A stretch of DNA of 64,000 nucleotides, from assembly GCF_000378145.1 (NCBI RefSeq), contig NZ_KB899288.1:1-64000 (forward strand), written 5' to 3'. A model generated the notes under the pieces. The model worked only from the letters and a program-made list of their open reading frames with translations. It searched no databases and was not told the DNA's origin. The stretch comes from Saccharibacillus kuerlensis DSM 22868. GTDB taxonomy: Bacteria > Bacillota > Bacilli > Paenibacillales > Paenibacillaceae. Positions 1-64,000 of the stretch are shown here, piece by piece; the stretch's first letter is position 1, and each line of letters begins with the position of its first letter. The position numbers and the translations under genes are program-made.

Positions 1-152
1 TGCAAAGCCGCTTCAGCCAAAAACAGAAACAAATCGTAACCGGTGAACTTCCGGGCCACATCGACATAGCCGATTTCCGCGAGCAACTCTTCGATTTGCT
101 CGCGGGGAAATACAGTTTGCAGAACACTCGAGAATGTCGTAGACTTTGTCAT
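1..152 (-). CDS. IS4-type transposase, N-terminal fragment (runs off the window)
   Basis: Reading the minus strand from an ATG at 152 gives an open frame of 50 codons that continues past the left edge. It starts MTKSTTFSSVLQTVFPREQI and continues with a helix-rich segment containing EELLAEIGYVDVARKFTGYD. This resembles the N-terminal domain (DUF4372 type) of IS4-family transposases common in Paenibacillaceae. A GAGGCGACC ribosome site lies just upstream. The catalytic DDE part is outside the window, so it cannot be said whether the element is intact. The call rests on remembered family resemblance only. Confidence 0.6.
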   Translation of the reverse strand, partial: MTKSTTFSSVLQTVFPREQIEELLAEIGYVDVARKFTGYDLFLFLAEAAL

Positions 153-170
153 GAGGTCGCCTCGTTTCGA

Positions 171-190
171 TGTTTGTAGGGGTACAAACA
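171..190. repeat. Perfect 8-bp inverted repeat upstream of the transposase start
   Basis: TGTTTGTA and TACAAACA flank a GGGG loop. It lies 18 bases upstream of the transposase ATG and could be a hairpin in the transposase 5' leader or part of the insertion sequence end. No clear terminal inverted repeat or target duplication can be defined because the other end is missing. Confidence 0.6.
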
Positions 191-252
191 GCTTAACAAA
201 CAGGCGTCCTTTTTGCTATTTTTTGGTTAATCAACAGGCCTAGCATAACAGC

Positions 253-337
253 ACTTATTTTTTGACGTCCTGAATATTTGCATTTATTTCTTAACGCCCT
301 GCAGATCGTACTTATTCCCTGGCGCCAGCATTTCTGT
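253..337. repeat. Three imperfect tandem copies of a 28-29 bp unit
   Basis: Units begin at about 253, 282 and 310. Each has the shape A(C/T)TTATT, a few bases, GRCGYCCTG or a close variant, then a divergent tail. The third copy is the most diverged. They lie between the insertion sequence fragment and the sensor kinase, in a stretch (153-438) with no gene. A regulatory or insertion-derived role is possible; none is shown. Confidence 0.4.
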
Positions 338-438
338 ACATATCGCATCGCTCGCCTTTTAAAGCCTTCCACATTCCCTTGTTCATTCTGGATTTTGGTT
401 GTACAGTATGAACATCAACAGCCATGGGAGGTTGCAGA

Positions 439-2349
439 GTGCTTTTCGGGAAATTAAAAGGGAGCGGGGGCCGAGCCAGTCTTCAAACCAAATTTCTGCT
501 GGCGTTTGCGGTGCTGCTGCTGATCGTACTGGGCATTTTTGCGGTCTATGTGAATCAAATGGTGGTTCGGCCGCTTCGGGACAGAACGGAAAACGAAATG
601 CGGCAGACTGCAGCGAAAATCAGCGATCAGCTCAATCTATACGTCGATAGTCAGAATCAGCTTTCGCAGCGTATTTTATCAAGCCAGGATATTTTTACGT
701 TAATGCCGTCCGGCGACTACTCGCGTTTGAGTGTAGAAGGACTGAGCCGAAGCCGCAAGCTGAGAGAAATTATGTTCCAGTCGATTGGGCCCAGCATGAA
801 TATTGAAGATGTGGCAATCTATGATCTGCGCGGCGCTCTGCTCACGACTTTTATCAGTGCTGCGGGCAATCCGTCGTCACTGCTGCCTTTTTTGGAAGAA
901 AGCGAACAAAATACAAGTTGGATCGAAAACGGTTACGCTCTGTACCGGACAAGTCCGGATCGAGTCTTTTTCGTTCGATCGATCATCAATCAGAATGGCA
1001 AAATCTTCGGCTATATGGCCATTCAGCTGCAGCAGGACATGTTAGACCGTTCCGCTTCCGTTGTCAGTTCGGGCAGTGAAGTGTACGTGCTCGACCCGGA
1101 CCGGCAGCCCATCTACGCATCGGGAAATCTGAAAAGTGCAGACCTTGCGGGCTTCTCCATGCCGACTTCTGAAAAGGACTCGAGCGGCGTTTATCTCGAC
1201 AGCCAGGGCGATTATGTCGCTTATTACCGATCGAACGAAACAGGATGGACGACCTACACCATAACGCCGAAAAAGGTAGTGCTCGGTCCGGTCAATTCGG
1301 TCACGAACGTCTCCATGCTGCTGATTGCTTCGCTTCTTCTCTTTTCCGCCGCCTATATTTACTTCTCCGCCCGCAACTTTCTGCTGCCGATTCGCAGATT
1401 GCGAAGCCAGATTCTGCACATCAATTACAGCAATATGGACACTCGGGTCGTGACCCCGTCGTCGAACAACGAACTGCTGCTGCTGAACGAAGCATTTCAA
1501 GGACTGCTGGATCGGCTTCAGGTATCGATCGAGCGGGAAAAGCTGGCTGTGCATGAAGAAGCGGTTGCCCGAAACTCGGCACTGCAGGCGCAGATCGCAC
1601 CACATTTTATTCATAATACCCTGTATCTGATCAGCATTGCCGCACAGGAAGGGAAAAATGCGGTCGTATCGGAAATGTGCAAAAATCTCTCGGACAGTCT
1701 GCGCTATATTGTGTCTTCGCCGTATCAGCATGTCAGTCTGACGCAAGAGCTGGAGCACACCAAGCATTATTTGACGCTGCTGCAGCATAATTACGAGGAC
1801 GATCTGGAATGGACGATAGACGAGGATCGGGCGTTCGACAGTATTCGGCTGCCGCGCCTTGTCATTCAGCCTTTTGTGGAAAACTGTATTGAACACGCAT
1901 TCAAGCAGGCGGATACGCCGTGGCGAATTGAAATCCGGGTGAAGCTGTACAACGGACTGTGGGCGCTGGAAATTCGGGACAATGGAGACGGATTCGATTC
2001 GGATACGATTGCTGCTGTATTGGGCCGTATTCGTACAGCTGAAGTTACGGAAAAAGAGGAGTATAAAGATTCGGCTAACGACAAAACAAATGCAATAGAT
2101 GCAATAGATATAGTAGATGCAATAGATGGAGTAGACGAAATAAGCGGAATAGACGATAGAAACGGAAGCCGCAGCGAATCTGCAAAAGAAAGCGAAACGG
2201 GAATCGGTGGCATGGGTATTGTCAATACGGTCAGACGTTTGCAGCTCATGTACAAAAACCGGCTGTTTTTCAATATGTACAACCATAACGACGACGGTGG
2301 GGGAGCGGCTATTCAAATTATCGGGTCGCTAACGGAGGACTTTTATTGA
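439..2349 (+). CDS. YesM-type sensor histidine kinase
   Basis: Membrane sensor kinase of about 636 residues, expected to phosphorylate the response regulator encoded next. After a short basic N-terminus comes a membrane segment (KFLLAFAVLLLIVLGIFAVY), an extracellular sensing region of about 240 residues, and a second membrane segment (VSMLLIASLLLFSAAYIYF). A HAMP-like linker, the His-kinase box LQAQIAPHFIHNTL (phospho-acceptor His), an N-box (RLVIQPFVENCIEHAF), DNGDGFD and a C-terminal GGMGIVN follow. The GTG at 439 is preferred because GGGAGG ends 7 bases before it; an in-frame ATG at 424 has no ribosome site. The ATP lid carries an unusual repeat-encoded insertion (see 2092-2154). YesM/YesN pairs usually sit beside sugar ABC transporters; none is seen here. 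Confidence 0.93.
   Translation: MLFGKLKGSGGRASLQTKFLLAFAVLLLIVLGIFAVYVNQMVVRPLRDRTENEMRQTAAKISDQLNLYVDSQNQLSQRILSSQDIFTLMPSGDYSRLSVEGLSRSRKLREIMFQSIGPSMNIEDVAIYDLRGALLTTFISAAGNPSSLLPFLEESEQNTSWIENGYALYRTSPDRVFFVRSIINQNGKIFGYMAIQLQQDMLDRSASVVSSGSEVYVLDPDRQPIYASGNLKSADLAGFSMPTSEKDSSGVYLDSQGDYVAYYRSNETGWTTYTITPKKVVLGPVNSVTNVSMLLIASLLLFSAAYIYFSARNFLLPIRRLRSQILHINYSNMDTRVVTPSSNNELLLLNEAFQGLLDRLQVSIEREKLAVHEEAVARNSALQAQIAPHFIHNTLYLISIAAQEGKNAVVSEMCKNLSDSLRYIVSSPYQHVSLTQELEHTKHYLTLLQHNYEDDLEWTIDEDRAFDSIRLPRLVIQPFVENCIEHAFKQADTPWRIEIRVKLYNGLWALEIRDNGDGFDSDTIAAVLGRIRTAEVTEKEEYKDSANDKTNAIDAIDIVDAIDGVDEISGIDDRNGSRSESAKESETGIGGMGIVNTVRRLQLMYKNRLFFNMYNHNDDGGGAAIQIIGSLTEDFY
2092..2154 (+). repeat. 9-bp tandem repeat inside the kinase ATP-lid coding region
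   Basis: Seven in-frame 9-base units related to GCAATAGAT encode AID, AID, IVD, AID, GVD, EIS, GID. Three units are identical and the rest differ by a few bases. Because the unit is a multiple of three, copy-number change would alter protein length without breaking the frame. The repeat lies between the DNGDGFD motif and the GGMGIVN motif, where the ATP lid is normally short. Confidence 0.85.
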
Positions 2350-2353
2350 GTCG

Positions 2354-2388
2354 AACAAGAGAAACAAGAGAAACAAGAGAAACAAGAC
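2354..2388. repeat. 9-bp tandem repeat (AACAAGAGA, 3.9 copies)
   Basis: Three perfect copies of AACAAGAGA and an eight-base partial copy start five bases after the kinase stop codon, in the short gap before the response regulator. It is non-coding unless the regulator starts upstream of 2488, which is unlikely. Confidence 0.9.
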
Positions 2389-2487
2389 AGTTTAGCCAAC
2401 TAAGTCCCACGATATGTATTGACAGTTGATCGACCGCTTGGAGTAGGGGAGTCTGTGTTCGAATGGAACAAGAAAGGAGACGACGGC

Positions 2488-4086
2488 ATGTACAACATTC
2501 TGATCGCGGAGGACAGCAAGCCGATCCTGCGCAATATCCAGTCGTTGATTCAATCGGCCAATCTTCCGGTGAAGGTTACGGCTGCTGCGTCCAACGGCGT
2601 AGAGGCGCTTGTGCATCTGCGGGAGCAGCACATCGATATCCTGCTGACGGACATTCGCATGCCAAAGCTGGATGGCTTGGGACTGATCGAAGAAGCCAAG
2701 CATTTGAACCCTCGGCTGCAAACCGTGCTGATCAGCGGCTACAGCGACTTCGAATATGCGCGCCGGGCGTTGAATCTGCAGGCATTCGACTACCTGCTCA
2801 AGCCCGTGGAGCAGGAACAGCTGACGGAAGTGCTGACCCGTCTGCTGGAACAGCTGCGTCTGCAGGAGGAGAGCGACCGGAGGCTGCTGGAAGGCGTTGT
2901 CGCGCCGGAACTGCTGGCGCATATGACGCTGGACGCCGAGCTGCTGACCGGCGAGCATGCGCTTCTGCTGCTGCGCCGCCGGCCGTTCTCGCCGCAGTCT
3001 GACGGATGGACGCCGTCAGACGTACAGGCCGCGCTTGCTCCGGCCTGCGGCGCTTTGCGCTGCCGGGTGCTGCCAACGCTGCACCCGCAGGGACTCCTCG
3101 CGTTCGCGGACGCGAGGGTGCTGACCGCCCACGCTTCGCCGGAGGCGTGGGCGGGCGCGGCGCGCAGCGCGCTTGCGGAGCGCGGCATTCATGCTGCCGC
3201 GCTGGGCTGTCCGCAGCCGGTGGAGCTGCGGGATCTTGCCGGCTTGTACAGCCGGCTGGAACGCGCCATGCGCGAGCGGCTGACCGTGTCGGGCAGCCTG
3301 GAGCCCTGCGCCGGCGAGCCGGAGGACGGCAGGCCGCGCTGCGGCGAAGCCGAGAAGCTGGCGGCGCAGGCGCAGCTCGCGGAGCTGCTCGCCCAGCGGC
3401 AGAAGGAGCGATTCCTTCTGCTGCTGCGGCAGAAACTGCCGCTGTGGCTGAGCGGCGGCGCGAAGCTCGCCGAATTGGAACGGCTGGTCCGTTTTCTGGC
3501 GGAGGAGTTCGGTGCTGCGGTGCTGCCGGATGGCGGCGATTACGCCGACCCATCCAACAGCCTAGGCAGCTCAAACAATCGGGACAATCTGCATAACCTG
3601 AACAACCCAAACAATTCGGCCAGCGCGTTGGACACGGAGCTCCATAGTCTGTTCGCCGTGCCCAGTCCGGAAGCTTTTGCCGAGGTGCTTCACGATTGGT
3701 GTGCCGCCAGATTCGATCCGCTGCAGGAATCGGGCCGAAGAGGGGGCGAGGAGTTGTTTGAGCAGCTCGATCGCTATTTGCGGCAAAATCTGTACGCTCA
3801 GCTCTCCATGCCGGATGCGGCGCAGCAGTTTCATGTCAGCCCGTCGTACATCAGTCGGATTGTAAAACGGTATACGGGGCGCACATTTGTCCATCATTAT
3901 ATGGATCTGAAGATCTGCGAAGCACGGCGGCTGCTGGCTTCCGATCCCGACGTGAGGGTCAAGCATATCGCGGAAGCGCTTGGTTTCGGCGATCCGCATT
4001 ATTTTTCCAAAGTGTTCAAGGAATACGCCGGATGCAGTCCGTCGGAGTATCGGGACACGTTGGCGATCGAATCTGAACGTATATAA
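2488..4086 (+). CDS. YesN-type response regulator with AraC DNA-binding domain
   Basis: Cytoplasmic response regulator of 532 residues, the likely partner of the upstream kinase. The receiver domain (about 1-120) shows the acidic pair E8/D9, phospho-acceptor D55 (LLTDIRMPKLDG), S83 and K105 (LLKP). The last 100 residues are a double helix-turn-helix of AraC type (SPSYISRIVKRYTG, then IAEALGFGDPHYFSKVFKEY). The middle is long and GC-rich, with an Asn-rich low-complexity linker near 3560-3620. The ATG at 2488 is chosen because AAAGGAGA lies 7 bases upstream and the receiver fold begins at once; a TTG 69 bases earlier has no such site. The target genes are not evident. Confidence 0.93.
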   Translation: MYNILIAEDSKPILRNIQSLIQSANLPVKVTAAASNGVEALVHLREQHIDILLTDIRMPKLDGLGLIEEAKHLNPRLQTVLISGYSDFEYARRALNLQAFDYLLKPVEQEQLTEVLTRLLEQLRLQEESDRRLLEGVVAPELLAHMTLDAELLTGEHALLLLRRRPFSPQSDGWTPSDVQAALAPACGALRCRVLPTLHPQGLLAFADARVLTAHASPEAWAGAARSALAERGIHAAALGCPQPVELRDLAGLYSRLERAMRERLTVSGSLEPCAGEPEDGRPRCGEAEKLAAQAQLAELLAQRQKERFLLLLRQKLPLWLSGGAKLAELERLVRFLAEEFGAAVLPDGGDYADPSNSLGSSNNRDNLHNLNNPNNSASALDTELHSLFAVPSPEAFAEVLHDWCAARFDPLQESGRRGGEELFEQLDRYLRQNLYAQLSMPDAAQQFHVSPSYISRIVKRYTGRTFVHHYMDLKICEARRLLASDPDVRVKHIAEALGFGDPHYFSKVFKEYAGCSPSEYRDTLAIESERI

Positions 4087-4288
4087 AAGCACATGAAAGT
4101 AGATAAAATGCATATAAAAGTCATATAAAAAGCACACAAATTATAGTGAAATCATCGCTGCTTCCAGCTGCGGCAGCTCCTACCGAAAAGGGTAATAAGC
4201 AGGAGAGAAAGCATATGCCGCAGAAGCTTGTGCTGTAGGAACTATACTGAGCCGGGCTTTTTCCTAAAAAAGACAAAGGAGCCTTTCC

Positions 4289-5359
4289 ATGACCCTTTCG
4301 ATCAACGCCCCAAATCATCCGCTAAATCTGCTGGGCAATGAGCCGGATTCCGAAGAATCGACAGATGTGGACTTGGCTTTTTTTCTGGTGCGCAAACAGA
4401 AAGAGGCAGACCGGTATTACCGGGCCAAAGCGTTCTCGATTTCGGAAGAGCTGAGTCACTGGCTGAAGCGGCAGCTGATCAAGGAAATCCGGGCGATGCA
4501 GATCAAGGAAGATGACGGATCGCGGCGCTTTGTCGTCAGCGAATATCATCTTGAAGTTCAGAAGCACGGCCGGTTGGCGAAACTGACTCTGGGCGAGGAA
4601 ATCGGTTTGCCATATGAGCGCAAGAATGCCCTTCTCGGTGCTCTGGCCAATCCGGATGGTCTGCTTGACGTGCAGGAGACGGACTTTCAGGTGATACAAG
4701 CGGATGTTGACGGAGAGCGTTTGTATTTCTTTTTCTACCGCAAACCTAAGCAGAGCGCATCACGAAAAAAGTGGGCGCTCGGACGCTCCGGCGAATTGGA
4801 CTTTGCTTCCGACGAATTGATCGAATTGGGCGGAAAGATCGACTTTATGCTGGTGGGGGATGAGCTGTACATTTCCAACCTGCTTTCTTTTGAAAATGTG
4901 TTCGATTACCGCGATCATATTGTCAGCGCCAGAGATCGGAATCTGGAGACTATTACAAATATGCCCTTTTTCGCGATCGACGAGTTGGACAAAGAACGAT
5001 TCAAAAGGGACTGCAGCGCCATTTTCCATACTCGGACGTTGGCACAATTGGGAGCGGAACAGCTGGAGACATTGGAAGAAAACTTTAAAGATCGCTGCAG
5101 CGAGCTCCGACAAATTCGCAATGGTGTTCCATCGAGTGCCGAGCGGGCAGAAGAATATCGCCGTACCTATGCACCCCTCTGGGAGCTGTACGATTTTCTC
5201 GATCTGGATCACGAAGTGATTATGTATCCCGAAGGCAGTCGGCCGACCGCTCTGCTGCACTTTTTTGCGGACAAGATCGTACAGTCGTTCCTGACGAAAG
5301 AGTTCGGCTTGGCCGATTCCATCGATAGTGCCGGAGATCGACAGGAAGATAACGCCTAG
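4289..5359 (+). CDS. kwaB: KwaB-like DUF4868 protein (Kiwa-type anti-phage system)
   Basis: A 356-residue soluble protein whose C-terminal half (about 185-345) has the pattern remembered for DUF4868. It includes an ELYISNLLSFENVFDYRDHI strand/helix start, a following PFFAIDELDKERF segment, and an ending of ALLHFFADKIVQSFLTKEF type. DUF4868 is the defining domain of KwaB, the effector subunit of the Kiwa defence system (Doron 2018 family of discoveries), reported to act with the membrane protein KwaA. The next gene, 17 bases on, encodes a four-helix membrane protein resembling KwaA. AAAGGAG lies 7 bases before the ATG. The usual Kiwa order is kwaA then kwaB; here it is reversed. The assignment is recognition of family pattern plus neighbour and was not tested by a profile search. 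Confidence 0.62.
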   Translation: MTLSINAPNHPLNLLGNEPDSEESTDVDLAFFLVRKQKEADRYYRAKAFSISEELSHWLKRQLIKEIRAMQIKEDDGSRRFVVSEYHLEVQKHGRLAKLTLGEEIGLPYERKNALLGALANPDGLLDVQETDFQVIQADVDGERLYFFFYRKPKQSASRKKWALGRSGELDFASDELIELGGKIDFMLVGDELYISNLLSFENVFDYRDHIVSARDRNLETITNMPFFAIDELDKERFKRDCSAIFHTRTLAQLGAEQLETLEENFKDRCSELRQIRNGVPSSAERAEEYRRTYAPLWELYDFLDLDHEVIMYPEGSRPTALLHFFADKIVQSFLTKEFGLADSIDSAGDRQEDNA

Positions 5360-5376
5360 AGAGGAGAATCCGGACC

Positions 5377-6033
5377 ATGTGGAGCAAAAAAGAACCGATC
5401 ATCCTCTGGACGACCGCTTACGCACCGCTGTTCATGCTGATGATCGGCGGTTTTTTGTATCGGAACAATCTGCTTCCGGCGTGGCTTGGGCGAGAATCCC
5501 TAAATGGGCTTCTTGGTGGCCGAATGTGGATTGCGGAAGTTGTTTTCCTGCTGGTTGTGCTGGGAGCTTCGCTGCTGCTGTACCGTCTGGTCATCGTCTG
5601 GCTGCTGCGTGATACGGAGAAAAAGGTGGTTTCGCAGCGCGGTGGACGGATGTATGCGGTGCGGCGTTTCGAAAAACTGCCGGCGAGCGACTATACTTTC
5701 TTCCTCATGACGCTGCTGCTTCCTCGGTTGGCACTCGACTATTCGTCCATCACCAACTTTGCCGTGTCGCTGCTGATGATCGTGTTCATTATCGCCGTGT
5801 TCGTAAAAACGGATACGATTGCCACCTGCCCGCTGTTTTTCGTGTCGGGATTTCAGGTGTTCAAAGGAACAATCTCGGCATACAGCCTCGAAGAGGAAGC
5901 GGCGGACAAAGGGCTGCGGCAGGAAGTTGTGATGCTGGTGAGGGAGAAGGATCTGGATCTTGGAGCGAAATATAGAGGCGAGCCGCTGACAGGGAAGATG
6001 TATGTGATCAGTCGCAGTAATAAGGAAAACTGA
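5377..6033 (+). CDS. kwaA: KwaA-like four-helix membrane protein (Kiwa-type anti-phage system)
   Basis: A 218-residue membrane protein with four hydrophobic segments: APLFMLMIGGFLY, AEVVFLLVVLGASLLLYRL, a segment from FFLMTLLLPRLAL, and FAVSLLMIVFIIAVF. They are followed by a soluble tail of about 70 residues. The stretch from the third helix (LLLPRLALDYSS) to KTDTIATCPLFFVSGFQVFK has the layout remembered for KwaA, where a DxSS turn, a helix and an xTDxxxxxPxxxxxGFxVFK motif end the membrane part. It follows the KwaB-like gene by 17 bases with a GAGAGGAG site, so the two are likely one transcript. KwaA is the membrane sensor that tethers KwaB in the known system. Another small membrane family cannot be excluded. 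Confidence 0.6.
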   Translation: MWSKKEPIILWTTAYAPLFMLMIGGFLYRNNLLPAWLGRESLNGLLGGRMWIAEVVFLLVVLGASLLLYRLVIVWLLRDTEKKVVSQRGGRMYAVRRFEKLPASDYTFFLMTLLLPRLALDYSSITNFAVSLLMIVFIIAVFVKTDTIATCPLFFVSGFQVFKGTISAYSLEEEAADKGLRQEVVMLVREKDLDLGAKYRGEPLTGKMYVISRSNKEN

Positions 6034-6156
6034 CAGGTGCTAAATGGATAGAAATAGGGACTACCTTGCAATTTGATTCAATTTTGATGATTTTAATTCA
6101 ATGAAGTGTTTATCCGATCGATATTCCGGTTACTCCAACTTATGGAGGTGATACGG

Positions 6157-6330
6157 ATGTCCCATGAACATGACAGCAAGCAATCTTCAGCCAAGATGTC
6201 TACTCTGGCTTCCAAGGTACTGCAGGATAACTCTGCTGACCAAAAGGAAAAGTCGCTGGCGGGATCGGTATTGTCTCAGTCCGAGGCCCATCATGAAGAC
6301 TCGTCTGATAAGGATCAAGAAGACAAGTAA
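6157..6330 (+). CDS. Small hydrophilic protein (57 residues)
   Basis: A 57-residue, highly charged protein without hydrophobic segments, starting MSHEHDSKQSSAKMSTLASK and containing SLAGSVLSQSEAHHEDSSDK. A near-perfect GGAGGTGAT ribosome site sits 4-5 bases before the ATG at 6157. The longer frame from 6106 has no site. The TLASKVLQD and SLAGSVLSQ segments resemble the repeat unit of small hypothetical proteins (often two or three copies of S-x-A-x-x-V-L-S/x) seen in many bacteria. No function is known to me. It is followed by a strong terminator and stands alone. Confidence 0.75.
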   Translation: MSHEHDSKQSSAKMSTLASKVLQDNSADQKEKSLAGSVLSQSEAHHEDSSDKDQEDK

Positions 6331-6375
6331 ACATAGAGAATTCGTTTTGTATAAAAAGCTGCAATCCCTAAAAAC

Positions 6376-6440
6376 GAAAAAAGCTCCCGTAAATTCCTGA
6401 GTTCGCTCGAAGCGAAACCGGAATACGGGAGCTTTTTAAA
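6376..6440. terminator. Bidirectional terminator between small protein and surface nuclease
   Basis: AGCTCCCGTA pairs with TACGGGAGCT, with A-runs on the left and a T-run on the right, so it can stop transcripts from both convergent genes. Confidence 0.85.
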
Positions 6441-6469
6441 TAATCGCATTAAGGCTCTAAGTTACCTTG

Positions 6470-6492
6470 CCTTAATGCATCATGCATTAAGG
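6470..6492. repeat. 10-bp perfect inverted repeat
   Basis: CCTTAATGCA and TGCATTAAGG flank a three-base loop, just downstream of the 3' end of the minus-strand nuclease gene. There is no T-run, so it may be mRNA 3' stabilising structure rather than a terminator. Confidence 0.6.
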
Positions 6493-6534
6493 TAGTCTGC
6501 TTAACGATCAGTTACATAGGAATGACCCTATTCC

Positions 6535-9500
6535 TTACTTGGAAAAGTCCATCACATCCAGCGCTCGTCCCAGCATTGCCGCACTCTCGGCACGGGTTGC
6601 ATGGCGATCCGGCAGGAAGCGGCCGATGGAATCACCCTGTACTAATCCGAGACTGCCCAGCAAATTGACGGACTCCGCAGACCAGGCCGGAATACGATCT
6701 GTGTCCGTGAAGGCTGCGGACGAAGTACCGGACTGACTGTAGCCGGCGAAGTTCAGGGCGCGTGCTACCATAGCTGCCATCTCCTGACGTGTCACTTGGG
6801 CGTTGGGACGGAAAGTGCCGTCCGTGTATCCGCCAATGAGACCGGCTTCTGCCGCTGCACTTACCGAACCGGCATACCAGCCCGAAGCTTGAACGTCTTC
6901 ATAGGCAGCTGGAGCGGAGACGGAAGTCGTAAGTCCCAGCATACGAACCAGCATGGCAGTGAACTCGGCGCGGGTAACGGCTGTACCTGGACTGAATTTG
7001 CTGCTGCTTACACCGTCTACGATGCCTTTGGCAGCCAGAGCGGTGATTTCGGCGTTGGCCCAATGGGCTTTCGTATCGGTAAAGGACTTGTTCTGCTGCG
7101 CTGCAACATAGGTGCTGTTGGTGCGGCTGTAGACAATCAATTCACTGCCGTTTCGTTTGAACGGAACCGGAGACAGGGTCATCGTTCCGTTAGCCGCCGT
7201 TTCGAGTCTCAGTACGGCTGTAGATCCGGTCGCTGCGCCGGACAGCGGAATCGTACGTTTTACGTACGTATCGAACTTCCGCAGTTCGCGGCTTGTACCG
7301 GAAGCATCGACCAGTGCAAGCTCAAAGTCGACAGCCTGCAGGGCGTTCCAGCCAAGCGTCTCCACCTGGCTCAGCGCCTGAGAGTTGCTCGAGATCGTGA
7401 CTTGAAGGCCACTTGTTCCTGCAGCGTTTGCGGCAGCAGGCAGTCCGAGCTTATTAAGCGGTACGCTGTAACCGCCGTTCGGCGTCTCGATCGACAGCAC
7501 TCGGACCCCTCCGGATACTGCGGTGCGGAGTGCTTCCGGAGTCAAGGACATCTGCATGCGATCGGCATTTTCTCCGCTGCCAAGAGACAGTCTGAGACTA
7601 AGCATATCGGTACCGCTTGTTTGCAGAGCTTGACGAATAGCATTTGCTTCAAGCTGGGCTTCGGCAACTCGGATTCCACCGTTTACGACAACGGCAGGAG
7701 TCATTTCGATCCGTCCCGCTGTGCCGGTTGGAGTGCCCGGTACGGTGCCTTGGTTTCCTGGAACGGTGCCTGGAACTTGACCGGAAGACGTTCCGCCTGC
7801 AGAAGGTGCCGATCCGCTGTTACCGCCACCGGAAACCGGAGGAGTCTGTGCAGGCGGTGTAGTCGGAGTTCCTGAGCCGGGAGAGCCCGAGCCAGGGTTT
7901 CCAGGATTACCTGGTTGTTCCGTTCCTGGTGTTCCGGGAGGCGTCTTAAGGCTCAGATCCAGCTGCACGAGCAGCGGATCATGGTCGCTGACCCGGCCGC
8001 TGCCATCCATGAAGTCGGCGTTGATATGCACAATATCCAGCTTCGCCGCATTCGTCAGATTGCGTCCGACAAGAATATGGTCAAGGGTCTGCGAATTGCC
8101 TTCATAGACATAGGAGTATCGTTCGTTCTCCGGCAGCTCGTCGACCAAGTTGATCAGCTCTTTGCCGCGTAAAATGCTCAGTGCGTTGGAGAACTGGAAA
8201 TCGTTCAGGTCGCCCAATACAACAACATTGGCGTCCGGATCGTTCGTCTGAATCTGCTGTACAAATCCATTGACGACAGCGGCAATCTTGGCACGCTGAA
8301 CTTCGCTTTTCAGTTCAAATGGTTGAATACCGCCGAACGGAGCGCCGTCTCCCAGCTTGGAATTGAAATGGTTGCCGATGACGACCACTTTCTCCCCTTT
8401 GAATTCAAACTCGGCAGCGAGCGGTTTTCTCGAACTTCTGAAAATCTCGTTCTGCGGTTCGATGCGGCCCGGATTGAGGGTCAGACCGTTTTCGTCATAG
8501 CTGACGGCATCCGTGCTTTCGCCTTTAGGTTTTTCCGTCAGGGTTACCCGCTCAGGATTGTACAGATAGCCGACACGGATATTGCCGCCCGGAGAACCGC
8601 CGTCCCGGTTATTTTCCGGTTCGATGTCCGTAAATTTGTACGAAGGACCGCCCGCATCTTCGATCGCTTTGATCAGCACGCCGTAGCTTGCAGAAGCATC
8701 AGTTACGCCGTCGTCGATCGTGCCGCTGCCATCCTGCACTTCGAGCAGAGCGAGGATGTCCGGCGACTGCAGGTTGTGTACAATCGCTTCACCGATCTCG
8801 CCGATCCGCTTGCCGGCAGTCGGGCTGAAGTTTTCCAAGTTGAAAGAAGCAATATTCAGCTTGTCTTCTTCCGGAGTCAGATGAGTAACGGCACGTTCCA
8901 GATCACCCGGGACAACAGCCGGAAGCTCTTCTGGCAGGATTTTGTAGTTGCTGAAGTTGTAGCTCATCACGCCGATTACCGGTTCTGCAAAATGATCGCC
9001 GGTCTTCACCATTTCTTTCGGCTTTTTATCGATCAACAGACGCTGCGGATTAAGACCTCTCTCGGTCAGCAGCAGACCGCCGGCAGGCGTTCTTACTTCA
9101 TCCGCATCCGGCCCGTTGTCTACCAATACCGGCAGTTCATAAGAATAAGGTCCGATAATTTCGGCATCGTTCAACTGAATACGCATGCTCTCCAGACTTT
9201 CGAAAAAGTCCATACCGTTAGCTTCGGAATCGAACTCTTCGAGTGTCCCGGTCTTGATATTCCCAGTCGGCATAATGCGTCCGTCTTTGCCCAATATAAT
9301 CGGTTTTGGCAGTTCGACATTTTGCTCCAGCACCCGGATATCCGAAGCGACTGACGGAACGACCTCCGTCGTAGTCAGGTCAACCGGATTACTGGTGTAA
9401 GTGAGCTCGGTGTACTCTTTGATCGTTCCGCTGATGCTGACTCGATCGCCGGGCTTCACGCCGTGGCTTTTGAAATAAACAGCGATCGCTTCCGATGTGG

Positions 9501-11181
9501 CATCGTTATCGTCAACCAGATCGTCCTGCTCCTGAATGTAGAAAGTACTTCCGCTGACGAAGATTACGATTCCTTCCACATCTTTGACGCTCAGGCCTTC
9601 ATAGGGCGAACGATGAGCTCCGCCCTGAATATCGTGGATGCGAAGCTGGTCGAGCTCTTTCAGTACTTGATACTGGAAAGAAAAGATTTCGCTGCGCTGG
9701 TCGCCCTGTACCGCGATCGCTTTGACCGTCGTATCCTCGCTCAAGGTCAGCGGTGCTTCGTAGAGGTTCGAATTTTCATCCGGGTCGCTTCCATCTGTCG
9801 TATAACGAATGACTGCGCCTTCTGCCGGTACATGCAGAGAGATCGGCGTACTGCGTGTGACGGTACCCGAGTTTGGGGTGGCTAGCACGGACATCTCGTT
9901 TTCGACAACATCGAGGCCGTTTCTTGGAATGAGCTGAATGGCCTGGTTGTAGCGGTTCATTACACCGACGATTCGGCTGTACATTTTGCCGGTTTGAACA
10001 AGTCCGTTTTTAGAATAGATAATAAACTCGCCTTGGTCGTCTTTGGCCGTGAAGCTGCTCGACGAGCTGACCGATTGTACATCTACGCCTTCAACTTCAA
10101 CCAACATGCCCTCATATTTGGCGGAGCCAGCTGGTGTAAAGTCGCTCGAAGTCAGTTTTAACGGAGCAGGAACACCGGCAGAGGCTTATGTGACTGTAAG
10201 GTCGGATGCGTTTGCATTAATCTGCAGCAGTTCACGGTAAAGACCAAGCTTTCCGGAAACTTCGATCACGTCTCCCGCCTGTACGGCAGGGGCGCCGGAA
10301 GCTCTGACCACAATGCCGGCTTCGCTGTCCTGCACGTAGATGTTCAGTGCGCTGCCGGATTCCTCAACATAAGTGACGGTTCCTTCTACCCATACACTTT
10401 GTCCTTCTGCGATTTGGCGAGCTTCGTAGATCGAAGTTTTTTGCAGCGTGGTATAAGAAAATTCGGAGATTTGGCTGCGTTCCAGACCTTGTGCTTCCGC
10501 ATAGGCGCGGATAGAAGTGGGACCTTCAATCAGAATTGGATCGGTATAAGGAATCGGAGCGTTCCCGTTGATCTCGACTTGAATAGAAGCATCCGGCGTT
10601 CCCGTACGCAATGTAATCGCGGTTCCGCTCTTGACCGTTCCGGACGATATATCTGCTTGTACCGGCATCGTCTGTGTAGGAGCGGCAGGCGTGTGACGTT
10701 CAATCGAAGTAGGATTTTTGAGTCCGGTTTGCGAGTAGTAAGCTTCAAGAGAGCCGGTTACGACAATGCTCTGTCCGCGAAGTTCAGGGTGATCTTTCAG
10801 GTTATATCCGCTGCGCAGAGCTCCCGACGGAAGCTGAACCGCAATCGTCTTGCTGCGATCGGTTTCCTGCGGAGAATCGGCAATCAGAATATTTGTGTCA
10901 ACCGCATAAGCACCGTCAGCTTCTGGCTCTAATTTGTGAGAGCTCGCACTGATTACAACACCAATTATGTATCCTGATACCGAAGCGACTTCCTTATTAT
11001 TGTTCAGCAGCTGCGCATCCGCCACCGATAAAGGAGCGCTTGCCTGCTGTATATCGAACTGTGCTTCGGCATAAGCTGATCTAGGCTTTACGGTTCCCGG
11101 AAGCGATCCCGAGACCAGCAAGGTTCCTGCGGTAAAAGCCGTCAGAAGCTTGCGGAGTTTATGTTTTTCCCAAAATGTCAT
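6535..11181 (-). pseudogene. SLH-anchored extracellular nuclease, interrupted by an in-frame TAA
   Basis: One reading frame of about 1548 codons broken by TAA at 10188-10186 (codon 332). The upstream part (ATG 11181, GGAGGAATT site) has a signal peptide ending near AYAEAQ and an OB-fold/DUF6359-type region. Downstream the same frame continues without shift: A-S-A-G-V-P-A-P follows the stop. It holds a chitobiase-like C-terminal module (IRYTTDGSDPDENSNLYEAP), more OB-like strands, an endonuclease/exonuclease/phosphatase domain (LNIASFNLENF, VVVLGDLNDFQFSN, SDHDPLL; codons about 770-1070), a Pro/Gly/Ser linker, and three SLH repeats at the end (FTDTKAHWAN, YEDVQASGWYAG, FTDTDRIPAWS). An intact version would be a secreted nuclease held on the cell wall. 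A single base change (TCA to TAA) would explain the break. A sequencing error or a functional split are the alternatives. Confidence 0.85.
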
Positions 11182-11549
11182 GCGTGTAATTCCTCCATAT
11201 TCCTCGTTTTCTAAAAAGTCAGCCTCTCCACCTTAACGAATAATTGTTTGCTGGTTGTTAATGGAGTGTAAAAACAAACATGGGAAAAGCAAGAAATCAA
11301 GCAAGGAGGAATTAAGCAAGAAGCAAAACAGAAAAAAGCATGCCAAACAGACGAGAAAATACTTCGAATCGGAAAACTTATTAAAAATTTAAGAAAATTA
11401 TTATTACTATCATCTTGAGTAAGCATTATTTTTGTATTTTCATGCATGACCAATAAGTCATTTCGGCAATGGGATTTCCAAAGCGAAAATGCTTGCTGCG
11501 TATGATTTTAATCTAAAAAATATTGTTTAAAAAACGACCAAAAAACAAA
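11182..11549. other. AT-rich intergenic region between divergent genes
   Basis: This stretch separates the minus-strand nuclease and the plus-strand RRNPP regulator. It holds the nuclease ribosome site and must hold its promoter, but no convincing -35/-10 pair stands out. A minus-strand frame at 11211-11453 has no ribosome site and reads as low-complexity hydrophobic and Cys/Phe-rich sequence, so I see no gene here. Confidence 0.6.
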
Positions 11550-11578
11550 TTGACCGATGTTTATTTATTCTGTATATT
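11550..11578 (+). promoter_or_regulatory. Sigma-A type promoter of the RRNPP regulator
   Basis: TTGACC (11550-11555), a 17-base spacer and TATATT (11573-11578) make a near-consensus vegetative promoter. Transcription would start near 11585, leaving about 70 bases of leader before the regulator ATG. Confidence 0.75.
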
Positions 11579-11655
11579 GTAAATTAATTGTAAGTGAAGA
11601 ATTAAATGATAAGACTACATAGAGACGGCGGTCTTGATGCGAAAGAGGTGTGGAG

Positions 11656-13014
11656 ATGGAATTGACAATGACGCTGCGTTCCGAAATTGAAAAAGGAATT
11701 GCGGATATGGGAATGAATTTTTCGGAATTCGGCGAATGGTCGGGAATTAACCGTGGCATTTTCAGTGCGATATTGAACAGCAATCCTCCCAAACCGATTT
11801 CGCTTAATCAGATGGAACGGATCGGCCGAGCGCTTGGACATGAGGAAGGGTGGATGTTCGAGCGATATATCGAAGAATGTTTTTACGATGGCCGGCCCAA
11901 TAGGCGTCGCGTCGAACCATTCCTCATCCGCTGCGCCGAGCTAGGCCGGGTCGAATGCATTCAGGCGGTACTGTCGCGTCTGCTGGAAGATCTGCGGCAG
12001 CTCGATATGATCTTCGAAATTGCAGAAGCTTTGTACGAGGGAGGTAAAGTTGAAGAATCAGTCGTCTTTTACCGCTGCCTGGTACAGAACGAAAAGTATC
12101 ATCAATCGGAAAGATTGGCGGTGAGTCATTATCGACTATTTCGAGCAGCGCTGGGAGAAGATAATGAGCAGAACCTGAGAGCTGCCATTGAATTTGAGCC
12201 GTTTTGCGAGAGGCTGCCGGATCATCATCGGTTGGACGGATTGATGAAATTGGTGAACGTATATTTGTCTTTGGACAAAAGACCAGAAGCGAAAAAGTAT
12301 TCGCATCTACTTTTTGACTTTTCACAAATCATTTATCTTAACGAAGAACAGCGATTGAAGCGTGGGTTAGACCAAAATCGAATTCCAAGCGAATATCCAT
12401 TGGTCGTTTATTATGGTTATGGCTTTTTGGCTATGCAAAATATCATGCTCCATGAAGAAAATTACGAGAAAGCAAAAAGTTACATAGCCGGCTATGCGGA
12501 TTTGGATTGGTTCGCCGATTTGGATGAGCAGTCGCGCGTTGAAGTCGATAAGTTCAAATTTTTTGCAAAAATTAATACGATGCAAGTCCGTTTGTTAGAA
12601 GGGGAGCAAGAAGTTCTGTCTGAATGTGTACAGTTTATCGAAGAAAATCCATCTGAACTGCTGGTAACACTTTTAATTATTGTGGAATCTGCAAATAAGC
12701 ATCATTATACGATTGACCACATTTTGAACAAGTTTTCTGATCCTCTTGAACAACTGCTTCGTGAAAATTCCGTTTATAGTCAAGAGAGTAATTACAATAG
12801 GTATACAAGTCTTTGTTATGAAAGTGCATTATACTTTTGGAATAAAGAAAAATATAAACTTTGTTTAAATTATCTATTGCTTGGTTTGGAAATGGCGATT
12901 AATATAAACAATAAAGACATGTTTATGAAATATGTCCCATTATTTGAAAAGCTTCGAAGTTTAACGGATGAACGCGAACAAAAACAGTACGAGAATTTGA
13001 TGAGGAGGCTATAA
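11656..13014 (+). CDS. RRNPP-type (AloR/AimR-like) peptide-sensing regulator
   Basis: A 452-residue protein with an N-terminal helix-turn-helix (about 5-55: LRSEIEKGIADMG, NFSEFGEWSGINRGIFSAIL) followed by an all-helical array of TPR-like repeats (NRRRVEPFLIRCAELGRVEC, FEIAEALYEGGKVEESVVFY and onward). The segment RRxxEPFLxRCAELGxxxCI is what I remember from the AimR-like Alo regulators described in Paenibacillus polymyxa. The gene overlaps the ribosome site of a tiny secreted peptide gene that begins one base after its stop, the classic receptor/pro-peptide arrangement. The ATG at 11656 is preferred for the AGAGG site 7 bases upstream; GTG 11650 and ATG 11668 are alternatives. The last third is clearly more AT-rich than neighbouring genes, which suggests transfer. 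Regulated genes are unknown. Confidence 0.8.
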   Translation: MELTMTLRSEIEKGIADMGMNFSEFGEWSGINRGIFSAILNSNPPKPISLNQMERIGRALGHEEGWMFERYIEECFYDGRPNRRRVEPFLIRCAELGRVECIQAVLSRLLEDLRQLDMIFEIAEALYEGGKVEESVVFYRCLVQNEKYHQSERLAVSHYRLFRAALGEDNEQNLRAAIEFEPFCERLPDHHRLDGLMKLVNVYLSLDKRPEAKKYSHLLFDFSQIIYLNEEQRLKRGLDQNRIPSEYPLVVYYGYGFLAMQNIMLHEENYEKAKSYIAGYADLDWFADLDEQSRVEVDKFKFFAKINTMQVRLLEGEQEVLSECVQFIEENPSELLVTLLIIVESANKHHYTIDHILNKFSDPLEQLLRENSVYSQESNYNRYTSLCYESALYFWNKEKYKLCLNYLLLGLEMAININNKDMFMKYVPLFEKLRSLTDEREQKQYENLMRRL

Positions 13015-13015
13015 G

Positions 13016-13189
13016 ATGAAAAAGCAACTAGCTAAATTCGTTGTAATGTTTGGGGTATTTGCAGTGATAACCGCATCTACAGCTCTTACTTCATCTTCTG
13101 CAGTAGGAACGATAGAACTTACTGGAGAAGCCCAATTTTTTGAAATTTCAGGTGTTGCCGGAGGTACTTCAGGCATTGGTGCTTGGTAA
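13016..13189 (+). CDS. Secreted signalling pro-peptide (AloP/Phr-like), 57 residues
   Basis: This gene begins with ATG one base after the regulator stop, with GAGGAGG 7 bases upstream inside the regulator gene. The product has a signal peptide (MKKQLAKFVVMFGVFAVITA, cleavage probably near SSSA-VG) and a short exported tail ending EISGVAGGTSGIGAW. Size, position and export signal match the pro-peptides of RRNPP systems, in which a C-terminal 5-10 residue fragment is trimmed outside the cell and re-imported by an oligopeptide permease to bind the TPR regulator. The Gly-rich C-terminus is the likely source of the mature signal; the exact cut is not predictable by eye. No homologue is recalled by sequence. 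Confidence 0.72.
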   Translation: MKKQLAKFVVMFGVFAVITASTALTSSSAVGTIELTGEAQFFEISGVAGGTSGIGAW

Positions 13190-13215
13190 GAAATTAAATA
13201 ATCTTTATGAAAAAC

Positions 13216-13253
13216 GCCTCTCTTTCAGAGTTTTCTGAAAAGTGGGGCTTTTT
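13216..13253 (+). terminator. Terminator after the pro-peptide gene
   Basis: GCCTCTCTTTCAG pairs imperfectly with CTGAAAAGTGGGGC and is followed by TTTTT, closing the regulator/peptide transcript. Confidence 0.65.
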
Positions 13254-13335
13254 CTGCTTCACTGGTGCTTCGGAGGGTTAAGGGTGGTAGAACCATACTA
13301 CTGTACATAAGATGTACATACTGGGAGGCGTTCAC

Positions 13336-14553
13336 ATGAAGAAAACACGGACTGGTCAAGCGAAAAGGTGGCCTGTGGCGGTATTGGCAACAGTTGTAGC
13401 AGCAGGAGGCGTATATGCGCTGCCGCATATGTTTGCTGACGATTCATCCAAGACACAGGCGGTATCGACATCTGCGCCAACAGCGGCCGCAGGTGAAAAA
13501 ACTATCGCAGATCAAGGAACGAAGGTTTCCTCGGCAGACGCAGCTTCCATTCGTACAACGGATGCATCGTCAGCCGCACCTCTTGCCGTTCGCACGGCAG
13601 CTGTATCTGCAGCGGGCGATGCGGAAGTCGTTCAACCGGTTGTATCGGTCGATGCGAAAACAGCTTCGGCTGCAGCGTCGCGTGCGGCGCTTATCAAACT
13701 CTCCTTTATGAGTGTTCAGACAGTAGAGTATGCTCCGCTGGAGCCTTCGCAAAAGCAGTACGCCAAGCTGGCGGAAATCCGCAATCGGGCGATCGAAGTG
13801 TCGGCCGATCCGGACGCTCCCGCAGACCGGGTCTTCTCGTCTTCACGTAAGTTGGAAGAAGCCCTGGATCGCTACAACGATACTGCAATCGGGAATGCCA
13901 ATTCGGTGAAGAAAATTCTAAGCGAAGTTCAGACAGCCACATTGAACGGTCGCAATGAAAGTGCCCTTAACGCTTCAGAACGTTTGCTGTTGAAAGGCGT
14001 CACGGAAGCGCAAAATAAACTGACGGGCGATTCGACGAAAGCCGGCGCGCTGTCGGCTTACAAGCATTTTCTGCTGCGCGAGGCGGAAGCGAATGAGCTG
14101 GAATCGTTCAAGGCTTCTGACTATACAGCCGTGTTGAACCAGTATGAAGCCAATATCAAAGCTCGGATCGAAAGCGCCGGAAGTTACGCCAAGGATGCTG
14201 ATAAACTTCAAAAGGCTTATCATACGTCGGTAAAAGCGATGCAGGCGGCAATTAGCGGATCGGACAATAAAAATGTGTTGGATGCGGCTCAATCAGGTCT
14301 GGAAACTACGTATACTGCATTGACAGAAGGGCTGGGACTTGCAGAAGAAATTCGTAAAGCGCAGCCTCTGCTTGATTCGCCTGTCGGAAGAGAAGTCGGA
14401 AAATACCCGGCATCGGCGATCGGTACGTTGAATCGTGCGATTAATAAAGCTCAGCGGGCACTCGATACAGCGAAAACCTCGGCAGGAATTGCAGAGGCTC
14501 GCGCGGAACTGGTTAAATCGATCTCGGACTTCAAGGCCAAGCGGAACGCTTAA
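13336..14553 (+). CDS. Secreted protein of a tandem paralogous trio (1)
   Basis: A 405-residue exported protein of unknown function. The N-terminus (KRWPVAVLATVVAAGGVYAL) is a signal peptide or membrane anchor, followed by a Ser/Thr/Ala-rich stretch and a mostly helical body. The C-terminal 65 residues (LLDSPVGREVGKYPASAIG, then NRAINKAQRALDTAKTSA) form a module shared with the next two proteins. It resembles the FIVAR-like helical modules (G-x-YP-x-x-A-x-x-x-x-x-AI-x-x-A) common in Paenibacillus surface proteins. GGGAGGCG lies 5-7 bases before the ATG at 13336. It follows the RRNPP pair directly on the same strand, with its own upstream region. Confidence 0.75.
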   Translation: MKKTRTGQAKRWPVAVLATVVAAGGVYALPHMFADDSSKTQAVSTSAPTAAAGEKTIADQGTKVSSADAASIRTTDASSAAPLAVRTAAVSAAGDAEVVQPVVSVDAKTASAAASRAALIKLSFMSVQTVEYAPLEPSQKQYAKLAEIRNRAIEVSADPDAPADRVFSSSRKLEEALDRYNDTAIGNANSVKKILSEVQTATLNGRNESALNASERLLLKGVTEAQNKLTGDSTKAGALSAYKHFLLREAEANELESFKASDYTAVLNQYEANIKARIESAGSYAKDADKLQKAYHTSVKAMQAAISGSDNKNVLDAAQSGLETTYTALTEGLGLAEEIRKAQPLLDSPVGREVGKYPASAIGTLNRAINKAQRALDTAKTSAGIAEARAELVKSISDFKAKRNA

Positions 14554-14595
14554 CAGCCGGATCTGTAAACATTCAATATAAAGAGAATTGATTAG

Positions 14596-14624
14596 CCTTC
14601 TGCTTTGAGCAAGGGGGTTTTTGT
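14596..14624 (+). terminator. Probable terminator after paralogue 1
   Basis: CCTTCTGCT pairs with AGCAAGGGG across a TTG loop and runs into TTTTTG. Pairing includes bulges. Confidence 0.55.
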
Positions 14625-14766
14625 TATTCTAATTATTTCCTTATCTGATTATTTCAAAAAAATCTAAAAAGTTTTCGGTAGGGGGTTTTTTATGCGTCTA
14701 AACTTATGGATGCCGTTTAAACATGTTACGTAGTCCCAAATGATACATAATTAAGGAGGAATGTAA

Positions 14767-15867
14767 TTGAAAGAGCAAGTTGTTGGTCGTAAAGTGAAAG
14801 CGGTATCTGCAGCTTTTCTTGCATCTGTCGTCGCTTTTGGAGGAATCGGCTTCACTCCGCCTGTTCAAGCGGTAGAAGCGCAGACCATACAGCAGACGGA
14901 TCTTTCGTCGTTTGCTTATCTGAGCGATCCGGCCAGAACGAAGCTGATCGATCTAAATGCGATGCGAGAGATTTCCACCAGTCCGGCGCAGTCGTCCGAT
15001 TTCGTTTCCGTTGCTTACTATCAAATGCTGGGCATCCAGCATGAAGCCGCGCAAGCGGTTATGGATCCGACGACTTCTCAGGCCCGACTGCAGGCAATTG
15101 CAAGACAGTACGAGCTGAGACTGGCCGACTATCAGGATTTTTACCTTAAAAAGTTCTGGGTAGATCGCTATCTGTTTGTGGAGGAGAGAGCGATCTGGAG
15201 TTCAGTCGATAATGAAAGTGAACTTACACCGGAAGACAGGAAGATGTTGGATGTAATCGGCCGAACTTTCGCGCAGATTCGTTCCAATCCGAACCCGACG
15301 GACAAAGACTACCGCGATGCTTATGTAGACATCTATGCCAAGTACATACTTGAGCGGCAAAAGCTGAATCCGACCAAAGATCCCGGTTGGTATGGAGCGC
15401 AGCTTGCTTATATTCGTGAAGATGTGGAGACCAAGCATCAAGCTGCGCTATCAGCCGGCAGCACCGAAGACTATTCCGCTTCCTTGCAGGAAGTTGATCA
15501 GGCGCTCTCCAATGCGGAGCATCTGCTGGCGAATTCAGCAAGCATCACTTGGCTGGAAATTGCGCTTGCTGATGCAAGAGCTAAAGCCGAAAACGCTATT
15601 GAAGCCTTTGATCCTTACGTGCCGCAAAGACCGTTCCGTGAAGAAAGTTTTCTAACCTCTCTAATTCAGGCTTCCAAGAACAGAATGGATTCCCCTAAAG
15701 GAATCAATCCGGGCGAATACCCGGCTTCCGCTTTCGGTGCACTTCGCCGAGCGATTAATGAAGCTGAGCGTTCCTTAGAAAAAGGTAAAACGCGGGCAGA
15801 TTTCGGAATCGCACTTGCCAAGCTGTACGAAGCCGACACTATTTTCTTGAACAGCCGCAAACAATAA
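14767..15867 (+). CDS. Secreted protein of a tandem paralogous trio (2)
   Basis: A 366-residue exported protein of unknown function. It starts with TTG, supported by AAGGAGGA 6 bases upstream. The signal peptide ends near PPVQAVEAQ. The body is helical and begins with LSDPARTKLIDLNAMREIS, closely matched by LSDPVRTDLMNLNDMRQET in the third paralogue, so these two are recent duplicates. The C-terminal module (PKGINPGEYPASAFGALRRA, then INEAERSLEKGKTR) is shared by all three. Only 24 bases separate it from the next gene, so the two are probably co-transcribed. Confidence 0.75.
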   Translation: MKEQVVGRKVKAVSAAFLASVVAFGGIGFTPPVQAVEAQTIQQTDLSSFAYLSDPARTKLIDLNAMREISTSPAQSSDFVSVAYYQMLGIQHEAAQAVMDPTTSQARLQAIARQYELRLADYQDFYLKKFWVDRYLFVEERAIWSSVDNESELTPEDRKMLDVIGRTFAQIRSNPNPTDKDYRDAYVDIYAKYILERQKLNPTKDPGWYGAQLAYIREDVETKHQAALSAGSTEDYSASLQEVDQALSNAEHLLANSASITWLEIALADARAKAENAIEAFDPYVPQRPFREESFLTSLIQASKNRMDSPKGINPGEYPASAFGALRRAINEAERSLEKGKTRADFGIALAKLYEADTIFLNSRKQ

Positions 15868-15891
15868 AACAATCAAGGAGAGATAAAAACA

Positions 15892-16974
15892 ATGAAAATG
15901 AATTCGAAAGTATTCGTGCGAACATCCGCAGCCGCACTGGCCGTGGCTGTAAGCTTTGGAGGATTCGGCTTGCAGCCGTCTATTCAGGCGGCGGCACCTG
16001 CGGTATCTTCCACGGCACCCGTCTCGCTGAATTATCTGTCTGATCCGGTTCGGACGGACCTGATGAACCTCAATGATATGAGGCAGGAGACGTTGAAGAT
16101 AACGGAATCTTACAATTACGATAATAATCCCAATGCTTACAAATACTACGATCTGCTTAAAATCCAGGACAAAGCTTATAAGATAACAATGGATCCGGCG
16201 GCAACACAAGCAGAATTATCTGCGCTCAAGCGGGAGTACGAACAGAAGCTGAACGATTACATCGATCAATTTATCTATGATTCCGAGGTCGCCAAGCTCT
16301 TGGCGACGCTGAATTATATGTTAAGTCTGAATGAAAGTAATCTCAATCCGTACGAACGCGCTAAACTGAATGCCGTGAGGGATTCGTTAGCCTTTGTCAC
16401 GCAAATCGGTTGGCAGGAAAAAGGAAATTATATGCGAACTTTCAAAGAAGTCTATCTGCCTAGAGCCGCCAAAGCGAGTGAATTATACAGCTATAACCCA
16501 TCGACTTATCAGCAGCGGATATCGGAATATCGTGCCGACATCAAGAATCGGCTTGATGCACTTGGCGGAGGATCGGCGGCGTATACCGCTTCGATAAACG
16601 CTTTTAATCAAGCGGCTTCCCTGCTGGATCAGATGGTAGCAAGCGGCTCCAATTATAATCAAGTTAGAATGGCTGCAGGCAATCTGGAAGTCCGGTACAC
16701 GACACTTAAAGCGGAATTAAAGTCGGGTACGCCGCTGCCGGAAGATGCAAGACAGCCGCTGCAGACGCAAATTAATTACGCCTGGAAGCTGATGGAGCAG
16801 CCGAAAGGCATTCGCTCCGGACAAACGCCTCAATCGGCATTCGGAGATCTGCGCCGCGCGATTCGTAAAGCGGAAGCGGTACTCAAAAAGGCTACAACGC
16901 GAGAAGAACTTACCAGAGCCCATGAAGAGCTGACCAAAGCAATATCCGTATTTAACGGACGTAAAAAACCTTGA
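15892..16974 (+). CDS. Secreted protein of a tandem paralogous trio (3)
   Basis: A 360-residue exported protein of unknown function. The signal peptide (FVRTSAAALAVAVSFGGFG) ends near QAAAPA. The Tyr/Asn-rich helical body shares its opening motif with paralogue 2, and the C-terminal helical module (PKGIRSGQTPQSAFGDLRRA) is shared with both. AAGGAGAG lies about 9 bases before the ATG. A perfect terminator follows. No wall-sorting or SLH motif is seen, so the proteins are probably released or held non-covalently. Confidence 0.75.
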   Translation: MKMNSKVFVRTSAAALAVAVSFGGFGLQPSIQAAAPAVSSTAPVSLNYLSDPVRTDLMNLNDMRQETLKITESYNYDNNPNAYKYYDLLKIQDKAYKITMDPAATQAELSALKREYEQKLNDYIDQFIYDSEVAKLLATLNYMLSLNESNLNPYERAKLNAVRDSLAFVTQIGWQEKGNYMRTFKEVYLPRAAKASELYSYNPSTYQQRISEYRADIKNRLDALGGGSAAYTASINAFNQAASLLDQMVASGSNYNQVRMAAGNLEVRYTTLKAELKSGTPLPEDARQPLQTQINYAWKLMEQPKGIRSGQTPQSAFGDLRRAIRKAEAVLKKATTREELTRAHEELTKAISVFNGRKKP

Positions 16975-17001
16975 GTCGGGTGTTGGATTGACAGGTCTGC
17001 A

Positions 17002-17038
17002 AGAAAAAGCTCTCTGCCAAAGGCAGAGAGCTTTTTCT
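17002..17038. terminator. Bidirectional terminator, 17-bp perfect stem
   Basis: AAAAAGCTCTCTGCC and GGCAGAGAGCTTTTT flank an AAA loop between the convergent paralogue 3 and thrS. Confidence 0.95.
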
Positions 17039-17099
17039 ACAATAGGAAACTGTTGCTTTCCGAAAGCTGCCCGTATTTTCGCTTTGCAGTAAAAGGAAT

Positions 17100-19058
17100 T
17101 CAGCCGCGTACCCGAACTTCCTCCAGCAGCCTTTCAACGACTTCGTCCAAAGGTGTCATTATCTGTGCTTCGTCGTCGTAGCGGCGCACGTTCACACATC
17201 CGGATTCTTTCTCTTTTTCGCCGACGACCAAAATATACGGAATCTTCTCCTGCTGCGCTGCCCGCATCTTATAGCCGAGCTTATTGCCGCTGACTTCGGC
17301 TTCGGCTCGAAGTCCGGCATCCTGAAGCCTTTTCCGAACTTCAAATGCATAATCGTCGTAATGTCCCGACACCGGGAGCACGCGCACTTGAACCGGCGAG
17401 AGCCAGAGTGGAAATGCCCCGGCATAGTGCTCGATCAAGATCCCGATAAAGCGATCAATCGATCCGTAGATCGCGCGGTGAATAACGACCGGCCGATGCT
17501 TGCCGCCGTCTTCGCCGATATAAGACAGGTCGAATTTTTCTGGCATCTGGAAATCAAGCTGGATCGTTCCACACTGCCAACTGCGGCCAAGAGCATCCAG
17601 CACGTGGTAATCGATCTTCGGTCCGTAAAAAGCGCCGTCGCCTTCGTTCAATCGATAGTTCACGCCGCGGTCCTCCAGTACATTGCGCAGCGCATTCTCG
17701 GCTGCAGTCCAGAGTTCTTCTGATCCCATACTGTCTTCAGGACGCGTGGACAGTTCAATCCGATAATCAAATCCGAACACATGATACATCCGGTCGATCA
17801 GGTCCATCACCTTACCGATTTCTTCTTCAATCTGACCCGGAAGCACGAACAAATGCGCATCGTCCTGACAAAATGTCCGCACTCGCATCAGTCCGCTCAG
17901 CGCGCCGGAGTATTCATGTCGGTGTACCTGACCGAATTCCATCATGCGGATCGGCAGATCGCGGTAGGAATGCAGTTCGTTTTTGTACATCAGCATATGA
18001 CCGGGGCAGTTCATCGGCTTAAGCGCAAAAGCTTCGTCGTCTACCTCGGAAAAGTACATATTGTCCTTGTAATGATCCCAGTGACCGGATTCTTCCCACA
18101 GGCGGCGGTTCATCATAAACGGAGAACGCACTTCGTCATAGCCGCTGTCAAGCTGCATATTTCGCGAGAAATTTTCCAGCTCCGTACGCAGCTTCATGCC
18201 GTTCGGCAGATAGAAGGGCATCCCTGGAGCTTCGTCCGAGAACATGAACAGCTTGAGTTCGCGTCCCAGCTTGCGGTGATCCCGCTTCTTGGCTTCTTCC
18301 AGCATCTGAAGATGATCGTTCAGCTGCTCTTTGCGCGGAAATGCCGAACCGTAGATGCGCTGAAGTACAGGACGATTCGAATCGCCTCTCCAGTAAGCTC
18401 CAGCCACGCTCAGCAGTTTAAAAGCTTTGAGTCGTCCTGTCGAAGGCAGATGCGGTCCGCGGTCAAGATCCGTAAATTCACCCTGCTCGTAGAGCGAGAA
18501 GACGTCGCTTTCCGCTGCGTCTTCGATCATTTCGATTTTGAACATTTCGCCGCGCTCTCGGAAAAAATCCAGCGCTTCAGCGCGGCTGACAGTCCGGCGG
18601 CGGATTGGAAGGTTCTCTTCGACAATCCGCCGCATTTCGCGTTCAATGGCGGGCAGATCTTCGGCGGACAGGGCATGAGGCAGTGCAAAATCATAATAAA
18701 ATCCGTCTTTGGTCGGCAGACCGATTCCCAGTTTTACCGCATCTTCGTCGTACAGCCTTTTAACGGCCTGGGCAAGCAGATGAGCGGCGCTCAGTCGATA
18801 GACCGGCAGACTGTCTTCGTCGCCTGGAAGCAAAATCTGCAGCTCGGAATCTTGTTTCACCGTTTCGCTCAAATCGACAAGGCGGCCGTTCAGTCTGGCG
18901 GCGACGGCATTTTTGCCGAGCGAAGTGCCGGCGGAGCGCGCCAGATCAAGGACGGATACGCCCGATTCTACGGAACGTACATCTCCATTTGGAAATCGGA
19001 TTTCGATAAGATTGGAGCCAGTTGTAGAATTGGATTTCGAATGAAATAAAGGTGACAT
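17100..19058 (-). CDS. thrS: Threonyl-tRNA synthetase
   Basis: Charges tRNA-Thr with threonine in the cytoplasm. The 652 residues match the family length. Order: TGS domain (about 20-80, IRFPNGDVRSVESGVSVLDL), a second editing-type domain (about 85-240), the class II catalytic core with motif 2 and the zinc-site Cys (MNCPGHMLMYKNELHSYRDL, RMMEFGQVHRHEYSG), motif 3 (IHRAIYGSIDRFIGILIEHY), and a C-terminal anticodon-binding domain. The start at 19058 has GGAGGAATG upstream; the open frame runs 306 bases further but that is the leader RNA. Expression should be controlled by the T-box at 19115-19430. The editing domain begins YRLSAAHLLAQAVKRLY where HxxxH-type zinc motifs are common. Whether this is the only ThrRS of the genome cannot be judged here. 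Confidence 0.97.
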   Translation of the reverse strand: MSPLFHSKSNSTTGSNLIEIRFPNGDVRSVESGVSVLDLARSAGTSLGKNAVAARLNGRLVDLSETVKQDSELQILLPGDEDSLPVYRLSAAHLLAQAVKRLYDEDAVKLGIGLPTKDGFYYDFALPHALSAEDLPAIEREMRRIVEENLPIRRRTVSRAEALDFFRERGEMFKIEMIEDAAESDVFSLYEQGEFTDLDRGPHLPSTGRLKAFKLLSVAGAYWRGDSNRPVLQRIYGSAFPRKEQLNDHLQMLEEAKKRDHRKLGRELKLFMFSDEAPGMPFYLPNGMKLRTELENFSRNMQLDSGYDEVRSPFMMNRRLWEESGHWDHYKDNMYFSEVDDEAFALKPMNCPGHMLMYKNELHSYRDLPIRMMEFGQVHRHEYSGALSGLMRVRTFCQDDAHLFVLPGQIEEEIGKVMDLIDRMYHVFGFDYRIELSTRPEDSMGSEELWTAAENALRNVLEDRGVNYRLNEGDGAFYGPKIDYHVLDALGRSWQCGTIQLDFQMPEKFDLSYIGEDGGKHRPVVIHRAIYGSIDRFIGILIEHYAGAFPLWLSPVQVRVLPVSGHYDDYAFEVRKRLQDAGLRAEAEVSGNKLGYKMRAAQQEKIPYILVVGEKEKESGCVNVRRYDDEAQIMTPLDEVVERLLEEVRVRG

Positions 19059-19114
19059 GCTGCATTCCTCCAAGTGTGAGTGGGATAGCGAGCGCAGAAT
19101 ATCCGGAAAACGCA

Positions 19115-19430
19115 AAAAGCGCAATCTCCCGGAAAGGGACGAGTGCGCTCGGCTCGTGGTTCCACCCTCATTCGGTCCCGGCTTCGGAAGACTGTGCTTC
19201 CGTAAATAGGCCGTGACCCTTACTTGGAATCCGCTAACGGGGATCAGACGGCGGAGGCTACCGGCCGCCGTGCGTTCCCACTCAGGAAAGCATCGGTCGC
19301 GGCGTTCGCATCCGCGGCTGCGGAGGGGTAATTCCGGGCCGCTTACCGAAGAAGCTTTCAGCAATCGCTTCTCTCTCTGGACAGTGCGCGCAGGGAATAT
19401 TGTCTCCGGTCAAAGCCGAGTGTTTCATTG
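19115..19430 (-). promoter_or_regulatory. T-box leader (threonine-specific) of thrS
   Basis: The minus strand carries the T-box sequence GAGGGTGGAACCACGAGCC (19153-19169). Downstream is an intrinsic terminator stem (AGCGCA with TGCGCT plus CCC/GGG pairs, 19118-19149) running into TTTTT. Upstream, a Stem I region shows AGAGAG and GCTGAAAG elements and a likely specifier ACC (Thr; 19327-19329) in the context GGAATT-ACC-CCTCC. Uncharged tRNA-Thr would stabilise the antiterminator and allow thrS transcription. The outer Stem I boundary is approximate. Confidence 0.92.
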
Positions 19431-19553
19431 ATTCTGGATTATAAGGGGCAAAACGGAAAAGGTCAAGCGCAAAAGTTTGAACGATTGTTCGCCGGAGGTT
19501 ATGATGAAATTGTGAAGGATTAGGATATTCGGCAAAAAGAAGGGGTGCTGGCC

Positions 19554-21377
19554 ATGTATGGACATACTTTTGCCCAGGCGCTGTGCAAGCTTAAAGGCGA
19601 CGAGCTGAGGCTGGTTTACGTACTATGCTGCGATACGGCGGTTCAAGAGCTGCTCGTGTCCAAAATTCGCGATTGGATCAAACGGGATCCTGAGCGTTTC
19701 TCCAGAAAGCTGGAGGAAAAAACGCTTGCCTATCGGGAATGGGACGACAACGAATTGAGACTTGGTATTCTGCTGGAGCTGGCTGAACGCGCTAAGCTGC
19801 TGGGTGCTCCACTGACGACGCCCGGCGAGCTGGAGCAATTTGCGGGAACGATCGTCGAACAGGTCGAACTTGGTGCTTCGCAGGATGATGGAGCTTACTA
19901 TGCTTATCGAGAAGATCGTCCGGAGTCGGGAGAGCTGGAGACTTTAATCGATTATCAGATCGCTCAACTTGTACTGGCGTTGGGCCGACTGCTTGATACG
20001 GCGCCGCAGACGGAGTGGGACGAATACATGCAGCGAATTGAATCGCTGCTGCCGGATACGCCCGAGCTGTGGGAGACCGCACCGCCGGTTGAGGAGCGGG
20101 TACAAGATGTTAGAGTAATAGAGCGCGATTTCGAAGATATAAATAGCCAGGTGAACGAAGAAATCGACTTCCGGGGTTCGCAGAAGGAGGCCGGAATACC
20201 TCAACCTGTAGACGATGAGCGGAAAGGCGTCCGGCTGGATAAGACTGAGCCTGAAGACATCCTATCTTCGCCTGTTATACCGGGGTCCATGAATGGAGCG
20301 TATCCTCGGGAAACAAACTTGGATAAATCTCTGGAGGAAGCGCATATACTCAACAACGAAGAGGTTCCGGCGGATGCCGAATCTGTCGAATCTCCAGAAC
20401 CGGATGCTCCTCCGCGGCCTAGCGGTGCGAAGCTGCTGCTTGCCGCTCTGGAGCAGCAGGAAGGCTTCGCCTATTACGAGACCGTCATGACGCTGCTGGC
20501 ATCTGCAGAAGGTCTGCTGGGCTTTGGTCGGACAACCGTGCTGGACGGACAGCGCATTGATTTTCTGGCCGTATCGGCCAGTCCGGTCTTCCTGCAGATG
20601 ATTCCAGTCGGAGTCAAGCCCGCTCATCTGTCGCTGCGCGGCCTGAATCCGCAGCGAAGACGTCTTCCGCTGCTGATGCTGCAGCTATTCCTGCCGGAAC
20701 TGGTCTCCGGAGACGAGCAGGCGGCGGATTACGAGCCGCTGCTGGCCTTGTGGCGCTCTCGTGCGGAAGCACATGCGGCACTGAAAGCCGAAATTGAGGA
20801 AGAAGATTCGCAGATTGACTATTACAAGCGCGAATCGGCCAGCTGCGCCGAACAGCTTGAAACCGCCCGTGCCGAGCGGGAAGGTTCCGAAGCGCGAATT
20901 GTGCAAATCCGCAGTTCACTGGTAGACAAGCTGCGTGTCAGCAGTATGCAGCTGCCGTATATTTCCGATTCGTTTGACCGACTTCTCCAGGAGTATGCCG
21001 ACAACCGTCATCGGATGACAAATGCCGAGACGACCCGGCAGGAGCGGAGTCCGGGCTTCTCGGGACTGGTCAAGTACACGCTGAACTATGCAGCTTCAAG
21101 TGTAACACTGCTGGATTTGCGGCGTAAGCAGGACCGCCTGCTGGAACGGATGGCAGACGAAGCGCTGCGTACCGACGGCGAGTGGGGGCAGGGCGAACGC
21201 TATGTCGTTGCGGCGGAACGGGAAAGGATCGGTCACCTGAATACCGAGATTTCACGATTGGAAAGTCTTCAGACCGAATACCGCGAGCAGCTGCGGCAGT
21301 CCGAACAATCCCGCAAGGCATTGGAACAGGAAATGAAAAACTTGGAGAAGCGGGTATACGGACTGGCCGACCTGTAG
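19554..21377 (+). CDS. Uncharacterised protein with C-terminal coiled coil
   Basis: A protein of 607 residues that I do not recognise. The N-terminal third is helical (FAQALCKLKGDELRLVYVLC, then RDPERFSRKLEEKTLAYREW). A middle acidic, poorly ordered linker (about 180-290) follows, then a globular segment (LLAALEQQEGFAYYETVMTL, then GRTTVLDGQRIDFLAVSA) and a long coiled coil (about 400-600) rich in Glu/Arg/Gln. There is no signal peptide or membrane segment, so it is probably cytoplasmic. ATG 19554 is preferred with AAGGGG about 8 bases upstream; GTG 19545 is possible. It is monocistronic, ending in a strong terminator. Coiled-coil scaffolds or chromosome/cell-shape factors are possible, but nothing specific supports either. 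Confidence 0.8.
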   Translation: MYGHTFAQALCKLKGDELRLVYVLCCDTAVQELLVSKIRDWIKRDPERFSRKLEEKTLAYREWDDNELRLGILLELAERAKLLGAPLTTPGELEQFAGTIVEQVELGASQDDGAYYAYREDRPESGELETLIDYQIAQLVLALGRLLDTAPQTEWDEYMQRIESLLPDTPELWETAPPVEERVQDVRVIERDFEDINSQVNEEIDFRGSQKEAGIPQPVDDERKGVRLDKTEPEDILSSPVIPGSMNGAYPRETNLDKSLEEAHILNNEEVPADAESVESPEPDAPPRPSGAKLLLAALEQQEGFAYYETVMTLLASAEGLLGFGRTTVLDGQRIDFLAVSASPVFLQMIPVGVKPAHLSLRGLNPQRRRLPLLMLQLFLPELVSGDEQAADYEPLLALWRSRAEAHAALKAEIEEEDSQIDYYKRESASCAEQLETARAEREGSEARIVQIRSSLVDKLRVSSMQLPYISDSFDRLLQEYADNRHRMTNAETTRQERSPGFSGLVKYTLNYAASSVTLLDLRRKQDRLLERMADEALRTDGEWGQGERYVVAAERERIGHLNTEISRLESLQTEYREQLRQSEQSRKALEQEMKNLEKRVYGLADL

Positions 21378-21452
21378 AGAAGCAGAAGCAGGGTCGGCAG
21401 CGGTTTTCTGCTGGAAGCTGTATAGAATACATGCAAGTTTACCGGATTGATA

Positions 21453-21498
21453 AAAAGGACCGGATGTTCCGCAGTAGGCGGAGCATCCGGTCCTTTTG
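21453..21498. terminator. Strong terminator, convergent genes
   Basis: AAAAGGACCGGATG and CATCCGGTCCTTTT form a long GC-rich stem with A and T tails on opposite sides, usable in both directions. Confidence 0.92.
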
Positions 21499-21540
21499 TT
21501 GTTTGAATCCGTGGAAAAGTAAGCCGGCGCTTATACGTAA

Positions 21541-23148
21541 TTATTTGCCGGGTGCATAAAAGCTGATCGTGCCTGTCCCTTCGTCGGCGCTGACGAACAA
21601 ATCCCGCCCGTTCACACGGTGGATGCCCTCTGGCGATTCGCCGGCAGTTCGGATCAATCCGAGATAGAGGGGAGTTCTGACATCGGCCAGATCAAAAAAC
21701 AGAATCGCATTTGCGCGTTCGGCGGCTACGGCCAATAAAGATTGTCCGTTCACGACGGACACTGTCAAGTTCTCGACTTCGCTTCCTTTGTTGGGACTGC
21801 GTTTGTCGGGATAGATGCCGGCTTTGGCCGCTGCTTCGTCGATCAGATTCAGACTGTCGTAAACGAGGTTCCCTTCCAGATCCCAGACAGCAATGTTCCG
21901 TCCCCCGGCTTTGACACCATCGTCGAACTCGTTCTTGCCTAGATCGCCTTCATTGGCTGTAATCAGATACTGTCCATCCGGAGAGAAGGTGATGCCGTCA
22001 GGTTCGAAGCGACCTTTCATGTTACTGGAGAAAGAGACCTGTCCGTCGTCTTCAAGATCGGCGAGGTGCTCGGTCGTACCAAGTGCAAATATTTTCGTTA
22101 TCGTTTTGTTGGCGAGATCGACCAGTGCGATGACGTTATTTTCCTGAAGCGTAACGGCCGCCATCGTTCCGGCGTCGTTGATGGCAGCGTACTCCGGTTG
22201 AGGTTCGTGCGGATATACGGCACCTGGCGTTCCGGCAAGATCGACCGGCAGGTCGGTAAGCGTTCCTTTTAGAGGGTCGCCGCCGTCAAATTCGACAACG
22301 GTAATGCTGCCCGGGCGCTTGGCATTCGGATAGTCGAATTCGTCCGTTTCCGGGTCCAATTCTTCGTCTTCGATTGCAATGACCGCACGACTTCCATCTT
22401 TCGAAACAGCGATCGAATCCGGCCCGATTCCAAGGGGATAAGTCTTGACAATGTCGTAGCTCTGCAGGTCGACAACCGCAAGAATACCCGGGTTGGCTAA
22501 CTGCATCGTATCGCCGGTCCGAATGACCGCCAGCGCATATTCACCGTCCGGCATAACGGCTGTGCTCGTCACTTCGGCTTTGTCCGACAAGGATTTGAAA
22601 CTGATGCTCTTAAGCAGGGATGGTCGGCTTGTATTGGAAATGTCCAACACGCTGATACTGCCCTCGTCCGCTTCGGTGACAATCAATCGTTGTCCATCTG
22701 GAGTGGACGAAGCAATCTCGGCTTTGCCGGAAGGCATTTGGAAAGAGGAAACGAGCTGGAAGCCGGTATTGTTTTGAGCGGCCGCAGCTGCATCCAACAA
22801 AGTGCTCAGCGCAGCTTGCGAAATGTACACGTGTCCGTCTCTGACATATGGCGCAGCGTCCAATTTCAAGGTCCGATCATTGAGTGTCATAGAAGTCGAA
22901 CCGATTGTAAAGCTGCCGTTCAGACCGCTGCCCTGAATCGTGACACTGCGGGAAGCGGCATTCCATTTTACTGCCCCTTGCAGATTTTCGACGACGGTGC
23001 GCAGTGGAATCGGTGCCTCGGCTTCAGCCGCACGAAGGGCGCCGGGATTTAGGGTCATTATGCCCGAAGCAAGCGAAAGCGTCGAGATGGTCAGCAGAAG
23101 ACGTCGGATCTTTTTGTACTTGGCTCTGTTGCGTCGTTTTAAGCTCAT
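21541..23148 (-). CDS. Secreted beta-propeller (choice-of-anchor I type) protein
   Basis: A 535-residue exported protein. It has a basic N-terminus and signal peptide (LLLTISTLSLASGIMTLNPG, ending near LRAAEA), a copper-amine-oxidase-like N-terminal stalk domain (about 45-115: PLRTVVENLQGAVKWNAASR, then YVRDGHVYISQAALSTLL), and a seven-bladed propeller-like region with repeated DGxxLIV, SPDGQYLITANEGD and SKDGSRAVIAIEDEE motifs. The TANEGD and GFDGxxxEGI-type motifs recall choice-of-anchor I proteins, which are extracellular and often associated with phosphatase or nuclease genes. The substrate is unknown. AAGGAG sits 7-8 bases before the ATG. The interrupted surface nuclease elsewhere in the window belongs to a similar extracellular theme. 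Confidence 0.85.
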   Translation of the reverse strand: MSLKRRNRAKYKKIRRLLLTISTLSLASGIMTLNPGALRAAEAEAPIPLRTVVENLQGAVKWNAASRSVTIQGSGLNGSFTIGSTSMTLNDRTLKLDAAPYVRDGHVYISQAALSTLLDAAAAAQNNTGFQLVSSFQMPSGKAEIASSTPDGQRLIVTEADEGSISVLDISNTSRPSLLKSISFKSLSDKAEVTSTAVMPDGEYALAVIRTGDTMQLANPGILAVVDLQSYDIVKTYPLGIGPDSIAVSKDGSRAVIAIEDEELDPETDEFDYPNAKRPGSITVVEFDGGDPLKGTLTDLPVDLAGTPGAVYPHEPQPEYAAINDAGTMAAVTLQENNVIALVDLANKTITKIFALGTTEHLADLEDDGQVSFSSNMKGRFEPDGITFSPDGQYLITANEGDLGKNEFDDGVKAGGRNIAVWDLEGNLVYDSLNLIDEAAAKAGIYPDKRSPNKGSEVENLTVSVVNGQSLLAVAAERANAILFFDLADVRTPLYLGLIRTAGESPEGIHRVNGRDLFVSADEGTGTISFYAPGK

Positions 23149-23418
23149 AATCAGGCTCCTTGTTAAGTGAAATTTTTGGATCGTTTTAAATCGATTTAAA
23201 TATGTAAAATGCGTAAGACTCGAAAAGATTGTAAATGCTGCAAAGATGCAGCACGCTATGCGCCAAACTTATGCCATTTTAAAAAGAAAATGTGTGGCCT
23301 ATGTCAAGATAAGTGTCGAATTTTGTAAACGGCCCCTAATACCGAGGGAGCCGCATATTATGATACACTCGATAGGTGCAGGAACGAATACCGCCGATTG
23401 CGGGAGAGGAAGAAAAAG

Positions 23419-25026
23419 ATGATTAAAAAGCAGGGGATTCTATTCAAAAACGGCCGGATCGGCCTGAAAGCTGTACAGGGACGAACGGATGCAGTGTATA
23501 CGGAAAACGGAGTCATTCGGGCAGTTGGAACAGCAAAGGAATTGGAGCTGCAATTGTCCGGTCGGGAATATGGAATTGTCGATTGGGACGGAGCCTTCGT
23601 GCTGCCGGGTCTGGTCGATTCACATATGCATTTGTCCATGCAGGGAGTCAAGCTGGAAGCGCTGGACTTCTCGGATACGTTATCCAAGGAAGAAATGCTG
23701 ATGCAGATCCGCCGGCGCGCGGAACAAACGCCGCAAGGAGAGTGGATCTTCGGACTGAACTGGAACGAAAATGCTTTCTCGCCCGCCGCGGCTCCGACAA
23801 TCGCCGAACTGGACGAAGCGGCCGGCGACCATCCGCTGTATTTGACACGCACCTGCTTCCATGCGTACCTCGCTAACGGCGAAGCTTTCCGGCGTGCTGG
23901 CATTTCAGGGGATACGCCCGATCCGCCTTCAGGTGCATTCGGACGCTGCGAAGGAGGGCAACTGAACGGCTGGATCTATGAAGAGGCGTCGAAGCTGCTC
24001 ACTGTCGTACAGCCTCAGCCGGACTACGCCGCCAAAAAAGCCGCGATCCGCAGAGCCTGCGAGTATGCGCTCAGCCTTGGGCTGACCGGGGTACATACGG
24101 AAGATCTGCGTTATTTGGGCGGTATCGATATTATGCGCCGCATTCACCGCGAACTGAGGGAGGAAGGAGTACTGCTCCGATCGCATCAGCTGATCTTCCA
24201 CGATTATCTGGACGAGGCAGAGGGGCTTGGACTCAGAGCCGGTGACGGCGACGAATGGCTGCGGATCGGCGCAGTCAAGATCTTCTCCGACGGAGCGATC
24301 GGCGGCCGAACAGCTCTGCTGAATGCACCTTATCATGACTCGCCGGAAACCAGCGGGATGGCGATTCATCCGCGCAGCGAACTGCATGGCATAACGGCCC
24401 GCGCACGCTCGCTCGGCTACCCGATCGCCGTCCACGCGATTGGCGACGGCGCGGCGGATTTGACGCTGGGAGCGATGGAAGCTTATCCGCTGCAGGGAAT
24501 TACCCGCCTCCCCGATCGTTTTATTCATGCACAAGTGCTGGATGCCGCTCTCTTGGAGCGCATGACCCGGCTGCAGATGATCGCGGATATCCAGCCCCGC
24601 TTTGTGCCAAGTGACTTCCCTTGGGTGTTGGAACGTGTCGGTCCGGAACGGACAGACTATTTGTACGCATGGAAAAAGATGATCGACGCGGGTGTTATCT
24701 GCGCCGGCGGCAGCGATGCCCCAATTGAGCCGCTGAATCCGCTGCTTGGTCTGCACGCAGCCGTCACGCGGCGCCGTCCCGGCGGCCTGGAACCGGCCGA
24801 AGGCTATCTGCCGCACGAACGCCTCAGTCTTGAAAAGGCGCTGTGGCTGTTCACGGAGGGCAGTGCATTGGCCGCAGCGGAACAACATGAACGGGGGCAG
24901 ATCCGCGAAGGCTTTGCCGCTGATTTTACCGTACTGGACCGCGATATCGCTCAAGATGAAGAATCACTGCTGGAAGCACGGGCTCTTATGACCGTGGTCA
25001 ACGGAGAAGTCGCTTACCGGGCTTGA
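23419..25026 (+). CDS. Amidohydrolase, YtcJ-like
   Basis: Metal-dependent hydrolase of 535 residues, of the amidohydrolase superfamily. The metal-binding HxH is in LPGLVDSHMHLSMQG, the second-half His residues are in YPIAVHAIGDGAADLTLGAM and RFIHAQVLD, and the catalytic Asp is in CAGGSDAPIEPLNPLLGLHA. The layout matches YtcJ-type enzymes of unknown substrate. ATG 23419 is chosen for the GAGAGGA site about 8 bases upstream; the frame is open from a TTG at 23398. The MFS gene follows after 36 bases with its own good ribosome site, so the two probably form an operon in which the transporter handles a related compound. Confidence 0.92.
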   Translation: MIKKQGILFKNGRIGLKAVQGRTDAVYTENGVIRAVGTAKELELQLSGREYGIVDWDGAFVLPGLVDSHMHLSMQGVKLEALDFSDTLSKEEMLMQIRRRAEQTPQGEWIFGLNWNENAFSPAAAPTIAELDEAAGDHPLYLTRTCFHAYLANGEAFRRAGISGDTPDPPSGAFGRCEGGQLNGWIYEEASKLLTVVQPQPDYAAKKAAIRRACEYALSLGLTGVHTEDLRYLGGIDIMRRIHRELREEGVLLRSHQLIFHDYLDEAEGLGLRAGDGDEWLRIGAVKIFSDGAIGGRTALLNAPYHDSPETSGMAIHPRSELHGITARARSLGYPIAVHAIGDGAADLTLGAMEAYPLQGITRLPDRFIHAQVLDAALLERMTRLQMIADIQPRFVPSDFPWVLERVGPERTDYLYAWKKMIDAGVICAGGSDAPIEPLNPLLGLHAAVTRRRPGGLEPAEGYLPHERLSLEKALWLFTEGSALAAAEQHERGQIREGFAADFTVLDRDIAQDEESLLEARALMTVVNGEVAYRA

Positions 25027-25062
25027 ACCGGACGTGCGCAATAAGCCGAAGGAGGAAGCCGT

Positions 25063-26247
25063 TTGAGTCGCACCGGACCCGCCTCGGCGGGATTTATACG
25101 TTTATATACGCTTGCCTTTTTATTCTTTTTTGCAAACTCTGTTCTGACGGTCATCCTGCCTCTGCGCGGTGCGGAATCGGGGATGCAGCAGGGCGGGATT
25201 GGCTTGATGATGGGAGCCTATATGCTGACCTGCATGCTGCTGCGTCCGCTCGCCGGACAATGGATCGGACGGTTTGGCCCATTGTCCGTTATGCGGGTTT
25301 TGCTTGCGGTTCATGCGCTGACGCTGCTGCTGTATGCGGTATCGGACGTTGGCGGCTATATACTGCTGCGCGCGCTGCAGGGTGCGGCAACGGCGTTTTT
25401 TTCCATGACTGTGCAGGCCGGCATTGTCGAGCGGCTGGATGAACGCGATCGGGGGCAGGGATTGTCGCTGTATACCCTTTCGACCATGCTGCCTTCACTG
25501 GCTGGTCCGCTGCTGGCGGTAGAATTGTGGGAGCGGGGAGGGAGTTTCGGCTTTGGCGGCGTAATGGTTCTGCTGGCTGCCGCTGCGCTAGCGGCGGGAT
25601 TGTCGCTTCCTCTTCCGGGCGCTTCCGCGAACAAGGCGACTTATACACTTCAAGGCATGATGAAGTCGTTCGGCGAGATCGGACGAAGCCGGCCGCTTGG
25701 CGTCAGCACGGCCGTTATGCTGCTGATTTCATGCGTGTTTGGCACGATCGCGACCTTTTTGCCGCTGTATATGATTTCGTCGGGCATTGGGAATGCAGGC
25801 GTTTATCTGGCGCTGCAGGGTGGGGTAGTTGTGCTGTGCCGCTTCGCTTTTCGTAAAAAGATTCCTTCCGACGGACGCTGGAGCACTGCGCTGATCGCCG
25901 GTCTGCTGCTGGCTTCGGCTGCCGGAACGCAGATGCTTGCCATGCCGCAGACGTTCGGGACGTTCTTATATGTTTCGGCAGTCTTTAACGGAGTTGCGCT
26001 GGCTTTCCTGTATCCGACGCTGACGACCTATCTGTCTTTCGCCCTGCCGGTTGGAGCCAGATATACGTTGATGGGATTGTTTATGTCGTCTTACGACCTG
26101 GGCTTTGCCCTTGGCGGACTGGCGCTCGGGTGGGTCGCACAGATCTGGTCTTATCCGGCGGTGTTCGGCTGCTGTACGGTATTGGCGCTGGTTGCAGCCG
26201 TTATTGTACTGATTGGCGGACGCAAGATGAACGCGATAACCTCATAA
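25063..26247 (+). CDS. MFS transporter
   Basis: Membrane transporter of the major facilitator superfamily, 394 residues with about 12 hydrophobic segments. The first (LYTLAFLFFFANSVLTVILP) is followed by the loop RPLAGQWIGRFGPLSVMRVL, the standard motif A region. The start is TTG, with AAGGAGGAAG ending 4 bases upstream. It is the second gene of an operon with the amidohydrolase. Substrate and direction are unknown; the family includes drug exporters and sugar permeases. Confidence 0.93.
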   Translation: MSRTGPASAGFIRLYTLAFLFFFANSVLTVILPLRGAESGMQQGGIGLMMGAYMLTCMLLRPLAGQWIGRFGPLSVMRVLLAVHALTLLLYAVSDVGGYILLRALQGAATAFFSMTVQAGIVERLDERDRGQGLSLYTLSTMLPSLAGPLLAVELWERGGSFGFGGVMVLLAAAALAAGLSLPLPGASANKATYTLQGMMKSFGEIGRSRPLGVSTAVMLLISCVFGTIATFLPLYMISSGIGNAGVYLALQGGVVVLCRFAFRKKIPSDGRWSTALIAGLLLASAAGTQMLAMPQTFGTFLYVSAVFNGVALAFLYPTLTTYLSFALPVGARYTLMGLFMSSYDLGFALGGLALGWVAQIWSYPAVFGCCTVLALVAAVIVLIGGRKMNAITS

Positions 26248-26359
26248 GCCAAGTCAAAAAACATGTCATCCGGTTCGCTCATTTGCGGCTAATCGGGTGG
26301 CATATTTGTTTATTGTCCAGCTGTAATTGGATGAGCTGCAATTGACAGAAGGGAGACGC

Positions 26360-26654
26360 ATGCCGACTGCTCAACGGATACAGCTTCGCCGGTATTGAAC
26401 AAATCGTGCTTAAGGCCGAGCGCAAAGCGATTATCGACCGTAAAGCGATGGGATGCGCGCATATCGGATTATCGTATGAAGAGTATGCGCCGGCACCGGC
26501 TTCTTATAAGGCCAAGGCTCAATAGAAGGCGGAAGAAACACGGGTGGAGAATCATGAATATCCGGAACTATATTCAAATATGATGGATACAGATGTAGAT
26601 GCAGATGTAGGTGTAGGTGTAGGTGCAAATGCAGATGCAGCATCGCAGATGTAA
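26360..26654 (+). pseudogene. Decayed small gene with frame break and in-frame stop
   Basis: A coding-like frame reads NGYSFAGIEQIVLKAERKAI, then IDRKAMGCAHIGLSYEEYAP, to a TAG at 26523-26525. It continues in the same frame as KAEETRVENHEYPELYSNMM, a repeat-encoded DVDADVGVGVG tract, and a TAA at 26652. A GAAGGGAGACGC-ATG (26360) would start it but is out of frame with the body by a two-base loss or one-base gain, and no other good start exists (a GTG at 26406 has no ribosome site). This looks like a gene with both a frameshift and a nonsense mutation. The rest of 26248-26748 holds only the terminator below. Confidence 0.4.
26585..26645 (+). repeat. Hexamer tandem repeat (GATGTA/GGTGTA/GATGCA variants)
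   Basis: About ten 6-base units of the type G(A/G)TG(T/C)A run in phase with the decayed reading frame and would encode alternating Asp/Gly and Val/Ala. Three GGTGTA units are identical and adjacent. Confidence 0.8.
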
Positions 26655-26691
26655 CTTGTCATACGGATAGACGGATGTTTGGCATAAATAG

Positions 26692-26736
26692 AAAGCCTGA
26701 TTATTGCGGATCCAATCCGCAATAATCGGGGCTTTT
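26692..26736. terminator. Bidirectional terminator downstream of the DUF2325 gene
   Basis: AAAGCCTGATTATTGCGGAT pairs with ATCCGCAATAATCGGGGCTTT and is followed by TTTTT; the minus strand also ends in T residues. Confidence 0.9.
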
Positions 26737-26748
26737 TGGCATTTCGGA

Positions 26749-28908
26749 TTAGGTAACTTCGCTGCGGTTGGCTTGAAGAATCGCTTCGCGATTTTCCCAC
26801 AGCATCGTACGCAGATTGGATTTGGAGCCTTGAATAATAAAATAGGGGATGCCGGATGTTTTGGCCAGTTCGACGCCTTCCCAAGACGCGCGGTGTGACG
26901 TGGAGGTGATTAGCAGGAAGAGTGCCTGAGCCCGCCGCAGACTGGAGGCGACCAGATCGGGTCTTTCTCCGTTTTCATGCACGTAATCCGCTCCGCTTTC
27001 GGCCACAACCTCTTCAAACCATTTACGCTGTCCGCCGAGTACGACTACTGTACAGCCTTTGAGGAAAGGTTCTGGTTTGGCCTTGCGCCCCTCGCGCTTG
27101 AGCTTTGACGAAGAAGACGATGAGGGGCGGAATGAGGAAGACTCGCGGCGCGGCGCAGCTTCCGGATCGGAGAAGTCGCGGTAGACTCGGGCGAGCCGGG
27201 CAACTGATTCTTCTTCCCCGACATTGAAAATGCAGGGCGACCCGTCGGCCGGCCGTTGAATATCCAGATCCCGGGGATGAATCGGGTAGCGGCGATTCGC
27301 GTTATTCATGTCGACGGCATAGCCTGTTCCCTGCTCATCAAGCTCGACATAACCGTTATACTGGCGGATCGGAGAATAGGTATCGTCGCCTTGGAACAGC
27401 AGTTCAATCTCGTACTGTGTCCCGCTGTACTCATCTTCTCGCGGTGCACACCATACTTCAGCTTCATGCTGAAGCTGAAGTTTGTATACAATCGATTCGG
27501 TAATATTGAATGTATCGCCGTCTTCCAGCACAATATATCCGCCATGATCCCGGCGATAGAAAGTCCCCGCCTGCCCCGGTTCCGGGTTTGCAGAGATATC
27601 CCTATTTGAGGGTCCTGTTGTTTCCGTCATACGGGAGGACGACTCGGTTTTTGATTCTTCTACCGGCATGACGACGTTAGAAGCTTCATCCGGAAGTGCT
27701 GCCGGATTGGCATTCAGCAGACGTCGTCCGGCAGCGTACATGTCGACCGCATCCAGCAGGTCGAGCGTACGGCGCAGGTGGGTTCGCGCTTCCAGATCGC
27801 CCGGCTCTTCACTGCCGGGAAGTGCTGCCCCCGATATGCGCAGATCATGCCGCAGCAGCGCATCGAATCGGCGGATCGTCGAATCTGCCGATTTCGATTC
27901 CGATTCCGCCGATTCCGCTCTCGATTCGCTTGAATCGTGTTCGTGAGCAGTCATCTTTTCGCCTGCAAGGCTTGCGATCTCCGTGCGCAAGCTGTGCTCT
28001 ACGGCCTTCGCACTGCGCCGCACTTCAGTCAGCTCCGCTTCCAGACTACTGCGTTCCTGCTTGTGCTGCCGCTTCAGCTCCGACAGTCGGCTCGCTGCCG
28101 CTTCGCGCTCTTCGGTCATCCGGCTGCTCAGCCGCCGTTCGGCTTCAAGTTCCTGTTCGATGCGATCCGCATGTTCGCGAAGCTTGGCTGATTCCCGATG
28201 TGCTTCTGCTGTTTCCTTTTCGGCCCGCCGCGCACGTTCTTCTTCTCTTCGGCAGCGCTCTTCCAGCGCTTCAATCCGCTTGTTCAGCTTCTCGATCCGG
28301 CGCTGTTCGGCGGCTTCACTGCGATTTCCCGCCGCTGGCTGGCGCTCCTGCATATTCCGGCTGTATAAATCCTTCTCCCGAAGCTGCCCATCTTCATGCA
28401 GTACCAACCGTTCAAGACGTTGGTGGTCTGCCTCGGCATCGATCTTCTCATCCGCTATGGAAGTGCAGAAATAGAGAGCCCAATAGCAGTGCCATTTGCC
28501 GTAACGAACTATCCAAGCATCGGGATTTTCATCAAAGCTTTCAAGTGAAAAAGACGAATCTTCGGCATCGAGTACGGTTCGCCTTATTTCAAGCAAAATG
28601 GCTGCCGCCAGTTTGCGCCGGATCTCGAGACTGTTTCGGCCGCGGGTCGTCAGATCCAGCATGGACTTGGCAAACAGAGCTTCCGGCCATTTTGCCAAAC
28701 TTCTTCGGGCAAAAGGGAACTCCAGTGCTTGAGCCATCCTCCTTTTGGAGGGTTCGTTCATTTCCCGCAGCAGCGGAGCGACAAACTGGAGCGGCACAGC
28801 CGAAATTTGGTCTTCGCTCAGCGCTTCGACGGATAATGTCGAATCATGGTTACCGACCGGCGGGACGAGCGGTAATTTCGTTGGAACGGAAGGCTTGATT
28901 CGTTTCAT
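26749..28908 (-). CDS. DUF2325 protein with long coiled coil
   Basis: A 719-residue cytoplasmic protein. Residues about 1-170 are helical, followed by a charged coiled coil of about 170 residues (EKLNKRIEALEERCRREEER and onward), a Ser/Glu-rich linker, and a beta-rich part (YRRDHGGYIVLEDGDTFNIT, about 470-590). The C-terminal domain (about 625-715) has VVVLGGQRKWFEEVVAESGA, ALFLLITSTSHR and IPYFIIQGSKSNLRTML, which matches the Rossmann-like DUF2325 family. The start at 28908 has AAGGAGGAG with only about 3 bases of spacing to the ATG; the frame is open further upstream. The role of DUF2325 is unknown. Single-gene unit, not clearly linked to neighbours. Confidence 0.85.
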   Translation of the reverse strand: MKRIKPSVPTKLPLVPPVGNHDSTLSVEALSEDQISAVPLQFVAPLLREMNEPSKRRMAQALEFPFARRSLAKWPEALFAKSMLDLTTRGRNSLEIRRKLAAAILLEIRRTVLDAEDSSFSLESFDENPDAWIVRYGKWHCYWALYFCTSIADEKIDAEADHQRLERLVLHEDGQLREKDLYSRNMQERQPAAGNRSEAAEQRRIEKLNKRIEALEERCRREEERARRAEKETAEAHRESAKLREHADRIEQELEAERRLSSRMTEEREAAASRLSELKRQHKQERSSLEAELTEVRRSAKAVEHSLRTEIASLAGEKMTAHEHDSSESRAESAESESKSADSTIRRFDALLRHDLRISGAALPGSEEPGDLEARTHLRRTLDLLDAVDMYAAGRRLLNANPAALPDEASNVVMPVEESKTESSSRMTETTGPSNRDISANPEPGQAGTFYRRDHGGYIVLEDGDTFNITESIVYKLQLQHEAEVWCAPREDEYSGTQYEIELLFQGDDTYSPIRQYNGYVELDEQGTGYAVDMNNANRRYPIHPRDLDIQRPADGSPCIFNVGEEESVARLARVYRDFSDPEAAPRRESSSFRPSSSSSSKLKREGRKAKPEPFLKGCTVVVLGGQRKWFEEVVAESGADYVHENGERPDLVASSLRRAQALFLLITSTSHRASWEGVELAKTSGIPYFIIQGSKSNLRTMLWENREAILQANRSEVT

Positions 28909-29109
28909 GGGCTCCTCCTTCTGGATGGACAGCCAATCCCGGCGAAGCCGGTGTGCGCAAAGTGTCATCCTTAATATATGCTTTTAAATATAACGAATTT
29001 GCACAGAGTTTACATTATGAAAATGATGAATTCGACATTTTTCGAGAAAAAGACGGAGTTTGAAGAGTTAAAAAAGTAAAAGAATGGCTCGAATCTAGGG
29101 GATATATGT
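28909..29109. other. Intergenic region between divergent DUF2325 and PAS-kinase genes
   Basis: AT-rich sequence of about 360 bases between genes in total (to 29271). Apart from the kinase promoter at 29107-29127 and the ribosome sites I see no gene, RNA motif or repeat. Confidence 0.6.
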
Positions 29110-29127
29110 TATAATCGTAACCGTTAC
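29107..29127 (+). promoter_or_regulatory. Extended -10 promoter and adjoining palindrome of the PAS kinase
   Basis: TGTTATAAT (TATAAT at 29110-29115) is an extended -10. GTAAC-C-GTTAC, a perfect 11-base palindrome, begins two bases later and covers the predicted start site, where a repressor or initiating-nucleotide effect could act. Confidence 0.6.
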
Positions 29128-29271
29128 CAAGCAAGGAGCGGGCAAAGGATTAACCTGCGATAGTTTTGCTCTAATTGCTGCGGTGCGGTTTGATAGAAGA
29201 GTAAGGAATTTGGGTAAATAGTGAGAATGACTGTATTTACGTATAAGAAGCTTTTTTAAAGGAGAATAAAA

Positions 29272-32200
29272 TTGACTTCGTCTTATAATCCGAATTTGTC
29301 CATATACGCACGCATATATAACAAAATGTCGACAGGTGTCCTGTTGATGACATTGGACGGTCAATGTGTCGGTGTAAACCCGGCCATCAGCCGAATTTTT
29401 GGTTGGGAGAAAGCCGGATTTCTGGGATACGGCTACCGGAACCTGCTGCTTGCAGAACAGGACAGCTCTCTGGATTTGATTGACTCGTTGGATGAATGGT
29501 TGAAAAATCCTCTTCCCTTCGAACCTGTTGAAATTCGTCTTGAACGAAAGGATGGAGAATCCGTCTGGGTCGAAGTAGAATGCGAGCTGCCGGGCGAAGA
29601 AGAGGAAGAGCAGCTTGTTGTCGTCTACATCGAGGATATATCGGATCGTAATGTGACCGTGGAAAACAAGCATGATCGCACAAGGGAAATCTATAAGCTG
29701 ATTACGCAAAATACACCGGATATGATCTCTTTCAGCAAGCCTGACGGCACACTGCTGTATGTTTCGCCTTCGGTTGAACGCACACTGGGATATACGCCTC
29801 AAGAGATGCTTGGACGGAACCGAACCTCTTATTACCATTCCGGGGATGCAACAAAAATGAAAATTGAAGGCACACTTTACGCGGAAGACCGATCTTTTGA
29901 ACGTCGGGTTCTGCATAAGGACGGAAGTGTACGCTGGGTCGATACGTCGTTTCGTCTGATTCGGGACTTGGATGGCAAGGTCAGTCGGGTACTGGTTATC
30001 GCACGTGACATAACCGAACGAAAGATGAACGATCTAATTTTGGCGAAAGCCCAGAAGATGGCGAATATCGGATCGTGGCACTGGGATATTCAGCAGCAGC
30101 AGCTTACCTTTTCCCGCGAAATGCGCGAAATTTTCGATTATACCTTGGAACCGATCGAACAAAATACAGATTCGTTTATTGCGGTTATTCATCCGGACGA
30201 TCGTGATAGCGTCGCCCAACATATCAGAGCAGCGCTCAGCCAAGGCCGTGACGGTGAACTAACATATCGGATTGTTCTTCCGGGTAACCGGGAGAAGACC
30301 ATTTACGGAATTTGGGAAGTGTTCAAAGACAGCATGACCGGAGAACCGCTGCAGATAACCGGCATCGTCCAGGATGTGACCGAACGTGTACGCATCGAAG
30401 CCAAGCTGCGAAGCAGCGAAAGCCGCTACAGATCGTTATTTTTGAACCATAATGCTGGCATAATTTCCATGGATATGAAGGGCCGTATTGTCGATGTGAA
30501 TCCGGCGCTGGTAGCCATGAGCGGCTATACAAAAGATCAGATCCTGCGATTAAGAGTCGGCATGCTTCAGCCCAAAGAATATGCGGTTCCTTCGCGAACT
30601 CATTTCCTTGCGGCACGGAACGGAGAATCGCGTACTTTCGAAACTTCATTCTATCGACGTGACGGTCGGCTTCGACATGTAAGTATCGCCTATGTGCCGA
30701 TAGGTTCCAAGAAGGATCAGTCCGGCGTATATGCAATCGTTACGGATATTACCGAGCGCAAGCAGTATGTTGCTCAGATTGAAGCACTCAGCTATCAGCA
30801 TTCGCTGCTGCTGAACACTGTGTCCGAAGGCATTATCGGCTTCGACTTGGAAGGACGCATTATGTTCACCAATCCATCGGCCGCGGCTATGCTCGGTTAT
30901 GAAGGCGGCGAAGCGATTGGATGCTCGTACTTGGATATGATGCGCCATGCAAAAACGCAGGACAGCACGTATCAGAACGGAAGCGGGAAAATGCTGGATG
31001 CGATTGCTTCCGGAGATGCGCCCCTGCAGTCTGAAGCGGTATTTTGGCGAAAAGACGGAGAAAGCTTTTTGGCGTCCTGCCAGCTTACGCCGATTATGGA
31101 TCAAGGGGAACACAGAGGAACCGTTCTGGTGTTCCGCGATGTAACCGGGGAGAAAGAAATTATCCGGGCCAAAGAATCCGCAGAGCGGGCCGATCGGGCC
31201 AAATCGGAGTTCTTGTCGATCGTCAGCCACGAGCTGCGGACACCAATGAACGGTATTATCGGCATGACGGATCTGCTGCGTGAAAGCAATCTGCAGGAAG
31301 ATCAACAGCAGTATGTCAAAATTATTTACGAAAGCAGCCATGCGCTCCTCAAAATCTTGAATGAGATTTTGGATATTAGCAAGATTGAAGCCGGACGAAT
31401 GGAGATTGAACTGTATCCCGTTGATCTGCGCGAAATGCTCAACAGTGTCATTCAGCTGTTCCTGCCGCGTGCAGTGGAAAAAGGACTGGCACTTAAGTTT
31501 GCTGCCGACGAAAGTATTCATTCTCTGCCTTCCATCATAATTGCCGACAGCGAACGTCTGCGTCAGGTACTGATCAATCTGCTTGGCAATGCGATCAAAT
31601 TTACCGAGCAAGGAAGCGTATCTCTCTGCGTAGCTCCGAAGGCATTCCGGGCGCCGAATGAACTTTGGATTGAATTTTCGGTAAGTGATACTGGAATCGG
31701 TATTGCCGCCGATAAGCAGGATAAGCTGTTCCAACCGTTCTCTCAACTGCATCCGATCTTGAATCGTAAATATGGCGGTACCGGATTAGGACTGTCGATC
31801 AGTCGGAAATTGGTTGAGTTGATGGGCGGAAGCATCTTTGTTGAAAGTGACGAAGGAGAAGGGGCAACCTTCTCCTTCCTGCTTCGTTTACTGCTGCCGG
31901 AAGCGGAAGGAGAGCGTTTTCTGGAAGCGAAGTCCGAAGAGATACCGAGCGATGTAGCGGCATCTCTCCTGCAGCCGGAACATCGGAAAAATCTTCGTAT
32001 TCTTGTTGCGGAAGATCATCCCGTCAATCGCAAGGTTATCGAGTCTATCCTTGCCCGTTTTGGCTGCACAATCGATATGGCAGAGGATGGAGAACAAGCT
32101 GTGCGTCGGGCACTGTCTCAAGACTATGACCTGATCTTCATGGATGTGCAGATGCCGGGGGTAGACGGATGCGAAGCCGCTTACCAGATTCGCACTCATC

Positions 32201-32394
32201 TGCCTGCTGGACAAGTACCGCTGATTGTCGGAGTCAGTGCTTTCGTTCGTCAAGAAGAAATCAACCGCTGCTTGACGGGCGGCATGGACGATTTTATTGC
32301 AAAACCAATTGTCGCTTCCGAAATTGAACGAATACTGAATGATCCGCGTCTGCAGCAGGGTCATCGCAGCCAGTCCGGTTCAGGAAGCATCTAA
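29272..32394 (+). CDS. Multi-PAS hybrid sensor histidine kinase/response regulator
   Basis: A 1040-residue signalling protein without membrane segments. About five PAS/PAC modules occupy residues 10-620 (for example SRIFGWEKAGFLGYGY, GYTPQEMLGRNRTSYYHSGD, NIGSWHWDIQQQQLTFSREM). They are followed by HisKA with SEFLSIVSHELRTPMNGIIG (phospho-acceptor His), an ATPase domain (NAIKFTEQGS, DTGIGIA, KYGGTGLGLSISRKLVELMG) and a C-terminal receiver (ILVAEDHPVNRKVIESILA, FMDVQMPGVDG with the Asp, and a conserved Lys in FIAKP). It starts with TTG, AAAGGAG 7 bases upstream. There is no Hpt or output regulator beside it, so the partner is elsewhere. The soluble PAS array suggests an intracellular signal such as redox, light or a ligand. 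Confidence 0.94.
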   Translation: MTSSYNPNLSIYARIYNKMSTGVLLMTLDGQCVGVNPAISRIFGWEKAGFLGYGYRNLLLAEQDSSLDLIDSLDEWLKNPLPFEPVEIRLERKDGESVWVEVECELPGEEEEEQLVVVYIEDISDRNVTVENKHDRTREIYKLITQNTPDMISFSKPDGTLLYVSPSVERTLGYTPQEMLGRNRTSYYHSGDATKMKIEGTLYAEDRSFERRVLHKDGSVRWVDTSFRLIRDLDGKVSRVLVIARDITERKMNDLILAKAQKMANIGSWHWDIQQQQLTFSREMREIFDYTLEPIEQNTDSFIAVIHPDDRDSVAQHIRAALSQGRDGELTYRIVLPGNREKTIYGIWEVFKDSMTGEPLQITGIVQDVTERVRIEAKLRSSESRYRSLFLNHNAGIISMDMKGRIVDVNPALVAMSGYTKDQILRLRVGMLQPKEYAVPSRTHFLAARNGESRTFETSFYRRDGRLRHVSIAYVPIGSKKDQSGVYAIVTDITERKQYVAQIEALSYQHSLLLNTVSEGIIGFDLEGRIMFTNPSAAAMLGYEGGEAIGCSYLDMMRHAKTQDSTYQNGSGKMLDAIASGDAPLQSEAVFWRKDGESFLASCQLTPIMDQGEHRGTVLVFRDVTGEKEIIRAKESAERADRAKSEFLSIVSHELRTPMNGIIGMTDLLRESNLQEDQQQYVKIIYESSHALLKILNEILDISKIEAGRMEIELYPVDLREMLNSVIQLFLPRAVEKGLALKFAADESIHSLPSIIIADSERLRQVLINLLGNAIKFTEQGSVSLCVAPKAFRAPNELWIEFSVSDTGIGIAADKQDKLFQPFSQLHPILNRKYGGTGLGLSISRKLVELMGGSIFVESDEGEGATFSFLLRLLLPEAEGERFLEAKSEEIPSDVAASLLQPEHRKNLRILVAEDHPVNRKVIESILARFGCTIDMAEDGEQAVRRALSQDYDLIFMDVQMPGVDGCEAAYQIRTHLPAGQVPLIVGVSAFVRQEEINRCLTGGMDDFIAKPIVASEIERILNDPRLQQGHRSQSGSGSI

Positions 32395-32424
32395 TTCAAA
32401 TAGATCGAAGGATCCAAACAGAAC

Positions 32425-32478
32425 GAATGATTTGCATAGACTTAACGATTCGCATAGATTGAACGATTTGAACAGAAC
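32425..32478. repeat. Three imperfect copies of an 18-bp unit
   Basis: Units of the type AA(C/T)GATT(T/C)GCATAGA(C/T)T repeat just downstream of the PAS kinase stop; the last copy reads AACGATTTGAACAGAAC. Non-coding. Confidence 0.6.
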
Positions 32479-32484
32479 ATGATG

Positions 32485-32526
32485 AAAAGCTCATCTTTCG
32501 ATCCCGGATCGAAAGATGGGCTTTTT
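32485..32526 (+). terminator. Terminator of the PAS kinase gene
   Basis: AAAAGCTCATCTTTCGATC pairs with GATCGAAAGATGGGCTTTT across a CCG loop with a T tail. Confidence 0.92.
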
Positions 32527-32678
32527 CGTTTGAATGTACAGTTTTCTTTTTCCATTTCAAGCAACCTTCTGTAGATTCTATTCGTTGGTAAATGTAGGAA
32601 GGTACTTGATTTATTGACCATAGAGTTAAGAAAGATATGCAAAGTATATAGTAAAGGAAAAAAGGGGGTCTACTAAAA

Positions 32679-34001
32679 ATGTATACGACAAAGAAAAAGT
32701 ATACGACAGGGAAGAGACCGGAGATCAAAAAAAATTTAAAGAAAATCGGTATGCGAAGTCTGGTGCTGGCATCCCTGGTGGCCGTAACAGCAGGCTGTTC
32801 GAACGAAACGGAGACGGAAGCTTATCAATCGGCCTATACGGCCGAGGATGTCAATCCAAAGCTTGCGGCGTCGATGAACCGATTTGCACTGGATTTCTAC
32901 ACTATGCTGGAGCAGCACCCGGGCGAAAAAGACGTAGGACCTAATCGGATGATCTCGCCGGCAGGCATTGCTATGGCACTGTCCATGCTCAAGGCGGGTG
33001 CGGAAGGCGAAACGAAGCGTCAGATGGATGAAGCGCTGCGGCTGAACGGGATGTCCCTAGAAGACTTGGCCAAAGGACAGATGATTTTACGTGATCTGCT
33101 GCGGGGTTCAGATCCGTCGGTCCATATGGCGATCGCCAATTCACTGTGGAGCCGCGAAGGCTTTGAGTTGAACAAGGATTATGTCTCGCAGATTGAGAAA
33201 AGCTACGGAGCTCAGGTGCAGGCGCTGGATTTTTCCAAGGAGCAGGCTGTCAACACGATGAACCAATGGGCTTCTGACAATACTGCGGGGAAAATTCCGA
33301 AAGTGATCGAGGCGCCGCTTAGCGATGAGCTTATGCTGCTGTTGATGAACGCCATGTATTTCAAAGGGGATTGGACCGAACCTTTTGAAAAAGAACAAAC
33401 CAAAGATCTTCCGTTCCATACGGAAGACGGTGAAGCCGTCGATGTACCGACGATGCATCAGAGCGGCGACTACGATTATCTGGACGAAGAAGGATTCCAA
33501 GCCATCCGTCTGCCATACGGCGAATCCAAAAACTTCGGCATGATTCTCGCACTTCCAGACGAAGATCGCTCGCTCGATGATTTTAAGCGACGGAATCTGC
33601 CGGAATTCGAGAAGTGGAGTAAGGACTTGACCGATCAGCCGGGCATTATCGAACTGCCACGCTTCAAGCTGTCGGACAAATTGGAGCTGAACGATGCCTT
33701 GTCTGCGTTGGGAATGCCTGCAGCATTCGACGACCAACAGGCTGAACTCGGCGGACTTGCGGCTTCCGGTGCTGACCCCGGCGAACTTTACGTCGACTTC
33801 GTTACACACGATACATTCGTTGAAGTGAACGAGGAAGGAACCGAAGCGGCAGCCGTTACGGTGATCGGCGTCGAGGCCGGTTCGGCTCCTCCAGCCCCGT
33901 TCGAGCTGAAGCTGAATCGTCCGTTCTTTTTCGCGATCACCGACCGTACCACCGGTTTAATCGTCTTTATGGGCGAAGTCGGCAATCCGCTGGAGAGCTG
34001 A
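32679..34001 (+). CDS. Lipoprotein serpin (serine protease inhibitor)
   Basis: A 440-residue serpin with a lipoprotein signal: a basic N-terminus, LASLVAVTAGC and a lipid-attachment Cys. The serpin fold follows in full: NRMISPAGIAMALSMLKAGA, LMLLLMNAMYFKGDWTEPF (the NAxYFKGxW signature), VPTMHQSG, and a C-terminal LNRPFFFAITDRTTGLIVFM. The reactive-centre hinge EEGTEAAA is of the inhibitory type (P15 Gly, P14 Thr, small P12-P9), so it should be an active inhibitor. Counting from the hinge puts P1-P1' near Gly-Ser in EAGSAPP, so a protease favouring small residues (elastase or subtilisin type) is the likely target. It would sit on the outer face of the membrane. AAGGGGGT precedes the ATG by about 8 bases. 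Confidence 0.95.
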   Translation: MYTTKKKYTTGKRPEIKKNLKKIGMRSLVLASLVAVTAGCSNETETEAYQSAYTAEDVNPKLAASMNRFALDFYTMLEQHPGEKDVGPNRMISPAGIAMALSMLKAGAEGETKRQMDEALRLNGMSLEDLAKGQMILRDLLRGSDPSVHMAIANSLWSREGFELNKDYVSQIEKSYGAQVQALDFSKEQAVNTMNQWASDNTAGKIPKVIEAPLSDELMLLLMNAMYFKGDWTEPFEKEQTKDLPFHTEDGEAVDVPTMHQSGDYDYLDEEGFQAIRLPYGESKNFGMILALPDEDRSLDDFKRRNLPEFEKWSKDLTDQPGIIELPRFKLSDKLELNDALSALGMPAAFDDQQAELGGLAASGADPGELYVDFVTHDTFVEVNEEGTEAAAVTVIGVEAGSAPPAPFELKLNRPFFFAITDRTTGLIVFMGEVGNPLES

Positions 34002-34041
34002 AACCAAAAGTTCAAAGCTGAAATAAAAAGCCTAAAGATGA

Positions 34042-34067
34042 AGCCCTGCGGTATAACCCGCAGGGCT
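34042..34067 (+). terminator. Hairpin after the serpin gene
   Basis: AGCCCTGCGG pairs with CCGCAGGGCT. No T-run follows, so termination is likely weak, or the hairpin marks an mRNA 3' end. Confidence 0.55.
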
Positions 34068-34256
34068 GTGCTCCATGCAGTTTGAAAAGCCTGCATCTAA
34101 AAAGACTGATAGGCAGAGGGGGAGTTCGTGAAGTTCGCCTTTGAAATCGGGAAGCCACCTCTTTGATTAAGCCTGCTTCCCGATTGAGACAGCGAACGCA
34201 GCGAACTACCCTGGAGCCGTTCAAAGAGTTTTATGCCTTACAGGATTTTCGCCCGA

Positions 34257-34290
34257 CAAAAAAGCCCCGCGGCTAAGCCGCAGGGCTTCT
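34257..34290 (-). terminator. Terminator of the DAHP synthase gene
   Basis: On the minus strand AAGCCCTGCGGC pairs with GCCGCGGGGCTT and is followed by TTTTTT. Its stem sequence resembles the hairpin at 34042-34067. Confidence 0.88.
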
Positions 34291-34293
34291 TGA

Positions 34294-35373
34294 TTAAGAA
34301 CGAGGTCCGAACAAGCCGGATTTTTTGAGTCCTTCCCAGAACTCGCCGAACTGCGGAATGTCGAACTGCTGGGCAGCATCGGACAGCGCCGTCTGAGGGT
34401 CCGGGTGTACTTCGACCATGATGCCGTCTGCGCCCGCTGCAAGAGCGGCTTTGGCGCAAGGAAGCATGATGTCTTTGCGTCCTGTCGAATGCGTCACGTC
34501 AACCATGACCGGCAGGTGCGTTTCCTGCTTGAGCAGCGGAACCGCCGAGATGTCGAGCGTGTTGCGCGTCGCTTTTTCGTATGTGCGAATGCCGCGCTCG
34601 ATCAGCATGATCTGCTCGTTGCCGCTAACCATAATGTATTCGGCCGCATGAACGAATTCGTCCAGCGTCGCGGACAGGCCGCGTTTCAGCAGAACCGGAA
34701 TCTTAGCGCCGCCGACTTCTTTCAGCAGCTCGAAGTTGTGCATGTTGCGCGCACCGATCTGGATTACGTCGATGTAATCGGCCGCCAGCTCGATATGCGA
34801 TGGATGCACGATTTCACTGATTGTCGCCAGACCGAACTCGTCCGCAACTTCCTTCAGCAGCTTCAGGCCGTCAAGACCCAGGCCTTGGAAATCGTACGGG
34901 GATGTTCTCGGTTTGAAAGCTCCGCCGCGCATAATTGTAATACCGGAGTCTTTGAGAGCCTTGGCAACCGTACGCAGCTGTTCGCGCGACTCGATCGAAC
35001 ATGGACCTGCTACGAGAACCGGGCTTGGTCCGCCGACCTGCACGCCTTTGAATTGCACGATTGTGTCTTCCGGACGCTTTTTGCGGCTGACCAGCAGCTG
35101 ACGCTTATGGTCTTCCTGTTGAATGTTTAGCGATGCCTTGAAAATTTCCTTGAACAAGTGCTTCAGCGTACTGTCAGGGAATGGACCCTTATTCAGGCCA
35201 GTGATGCGATCCAGAATTTCTTTTTCGCGCTCCGGCTCGAATTTTGGGACACCTTGGGATTCTTTGACTTGACCGATTTGATGTACCAGTTCGGCACGTT
35301 TGCTGAGTAGTTCCAGAAGCTGGGAGTCGATTCCATCAACACTCGCTCGCAGCTGTTCCAATGTTTCATTCAT
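34294..35373 (-). CDS. aroF: Bifunctional chorismate mutase / DAHP synthase
   Basis: First step of aromatic amino acid synthesis (3-deoxy-7-phosphoheptulonate from PEP and erythrose 4-phosphate) fused to an N-terminal chorismate mutase domain, as in the Bacillus enzyme (called aroA in B. subtilis). Of 359 residues, 1-90 are the AroQ-type mutase ([20 protein letters not shown]). Residues 105-355 are the type I-beta barrel with [55 protein letters not shown] and [20 protein letters not shown]. In this class the mutase domain binds prephenate/chorismate and gives feedback control. The ribosome site AAGGAG is about 12 bases from the ATG, longer than usual. Single gene with its own terminator. Confidence 0.97.
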
Positions 35374-35593
35374 ATCTGCATAGTCTCCTTATTAGCTGCA
35401 ACCCTGTTCCTCCGTCGACATAATCGCAAAAGAGCGTCAAGACTCCTTCTGCTTTACCGCGTTGTTTCTGGACAGGATTGAAAAGCTTATTTCTAGACAT
35501 TTTAATCCCGCTGCGCATACATAGCAAGACGCGGAAGCTTTTTTAGTCAAAAAACGCAAGAAAAAGACCGATTTTTTTTATCAAGCCATATGG

Positions 35594-35599
35594 TAAAAT
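35594..35599 (+). promoter_or_regulatory. Probable -10 of the ald promoter
   Basis: TGGTAAAAT has an extended -10 form with TAAAAT at 35594-35599. A clear -35 is not seen. The transcript would carry a leader of about 190 bases that includes the 100-bp inverted-repeat element below. The remainder of 35374-35795 shows no gene. Confidence 0.4.
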
Positions 35600-35673
35600 A
35601 GAAATTGGGAACTTTAACCAACTACTGTCGCAGCGGTTAAAGCCGTTTCCAGTGCAGATCAAACCAGTCGAGG

Positions 35674-35773
35674 AGCCTGTCTCAATCCGCTGCCCGGTTT
35701 CGCCCCTCTGAGTCGCACCTAAACCGTGTGCGGTTCGGAGGGGCGAAATCCTACTATTTAAGTGAGACAAGCT
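35674..35773. repeat. 100-bp element with terminal inverted repeats and internal hairpin
   Basis: AGCCTGTCTCA (35674-35684) and TGAGACAAGCT (35763-35773) are 11-bp terminal inverted repeats with one mismatch. Inside, GGTTTCGCCCCTCTGA pairs with TTCGGAGGGGCGAAATCC, with a further small stem between. It is either a miniature insertion (MITE-like; GCCTGTCTCA recalls some IS ends) or a structured leader of ald, ending 22 bases before the ald start. No target duplication is obvious. Confidence 0.6.
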
Positions 35774-35795
35774 GCTAGAGTCAGGAGGAAGAAGT

Positions 35796-36932
35796 ATGAT
35801 TATCGGAGTACCGAAAGAAATCAAAAATAATGAAAATCGAGTCGGCATGACACCGGCTTCGGTCACGGCCTATATTGCCGAAGGACATGAAGTGCGGGTA
35901 GAGGCAGGCGCGGGACTCGGTATCGGATTTTCGGACAAAGATTATAGGGATGCAGGCGCTGAAGTCGTATCGGAAGCGGCGGAAGCTTGGGCAGCCGAAA
36001 TGGTCGTCAAGATCAAGGAGCCGCTGGAGAGCGAATACGGCTTTTTCCGTCCGGGCCTTATTCTGTATACGTATCTGCATCTCGCGGCGGAACCGGATTT
36101 AACCCACGCATTGTTAGACCGGGGAGTAACGGGTATCGCTTACGAAACGATTCAGCTGGGAGACCGAAGTCTGCCGCTGCTGACGCCGATGAGCGAGGTG
36201 GCTGGCCGCATGTCTATTCAGATCGGTGCACATTTCCTGGAAAAAACGTTCGGGGGAAAAGGGGTTCTGCTCGGCGGAGTGCCGGGTGTGGAGCCGGGCA
36301 GAGTGACCATTGTAGGCGGTGGTATCGTAGGGGTCAATGCGGCGAAGATGGCGATGGGACTTGGAGCGGACGTCACGATCCTGGATATTAATGCCGATCG
36401 GCTGCGTCAGCTGGATGATCAGTTCGGCGGCAGGCTCAAGACACTGATGTCCGACAAACATAATCTGGAGATAGCAGTCGAGCGTGCGGATCTGCTTGTC
36501 GGAGCCGTATTGATTCCGGGGGCCCGGGCACCGAAGCTTGTAACGGAAGATATGGTCAGACAGATGGGCGCCGGTTCGGTCATCGTGGATGTGGCAATCG
36601 ATCAAGGCGGTTCGATTGAAACGATTGATCGAATCACGACGCACGACGACCCCGTATACGAAAAACACGGTGTGCTGCACTATGCGGTAGCCAATATGCC
36701 GGGAGCGGTCGCCCGTACTTCGACACTGGCGCTAACTATGGTTACGACGCCTTACGGCCTGCAAATTGCGCGAAACGGATTCCGCCAGGCCGCGCACTTC
36801 AATCCGGCGATTGCCAAAGGAATCAATACCTATGGAGGCCGCGTGACGTACCGGGCGGTCGCGGAAGCGCACGGATTGGCGTATACTGAGATTGAAGCTA
36901 TTTTGAACGAAAAGGGAGAGAGTATCGCATGA
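35796..36932 (+). CDS. ald: Alanine dehydrogenase
   Basis: NAD-dependent oxidative deamination of L-alanine to pyruvate and ammonium. At 378 residues it is full length. It starts [20 protein letters not shown], the family signature, followed by [19 protein letters not shown] with the active-site region, the Rossmann motif [20 protein letters not shown] with the NAD-binding Asp in VTILDIN, and the C-terminal ATYGL-like segment [21 protein letters not shown] precedes the ATG. Its stop overlaps the start of the OsmC-like gene (ATGA), so the two are translated together. Confidence 0.98.
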
Positions 36933-37384
36933 ATCATATATTCCGACTCCAAGCAGATTGGAACGGAGGACGTAACAGCACAGGTACAATTGAGAGCGGA
37001 CAGCTGAAGACCGAGATTTCGATTCCCGAATCGATGGGCGGACCTGGAGTCGGTACCAATCCGGACGAGATGCTGCTCGGTGCGGCGGCAACCTGCTATA
37101 TTATTACGTTGGCGGCGATGCTGGAACGCTCTTCGATCGGGGTGGAAAGTCTGACCCTCGATTCAGAAGCCGTTGTAGACGTCACCAATAATATTTTCAC
37201 ATACAAATCGATTACGCATCGTCCCCTGCTCGTGCTGACAGGCGGTCAAGACGAAGAAGCGCGGACGAAGGCCGAGAAGCTGGCGTACAAAGCGGAAAGC
37301 TCCTGCATGATTACAAGAGCGCTGCAGGGCAACGTTGAAGTGTCGGCAGAGCCGACAATCACCGTAGGAGAAAAAACGCCTTGA
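36929..37384 (+). CDS. OsmC/Ohr family peroxidase-like protein
   Basis: A 151-residue protein of the OsmC fold. The two conserved cysteines are C56 ([14 protein letters not shown]) and C126 ([17 protein letters not shown]), so it is probably active on organic hydroperoxides in the cytoplasm. It overlaps ald by four bases and is probably translationally coupled to it; a functional link with alanine catabolism is not evident. GGAGAG lies just upstream inside ald. Confidence 0.93.
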
Positions 37385-37634
37385 GACTGATTGTCCGGCA
37401 GGGGGAACATACAAGAAGGATTCCAGTAGGTTTTGTTTGTGATTCTTCTTATGGTTCTTCCTGTGGCCGCTCTTATTAAGGATCTACATTTACACTTTGA
37501 AATACCCGATATAGAGATATAGCAGCAAAGTAAGCGAATTCATACAAGGAATCATCACTACATGGCTTATCGGATTCTGCTCCGCAGTAGACACTTATTC
37601 GGATTAGGATCGAGGCTTGAGAGGACGGAAAACG

Positions 37635-39056
37635 ATGCAACCGCAGTTTCGGATTGAAAAAGACTTCCTGGGTTCCAAGCAGGTTCCCGCCGACGCTTAT
37701 TACGGCGTTCAGACGATGAGGGCAATCGAGAACTTCCCGATTACCGGCTACCGCATTCACGAATCGATGGTTCGCGCACTGGGAATTGTGAAAAAAGCGG
37801 CGGCGCTTGCCAATATGGAAGTAGGCCGTTTGCCGGGTCACCTGGGCGCTCCGATCGTGGAGGCGGCAGGAGAAGTTATGGATGGCGTTTGGGATGCTCA
37901 GTTCATCGTTGACCCTATTCAAGGCGGCGCAGGAACGTCGATCAATATGAACGCCAATGAAGTCATCGCTAACCGGGCTCTTGAGCTGATGGGGAAGCCG
38001 AAGGGCGATTACTTCCATCTGAATCCGAACGTGCACGTCAATATGGCCCAATCGACCAACGACGTGTTTCCGACCGCGATTCATATTGCTTCCTTGTCGC
38101 TTGTTGAGAAGTTGGAAGATACAATGGAGCGTCTGCAGCGTTCTTTTGAAAATAAAGCGCGTGAATTCGATCATGTCATCAAAATGGGGCGTACCCATCT
38201 TCAGGATGCGGTGCCGATTCGTCTCGGTCAAGAGTTTGCCGCTTATGCGCGCGTATTGGGCCGTGACCTGCACCGGGTTCGCCGTTCGAAAGAGCTGCTG
38301 CATGAAGTGAATATGGGCGCTACCGCGATTGGAACGGGGCTGAACGCCGACGTCAACTATATGGAGAAAGTTGTGGTTAAGCTTGCGGAGATCAGCGGGA
38401 TGCCGCTGCGTCATGCGGAAGATCTGGTCGATGCGACACAGAACACGGATGCTTATACCGAACTGTCGGGTGCGCTGAAGATCTGCATGATCAATCTCTC
38501 GAAGATCGCTAACGATATCCGTCTGCTGGCATCGGGACCGCGCGCCGGTCTGGCCGAGCTTAAGCTGCCGGAGCGTCAGCCGGGTTCTTCGATCATGCCG
38601 GGCAAAGTCAACCCTGTTATGTGTGAAGTCGTTAATCAGACCGCTTTCCAGGTAATCGGCAACGATCATACAATCTCGCTGGCCTCGGAAGCCGGACAGC
38701 TTGAATTGAACGTTATGGAGCCGGTATTGGTATTCAACCTGCTTCAATCGATCAGCATCATGAATCAGGCGCTGACCGTATTCCGTACACACTGCATCGA
38801 CGGCATTGAAGCCAATGAAGCAAATTGTGCGGAGTATGTAGAGCGCAGTGTAGGCGTTATTACGGCGCTGAGCCCGTATCTGGGCTACGAGATTTGCGCT
38901 CGTATCGCGCGCGAAGCGATGACGACAGGACGCTCCGTACGCGATTTGTGCCTGCTGCACAATGTGCTCAGCGAAGAAGAGCTGGACATTATTCTGAATC
39001 CGTTCGAGATGACGAAGCCGGGTATTGCAGGTTCTTCGCAGCTGACGCGGGATTAG
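37635..39056 (+). CDS. aspA: Aspartate ammonia-lyase
   Basis: Reversible conversion of L-aspartate to fumarate and ammonium. It has 473 residues and is full length for the aspartase/fumarase family. Motifs: DAYYGVQTMRAIENFPITG at the start, GGAGTSINMNANEVIANRAL, HPNV-type HLNPNVHVNMAQSTNDVFPT, GRTHLQDAVPI, and the catalytic loop GSSIMPGKVNPVMCEVVNQ. ATG 37635 is chosen for AGAGGA about 9 bases upstream; a TTG at 37617 is in frame. With ald upstream it forms a small amino-acid deamination neighbourhood, but 250 bases separate them. Confidence 0.97.
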   Translation: MQPQFRIEKDFLGSKQVPADAYYGVQTMRAIENFPITGYRIHESMVRALGIVKKAAALANMEVGRLPGHLGAPIVEAAGEVMDGVWDAQFIVDPIQGGAGTSINMNANEVIANRALELMGKPKGDYFHLNPNVHVNMAQSTNDVFPTAIHIASLSLVEKLEDTMERLQRSFENKAREFDHVIKMGRTHLQDAVPIRLGQEFAAYARVLGRDLHRVRRSKELLHEVNMGATAIGTGLNADVNYMEKVVVKLAEISGMPLRHAEDLVDATQNTDAYTELSGALKICMINLSKIANDIRLLASGPRAGLAELKLPERQPGSSIMPGKVNPVMCEVVNQTAFQVIGNDHTISLASEAGQLELNVMEPVLVFNLLQSISIMNQALTVFRTHCIDGIEANEANCAEYVERSVGVITALSPYLGYEICARIAREAMTTGRSVRDLCLLHNVLSEEELDIILNPFEMTKPGIAGSSQLTRD

Positions 39057-39172
39057 GCCGTAATTCAGTCTGAAATCGAATAAGCGGGAATAGACAGAGA
39101 AGCTGTCTTCGGAAGTCGTTTTGACGCTTCTGGAGACGGCTTTTGCTGCATAAGGAAGCCGGATGTGGGATT

Positions 39173-39290
39173 GAAGCACGGAATGAATGTATGAAATTGT
39201 ATTGAAATATGGAATTCAATAGAAATACGAAGAAGCACGGAATGAATGTATGAAATTGTATTGAAATATGGAATTCAATAGAAATACGAA
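39173..39290. repeat. Perfect 59-bp tandem duplication
   Basis: Bases 39173-39231 and 39232-39290 read identically, starting GAAGCACGGAATGAATG and ending AGAAATACGAA. A degenerate 20-base piece of the same unit follows. It lies between the convergent aspA and LLM genes in non-coding DNA. The gap 39057-39463 otherwise holds only the terminator. Confidence 0.95.
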
Positions 39291-39308
39291 ATTCGATAGG
39301 AATACGGA

Positions 39309-39349
39309 AAAGGGCTGTACGGCAGCGTGCCGTACAGCCCTTTATTTTT
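39309..39349. terminator. Terminator between convergent aspA and LLM genes
   Basis: AAAGGGCTGTACGGCA pairs perfectly with TGCCGTACAGCCCTTT across GCG, followed by ATTTTT. Confidence 0.93.
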
Positions 39350-39463
39350 CGGTAGTCGGATCATAAGTTCCGTTATGGGTCGGCCGGGTCCGTTGTACGT
39401 TAATCCGGTCAATCCAATAAAGTCTTCTCACAATAGAATTTTTGCTCCGTCTTCCCACTGCGT

Positions 39464-40504
39464 TCAAGAACGGGCTTCTGCTTCTTCGGCGCCGGCTTCG
39501 CTGCCTAGACCGAAAGCCTCGGCCACCAGACGTACGGATTTCAGGCGAGCCTCGAAATCGTGAATCGACGAAACGATCAGCAGCTCGTCGGTCTTGTATT
39601 CTTCGGAGAGCTCAAGCAGACGTGCTTTGACCTGTTCCGGTGTACCGACGACACGGTATGCACGAGTTGCTGCAATCTGTTCGCGGTCATACGGCGTATA
39701 CGGATAATCTGCCGCCGTCTGTGCGGAAGGCAGGTACGGCAGTTCCATTCCTTTATACATGGCGAGGAAGAATAGATCGGAACTGGCGGCGAGCCGTTCG
39801 GCTTCTTCCTGCGTATCCGCACAAATAACAGTAATGGCGGCAAGCGATTTGGGTACCGGAGACATCAGCGACGGTTCGAAATTGTCATGGTAAAACTCCG
39901 TCGCTTCGCGGCCGCCCGGTGTACCGAAGAACTGCGCGAACGCGTAGGAGGCGCCGGTCTGTGCAGCCAGACGCGCCGTACCGCCGCTGGATCCAAGCAG
40001 CCACAGCTCCGGCTTGGTGTCTACCGAAGGCGACACGCTGAGTCCCGCGAAGCGGTGATCGGCCGGTACGGCATCGTTAAGATAAGCGATCAGATCGATG
40101 ATCTGCTGAGGATACGGATCAGCGCTGTGATAATGGCCTTCCTGGAGCGCGCGGGTCGAGAGCGGACGTCCGCCGGGTGCACGACCGACACCGAGATCAA
40201 TTCGTCCCGGATACAGCGCTTCGAGCAGCCGGAAGTTTTCCGCGACTTTATAAGCGCTGTAGTGGGGCAGCATGATGCCGCCGGAGCCCAACCGAATACG
40301 TGAAGTATGGGCAGCCAGATGGGCGACCAATACTTCGGGACTGGAGTGGGCCAGAGCTTTGGAACTGTGGTGTTCAGATACCCAGAAGCGGCTGTAGCCA
40401 AGTTTATCCGCTTCAATAGCGAGCTGGGTCGTCGCCTGCAGCGCTTCCTTAGGACCGGAACCTTCTGTGATGGTCGATTGATCAAGAATGCCGAGCTTAA
40501 GCAT
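39464..40504 (-). CDS. LLM class flavin-dependent oxidoreductase
   Basis: A 346-residue luciferase-like monooxygenase-fold protein (YceB/YvbT type). It opens LKLGILDQSTITEGSGPKEA and contains YSRFWVSEHHSSKALAHSSP, RIRLGSGGIMLPHYSAYKVA and LEALYPGRIDLGVGRAPGG, the typical FMN-binding layout. Substrate unknown. ATG 40504 is preferred (AGAGGGGA about 8-9 bases upstream) over the ATG 24 bases earlier. A palindrome at 40526-40543 sits at its promoter and may be an operator. Confidence 0.92.
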   Translation of the reverse strand: MLKLGILDQSTITEGSGPKEALQATTQLAIEADKLGYSRFWVSEHHSSKALAHSSPEVLVAHLAAHTSRIRLGSGGIMLPHYSAYKVAENFRLLEALYPGRIDLGVGRAPGGRPLSTRALQEGHYHSADPYPQQIIDLIAYLNDAVPADHRFAGLSVSPSVDTKPELWLLGSSGGTARLAAQTGASYAFAQFFGTPGGREATEFYHDNFEPSLMSPVPKSLAAITVICADTQEEAERLAASSDLFFLAMYKGMELPYLPSAQTAADYPYTPYDREQIAATRAYRVVGTPEQVKARLLELSEEYKTDELLIVSSIHDFEARLKSVRLVAEAFGLGSEAGAEEAEARS

Positions 40505-40830
40505 ATATGGGTTCCCCTCTCGAAACATTGTTCGATAACAATGTCAGTGATAGATTGAATGAAGGCAGCAGCGGAAATGCGCCGGTTAAGCCGCAGCGGC
40601 GGTTCGACATTTGACTGCGAGCGTTACTTTCATTGATCTATCATATCAAATTCGTAAACAATCGTCAAAATACAACTAACTATATAAAATATAGTAAAAG
40701 TTAAAGGCTTGTTTATTAGGTTTGCGGAATAGCTGTACTTTTTTGCACAACTATTCCACAACTATTCAAGGGGAAGCCGGTATACATACGTAGACGGTAA
40801 GCGGAAACTATGACAGGAGGACTTACAGAC
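40505..40830. other. Intergenic region between divergent LLM and serine hydrolase genes
   Basis: Holds the CATTGTT palindrome (see 40526-40543), an AT-rich inverted repeat ACTATAT-AAA-ATATAGT near 40679-40697, and the ribosome site of the hydrolase. No gene is seen. Confidence 0.6.
40526..40543. promoter_or_regulatory. Palindrome CATTGTT-CGAT-AACAATG, possible operator
   Basis: Perfect 7-bp arms around CGAT, 22 bases upstream of the LLM start codon. Size and symmetry fit a MarR- or TetR-type repressor site; no such regulator is adjacent. Confidence 0.45.
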
Positions 40831-42285
40831 ATGACAATGGATTGGAAAAAAAGTTTCGCATGGAGCCGAGTTGCAATTAGCGCAGCTCTTGCATTAACAA
40901 TCTCTGCCGGTACGCTGCCGACTTACGCTGCGGAGAAGAACGGCGGACAGATTCCGACGGCCGTTTCCGCGAGCAGCACGAAGGTTGTTGCCGAAATCGA
41001 CGGGAAGCCAGCCCAGTGGGGAGACAGCGTCTATGTGTACCGTTCGTTGACCTATGTGCCGGTACGCGAAGGGGCCGTGTCGCTGGGAGCCAAGGTCAAG
41101 TGGGACAAAAAGCAGCATGCCGCAGTAGTAACGCTGAACGGGGATGAACTCTTATACCGCCCAAATTCGGATACGGTATCGGTTAACGGCTTCGAATTGA
41201 AGATGCCGGGGACAACCCGCAATGTGAACGGTATTTTGACGGTACCGCTTCGAGGGCTGACGGAACCGCTTAGAGCCAGCGTCAAGCCGGTCACCAGCGG
41301 TGGCGTGCTGAATTTGTCACTGAAGACGGACGATGCAACTGTTGTCGGCTCCAACCTCACAGCTGTCGATGAATACTTGAAGAACGAACAGTTTTCAGGA
41401 AATGTACTTGTTGCAAAAGATGGAAAAGTACTGATACGTAAAGGATATGGTCTGGCTTCGGACCAGACGCTTGTACGGCCTACGGACAAAATGCGGTTGG
41501 GTTCATTGACGAAAGCATTCACCGCTGCTTTGATTCTGAAGTTGGAGGAAGAAGGCAAACTGAGTACGGAAGATCCACTGTCGAAGTACATTCCCGATTA
41601 TCCGCGCGGAGACGAAATCACCTTGTCGATGCTGCTGTCTCATACGTCGGGAGTCGCTTTGAACTTTACCCGCCGCGAAGGTACGCCGCTCTCCGAGACG
41701 GTGGAGGAGATCAAAAGAAGTCCGTTGAAATTCATTCCAGGCAGTGATTACTTGTACAGCAACAGCGGTTTCGTGCTGCTGGGTTATATTATTGAGCAGG
41801 TAACCAGCACAGACTATGCGGATTATGTTCAGACACGGATTCTGGACCCGCTAGACATGGAAAACAGCGGAACGGTTACACGGCAGACGAAAGTGCCGAC
41901 TTCGTATGAATATGATTGGCAGGAGAAGACGTGGAAAAGCGTAGACGAATATTACTTCGCGCCTTCGGGTACGGGAAGCTTATATTCTACACTTGACGAT
42001 ATGCTGATCTGGGCGGATTCTCTGAGTGCCGGTAAGGTGCTGTCGGAAGCGACAATGGAGCGGATGTACACGCCGAGTCCGTATAAAAATTACGGATATG
42101 CCTGGATCATTGAAGGCGAAGGCCCGAACAAAGTCGTATTCCATAACGGCGGCGGCAGCGGCTACACAACCGGCATCCGGCGCGGACTTGGAGACGGAAC
42201 GGTCGTTGTGCTGCTTGCGAATCGAGGCGGTCTGGATACCAATACAATGACGGCCGAAATCCGGAAGTTGGCTTTTAATAACTGA
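40831..42285 (+). CDS. Serine hydrolase (class C beta-lactamase fold) with copper amine oxidase-like stalk
   Basis: Exported protein of 484 residues. The signal peptide (VAISAALALTISAGTLPTYA) is followed by a copper-amine-oxidase N-terminal-like domain (about 55-150: VYRSLTYVPVREGAVSLGAK). The hydrolase domain (about 180-480) has S-x-x-K in GSLTKAFTAAL, Y-x-N in YSNSGFVLLGYIIEQV and HNGGGSGYTTG in place of the KTG box. Such proteins act as D-alanyl peptidases or esterases on the cell surface; substrate unknown. ATG 40831 is preferred with GGAGG 10 bases upstream; 40810 and 40837 are in-frame alternatives. Confidence 0.93.
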   Translation: MTMDWKKSFAWSRVAISAALALTISAGTLPTYAAEKNGGQIPTAVSASSTKVVAEIDGKPAQWGDSVYVYRSLTYVPVREGAVSLGAKVKWDKKQHAAVVTLNGDELLYRPNSDTVSVNGFELKMPGTTRNVNGILTVPLRGLTEPLRASVKPVTSGGVLNLSLKTDDATVVGSNLTAVDEYLKNEQFSGNVLVAKDGKVLIRKGYGLASDQTLVRPTDKMRLGSLTKAFTAALILKLEEEGKLSTEDPLSKYIPDYPRGDEITLSMLLSHTSGVALNFTRREGTPLSETVEEIKRSPLKFIPGSDYLYSNSGFVLLGYIIEQVTSTDYADYVQTRILDPLDMENSGTVTRQTKVPTSYEYDWQEKTWKSVDEYYFAPSGTGSLYSTLDDMLIWADSLSAGKVLSEATMERMYTPSPYKNYGYAWIIEGEGPNKVVFHNGGGSGYTTGIRRGLGDGTVVVLLANRGGLDTNTMTAEIRKLAFNN

Positions 42286-42344
42286 TGCAATAGCAGGCAG
42301 ATTAAAATGACTTTCTGTCTGTCGATTGCGCTCAACATACGAAG

Positions 42345-42371
42345 GCCGCGGACTTAAATCCGCGGCTTTTT
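42345..42371 (+). terminator. Terminator after the serine hydrolase gene
   Basis: GCCGCGGA pairs with TCCGCGGC and is followed by TTTTT. Confidence 0.9.
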
Positions 42372-42406
42372 GCGCTGTTGAGCAGTCGCCCTGCAAGCAC
42401 TTTTGT

Positions 42407-43303
42407 TCAGACAAGTCCGTTAGCTTCTGCGTATCTTCCCCAATGTGGTCGGCTGCCGTCCATATCAATGAATCCGTAACGGTCCGACAGCTCCCATGAG
42501 CTGAGTGCCCTGCCGGTAAACGCCATGACCTCTGGATCCGCGGCCAGCTGTGCGGCTGCTTGTCCGACGTACGCCGGAGTCTCCGAGGCGATAAAGTGAG
42601 GTTCGATCTTCGCCGCATCCCGCCAATTTTTTTCGGTTACGCCAAAATGGTCCAACATCGCTTCCGACCGCAAAAACCCTGGAGTTAATGCAGCGGCGGC
42701 AATATGGTACGGACGGAGTTCCTCTGCCATTGCCGCTGCAAGATGAATGCCTGACACTTTGGCTAGACTGTAATAAACGTTTCCCCGGAACCGATAATCG
42801 ATCCCGTCCGTTACTTCCAGTACCAGCCCGCCGGGACGATCCAGCATAAGCGGCAGCATGTAATGGGAAGTGATCAAATGGGTATGCACGGCTCTTTGCT
42901 GAATCAAAAGACCATCTTCAAGCGAATGCTCCCACAATTTCAAGTCCCAGCGTGTCAATTCGTCTCCTCCCCAAATATCGTTGACCAGAATGTCCAGTCC
43001 GCCGCGTTCTTCGGCGATAAGCCCGGTCAGACGGCTCACCTGTTCGGGATCCGAGTGATCCGTCCGCACGGCGGAAGCCGTTCCTCCGAACGCTTCGACC
43101 ATTTCAGCCGTATCTTCAATCGTCTCCGAGCGTCCCATATCCGATGATTGTTTCCGAGTGCTTCGACCGGTCACATAGACATGGGCGCCGAGTGCGCCCA
43201 ATTCCCGCGCAATACCACGTCCTGCACCTCTTGTCGCACCCGCTACCAGCGCCGTTTTTCCGGCAAGCGGTCGTTGGTTTGTAGGCTTTTCATTCCTATT
43301 CAT
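42407..43303 (-). CDS. SDR family oxidoreductase
   Basis: Short-chain dehydrogenase of 298 residues. The NAD(P)-binding glycine motif is GATRGAGRGIARELGALGAH with an Arg-containing turn TGRS (suggesting NADP). The active-site YxxxK is in VYYSLAKVSGIHLAAAMAEE, and LTPGFLRSEAMLDHFG follows. The second ATG (43303) has AGAGG 8 bases upstream; the first (43309) would be too close. It is divergent from a WYL-domain regulator, which probably controls it; the shared 150-base gap has ACGAAC and GTTCGT half-sites near 43340-43380. Substrate unknown. Confidence 0.93.
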   Translation of the reverse strand: MNRNEKPTNQRPLAGKTALVAGATRGAGRGIARELGALGAHVYVTGRSTRKQSSDMGRSETIEDTAEMVEAFGGTASAVRTDHSDPEQVSRLTGLIAEERGGLDILVNDIWGGDELTRWDLKLWEHSLEDGLLIQQRAVHTHLITSHYMLPLMLDRPGGLVLEVTDGIDYRFRGNVYYSLAKVSGIHLAAAMAEELRPYHIAAAALTPGFLRSEAMLDHFGVTEKNWRDAAKIEPHFIASETPAYVGQAAAQLAADPEVMAFTGRALSSWELSDRYGFIDMDGSRPHWGRYAEANGLV

Positions 43304-43459
43304 AAACATCGCCTCTTTCGTTAATGATTTGCAGTACGATTACGAACGACAATGACCTTAACGACGTTGTTCGTACGTTCAATATAAGAGATAATAGATG
43401 ACAACCTTTGTCTTATTTACAAAACGTTCGGAAAGAAAATAATGCGAAGGAGGCGGCCC

Positions 43460-44431
43460 ATGAGAGGAGACAGACTGCTGAAAATTGTCCTGCTGCTTCA
43501 GAGCAGAGGGAGAATGTCGACTCGTCAGTTGTCGGAAGAGCTCGAAGTAACCGGCCGAACGGTGAGTCGGGACATGGAAGCGCTGGGACAGTCGGGAATT
43601 CCGCTCGTGGCGCATCGCGGCCGCTTTGGCGGATGGAGCTTGATGGAAGGATATCGAAGCGGGCTGACTGGAATGACACCTGACGAGACGGCAGCTCTGC
43701 TGCTGCGCGCCTCCTCGGGCCCTCTCAGAGATCTGGGATTGGATGGCTATTATGAGGCGGCGCTGCAGAAACTTAGAGCCGTCTATCCGGATTCGGGACA
43801 TCGTGGAGCCGCGTTTATGAAACGCCGACTGCTGATCGACGATTCCGGTTGGCACAGCCGAGCTTCCGGAATTCCTGAAGCGCTTGAAATTTGTCAGGAA
43901 GCAGTTTGGGAAAATCGACTGCTGCGTTTCGGATATGCGAATAACAGCGGGGATAATGCACCGATTCGGATTGTCCAGCCGCTGGGGCTTATCGTGAAGC
44001 GCGGAATATGGTACTTGGCTGCGCAGGATGGCGGCACAGTTAAAACGTTCCGAGTATCAAAAATGACCGATGTCGAGCGATTGGAACATTCATTTGACTA
44101 CCCCGAAACGTTCGATCTGGCGCTCTACTGGGAAGAGTCGCTGCGCGCTTTCCCCTCAAAGCTCCCTCATTATGAAGCGAAGCTTATTGTGGAGGAAGAA
44201 GGGTTAAAAGTGTTTCGGCAAGAGCGATACGTCCGCATCTTGGAAATCGAGCTGGTTGAAGACAAGAGCTTCGTTATTACAGCCGATCTGGCTGCACATG
44301 AATTTGCGCTGCGTTTTGTACTCGGTTTTGGATCATCGATTCGGGTATGCGAACCGGCGGCGCTTGTCGAAGCGGTAGCAGCGGAAGCGGAAAAAATAGC
44401 AGGAATATACCGAGCAGACTGTTCAAGGTAA
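43460..44431 (+). CDS. YafY-type transcriptional regulator (HTH plus WYL)
   Basis: A 323-residue regulator with an N-terminal DeoR-like winged helix (RGDRLLKIVLLLQSRGRMST, then RTVSRDMEALGQSGIPLVAH) and a WYL domain (about 135-230: RIVQPLGLIVKRGIWYLAAQ, containing the W-Y-L residues), then a C-terminal extension (WCX-like). WYL domains bind nucleic acid or small ligands. AAGGAGG lies 6 bases before ATG 43460. It is divergently transcribed from the SDR gene, the most likely target. Confidence 0.93.
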   Translation: MRGDRLLKIVLLLQSRGRMSTRQLSEELEVTGRTVSRDMEALGQSGIPLVAHRGRFGGWSLMEGYRSGLTGMTPDETAALLLRASSGPLRDLGLDGYYEAALQKLRAVYPDSGHRGAAFMKRRLLIDDSGWHSRASGIPEALEICQEAVWENRLLRFGYANNSGDNAPIRIVQPLGLIVKRGIWYLAAQDGGTVKTFRVSKMTDVERLEHSFDYPETFDLALYWEESLRAFPSKLPHYEAKLIVEEEGLKVFRQERYVRILEIELVEDKSFVITADLAAHEFALRFVLGFGSSIRVCEPAALVEAVAAEAEKIAGIYRADCSR

Positions 44432-44592
44432 TGCGTCTGCAGCTGCTTCGGCAGTGGATGGATACATATGCCTACGGACAGCTGCTGAGAGCATCGAAAT
44501 AGTCTTTTTATCAATTTTACACAAAAAAACGCTTCTTTTTACCTTGCGCATACAAGAGAGACGTTTCCACTGTCGCTCGGGAAGTTTTTTTA

Positions 44593-44601
44593 TGATATAA
44601 T
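44593..44601 (+). promoter_or_regulatory. Extended -10 promoter of the YitT leader
   Basis: TGATATAAT gives TATAAT at 44596-44601 with an upstream TG. No strong -35 is seen, as is usual for extended -10 promoters. Transcription would begin near 44608, about 290 bases before the YitT start. Bases 44432-44592 hold no gene. Confidence 0.65.
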
Positions 44602-44676
44602 GGTTTAAAAAGGTGACACTGCTGGGTAAGTAATGCTCAGGTTTCACCATCCAATTACAGAAAGGATCAGGATACC

Positions 44677-44742
44677 ATGAGTCCCCGAAGGAGTATTCCC
44701 CAAAGGACAATCTGGAAACGTTACGATCTCTCCTATACTTAG
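44677..44742 (+). CDS. Leader ORF 1 (21 residues, Arg-rich)
   Basis: ATG with AAAGGA about 10 bases upstream; product MSPRRSIPQRTIWKRYDLSY plus a final Thr. It ends three bases before the second stem of the leader, a place where translation could affect folding. Too short to be certain; the coding claim rests on position and the pairing with leader ORF 2. Confidence 0.35.
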   Translation: MSPRRSIPQRTIWKRYDLSYT

Positions 44743-44808
44743 CGCCTTTCGTAGATAGTTTGTCGGACGACCGTACATGACAAACGCTGCGAAAGGAAGG
44801 GACCACCC

Positions 44809-44868
44809 ATGCGAAGGACGAATGCCTCGCGGTTTTCCCCTCTTGCTCGCAGCATCTTGTCTAACTAA
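44809..44868 (+). CDS. Leader ORF 2 (19 residues, Arg/Ser-rich)
   Basis: ATG with GGAAGGG about 8 bases upstream; product MRRTNASRFSPLARSILSN. Its end lies inside the third stem, so ribosomes reaching the stop would melt it and expose or hide the YitT ribosome site. Both leader peptides are basic (three to five Arg each). Confidence 0.4.
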   Translation: MRRTNASRFSPLARSILSN

Positions 44869-44900
44869 GACAAATACTGCGAAAATGAGGAGAATATCGT

Positions 44901-45602
44901 ATGAAGGCAAAAGGCAAAAGGATGAAGCGGTCCGCGCAGGCGGCCGCGATCTTAACAGGCACATTTTTGATGGCATTTACGTTTTATCACATTAATTTTC
45001 AAAACCATCTTTCGGAGGGCGGTTTTGTCGGTCTCTCGCTGCTCGGCGAGTATGCGTTCGGATTCCCGCCCGCACTGACAATTCTGATTCTCGACATTCC
45101 GTTTATGCTGCTGTTCGCCCTGCGCAAGGGCTGGAGGTCTATGGGACCTGCAGCGTTGGCCGCGGGTTCGTTCACTGTGTTTTATGCGGGAATGGAACAC
45201 TTTTCCACATTGAGTTTCGACCTGCAGGGTCAGCTCTGGCTCGCTGCTTTGCTTTCCGGTCTTCTGACCGGAGTCGGAGGAGGTCTGGTACTTCGCTGCG
45301 GCGGAGCAACAGGCGGAGACGACTGTGCCGCCATCTGGCTTCATGAGAAGACCGGACTGAAGATTGGTACTGTGTTCATTCTTATGGACGCGTCGGTGCT
45401 GCTGCTGTCGCTGCTGTACCTGCCGCTGGCCGAGACGCTCTACACTGTAGCGGCTGTATGTATCGGAGGCAAGGTCATCACTTGGACTGTGGAACCGCAG
45501 ATTTTGCGTCAGGGTCTTACTTCGATCGCGCATCTGTTTGTGCCGGCGAAGCCTCATGTTCCTACCGCACCGCCGGAAGTTAAAGGTTTGAATAGAGTGT
45601 AA
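44901..45602 (+). CDS. YitT family membrane protein
   Basis: A 233-residue membrane protein with five to six hydrophobic segments (AAILTGTFLMAFTFYHINF; FPPALTILILDIPFMLLFAL; LLSGLLTGVGGGLVLRCGGA). The GVGGGLVLRCGGATGGDDCA segment is the family hallmark. The YitT family is of unknown transport function. The C-terminal DUF2179 domain usual in longer members is absent, so this is a short form. GAGGAG is 8 bases upstream of the ATG, right after the third leader stem, which places it under possible leader control. Confidence 0.9.
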   Translation: MKAKGKRMKRSAQAAAILTGTFLMAFTFYHINFQNHLSEGGFVGLSLLGEYAFGFPPALTILILDIPFMLLFALRKGWRSMGPAALAAGSFTVFYAGMEHFSTLSFDLQGQLWLAALLSGLLTGVGGGLVLRCGGATGGDDCAAIWLHEKTGLKIGTVFILMDASVLLLSLLYLPLAETLYTVAAVCIGGKVITWTVEPQILRQGLTSIAHLFVPAKPHVPTAPPEVKGLNRV

Positions 45603-45660
45603 GATATAGGGTCATAGGGGAAGACCCGTAGCCGCGAACTTTCCCCGTCTGCTTGAATGA

Positions 45661-45713
45661 AAAAACCGTTCCGATTTTCTCCATTTTGGAGAAAGCCGAA
45701 ACGGTTTTTTTTT
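45661..45713. terminator. Terminator after the YitT gene
   Basis: AAAACCGTT-CG...TTCTCC pairs with GGAGAA...CG-AACGGTTTT, with a run of nine T. Confidence 0.92.
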
Positions 45714-45834
45714 GAGAATTCAAAAAAAATCGCGTGAGTACTTAATATAAACGAATGATAAGTAAATGATAAATGGACGGAAAGCTTTGAAGTATACTGC
45801 TTCTTGTATCAAAGCATGTCTTCGGTTTTTAGGC

Positions 45835-46254
45835 TTAAGATTGAATCTGACCGTCTTTATCATGGACATAGACGTGAACATCGCGATTTTCCGCTTCCTT
45901 GTTCGCTGCTTTGACCGCTTCATCTTTGCGGCTGTGAGTAGACAACGGCTTATCTTCGTGTTCTTCTTTGACCGCCCAGTTGTTCTCGCGAAACACAACG
46001 TGAAGGGCATGGCGGTCGTTCGAATTGGATTCTGATTTTGAGTTTTTTGAATCGCTGTCTTTTTTCGATGTTTTTTCTTCGTGTTCCGGATGATTTTCGT
46101 TCCATTCCTCGGCACGTGCCGTGGCAATCGCAATGGCACGTCCTTCTTCGTAGTCTTCGTCGAGCAGAGCATTTGCAATCTCGATCGCTTTATTGCGGAC
46201 ACGTTCATCCAGATTTTTCATCGACTGCGGATAATCATTTTTGTTCCAAGGCAT
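45835..46254 (-). CDS. YdaT-like DUF2188 stress protein
   Basis: A 139-residue hydrophilic protein. The N-terminal 60 residues (MPWNKNDYPQSMKNLDERVR, then ANALLDEDYEEGRAIAIATA) match the start of Bacillus YdaT. A Lys/Ser/Asp linker follows, then a DUF2188 repeat (HVVFRENNWAVKEEHEDKPL, THSRKDEAVKAANKEAENRD). YdaT belongs to the SigB general stress regulon in B. subtilis; its molecular role is unknown. ATAGGAGGAAC precedes the ATG. Confidence 0.9.
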   Translation of the reverse strand: MPWNKNDYPQSMKNLDERVRNKAIEIANALLDEDYEEGRAIAIATARAEEWNENHPEHEEKTSKKDSDSKNSKSESNSNDRHALHVVFRENNWAVKEEHEDKPLSTHSRKDEAVKAANKEAENRDVHVYVHDKDGQIQS

Positions 46255-46532
46255 ATTTGTTCCTCCTATCCGAATAGAGAACAGTGGCGCCGGATTCCAA
46301 TAAAGAACTTTGTTCCAGCGCGCGGGGTGTCTGCTTTTTCGTATGCCTATTACCTACCCGAACGCAAAGAAGCTTAACCATCGAGAGCTTAAGGCGGCAT
46401 GGATGGAAAGACAAAGAATGTTCAAATTTGCAAGTACCTGCTATGATAAAAAACATGGTCGTGCGGCGCTTTTGAAAAAGAGCCTGTTCGCCGATGAACA
46501 TGATAACCGAAAGCACGGAAGGAGTTTTACAC

Positions 46533-47066
46533 ATGAAAGTCACTTTGATTGCCGGCAGTAACCGGGAACAGGCCAGCAGCACACAGCTGACCCGTTATAT
46601 CGCAAGACTGCTTGAAGAGCAGGGGTTCGAAACGGAAGTATTCAGTCTGTACGAACATCAGCTGCCGCTGTACGGTCCTGGCGAAGCGTATGGACACGAA
46701 GAAGTGCTGAAGCTGGCTCAGTCTGTCAAATCGGCGCAGGCTATTGTATTGGCGACACCGGAATATCACTCCTCGATTTCGGGTGTGCTCAAAAATGCAC
46801 TCGACTTCCTGAACAGCGAATACTTTGAAGGCAAGCCGGTGCTGTCGGCAAGTTCCGCAGGCGGCTCCGTCGGCGTATCCTCACTGGGCGCACTGCAGGC
46901 GATTGTACGCAATCTGCATGGATTGAACTGCCCGGAATGGATTTCGGTCGGCGGCGATCAGCGCAAATTCGACGAGAACGGCGATCCAGTCGATCAAGCG
47001 AGTGAGCTGCGTATTCGCAAAGCGGTCGATACATTCGTGCATCTGATTCAGCGCGTTCAAGCCTAA
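46533..47066 (+). CDS. NADPH-dependent FMN reductase family protein
   Basis: A 177-residue flavodoxin-fold reductase. The phosphate-binding loop is in TLIAGSNREQASSTQLTRYI, the family motif in LATPEYHSSISGVLKNALDF, and SAGGSVGVSSLGALQAIVRN is conserved near the C-terminus. It likely reduces FMN or quinone/azo substrates. GGAAGGAG lies 8 bases before ATG 46533. Monocistronic, with a strong terminator. The upstream 46255-46532 has no convincing gene. Confidence 0.94.
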   Translation: MKVTLIAGSNREQASSTQLTRYIARLLEEQGFETEVFSLYEHQLPLYGPGEAYGHEEVLKLAQSVKSAQAIVLATPEYHSSISGVLKNALDFLNSEYFEGKPVLSASSAGGSVGVSSLGALQAIVRNLHGLNCPEWISVGGDQRKFDENGDPVDQASELRIRKAVDTFVHLIQRVQA

Positions 47067-47116
47067 GCGAGTTTTTAAACGTTTAGAAACGGCGGATTTC
47101 GGCGGTACAACGACAA

Positions 47117-47155
47117 AGAAAAACGGATTCCGCTTCGAAGCGGAATCCGTTTTTC
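47117..47155. terminator. Bidirectional terminator, near-perfect palindrome
   Basis: AAAAACGGATTCCGCTT pairs with AAGCGGAATCCGTTTTT between convergent genes. Confidence 0.94.
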
Positions 47156-47211
47156 TGTTAGTTGATACATTTTGAACAAGTTATAAAGGCTGAAAAAGAA
47201 TGAAGAGATGC

Positions 47212-48186
47212 TTACTGCTCAGCGAACAAAGCGCGGTATTCGCCATAGCCTTCTTCTTCAAGCTTGTCCGCCGGCACGAAACGAAGCGCAGCGGAGTTAA
47301 TGCAGTAGCGCAGTCCGTCAGGACCCGGGCCGTCATCGAATACGTGTCCCAAGTGAGAATCGGCTTCTTTGCTTCGTACTTCGGTACGAATCATGAAGTG
47401 ACTGAGATCCACCTTTTCCTTGACGTGATAATCGCGGATTGGACGGGTGAAACTCGGCCAGCCGCAGCCGGCATCGTATTTATCGCGCGAGCTGAACAGC
47501 GGCTCGCCGGAAACGATATCCACGTAGATGCCTTCGCCATGGTGATCCCAGAACTCATTATGGAATGCTGGCTCGGTACCGTTGTTTTGGGTGACGTTAT
47601 ACTGCATTTCGCTCAAACGCTGTTTCAGTTCGTTTTTATCGATAGGTTTTTTCCAATGTTCTTCAATGAACGCTTCGCGTCCAGACGCTTTTTTGTAACG
47701 TTTGTAATGGCCGGGATTTTTTTTATGATAGTCCTGATGGTAGTCTTCGGCTTCGTAGAACGTTTCGGCCGGACGAATCGGGGTTACAATCGGCTTGTCG
47801 AAGCGTTCGCTTTCGGCCAACGCTTTCTTGGAAGCTTCCGCCTTGATGCGCTGTTCGTCCGTATGGTAGAAGATGGCCGTACCGTACGAAGAACCGCGGT
47901 CGTGAAACTGTCCGCCTGCGTCGGTCGGATCAATTTGCTGCCAGAACAGTTCGAGCAACTTTTCGTAAGGGAACAGTTCCGGATTGTACGTGATTTGAAC
48001 CGCCTCGAGATGTCCTGTCGTTTCCGAGCATACTTCTTTGTAAGTCGGGTTTTCGGTATGTCCGCCCGTGTAGCCGGATACGACCTTGACGATACCCGGC
48101 AGATCTTCGAACGGCGTCACCATACACCAGAAGCAACCTCCCGCAAATGTTGCTTTTTCGATCATAGAAGATGAGTAATCGGCCAT
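47212..48186 (-). CDS. msrAB: Fused peptide methionine sulfoxide reductase MsrA/MsrB
   Basis: Repairs oxidised methionine (both S- and R-sulfoxide) in proteins. It has 324 residues: the MsrA domain at about 8-165 with catalytic Cys in FAGGCFWCM (residue 18), and the MsrB domain at about 185-315 with CGWPSFT and catalytic Cys in [11 protein letters not shown]. The MsrB zinc CxxC pairs are not seen, so it belongs to the zinc-free form. ATG 48186 is chosen for GGAGGGATC about 8 bases upstream; the frame is open 16 codons further. No signal peptide, so cytoplasmic. Confidence 0.96.
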
Positions 48187-48502
48187 GGTGGATCCCTCCG
48201 TGAATTTTATTTTCATCAATTGTTTGATGCACAATTAATTAGAAGACGTACTTTAAATTATAAAGGATTTCATCCTATTCGCCAAGTCTCGCTTCACAAA
48301 GCTAGTAAACGTCAGGAAGGTTCGCGAATCAGAGATGCTTTTTCCGGCGAAGGTCTTCGGGACAATGATTCTTTTGCTGACCGAGCGTTTGCCAACGAGA
48401 CTTTTGCCAACCGTAAGCGGGGCGCGTATACTCGAAAAGGAAACGAGATCAGCTCGGCGGCGAGGATGCTGCACACGAACGACAGAAAGTAGGGAAGCGG
48501 AA
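48187..48502. other. Intergenic region between divergent msrAB and Gfo/Idh genes
   Basis: Holds the msrAB ribosome site and two near-identical TTTGCCAAC segments (about 48389-48413). No promoter or structured RNA stands out, and the frames crossing it lack ribosome sites. Confidence 0.5.
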
Positions 48503-49471
48503 ATGGAAACAACGGAAAGCGGCACAGGCAGGGAATCGGCAAAACGGAGAAAAAAGGTGGCGCTGATCGGAATCGGAGGCATAGCGGAAAAGGTATATCT
48601 GCCTCTGCTGGCCGGACATCCCGATGCGGAAATTGTAGGCATCGTCAGTCGGACGGAGTCCCGTGTTCGTGCAGCGGCTTCGCTGCACCGTATCCCAAAT
48701 TTTTCGACGGAGCTTGACGATCTGCTGCGTTGGGAGCCGGATGCGGTATTCGTACACAGCGCCACGGATTCCCATTATGCTATCGTGATGCGGTGTCTGG
48801 AAGCAGGGCTGCCGGTCTACGTCGACAAGCCGCTGTCGACGGATCCGGCAGAAAGCAGGGCGATGGCATCCAAAGCCGAAGAAAAGGGTCTGCTGCTGAG
48901 CGTCGGTTTTAACCGTCGTTTCGCGCCGCTCTATGTCGGTGCCAAAACATGGATTGAAGAAGCCGGAGGTTTTGCCCAGATGCAGGCGGTCAAGCACCGG
49001 ACCCGGATGCAGCATCGTTCCGCCCGGGAGACGGTGTACGACGATCTGATACATATGCTCGACCTGCTGCTCTGGTTGGGGAAAGGCGATATCCGCTCTC
49101 TGTCCGGCGGGATAGAGGCGGATGAGCAGGGACGGATGCGGCAGGCATTCGGTTCGCTGCGTCTGGGCGGCGGAATAGGCAGCTACAGTATGGTTCGCAG
49201 CGCAGGGAGGGATTTCGAGCGGCTGGAACTGCATGGCAGCGGCCGTTCAGCGGTCGTGGAAGATCTGGAGCGAGCTCTTTGGACGGAAGACGGCGGGCGT
49301 CCGCAGGAGAGCGGCTTCGGCAGCTGGGATACCGTGCTGAAGCGCCGCGGGTTCGAAGGCGTTGTCCAGCATGTGCTGGACACGCTGGATGAGCCCGAAC
49401 GCTGCACGGTTCGTGCAGATCGGGTACTGGACTCGCACGAGTTGGCGGAACGTGCGTCCCGTTTCTGGTGA
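48503..49471 (+). CDS. Gfo/Idh/MocA family oxidoreductase
   Basis: A 322-residue NAD(P)-dependent oxidoreductase. The Rossmann motif is VALIGIGGIAEKVYLPLLAG and the signature Lys is in PVYVDKPLSTDP (EKP variant DKP). The second domain has VGFNRRFAPLY and DDLIHMLDLLLWL. Substrate unknown, usually a sugar, inositol or amino-sugar. It is separate from the cluster at 51108-56009, whose oxidoreductases are more alike in setting. The start at 48503 has a moderate AGGGAAG site; the frame is open far upstream. Confidence 0.9.
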   Translation: METTESGTGRESAKRRKKVALIGIGGIAEKVYLPLLAGHPDAEIVGIVSRTESRVRAAASLHRIPNFSTELDDLLRWEPDAVFVHSATDSHYAIVMRCLEAGLPVYVDKPLSTDPAESRAMASKAEEKGLLLSVGFNRRFAPLYVGAKTWIEEAGGFAQMQAVKHRTRMQHRSARETVYDDLIHMLDLLLWLGKGDIRSLSGGIEADEQGRMRQAFGSLRLGGGIGSYSMVRSAGRDFERLELHGSGRSAVVEDLERALWTEDGGRPQESGFGSWDTVLKRRGFEGVVQHVLDTLDEPERCTVRADRVLDSHELAERASRFW

Positions 49472-49523
49472 CGAGACGAATTTAAACCCTGCAAAATACG
49501 CAAAACGAAAGGGGCTTACAGAC

Positions 49524-49892
49524 ATGAGCGATTATGGAGACGACGATTACGAACGTTATGAGAGCGCTGAAGGGCGCAGGGAGTTGGAGAAAAAAACACA
49601 GGAGAAAATCGTCGAAGTCTACCGCCAGGAAGAAGACATGATGATTCTCGTGTATGCGCAGTGGTGTATCAACAACGATATTGATCCAGTAGAGCTGTAC
49701 ACGCAGGCTTACCCGGATCAGCTGGCGAACGAGCGGCTGGCGCGTGTAATGGAATTGACCGTGTCGAAGGAAGAAGCCGGTGATATTACGGACGATACGC
49801 TGCTTGGCGTGCTCTCCATGTTCGGCAACGAGGATCTGGGCATGGTTGTAACGGAAGTCATCGAGCAGAAAAAACGCAGCAAGCGCGATTAG
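49524..49892 (+). CDS. Conserved hypothetical protein (122 residues)
   Basis: Acidic, mostly helical 122-residue protein with no membrane segment: MSDYGDDDYERYESAEGRRE, a central QEEDMMILVYAQWCINNDID and DPVELYTQAYPDQLANERLA. GAAAGGGG lies about 9 bases before the ATG. I do not recognise its family. It follows the Gfo/Idh gene by 52 bases and may share its transcript. Confidence 0.75.
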   Translation: MSDYGDDDYERYESAEGRRELEKKTQEKIVEVYRQEEDMMILVYAQWCINNDIDPVELYTQAYPDQLANERLARVMELTVSKEEAGDITDDTLLGVLSMFGNEDLGMVVTEVIEQKKRSKRD

Positions 49893-49901
49893 GCGTTTGA
49901 A

Positions 49902-49940
49902 CCTTATCCTTATTCTTAGCTTTATCTTTATCCTTATCTC
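49902..49940. repeat. Hexamer-like tandem repeat (TTATCY)
   Basis: Six or so imperfect units of TTATCC/TTATTC/TTATCT immediately after the hypothetical gene, in non-coding DNA. Confidence 0.7.
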
Positions 49941-49969
49941 TACGGTAGGGTAACTTTTAAGGAACAAAA

Positions 49970-50010
49970 ACAGCCCGCATTCTGCCTATCCGGCATGTCT
50001 GCGGGCTGTC
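49970..50010. terminator. Bidirectional hairpin terminator
   Basis: ACAGCCCGCA pairs with TGCGGGCTGT with A-rich and T-rich flanks, between convergent genes. Confidence 0.8.
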
Positions 50011-50081
50011 TTCGTTTGTTTCTATCATTTACAATCTGCGTGATATAAATAGTGGAGCGTCTGCAGACAGACCCAATTCCG

Positions 50082-50906
50082 TTACATTTTCTCCTGCCGG
50101 GTATATCGGAACTCTTTTGGAGACATGCCGAATTTGCTTCGGAATACGCGGTGGAAGTAAGTATAATTGGCAAATCCCGACGTCTCGGCGACTTGTTCCA
50201 ACGGCATCGGACTGAATACGATTCGTTCCTTGGCCATATCGAGCCGGACTTCAAGCGCATACTGCATAATGCTGATGCCGAACGTCTCCTTGAACAGGTG
50301 AACACAGCGGGAAACGCTCGTATCCACATAAGCGGCCACATCTTCCAATTTGAACAGAGACGACGCATTTTCTTCAATATACTGCTTGATTCGATGGGCG
50401 AGGAAACTTTTGCCCGAGGAGATCGGCTGCTCGCTGAGCAGACGGTCGGTTTCCAGACACAGGATACGCAGATAATAATCGGAAATGCGTGGATCCGGAT
50501 TGGAGATGCGGCGCTGTTCGATCACAATCTGACGAAATAACCCCAGCAGCCCTTCGCTGAGCGGAATGCTGATCTTGGTTGGACGCTTGCGCTGACTCCA
50601 CCATTGATCAATCCATTCGCCGCCAAAAAAAATGTGATAGTCGCCGCTCTCCATCGGCTGATTCAGGCTCTCCGAAGGAGTCGGTGGAAAAATTTTAAGT
50701 TCATAAGTATCGTTCGGTCCATAGAGCAGCAGGTCTCCGGCTTCGATCCGCTGCATTTTGCCGTCGATCAGCGCTTCGGAAGTTCCGTCCGTCTGTAGAC
50801 GAAGCAGGTAGCTGCCGAGACCTTCGGTCCGATTGATATGAAAAGGTGTTCGATGGAAGGAAAATCCTGCAGTGAAAATCTGGCAGGAAAGGTTCGTCGT
50901 CTGCAT
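50082..50906 (-). CDS. AraC family transcriptional regulator
   Basis: A 274-residue regulator: a cupin-like sensing domain (about 15-150: GDLLLYGPNDTYELKIFPPT) and a C-terminal AraC double helix-turn-helix (FKLEDVAAYVDTSVSRCVHL, then QVAETSGFANYTYFHRVFRS). AAGGAG lies about 9 bases before the ATG. It is divergent from the sugar oxidoreductase cluster starting at 51108, so it is the likely activator. Paired GTTAAC sites at 51036-51058 could be its operator. Confidence 0.94.
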   Translation of the reverse strand: MQTTNLSCQIFTAGFSFHRTPFHINRTEGLGSYLLRLQTDGTSEALIDGKMQRIEAGDLLLYGPNDTYELKIFPPTPSESLNQPMESGDYHIFFGGEWIDQWWSQRKRPTKISIPLSEGLLGLFRQIVIEQRRISNPDPRISDYYLRILCLETDRLLSEQPISSGKSFLAHRIKQYIEENASSLFKLEDVAAYVDTSVSRCVHLFKETFGISIMQYALEVRLDMAKERIVFSPMPLEQVAETSGFANYTYFHRVFRSKFGMSPKEFRYTRQEKM

Positions 50907-51035
50907 ATCGGCTGCTCCTTGATAAAGAAAGATAAAATAATGACCAGATTGTTCATGTTTCGATTATATTCTTCATTTTAATATAAATCGATTTGCAATA
51001 CCATGAATTCGAACGAACCATGTACAGTCGAGACT

Positions 51036-51058
51036 GTTAACAAGCCAGAATGGTTAAC
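51036..51058. promoter_or_regulatory. Two GTTAAC sites 17 bases apart
   Basis: GTTAAC at 51036-51041 and 51053-51058, in the gap between the AraC gene and the oxidoreductase operon, 50 bases before the latter's start. Spacing is near two helical turns, as for AraC-type direct repeats. Confidence 0.35.
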
Positions 51059-51107
51059 GTTTCGGCGCAAAGCGACTTGGTAATCGACATGAAGGAGTGA
51101 TGTTCTC

Positions 51108-52199
51108 TTGACACGCATGAAGACTGGGATTGTCGGATGCGGCAACATCAGTTCCATATATCTGCAAAATTTGGCTGCAAGTCAGTGGATCGAGGTAACT
51201 GCGCTTGCCGACCGTATACTCGAGAAGGCGCAGGAACGGGCTGATGAATTCGGCATTGCAACCGCTTGCACAGTGGACGAGCTTATGGCAGACCCATCCA
51301 TTGAGCTTGTTATTAACCTAACCATTCCGGCAAGCCATGCAGCTGTGCATCTTGCCGCCCTTGAAGCGGGTAAGCACGTATACGGAGAAAAGCCGCTTGC
51401 GGTATCGCTGGAAGATGGTCGTCTGGTGCTGGAAGAAGCCGCCAAGCGAAATTTGCAAGTCGGCTGTGCTCCGGATACTTTCTTGGGTGCTGGTGTTAGT
51501 ACGGCTCGCCGTGCGATCGAGGAAGGGCTGATTGGTCGTCCGATTGGAGGAACCGCGTTTATGTTGAGTGGAGGCCCTGAAAGCTGGCATCCCGATCCCG
51601 AATTTTTCTACGCTTACGGAGGCGGACCGCTGTTCGATATGGGTCCGTATTATCTGACGGCGCTGATCAATCTGCTTGGACCGATCCAGCGTGTCAGCTC
51701 ATCTGCCGGCATACAGATTCCCGACCGGATTGTCGGTTCGGGACCGAAGGAAGGAACGCCGATCGTCGTTCAGACTCCGACACATCTGGCCGGCACATTG
51801 GATTTCGCTGGCGGGTCAATTGTCACGATGATCATGAGCTTTGATGTACGCGGCGGAGCCGAACTGCCGAGAATGGAAATCTACGGAACGGCTGGTACGC
51901 TGTCGCTGCCTGATCCGAACTTCTTCGGAGGAGACGTTCGTCTGCGCCGCGCGGATTCGGAAGAGTGGGAAACACTGGCTCCTATATTCGAAAGCGACCA
52001 TAATGAGCGGGGAATCGGCGTAGAAGACATGGTCAAGTCCATCCGGGAAGATCGCCGTCATCGCGCCAATGGAGAGCTGGCTTATCACGTGCTTGAAGTC
52101 ATGCATGCATTTATGCATTCCTCTGCGGAAAGTCGGCATATTACGCTGGAAAGCTCGTATAAAGTTCCGGAGGCAAGACCTGATTCGCTCAAATTATAA
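51108..52199 (+). CDS. Gfo/Idh/MocA family oxidoreductase (cluster, first)
   Basis: A 363-residue NAD(P)-dependent oxidoreductase. Rossmann motif TGIVGCGNISSIYLQNLAAS; signature Lys in HVYGEKPLAVSLEDGRLVLE; second-domain GGGPLFDMGPYYLTALINLL (D-x-G-x-H family position as DMGPY). TTG start with AAGGAG 10 bases upstream; an in-frame ATG lies 9 bases later. First gene of a likely operon of sugar oxidoreductases, isomerase-like proteins and ThuA. It would oxidise or reduce a sugar ring carbon; substrate unknown. Confidence 0.92.
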   Translation: MTRMKTGIVGCGNISSIYLQNLAASQWIEVTALADRILEKAQERADEFGIATACTVDELMADPSIELVINLTIPASHAAVHLAALEAGKHVYGEKPLAVSLEDGRLVLEEAAKRNLQVGCAPDTFLGAGVSTARRAIEEGLIGRPIGGTAFMLSGGPESWHPDPEFFYAYGGGPLFDMGPYYLTALINLLGPIQRVSSSAGIQIPDRIVGSGPKEGTPIVVQTPTHLAGTLDFAGGSIVTMIMSFDVRGGAELPRMEIYGTAGTLSLPDPNFFGGDVRLRRADSEEWETLAPIFESDHNERGIGVEDMVKSIREDRRHRANGELAYHVLEVMHAFMHSSAESRHITLESSYKVPEARPDSLKL

Positions 52200-52222
52200 T
52201 TCGAGAAAAGGTGGAGCGCATA

Positions 52223-52993
52223 ATGGCAAAAGTAGGACTGCAGCTGTATACCGTACGTGAAGAAATGGAACAGGATTTTCGTGGGACGCTTGAGAAAGTA
52301 GCCGCACTTGGCTACAAAGGTGTGGAATTCCATACGTTTTTCGGACATGGAGCCGATGAAGTCAAGTCGATTCTTGATGAACTCGGTCTGGAAGCACTGG
52401 GTACGCATACAGCCTATCGACAGATGCTGGAACATCTCGATGAAGAGATCGCATACAACAAGCAGATCGGCAATAAAATCCTGATCGTGCCTTATCTGGA
52501 GGAAGCGGATCGCGTCTGGGACGAGGTGTTCGCCAATTTGAAGGAGCTGGGCAAACGTACACGGGAACAGGGAGTGGTGCTGTGCTATCACAACCACGAA
52601 TTCGAGTTAACGGAAAAGGTGAACAATCAAACGGTATTTGACGCCATGTATGCAGCTGTACCTGCCGAAGATCTGCAGGTCGAAATGGACACGTGCTGGG
52701 TACATTATGGCGGCTATGATCCGGTTGAATATATCGCTCGATACAAAGGCCGTCTGCCGATTGTACATTTGAAAGACATGACTCGGGATGCGGATGGCAA
52801 GGCAATCACCGCTGAACTGGGCGTAGGCGAAGTGGATCTGAAAGCAATCGCGGACGCCGCGATCGATGCGGGCGTGGAATGGATTGTCGTCGAACAGGAT
52901 TACTGCGGAGGCGGCAAACCGCTCGAATCGATCGCAGCAAGTATGGAATGGATCAAAAAATATGCAGCAGAAGGAGGCAAATTGAATGTCTAA
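52223..52993 (+). CDS. Sugar phosphate isomerase/epimerase family protein (TIM barrel)
   Basis: A 256-residue TIM-barrel protein of the xylose-isomerase-like AP endonuclease 2 fold. It starts AKVGLQLYTVREEMEQDFRG, and metal-binding residues are in VLCYHNHEFEL, DTCWVHYGGYDPV, PIVHLKDM and VVEQDYC. Families next to Gfo/Idh genes act on keto or inositol sugars. ATG 52223 has GGTGGAG 7 bases upstream; the downstream oxidoreductase overlaps it by 8 bases. Confidence 0.92.
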   Translation: MAKVGLQLYTVREEMEQDFRGTLEKVAALGYKGVEFHTFFGHGADEVKSILDELGLEALGTHTAYRQMLEHLDEEIAYNKQIGNKILIVPYLEEADRVWDEVFANLKELGKRTREQGVVLCYHNHEFELTEKVNNQTVFDAMYAAVPAEDLQVEMDTCWVHYGGYDPVEYIARYKGRLPIVHLKDMTRDADGKAITAELGVGEVDLKAIADAAIDAGVEWIVVEQDYCGGGKPLESIAASMEWIKKYAAEGGKLNV

Positions 52994-54068
52994 AACGCTT
53001 AACGTCGCCGTAATCGGGTGTGGAGGTATTGCCAACGGAAAGCATCTTCCCGCCCTTTCCAGACAAGATAAAGCTGTGATTGTCGCCTTCTGCGATCTGG
53101 TTGAGACCCGTGCGCAGGAAGCTGCCGACCAGTATGGTGCCGAAGGTGCCAAAGTGTATACCGATTACAAGGAGCTGCTCAAGGACGAGAACATCGAAGT
53201 TGTACATGTCTGCACGCCAAACGATTCTCACGCAGAAATTACGATTGCGTCGCTTGAAGCGGGCAAACATGTACTGTGTGAAAAGCCGATGGCCAAGACG
53301 ACGGAGGAAGCGCGCAGCATGATCGAAGCGGCCAACCGTACAGGAAAAAAATTGTCTATCGCTTACCAAAACCGTTTCCGAGACGACAGCCAACATCTGA
53401 AGGATATGTGTGAAAAAGGCGAGCTTGGCGATCTCTATTTCGGCAAGGCAATCGCACTGCGCCGCCGCGCCGTACCGACTTGGGGCGTTTTCCTCGACGA
53501 AGAGAAACAAGGCGGAGGTCCGCTGATCGATATCGGCACACACGCGCTGGATCTGACGCTGTGGCTGATGGATAACTATAAGCCGAAAAGCGTTATGGGT
53601 TCTACCTTCCATAAGCTCGGCAGCCGCGAGAATGCAGCCAATGCGTTCGGTCCATGGAATCCGGAAGAATTTAAGGTAGAAGACTCGGCGTTCGGTTTTA
53701 TCAAAATGGAGAACGGTGCGACAATTGTGCTGGAGTCGAGCTGGGCGCTTAATGTCCGCAAGTTCGGTGAAGCCCAGACGCTGCTCTGCGGTACCGAAGG
53801 CGGAGCCGACATGGCGGACGGCCTGCATATCAACGGCGAAGACCGCAGCCGTCTGATCGAAACAAAAGTGGACTTCGGCTCCGGCGGCGTAGCGTTCTAT
53901 GACGGTGGATCGGAGAATGCGGAGGATCGCGAAGCGAGAATGTGGCTCGAAGCGATTCTCGAAGACAAGGAGCCGGTCGTCAAGCCTGAACAGGCGCTTG
54001 TCGTTACGCAGATTCTCGAAGCGATCTACGAATCCGCCAAAACGGGCCGTGCAGTATACTTCGATTAA
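52986..54068 (+). CDS. Gfo/Idh/MocA family oxidoreductase (cluster, second)
   Basis: A 360-residue NAD(P)-dependent oxidoreductase. Rossmann motif VAVIGCGGIANGKHLPALSR; signature Lys in HVLCEKPMAKTTEEARSMIE; catalytic-domain motif GGGPLIDIGTHALDLTLWLM with D-x-x-x-H. It overlaps the isomerase-like gene by eight bases, so translation is coupled. With the first oxidoreductase it would allow oxidation and reduction around a keto-sugar intermediate; direction is unknown. Confidence 0.95.
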   Translation: MSKTLNVAVIGCGGIANGKHLPALSRQDKAVIVAFCDLVETRAQEAADQYGAEGAKVYTDYKELLKDENIEVVHVCTPNDSHAEITIASLEAGKHVLCEKPMAKTTEEARSMIEAANRTGKKLSIAYQNRFRDDSQHLKDMCEKGELGDLYFGKAIALRRRAVPTWGVFLDEEKQGGGPLIDIGTHALDLTLWLMDNYKPKSVMGSTFHKLGSRENAANAFGPWNPEEFKVEDSAFGFIKMENGATIVLESSWALNVRKFGEAQTLLCGTEGGADMADGLHINGEDRSRLIETKVDFGSGGVAFYDGGSENAEDREARMWLEAILEDKEPVVKPEQALVVTQILEAIYESAKTGRAVYFD

Positions 54069-54102
54069 AGTCGGCTCTTTGCATAGTCTATAAAGTTTGC
54101 TT

Positions 54103-54155
54103 TCACGAACCATTTTAACTGCTAAAACTGGTACATTTCGCTGGTCGTGAAAAAA
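54103..54155 (+). terminator. Possible hairpin between the second oxidoreductase and the isomerase gene
   Basis: TTTCACGA and TCGTGAAA can pair across about 35 bases. The loop is long, so termination is doubtful; it may only attenuate. Confidence 0.3.
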
Positions 54156-54236
54156 GGGGAGTAGGGCTTTTTCGCACCTCTTTCCTATTCAGATTGGGGC
54201 CAAAATACAGATATAATAACTAAGGAGGTTCGGCTG

Positions 54237-55205
54237 GTGAAGCTTGGAGTATTTATGGTATTGTTCAACGAGCGCGGCTTCGAAGAGTCGCTCGACTATG
54301 TGGCGGAAAAAGGTCTTAAGGCGGTAGAGATCGCGACGGGCGGTCATCCGGGCAATGTACACTGCAATCCGGAAGAGCTGCTCGCCGACAAGTCGAAGCT
54401 GGAAGCATTTAAGAAAGCGGTGGACTCGCGCGGTCTGATCATCAGTGCGCTGAGCTGTCACGGCAATCCGCTCCACCCGCAAAAAGCGCTCGCACAGGCC
54501 GATCATGACGTTTTCCAACGTACGATCGAACTGGCGCAGCGGCTGGAAGTGCCGGTCGTCAATACCTTTTCCGGCTGCCCGGGGGACCATGAAGATGCAA
54601 AATACCCCAATTGGCCTGTCGCACCTTGGCCTAACGATTATCAAGATATCCTGAAGTGGCAGTGGGAAAACAAAGTGATTCCTTACTGGAAAGAAGCCGG
54701 GAAATTCGCTGAAGATCACGGCGTCAAGATCGGAATCGAACTGCATGGAGGATTTTCGGCGCACACGCCGGCAACGCTGTTGAGGCTGCGAGAAGCAACC
54801 TGTGAAGCTGTCGGCGCCAACCTCGACCCGAGCCATATGTGGTGGCAGGGTATCGATCCGGTACAGGCCGTTCGTATTCTCGGACGTGCCGGAGCTATCC
54901 ATCATTTCCATGCCAAAGATATTACGATTGACCAGAACAATGTAAATATGCACGGTCTGACGGATATGCAGTCTTACACACTTATGCAGGATCGGGCTTG
55001 GAACTTCCGCAGCGTAGGTTATGGTCACGATATGAAAGTCTGGTCCGACATCATCAGCGAACTGCGTTTGCAGGATTATGATTACGTCGTCAGCATTGAA
55101 CATGAAGACGGACTGATGTCCGTCGACGAAGGATTCAGCAAAGCCGTACGCAATCTCCAGCAGATCATTATTGAAGAGCCTGCAGGAGAAATGTGGTGGG
55201 TATAA
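54237..55205 (+). CDS. Sugar phosphate isomerase/epimerase family protein (TIM barrel), 322 residues
   Basis: TIM-barrel protein: KLGVFMVLFNERGFEESLDY, then VEIATGGHPGNVHCNPEELL, GIELHGGFSAHTPATLL, ANLDPSHMWWQGIDPV, IHHFHAKDI and VSIEHEDGLMSVDEGF, which carry the metal-ligand Glu, Asp, His and Glu of the AP endonuclease 2 fold. The GTG start is backed by TAAGGAGGTT 6-7 bases upstream. It is longer than the isomerase at 52223 and belongs to a separate subfamily. Confidence 0.93.
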   Translation: MKLGVFMVLFNERGFEESLDYVAEKGLKAVEIATGGHPGNVHCNPEELLADKSKLEAFKKAVDSRGLIISALSCHGNPLHPQKALAQADHDVFQRTIELAQRLEVPVVNTFSGCPGDHEDAKYPNWPVAPWPNDYQDILKWQWENKVIPYWKEAGKFAEDHGVKIGIELHGGFSAHTPATLLRLREATCEAVGANLDPSHMWWQGIDPVQAVRILGRAGAIHHFHAKDITIDQNNVNMHGLTDMQSYTLMQDRAWNFRSVGYGHDMKVWSDIISELRLQDYDYVVSIEHEDGLMSVDEGFSKAVRNLQQIIIEEPAGEMWWV

Positions 55206-55277
55206 GATAAATCGGGAGTATCACATTACATCGTAGAATCTACACCAATCCAGTCATAATTAAGGGGATACTGACAA

Positions 55278-56009
55278 ATGATCAACGTAACCATTTGGAA
55301 CGAATTCGTACACGAACGCAGAGATGAAGACGTTAAAGCCGTATATCCGGACGGCATTCACAAGCAGCTCGAACGCGCATTGACGCCGGAAGGATTCGCA
55401 ATCCGCACCTGCACGCTTGAAGAAGATGATCACGGTTTGACAAGAGAAGTACTCGATTCGACCGACGTGATGATCTGGTGGGGCCATATGGCGCATGAAC
55501 TGGTCGACGATTCGATTGCCGAAGCGGTTGCACAGCGTGTACGCGAAGGCATGGGCCTGATCGTGCTGCACTCCGGTCACTTTTCCAAGCCGTTCAAAAA
55601 GCTGATGGGTACGGGCTGCGACCTCAAGTGGCGCGAAGCCGGCGAACAGGAAATCCTGTGGGCCGTGAATCCGTCCCATCCGATTGCGGAAGGTATCGGC
55701 GAAAATATTATTCTGGAGCACGAGGAAATGTACGGCGAATTCTTTGACATTCCGACTCCTGACGAGATTATCTTCATCAGCAACTTCTCAGGCGGCGAAG
55801 TGTTCCGCAGCGGCTGCACGTTCAGCCGCGGTTCGGGTAAGATTTTCTACTTCCGTCCGGGTCATGAAACTTATCCGACTTACTACAACCAGGACGTGAT
55901 CCGCGTTATTGCGAACTCCGTTCGTTGGGCACATCCGGCTGCAACAGCGAAGCCGGTCTACGGCAACACTCAACCGATTCGTTCGTTGAATACTCGGGAA
56001 TTAGTGTAA
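55278..56009 (+). CDS. ThuA domain protein (trehalose utilisation type)
   Basis: A 243-residue class I glutamine amidotransferase-like fold protein of the ThuA family: INVTIWNEFVHERRDEDVKA, VMIWWGHMAHELV, MGLIVLHSGHFSKPFKKLMG, GEVFRSGCTFSRGSGKIFYF and RPGHETYPTYYNQDVIRVIA. ThuA acts with the oxidoreductase ThuB in trehalose and related sugar catabolism in rhizobia through keto-sugars. Its place behind two Gfo/Idh genes supports that theme. AAGGGG lies about 10 bases before the ATG. Confidence 0.93.
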   Translation: MINVTIWNEFVHERRDEDVKAVYPDGIHKQLERALTPEGFAIRTCTLEEDDHGLTREVLDSTDVMIWWGHMAHELVDDSIAEAVAQRVREGMGLIVLHSGHFSKPFKKLMGTGCDLKWREAGEQEILWAVNPSHPIAEGIGENIILEHEEMYGEFFDIPTPDEIIFISNFSGGEVFRSGCTFSRGSGKIFYFRPGHETYPTYYNQDVIRVIANSVRWAHPAATAKPVYGNTQPIRSLNTRELV

Positions 56010-56075
56010 CAAAAGCCTCTGCAGGCGTGTAGGAATACGGAAACGTTGATTGCAAGTTTTGGCAGTATGCCGTCG

Positions 56076-56114
56076 AAAAGTCGCTTTTTCGCTCTGAGCG
56101 AAGAAGCGGCTTTT
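56076..56114 (+). terminator. Terminator after the ThuA gene
   Basis: AAAGTCGCTTTTTCGCT pairs with AGCGAAGAAGCGGCTTTT across CTG. Confidence 0.75.
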
Positions 56115-56252
56115 ACTTATATTAAGATGAAGAAAAAGCTGAAAAATGTGAGAGTCCGCTTTCTCTTTGGTTGGCGGAATATCGGATTTAGGGTAAAATG
56201 GGTGCATTACCGGTTAATGACCATATAGGAAGCAAAGAAAGGGGGGATGGCG

Positions 56253-56936
56253 ATGGAGGTGAAATTCGGCAGCGCACCGGTTCCGGAACGTATTATTCAG
56301 GAGTGTCTGCACAGATCGGAAGGTTACGATTTGGAAGGATTTTTGCTCGGTCAAGGTGCCATCCCGGCGACGATCATGTTTGTCGGCGAAGCACCGGGCG
56401 CTACGGAGATCGTGGAAGGGCGTCCTTTTACCGGGCAGGCGGGCAAGGTATTAGAAGGATATTTGGACAAGCTGGGGTTGACGCGTCAGGACATCTATAT
56501 ATCGAGTGCTGTGCGCAGCCGTCCGTTCAAAGACAAAGTGGTTTCGGGCACATCGTCCGGGACGGTGCAGCGAATCAGTCGTTCGAACCGCACCCCTACG
56601 AAAAATGAGGTAAGGGCGCACGCAGCCATTCTGGATGCAGAGATCGAATATGTTGACCCTCAGATTATCGTGCCTCTTGGGAATATCGGACTCCATCGTT
56701 TGATCGGCAGTCATGAGACTATCTCTTCACTGCATGGAAAAGTTATTGAAGGTCCGATCCAGCGCTTGAAAGATCCGGAAGATCCTCAATCCAGTTATAT
56801 ATTTGGAGAACGCTCATATTCTATTTTTCCGCTGTACCATCCTGCGGCCGTTATTTACAATCGTTCATTGGAACAAGTGATTGACCGCGATCTTACAGCG
56901 CTTAAGGACTTTTTGACAGCAAAAAATAATTTGTAA
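56253..56936 (+). CDS. Uracil-DNA glycosylase superfamily protein
   Basis: A 227-residue protein of the family 4/5-type glycosylase fold, removing uracil or related damaged bases. The active-site motif is GEAPGATEIVEGRPFTGQAG and the C-terminal histidine motif is FPLYHPAAVIYN. The N-terminal iron-sulfur cysteines of family 4 are absent, so this is the cysteine-free subtype common in Bacillales. ATG 56253 gives a 6-base gap from AAAGGGGGG; ATG 56247 would abut it. Confidence 0.9.
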   Translation: MEVKFGSAPVPERIIQECLHRSEGYDLEGFLLGQGAIPATIMFVGEAPGATEIVEGRPFTGQAGKVLEGYLDKLGLTRQDIYISSAVRSRPFKDKVVSGTSSGTVQRISRSNRTPTKNEVRAHAAILDAEIEYVDPQIIVPLGNIGLHRLIGSHETISSLHGKVIEGPIQRLKDPEDPQSSYIFGERSYSIFPLYHPAAVIYNRSLEQVIDRDLTALKDFLTAKNNL

Positions 56937-57031
56937 AAGCATTTTCTTTTTCTTGGAAATATGTTAATATGAAATAAACTAACAAATCGTAAGTTTCTCT
57001 TCAGAGGGAATCTTCTAAGAGGTGATCATCT

Positions 57032-57361
57032 ATGATAGAACAAAAAAGTGAAATCTCCATGCAGCTTTGTCCACGTTTTGAGAGCGCATTTTCATTTCTG
57101 GGCAAGCGCTGGAACGGTCTGATTATTCAGACGCTGATGAGTGGTCCGAAACGCTTTAAGGATATTTCCAACCAAATTCCGATGATGAGCGATAAAATGC
57201 TCTCCGAGCGAATGAAAGATCTGGAAAGCGAAGGTATTCTGGTACGTCACGTTTATCCGGAGACTCCGGTGCGTATTGAATACGAATTGACTGAAAAAGG
57301 CCGTGCACTCAAGCCGGTCATGGAACAAATTCAGATGTGGGCGGAATCTTGGGTCAATTGA
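57032..57361 (+). CDS. HxlR family winged-helix regulator
   Basis: A 109-residue winged-helix regulator: LCPRFESAFSFLGKRWNGLI with the Cys near residue 13, recognition helix in MSDKMLSERMKDLESEGILV, wing RHVYPETPVRIEYELTEKGR. HxlR proteins of this shape (YodB, CatR) sense electrophiles or formaldehyde through the N-terminal Cys. AGAGGTGATC precedes the ATG. Target unknown; the next gene downstream is not obviously related. Confidence 0.95.
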   Translation: MIEQKSEISMQLCPRFESAFSFLGKRWNGLIIQTLMSGPKRFKDISNQIPMMSDKMLSERMKDLESEGILVRHVYPETPVRIEYELTEKGRALKPVMEQIQMWAESWVN

Positions 57362-57377
57362 GTCCCGGATCTGCGGG

Positions 57378-57408
57378 AACCCCTTTGCTGGCAAAGGGGT
57401 TCTTTTTT
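57378..57408 (+). terminator. Terminator after the HxlR gene
   Basis: AACCCCTTTG pairs with CAAAGGGGTT across CTGG, followed by CTTTTTT. Confidence 0.93.
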
Positions 57409-57532
57409 GATGAGATATACATTTGAGAAAGAGCATTCAATTTTGTTACAATAAAAAAGATGAAGTTCAAAGAAGCGCATCTGCCCAAGGTCGGAGAACC
57501 GGCCAAGCGGGAAGAGGAAGGGAACGGGACCC

Positions 57533-58291
57533 ATGCAGATAAAATTCAAGCTGCCCGATCAGCGCATTCTGTTGTTTCTGCTTGCCGTGCTGCTTGTAGC
57601 AGCTGTAGCCTTTTCGGCAGCCGTATTGTTTCGCCAGCCGACTCCGGATTCGGCAGCTGAAGAAGCAATAAACAGCAGCGAGAATTTCAGACTGGTCGTT
57701 GACGGCGGAATCTATATGCCAAACGAGAATCGCTCGCTTGTCAGCACTTACCGGCCGGAAGATACAATTCGCGATGCACTGGAACGCAGCGGCATCGTAA
57801 AATTCGACAATGAAGGTAGGATTGCTTCAGTCGATGATGCGGAAGTACATTCGGAGCTGAAATGGGCAGTCAAACAGAACGGCAAAACGCTGCCTGAGAG
57901 TGGGTTCAGCACCCGGGTTCAGCCCGGCGACGAAATCTTATTGTATATTGAAGCTCCTGGCAATGACGGAGAGCCCGTCAATACGCTGTTAATTAGCGGC
58001 GGAGAGTTGAATTCTACTCTGAGCGGCTCTTACGCCCATCCTTTTACAGAAGGAACGACGGTTTTGAATGTGCTCAAAGCCAGCGGACTTGTGACCATGT
58101 CGGAGAACGATCGTACGATACGCCTTGTCAAAGCCAGCCCGGATCTCCCTAAAGGATACATGACCAAGCCGCGCGAACGCTGGGTAGTCAAAGTCAATGG
58201 GAAAGAGCTTAAGCAGCAGGGTGGACTCGATATGCTGCTTCAGCCGGGCGATTATGTGGAGCTTACATTGGAAAGATTCCGAAACGAATAA
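57533..58291 (+). CDS. Membrane-anchored protein with two DUF4430-like domains
   Basis: A 252-residue protein with one N-terminal membrane segment (LLFLLAVLLVAAVAFSAAVL) and an extracellular part. Two similar beta-rich units follow (YRPEDTIRDALERSGIVKFD...LKWAVKQNGKTLP...RVQPGDEILLYIE, and FTEGTTVLNVLKASGLVTMS...RWVVKVNGKELK...LQPGDYVELTLE), a duplication of a DUF4430/transcobalamin-like module. This module in other proteins binds corrinoids, but no such evidence is present. GGAAGGG lies a little far upstream. Function unknown. Confidence 0.8.
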   Translation: MQIKFKLPDQRILLFLLAVLLVAAVAFSAAVLFRQPTPDSAAEEAINSSENFRLVVDGGIYMPNENRSLVSTYRPEDTIRDALERSGIVKFDNEGRIASVDDAEVHSELKWAVKQNGKTLPESGFSTRVQPGDEILLYIEAPGNDGEPVNTLLISGGELNSTLSGSYAHPFTEGTTVLNVLKASGLVTMSENDRTIRLVKASPDLPKGYMTKPRERWVVKVNGKELKQQGGLDMLLQPGDYVELTLERFRNE

Positions 58292-58308
58292 AAATATCCA
58301 ATACGTCA

Positions 58309-58336
58309 ATATGCCGGATCATCAGATCCGGCATAT
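58309..58336. terminator. Hairpin between the DUF4430 gene and fnr
   Basis: ATATGCCGGATC pairs with GATCCGGCATAT. It overlaps the last codons of fnr on the opposite strand and lacks a long T-run; a weak convergent terminator is likely. Confidence 0.55.
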
Positions 58337-59038
58337 TTCGTTTGGACACCATTCACAGTGACAAACGTCCCGCAGCATGGATAAATCCGTAATGACAATC
58401 ATACCGTTCTCATACTCGACTGCGCCTTTTTTTCGCAGATCACTGAGCATTCGATTTACACTTTCACGGGTAGCCCCAATCATATTCGATAAATCGGTAT
58501 GCGTAATTTTTTTGTTGATCAGAATCGACTCGCCCTGCTTCTCGCCATACGTATTTCCCAATCGAATCAAAGTTGAGCAGAGAGCCCCAGGCTTGCCGTA
58601 CATCATTAAGTCACGGATCTTGGTCTGAGTCAAACGATGATGAATACCCATCCATTTCATAAAGTCCATCGCGAAATCGCAATGCTGGCAGATCAATACT
58701 TCAAGATCTTTGTTCTCGATGATGCCGATTTCTGTATCTTCAATCACTTCTGCGGTGAAGCTGTGCTTGCTGCTGAAAAAAGGATCTGCCTGACCCACCA
58801 TATCGTCGAATTGATACATATACAAAATAAGCTCTTTGCCTTCATCCGTCGACTTGGTTAGTTTGACCCGGCCGTGCTTGATATAATAAAGTTTGTCGGC
58901 AAGATCTCCTTCCCAAAACAGATGCGATCCTTCCGAGATATGACGGTTCTTCATGACAGCTTCCAGACGTTTCATATTCGAATCCGAAAAACATCCTGTA
59001 TTTCCTCGATAATCAGTGGCATGGTGGTAAAGGCTCAT
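58322..59038 (-). CDS. fnr: Fnr-type oxygen-responsive regulator
   Basis: A 238-residue Crp/Fnr family regulator with a cyclic-nucleotide-type fold (about 15-140), and winged helix ITHTDLSNMIGATRESVNRM with the E-x-V-N-R recognition motif as in Bacillus Fnr. The extreme C-terminus carries C-H-C-E-W-C-P-N-E-I-C, the same position as the [4Fe-4S] Cys cluster of B. subtilis Fnr, so it should be an anaerobic activator. ATG 59038 is chosen for AAAGGAG about 9 bases upstream. Fnr boxes lie in its own upstream region (59165-59180) and before adhE and pflB, its likely targets. Confidence 0.95.
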   Translation of the reverse strand: MSLYHHATDYRGNTGCFSDSNMKRLEAVMKNRHISEGSHLFWEGDLADKLYYIKHGRVKLTKSTDEGKELILYMYQFDDMVGQADPFFSSKHSFTAEVIEDTEIGIIENKDLEVLICQHCDFAMDFMKWMGIHHRLTQTKIRDLMMYGKPGALCSTLIRLGNTYGEKQGESILINKKITHTDLSNMIGATRESVNRMLSDLRKKGAVEYENGMIVITDLSMLRDVCHCEWCPNEICRI

Positions 59039-59164
59039 TTTTAACATCTCCTTTGCACAAATACACACTTCAACTTTGGATAAGCGAATTTTAATTTCAT
59101 TGCAGCTAAAATTTTAAGTTCTCATATTGTCTTCATCAAAAAGTAGTGACAGAAAAGCAAACAT

Positions 59165-59180
59165 TGTGACTTTTTTCACT
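59165..59180. promoter_or_regulatory. Fnr box in the fnr-adhE gap
   Basis: TGTGA-CTTTTT-TCACT matches the Bacillus Fnr box TGTGA-N6-TCACA/T. It lies 127 bases before the fnr start and may serve autoregulation; it is also upstream of the adhE box. Confidence 0.85.
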
Positions 59181-59331
59181 TTATATCTTAATCATGAAGG
59201 GTAAGGTGGATTTTGTCAATTCTTATTATGTAAATTTTAGAATAAATTTTTGGTTTTAAATGAAGTTAAAATGCTTTGGCTTCAATGTTAGAATCAATGC
59301 TAGAAATAGAATAAAAAGATAATAAATATAT

Positions 59332-59347
59332 TGTGATTTTTTTCACA
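59332..59347 (+). promoter_or_regulatory. Fnr box of adhE
   Basis: TGTGA-N6-TCACA (N6 all T) is a perfect palindrome centred at 59339.5. An extended -10, TGCTAACAT (TAACAT 59369-59374), predicts a start near 59381, placing the box centre at -41.5, the class II activator position. Confidence 0.92.
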
Positions 59348-59422
59348 TTAAGAACCTGAAAGCTGTGCTAACATCAGTGGCGTAGAGAAAACAACGCAAA
59401 CATCTTGAGGAGGATGAGGGAA

Positions 59423-62038
59423 ATGGCAGTTAAAAACGAGGCCGCCCGTACTGTGGAAGCAACCGCTGAACAAGAAATTCAAAAGCTGATCGACAAAGCG
59501 AAAAAAGCGCAGGAAGCTTTCATGCAAATGGATCAACAGCAAATTGATACCGTCGTGCAAGGGATGGCTCTGGCCGGTTTGGACAAGCATATGTATCTCG
59601 CCAAGATCGCAATTGAAGAAACCAAACGCGGGGTATACGAAGACAAGATCACGAAAAATCTCTTCGCTACGGAGTACATTTATCACAGCATCAAGAACGA
59701 TAAAACGGTAGGTGTTATTGAAGACAATGAGTATGATAGCTTTCAAAAGATTGCGGAGCCGGTCGGCATCATAATGGGGATCACACCGGTAACAAATCCG
59801 ACTTCCACAACGATGTTTAAAGCGCTGATTTCGATCAAGACACGCAACCCAATTATATTCGGTTTTCACCCTTCTGCTCAATACTGCAGCTCGGAAGCCG
59901 CAAAAATTCTGCATGAAGCGGCTGTCAAAGCCGGTGCTCCTGAAGGATGCATTCAGTGGATCGACAAACCGTCGATGGATAAGACGAATGCTCTAATGAA
60001 CCATAATGATGTAGCGCTCATTCTGGCTACTGGCGGCGGTGCCATGGTCCGTGCAGCTTACAGCTGCGGCAAGCCGGCATTGGGTGTAGGACCGGGCAAT
60101 GTACCCGCTTTTATTGAGAAAACGGCAGACATCGACCAAGCCGTCACCGACCTGATCCTGTCCAAGTCGTTCGATAACGGCATGATCTGCGCATCCGAAC
60201 AGGCAGTAATCATTGAAGAACCGATCTATGATCAAGTCAAAAAGAAAATGACAGCCAACGGCTGCTACTTCTTAAGCAAAGAAGAAATCGCCAAACTGAC
60301 TCCAAGCGCAATGAATGTGAATAAATGTGCGGTCAACCCGGCTATCGTAGGTCAATCGGCCTTTAAAATTGCGGAAATAGCAGGCATTTCGGTACCCGCT
60401 GCAACAAAGATTCTAGTAGCCGAAATTGAGGGCGTAGGTACGAAGTTTCCGCTGTCTGCCGAAAAGCTGAGTCCGGTTCTGGCCTGCTATAAAGTCAAAA
60501 CGGCGGATGAAGGGATTGCCCGTGCTGCAGAAGTCGTGGAGTTCGGAGGCATGGGCCACTCTTCGGCGATCCACTCGAACGACGATGCCGTCATTCAACG
60601 CTTTGCGAACCGTCTGCAAACCGGCCGGATCATCGTCAATTCGCCTTCGACGCACGGGGCGATCGGCGACATCTACAACACGAACCTGCCTTCGCTGACG
60701 CTGGGCTGCGGATCTTACGGACGCAACTCGACATCATCTAACGTAACCGCAGTGAATCTGATCAACGTAAAAAGGGTGGCGCGTCGTACCGTGAATATGC
60801 AGTGGTTCAAAGTTCCGGACAAGATCTACTTTGAGAAAAATTCAACTCAGTATCTTGCCAAAATGCAGGACATCACCCGTGTCGCAATCATTACCGATCC
60901 GATGATGGTGCAGCTGGGTTATGTGGACAGAGTGCAGCACTACCTGCGTCAACGTCAAACGCCGGTTGCGATTGAAGTGTTCTCCGAAGTTGAGCCGGAT
61001 CCGTCTACAACGACTGTTGAACGCGGACGCGCCATGATGGATCGCTTCCAGCCGGACTGCATTATCGCTCTAGGCGGCGGTTCACCGATGGATGCTGCGA
61101 AAGGGATGTGGCTCTTCTATGAATATCCGGATACAGACTTCAACAACCTCAAACAAAAATTTATGGATATTCGCAAACGGATCTACAAATATCCTCGTCT
61201 GGGCAGAAAAGCAAAATTTGTCGCGATTCCGACGACTTCGGGTACAGGATCGGAAGTTACTTCGTTCGCGGTTATCACGGACAAGGAAAACGGCAACACC
61301 AAATATCCGCTGGCCGATTATGAATTGACGCCGGACGTGGCGATCATCGATCCGGAATTTGTCTACTCGCTGCCTAAAGCAGCCGTTGCCGATACGGGTA
61401 TGGATGTCCTGACTCATGCAATCGAAGCTTATGTATCGGTTATGGCGAGCGACTATACGGACGGCCTTGCGATCAAAGCGATTCAGTTGGTATTTGCCAA
61501 CCTGGAAAAATCGGCTTTGACCGGAGATAAATTGGCCCGTGAAAAAATGCACAACGCTTCGACACTCGCTGGTATGGCCTTTGCTAACGCATTCTTGGGC
61601 ATCAACCACAGTCTTGCGCACAAATGGGGCGGGGAATACCATACCGCTCACGGACGTACCAATGCTATCCTGATGCCGCACGTTATTCGTTATAATGCAA
61701 AAAAACCGACCAAATTCGCTTCGTTCCCGAAATATACGCACTTTGTGGCCGATGAACGCTATGCCGAAATCGCCCGCATCTTGGGACTGCCGGCTAGAAC
61801 GACGGAAGAAGGCGTGAAGAGTTTGATCAAAGCGATCCGTGAAATGAACGAAAAGTTGGGCATTCCGGCTTCGTTCCAGGAACTTGGTTTCGACGCCAAG
61901 CAGTTCGAATTGCGCGTCGATTACCTGGCTGACCGCGCATTCGAAGATCAGTGCACAACGGCCAATCCCAAGCTGCCGCTGGTAAGTGAACTGGCCGACG
62001 TTTACCGTGACGCTTTCTACGGCAGCTTCGAAGAATAA
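59423..62038 (+). CDS. adhE: Bifunctional acetaldehyde-CoA/alcohol dehydrogenase
   Basis: Reduces acetyl-CoA to ethanol in two NADH-using steps, for fermentation. The 871 residues match AdhE length. The N-terminal aldehyde dehydrogenase half has [20 protein letters not shown] and a catalytic Cys in [15 protein letters not shown]. The C-terminal iron-type alcohol dehydrogenase half has [30 protein letters not shown] and metal-binding His in [20 protein letters not shown]. AdhE forms cytoplasmic spirosomes. ATG 59423 follows a GAGGAGG site; expression should be Fnr-activated through the box at 59332. Confidence 0.98.
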
Positions 62039-62114
62039 GCTTAATCCGGCCGACGGGCCTGTCAGGGTTCCCCTCAAAAAGAGTCCAATTGAACTCACCT
62101 TTCACTTTTTTATG

Positions 62115-62149
62115 GCGATGCTCTCACTTCAGTGGGAGTATCGCTTTTT
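62115..62149 (+). terminator. Terminator after adhE
   Basis: GCGATGCTCTCAC pairs with GTGGGAGTATCGC and runs into TTTTT. Confidence 0.85.
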
Positions 62150-62182
62150 AAAGTGATAAAGGTCATAAAAAAGAGCAGCTAT

Positions 62183-62198
62183 TGTGAGAAATCTCACA
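62183..62198 (+). promoter_or_regulatory. Fnr box 1 of pflB
   Basis: TGTGA-GAAATC-TCACA is centred at 62190.5. CATAAT (62220-62225) as -10 predicts a start near 62232, again placing the box at -41.5. The gap 62039-62408 otherwise holds the adhE terminator and box 2. Confidence 0.9.
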
Positions 62199-62295
62199 TC
62201 ATGTTGAAGGTAGGAAAGGCATAATAAAGACATGAAAGGTCCCCAGATGCATCCAGAGACATGTTTCACAAAAAGCAGCTAAATCTCTTGATAAA

Positions 62296-62311
62296 TGTGA
62301 TTATTTTCACT
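62296..62311 (+). promoter_or_regulatory. Fnr box 2 of pflB, downstream of the predicted start
   Basis: TGTGA-TTATTT-TCACT lies 98 bases before the pflB ATG and about 70 bases downstream of the promoter predicted from box 1. No good -10 is found 35 bases downstream of it. It may serve a second promoter or modulate the first. Confidence 0.8.
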
Positions 62312-62408
62312 TTAAACTTTGCAGTTGACAGCTTGGGGCCTACAGCGGAACGCGGAACACCTCTTTACAGCCGTGATTTCCGTAAAACATACAAATGGAG
62401 GTAATCAT

Positions 62409-64000
62409 ATGTCGGTTATCGAAAAAGAAATTACTGGTGCAAATTCGGAAGCTTGGAGAGGTTTTAAAACGGGGAAATGGACCAATCATGTAGATACCAA
62501 AAACTTTATTGACGAAAACCTTACGCCTTATACAGGCAATGAGTCGTTCCTGGCCGGACCTACACAGAACACGAACGACCTCTGGAAAATCGTATCCCAA
62601 CTGTCCAAAGAAGAAAGAGAAAGAGGCGGTGTATGGGACGTAGATGTCAACACGCCGGGATCGATTACTTCGCATGGTGCCGGTTACCTGGACAAAAATA
62701 AAGAACAAATCGTCGGCGTACAAACGGATGAACCGTTCAAGCGCTCGATTCAACCTTACGGCGGAATCAAGATGGTCATTGATGCCTGTAAAGCTTACGG
62801 ATTCGAGGTTCCCGACTCTATTGTCGATATCTTCACAAATATTCGTAAAACGCATAATCAGGGTGTATTCGACGCCTATACGGCAGAGATTAGAGCAGCG
62901 CGCAAATCGGGTATCATAACCGGCCTCCCGGATGCTTACGGCCGCGGCCGCATTATTGGAGATTACCGCCGAGTCGCCTTGTACGGTGTTGACTTCCTAA
63001 TGAAACAAAAGCAGCGTGAACATGCCGAAACGGTTGGAGAAAGTATGGATGAAAGCATCATTCGTCTGCGTGAAGAAATTTCCGAACAATATCGCGCACT
63101 CGGCGAATTGAAAGAGATGGCCGCTATGCACGGCATGGATATATCCAAGCCTGCTCGAAATGCAAAAGAAGCTTTCCAATGGCTGTACTTCGGTTATCTG
63201 GCTGCTGTCAAAGAACAAAATGGGGCGGCAATGTCACTCGGACGTGTATCCTCGTTTCTTGATATCTATCTGCAGCGCGATCTGCAGGAAGGTACGCTGA
63301 CGGAAGAAGCGGCTCAAGAACTGATCGACCATTTCGTTATGAAGCTGCGTATCGTGAAATTCCTGCGTACGCCGGACTATAACGAATTGTTCAGCGGCGA
63401 CCCTACTTGGGTAACAGAATCGATCGGCGGTATGGCCGTTGACGGAACGACCCGTGTCACGAAGAACAGCTTCCGCTTCCTGCACACGCTGTATAATCTG
63501 GGACCGGCTCCTGAACCGAACCTGACTGTTCTCTGGTCGGAACAGCTGCCGGAAGCTTTTAAGAAATATTGTGCCAAAGTTTCGATTGAAACCAGCTCGA
63601 TCCAGTACGAAAACGATGATCTCATGCGTCCGACTTACGGTGATGATTACGGCATCGCATGCTGCGTATCCGCAATGTGTATCGGCAAGCAGATGCAGTT
63701 CTTCGGTGCGCGTGCGAATCTCGCCAAAACGCTTCTGTATGCAATTAACGGCGGCAAAGACGAGAAATCCGGCACTCAGGTCGGGCCAGAATTCCCGGCG
63801 ATTACGTCCGAATATCTGGATTACGAGGAAGTGATGAAACGTTACAAACCTATGATGGAATGGCTCTCCAAAGTCTATCTGGATGCGCTGAATATCATTC
63901 ACTACATGCACGATAAATACAGCTACGAACGGATCGAGATGGCTCTGCACGACCGGGATATCCTTCGTACAATGGCCTGCGGCATCGCCGGATTGTCTGT
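62409..64000 (+). CDS. pflB: Pyruvate formate-lyase, N-terminal part (runs off the window)
   Basis: Anaerobic glycyl-radical enzyme splitting pyruvate to formate and acetyl-CoA. The first 530 codons are present. It starts [20 protein letters not shown], and contains the substrate-binding [20 protein letters not shown]-type segment and the catalytic double Cys in [14 protein letters not shown]. The C-terminal glycyl-radical motif lies beyond the edge. TGGAGGT precedes the ATG. It needs an activating enzyme (PflA), usually encoded next downstream. Two Fnr boxes upstream and the neighbouring adhE and fnr make a compact fermentation unit. Confidence 0.97.

Follow-up and report, generated by a model that had tools for sequence, protein, structure and literature searches.

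A probable, diverged Kiwa defence system in Saccharibacillus kuerlensis DSM 22868

The prototype Kiwa system of Escherichia coli has the gene order kwaA-kwaB. According to a review, KwaA forms tetramers in the inner membrane together with KwaB dimers and senses infection there, and KwaB binds the injected DNA without cleavage and blocks replication and late transcription (PMC12904381). A second paper agrees with this mechanism in outline (PMC13190303). A RecBCD-dependent Kiwa pathway is cited from a preprint in a third paper (PMC11514479). A table in the same paper lists, for Streptococcus thermophilus 90730, 'Kiwa (kwaB, kwaA) 0688, 0689, 673224-674776' (PMC11514479); because the ORF numbers ascend and the complement mark used elsewhere in the table is absent, kwaB is read here as the first gene. 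This system, when cloned, gave 5-log protection against sk1 and 4-log protection against c2, and the effect reported in that text for streptococcal phages is about 1 log (PMC11514479). In a literature search covering few subscription papers, no statement was found on the Kiwa branch described below.

The window analyzed here is a stretch of 64,000 nucleotides from Saccharibacillus kuerlensis DSM 22868 (contig NZ_KB899288.1, positions 1 to 64,000, forward strand). It contains two adjacent, co-directional genes, as in Kiwa, with a gap of 17 bases, in agreement with an earlier sequence-only reading, and each gene is preceded by a Shine-Dalgarno-like sequence (Table 1). Motifs resembling AAAGGAG are found at the same place before kwaB in most of the relatives compared; a scan for promoter patterns at the pair yielded nothing usable. 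Judging from profile matches and predicted structures, this pair is probably a Kiwa defence system belonging to a diverged branch, the named members of which belong to Bacillales, a reading to which we assign a probability of about 85%.

Table 1. Features of the kwaB-kwaA locus and its boundaries (window coordinates).
Feature	Position	Strand	Evidence
Left boundary: sensor histidine kinase (dCache-HAMP-His_kinase), outside the system	424..2349	+	Pfam; conserved flank
Left boundary: AraC-type response regulator, outside the system	2419..4086	+	Pfam; conserved flank
Shine-Dalgarno-like AAAGGAG before kwaB	4275..4281	+	sequence
kwaB-like gene, 356 aa	4289..5359	+	Pfam PF16162 above cut-off, PADLOC, Foldseek, hhalign
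KwaB (DUF4868) Pfam domain, residues 146-267	4724..5089	+	Pfam PF16162
Shine-Dalgarno-like AGAGGAG before kwaA	5360..5366	+	sequence
kwaA-like gene, 218-aa membrane protein	5377..6033	+	NCBIfam, PADLOC, Foldseek, hhalign
KwaA signature stretch KTDTIATCPLFFVSGFQVFK, residues 144-163	5806..5865	+	alignments
Right boundary: 454-aa protein, outside the system, no Pfam match	11650..13014	+	conserved flank

The DUF4868 pattern noticed earlier in the first gene was confirmed. Its product matches PF16162 with 34.9 bits (E 2e-8; cut-off 26.3), a profile with no match in any of the 14 control genomes, and also matches the PADLOC KwaB profile (E 3e-9); PADLOC matches are given here as hmmscan E-values, without the model-specific thresholds of PADLOC. 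No solved KwaB was found by a sequence-profile search of the PDB with this protein. An AlphaFold model, built from a 16-row alignment with a mean pLDDT of 76.9, was compared with the PDB by Foldseek, and all six matches at E <= 0.001 are KwaB chains. The best of these is 9mtn_B (E 1.3e-7), and the identity across the significant matches is 14-16%; the KwaB fold is thus the only one recovered, with low TM-scores (0.37-0.41 by query length, rmsd 6.3-13.4 Å). Profile-profile alignment with 13 other KwaB proteins by hhalign reached 98.5% and runs nearly end to end (columns 25-345). The extra N-terminal region of about 180 residues proposed earlier was rejected: the match to PF16162 begins at residue 146, that to the best PADLOC KwaB profile at residue 24 (position 12 of the profile), and the alignment with other KwaB proteins covers residues 25-345. 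Since the profile-profile alignment spans these columns, the region preceding the Pfam domain is an ordinary KwaB N-terminal domain.

The second gene product has no match in Pfam. It is matched by the NCBIfam KwaA model (43.2 bits, E 3.7e-11) and by PADLOC KwaA (best E 4.1e-8), in line with the KwaA-like membrane protein and tail motif described before; a sequence search against the PDB aligned a solved KwaA with the KTDTIATCPLFFVSGFQVFK stretch, at an E-value (0.071) short of significance. The four helices ascribed to this protein are a fair description with a caveat, namely that three segments are strongly hydrophobic (residues 8-26, 55-73, and 125-143) and another helix is found at 103-118 in the AlphaFold model (16-row alignment, mean pLDDT 76.0). 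All four Foldseek matches of this model in the PDB at E <= 0.001 are KwaA chains, the best being 9mrx_A (E 3.3e-5), with an identity of 13-15% and TM-scores of 0.44-0.55 by query length. The predicted KwaA fold is accordingly combined with the hydrophobic segments of an integral membrane protein. By hhalign, the match to 13 other KwaA proteins reached 98.3%, again nearly end to end (columns 8-215).

The individual sequence scores are weak, as they would be for two unrelated genes that match the profiles by chance. Such a coincidence is very unlikely, because the same answer came from two fold searches made independently and from two profile-profile alignments, and because both genes are always adjacent. 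The branch is called diverged because both proteins miss the NCBIfam equivalog cut-offs widely: KwaB has 26.1 bits for NF041623 (cut-off 200) and KwaA has 43.2 bits for NF041622 (cut-off 100), so neither is filed as an equivalog. Solved Kiwa proteins (PDB 9mrx, 9mrg, 9mrr, 9mtn, and 9nyu) resemble the window pair in combining a membrane KwaA with a DUF4868 KwaB and share their folds according to Foldseek, but the identity to the window proteins is only 13-16% in the significant matches. What is new is a branch of a known system and no new kind of system; the family was rightly named from the raw sequence.

In total, 98 genomes, including that of S. kuerlensis, were searched, and a KwaB match was found in 17 and a KwaA match in 16 of them. 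The additional KwaB match, in G049, is weak (E 2.8e-4) and is not accompanied by a KwaA match. In each of the 16 genomes with both genes, these are adjacent, with kwaB first and 2-49 bases between the genes as called. Within the genus group, the pair is present in 12 of 16 genomes and missing from G001, G002, G005, and G014. A pattern-based scan of the genomes of 84,980 species revealed 23 loci, many of them in genomes already present in the 98-genome set. They belong to Saccharibacillus, Paenibacillus, Sediminibacillus, Neobacillus, Halolactibacillus, Jeotgalibacillus, Fictibacillus, and Planococcus. The order is kwaB-kwaA at all 22 loci for which the downstream side is covered; the contig of L072 ends at the locus, and two of the loci, L069 and L070, are identical copies. 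The latter belong to a 17-kb stretch that occurs twice, without differences, on a 158-kb Jeotgalibacillus contig, the two copies being about 83 kb apart; their neighbours look ParA-like by eye, and this is possibly a plasmid that was assembled twice.

The sequence-only reading had treated the order kwaB-kwaA as a reversal and as a possible sign of a diverged subtype. Among 398 Bacilli genomes, PF16162 matches were found in 15 genomes at 17 places. A pair was detected at 16 Bacilli places, with the order kwaB-kwaA at 15 of them and kwaA-kwaB at one (L073); no pair was seen at L114, a Bacilli place below the PF16162 cut-off. Ten of the 16 pairs belong to the clade of the window; of the six outside this clade, five have kwaB first, and two of these five share a genome. 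Among 398 Bacillota genomes, the loci outside Bacilli include three with kwaA-kwaB (L074, L076, and L078) and one with kwaB-kwaA (L075, where KwaB is split in two frames); at L079 and L080, both below the cut-off, no pair was seen. Eight of the nine plasmid records found were included, a second Emticicia plasmid being left out. Both plasmid loci from Bacilli (L095 and L096) are kwaB-kwaA, all five from other phyla with a pair (L092, L093, L094, L097, and L099) are kwaA-kwaB, and no KwaA was seen at L098. Taken with the published table for S. thermophilus 90730, whose Kiwa resembles that of the window in its Bacilli host and in kwaB standing first as listed there, these counts mean that the order is usual in sampled Bacilli and that a working kwaB-kwaA system is already in print. 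Gene order was thus rejected as evidence for a new subtype, and its supposed novelty did not hold.

Several loci gathered for this comparison have features of their own. In the Bartonella plasmid locus (L099 1827-3211), the kwaA-kwaB pair lies between type I restriction specificity and restriction genes, and its kwaA carries no annotation in the plasmid record. At L078 (60-1112), the protein encoded before a diverged KwaB is KwaA-like and is longer at its N-terminus by about 135 residues. In the ORFs at L079 and L080 (536-550 aa), the KwaB domain is matched weakly, with about 22 bits and below the cut-off, and no KwaA was found beside them; a short stretch in a neighbour at L079 weakly matches HerA-type profiles. 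The KwaA proteins of L073, L076, L078, and L093-L096 also match the PADLOC candidate family PDC-M39A (E 5.9e-5 to 1.7e-9), matches that point to a relative of KwaA in this candidate system.

In quick trees, the proteins of the window fall into a clade with a long stem, in which every locus has the order kwaB-kwaA. This clade comprises 28 of 44 rows in the KwaB tree (SH-aLRT 95) and 29 of 45 rows in the KwaA tree (SH-aLRT 99). The trees were built without the KwaB of L075 (two frames), L072 (split, at a contig end), the clade members L062 and L065, which were not added, the loci with no pair (L017, L079, L080, L098, and L114), and rows from repeated genomes (L050-L059, L061, L063, L064, L066, L070, L077, L081, L105, L107, L108, and L111). 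A second kwaB-kwaA group has seven rows: L095, L096, L100-L103, and L113. It includes the plasmid-borne Kiwa pairs of Lacticaseibacillus paracasei and Paenibacillus crassostreae (L095 and L096), which resemble the window locus in gene order and in their Bacilli origin but differ in their strong PADLOC KwaB scores (8e-99 and 9e-109), in their shorter proteins, and in their position outside the window clade in both trees. As to one or two origins of the order kwaB-kwaA, both trees need two changes of order, and a single kwaB-kwaA clade was not rejected by the AU test (p 0.465 for KwaB and 0.427 for KwaA, with long-branch warnings). Compared with nine kwaA-kwaB examples taken from plasmid, Bacilli, and Bacillota loci, the window branch has the order kwaB-kwaA and its proteins tend to be longer. 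For rows trimmed to the profile hits and with overlapping ranges, the median length of KwaB is 348.5 aa in the window clade vs. 309 aa in other rows and 317 aa in the nine kwaA-kwaB rows, and that of KwaA is 219 aa vs. 181 and 182 aa, respectively.

The kinase and the response regulator to the left of the pair had been called orphans. These genes are found together in all nine Saccharibacillus-type genomes, so the description was not confirmed. On the right, the gene for the 454-aa protein is followed by genes for three secreted-looking proteins and thrS. Nine Saccharibacillus-type genomes have these flanks, and in eight of them the pair is located between the kinase-regulator genes and this block. 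The right flank is incomplete in some of them: in G009, the 454-aa gene is missing but the secreted proteins and thrS are present, the stretch compared in G003 contains no more of the block than a secreted-protein gene, and the 454-aa protein of G013 has only 48% identity. In G002, the remaining genome, about 17 kb separate the flanks and the pair is absent. Because the site is common to eight of nine genomes, a recent insertion of the pair in the S. kuerlensis genome was rejected. In the window itself, a secreted S-layer-anchored nuclease with DUF6359, OB-fold, endonuclease/exonuclease/phosphatase, and SLH parts occupies positions 6535-11181 on the minus strand, as two ORFs with one in-frame stop near 10186.

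Genes for other defence systems were found at the same site. Wadjet III and TIR are present at the sites of G002, G003, and G008. In addition, the site of G002 contains a remnant of a PDC-S37/Hhe-type helicase, that of G003 such a helicase and a fragment of a restriction subunit, and that of G008 the helicase, Zorya I, and genes of two type I restriction systems. The site of G009 has type I-C cas genes together with CRISPR arrays, that of G013 the helicase, and that of G006 five degenerate CRISPR-like repeats. Selected ORFs from the G002, G008, G009, and G013 sites were scanned with PADLOC, G003 was judged by similarity to those, and repeats were searched for at the sites of G006 and G009. A search with 11 queries revealed no other system at the sites of G000, G006, G011, and G015, nor at those of the pair in G004, G007, G010, and G012; G004, G010, and G012 share a different site for the pair, and G007 has yet another. 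In G008 (L034 82-9857, L086, L087, L088), the distance from the end of the Zorya I operon to the Kiwa pair downstream of it is about 1.3 kb, and both lie in a hotspot of about 55 kb.

By its gene content, the space between the flanks is a defence hotspot. The sequence-only reading had placed the pair in accessory defence DNA on account of an insertion-sequence fragment and orphan regulators. Neither reason was upheld, and the defence context itself is supported by the hotspot in related genomes, so that profiles, folds, hhalign, and hotspot neighbours alike agree with a Kiwa pair that is diverged and lies in accessory defence DNA. The ORF taken for the fragment (window 3-215, minus strand) has no Pfam match at E <= 0.01; lying at the contig edge, and scanned with Pfam alone, it may be a truncated transposase. 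The core syntenic position in all relatives that would have told against the same reading applies by half: eight of nine flank-holding genomes share the position, but this position is a hotspot and four of 16 genus-group genomes have no pair.

Both genes are under purifying selection, with dN/dS values of about 0.02-0.18 in six genome pairs. Between distant genomes, the identity is 70-80% for KwaA, 61-68% for KwaB, and 76-79% for the flanking kinase (among seven genomes, with two close pairs and the exceptional G013 values set aside). In G013, KwaB is 87-89% identical to that of G006 and G015 (L036 8104-9156, L035, and L037; KwaA 80-84%), whereas its kinase is only 78% identical, and allele exchange is therefore likely. 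A role other than defence could likewise account for long-term persistence at one site, with an old Kiwa pair kept as a membrane-DNA complex for a cell function such as the control of envelope stress or competence. This domestication is consistent with the site shared by eight of nine genomes with flanks, with low dN/dS, and with a KwaA identity near that of the kinase. We nevertheless consider it improbable, since the pair lies in a defence hotspot, G002 lacks it in spite of having the flanks, KwaB diverges faster than the kinase, and members of the clade occur in phage-like contigs.

Three such contigs from IMG/VR hold clade members (L081, L082, and L083). Genes for terminase, portal, and major head proteins are located downstream in L081, which is identical to the Sediminibacillus locus L060, and in L083; in L082, an integrase gene is found on one side and terminase and portal genes on the other. 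This proximity to integrase or packaging genes is what would be expected if the pair were a prophage superinfection-exclusion cassette captured by the chromosome, with the same proteins directed against relatives of the donor prophages. However, Pfam revealed no phage-type family among seven neighbour proteins in the window, and tblastn with the window KwaB found no match at E <= 1e-3 in 50,697 phage records. The captured cassette is thus an unlikely origin, and its odds overlap those of the main Kiwa explanation, because it is a narrower version of it. The plasmid records likewise gave no tblastn match to the window KwaB at E <= 1e-3, and nothing relevant was found in the literature on Saccharibacillus phages.

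Under the Kiwa reading, and by homology with the E. coli system, KwaA oligomers in the membrane would sense a disturbance of the envelope on phage attachment or injection. KwaA-bound KwaB dimers would then bind the incoming DNA, and DNA-bound KwaB may stop phage replication and late transcription. AddA is present in the genome (1230.3 bits with neighbours in frame, cut-off 707.65), and a search for RecB gave nothing above the cut-off, the best score being 144.1 bits vs. 696.05 bits, at the AddA gene. Therefore, the RecBCD-dependent step cannot apply unchanged. Possibly, though we regard this as doubtful, the branch represents a functionally distinct Kiwa subtype of AddAB-using Gram-positives, with longer KwaA and KwaB, a fixed kwaB-kwaA order, and a RecBCD-independent mechanism at the DNA stage.

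The branch escapes strict annotation models, and its order, kwaB-kwaA, is the usual one in sampled Bacilli. If the Kiwa assignment is right, the pair would offer a Gram-positive system for asking which parts of Kiwa are general: membrane sensing, DNA binding, and the link to RecBCD. In the Saccharibacillus-type chromosomal hotspot, Kiwa would be the most persistent resident among the systems looked for.
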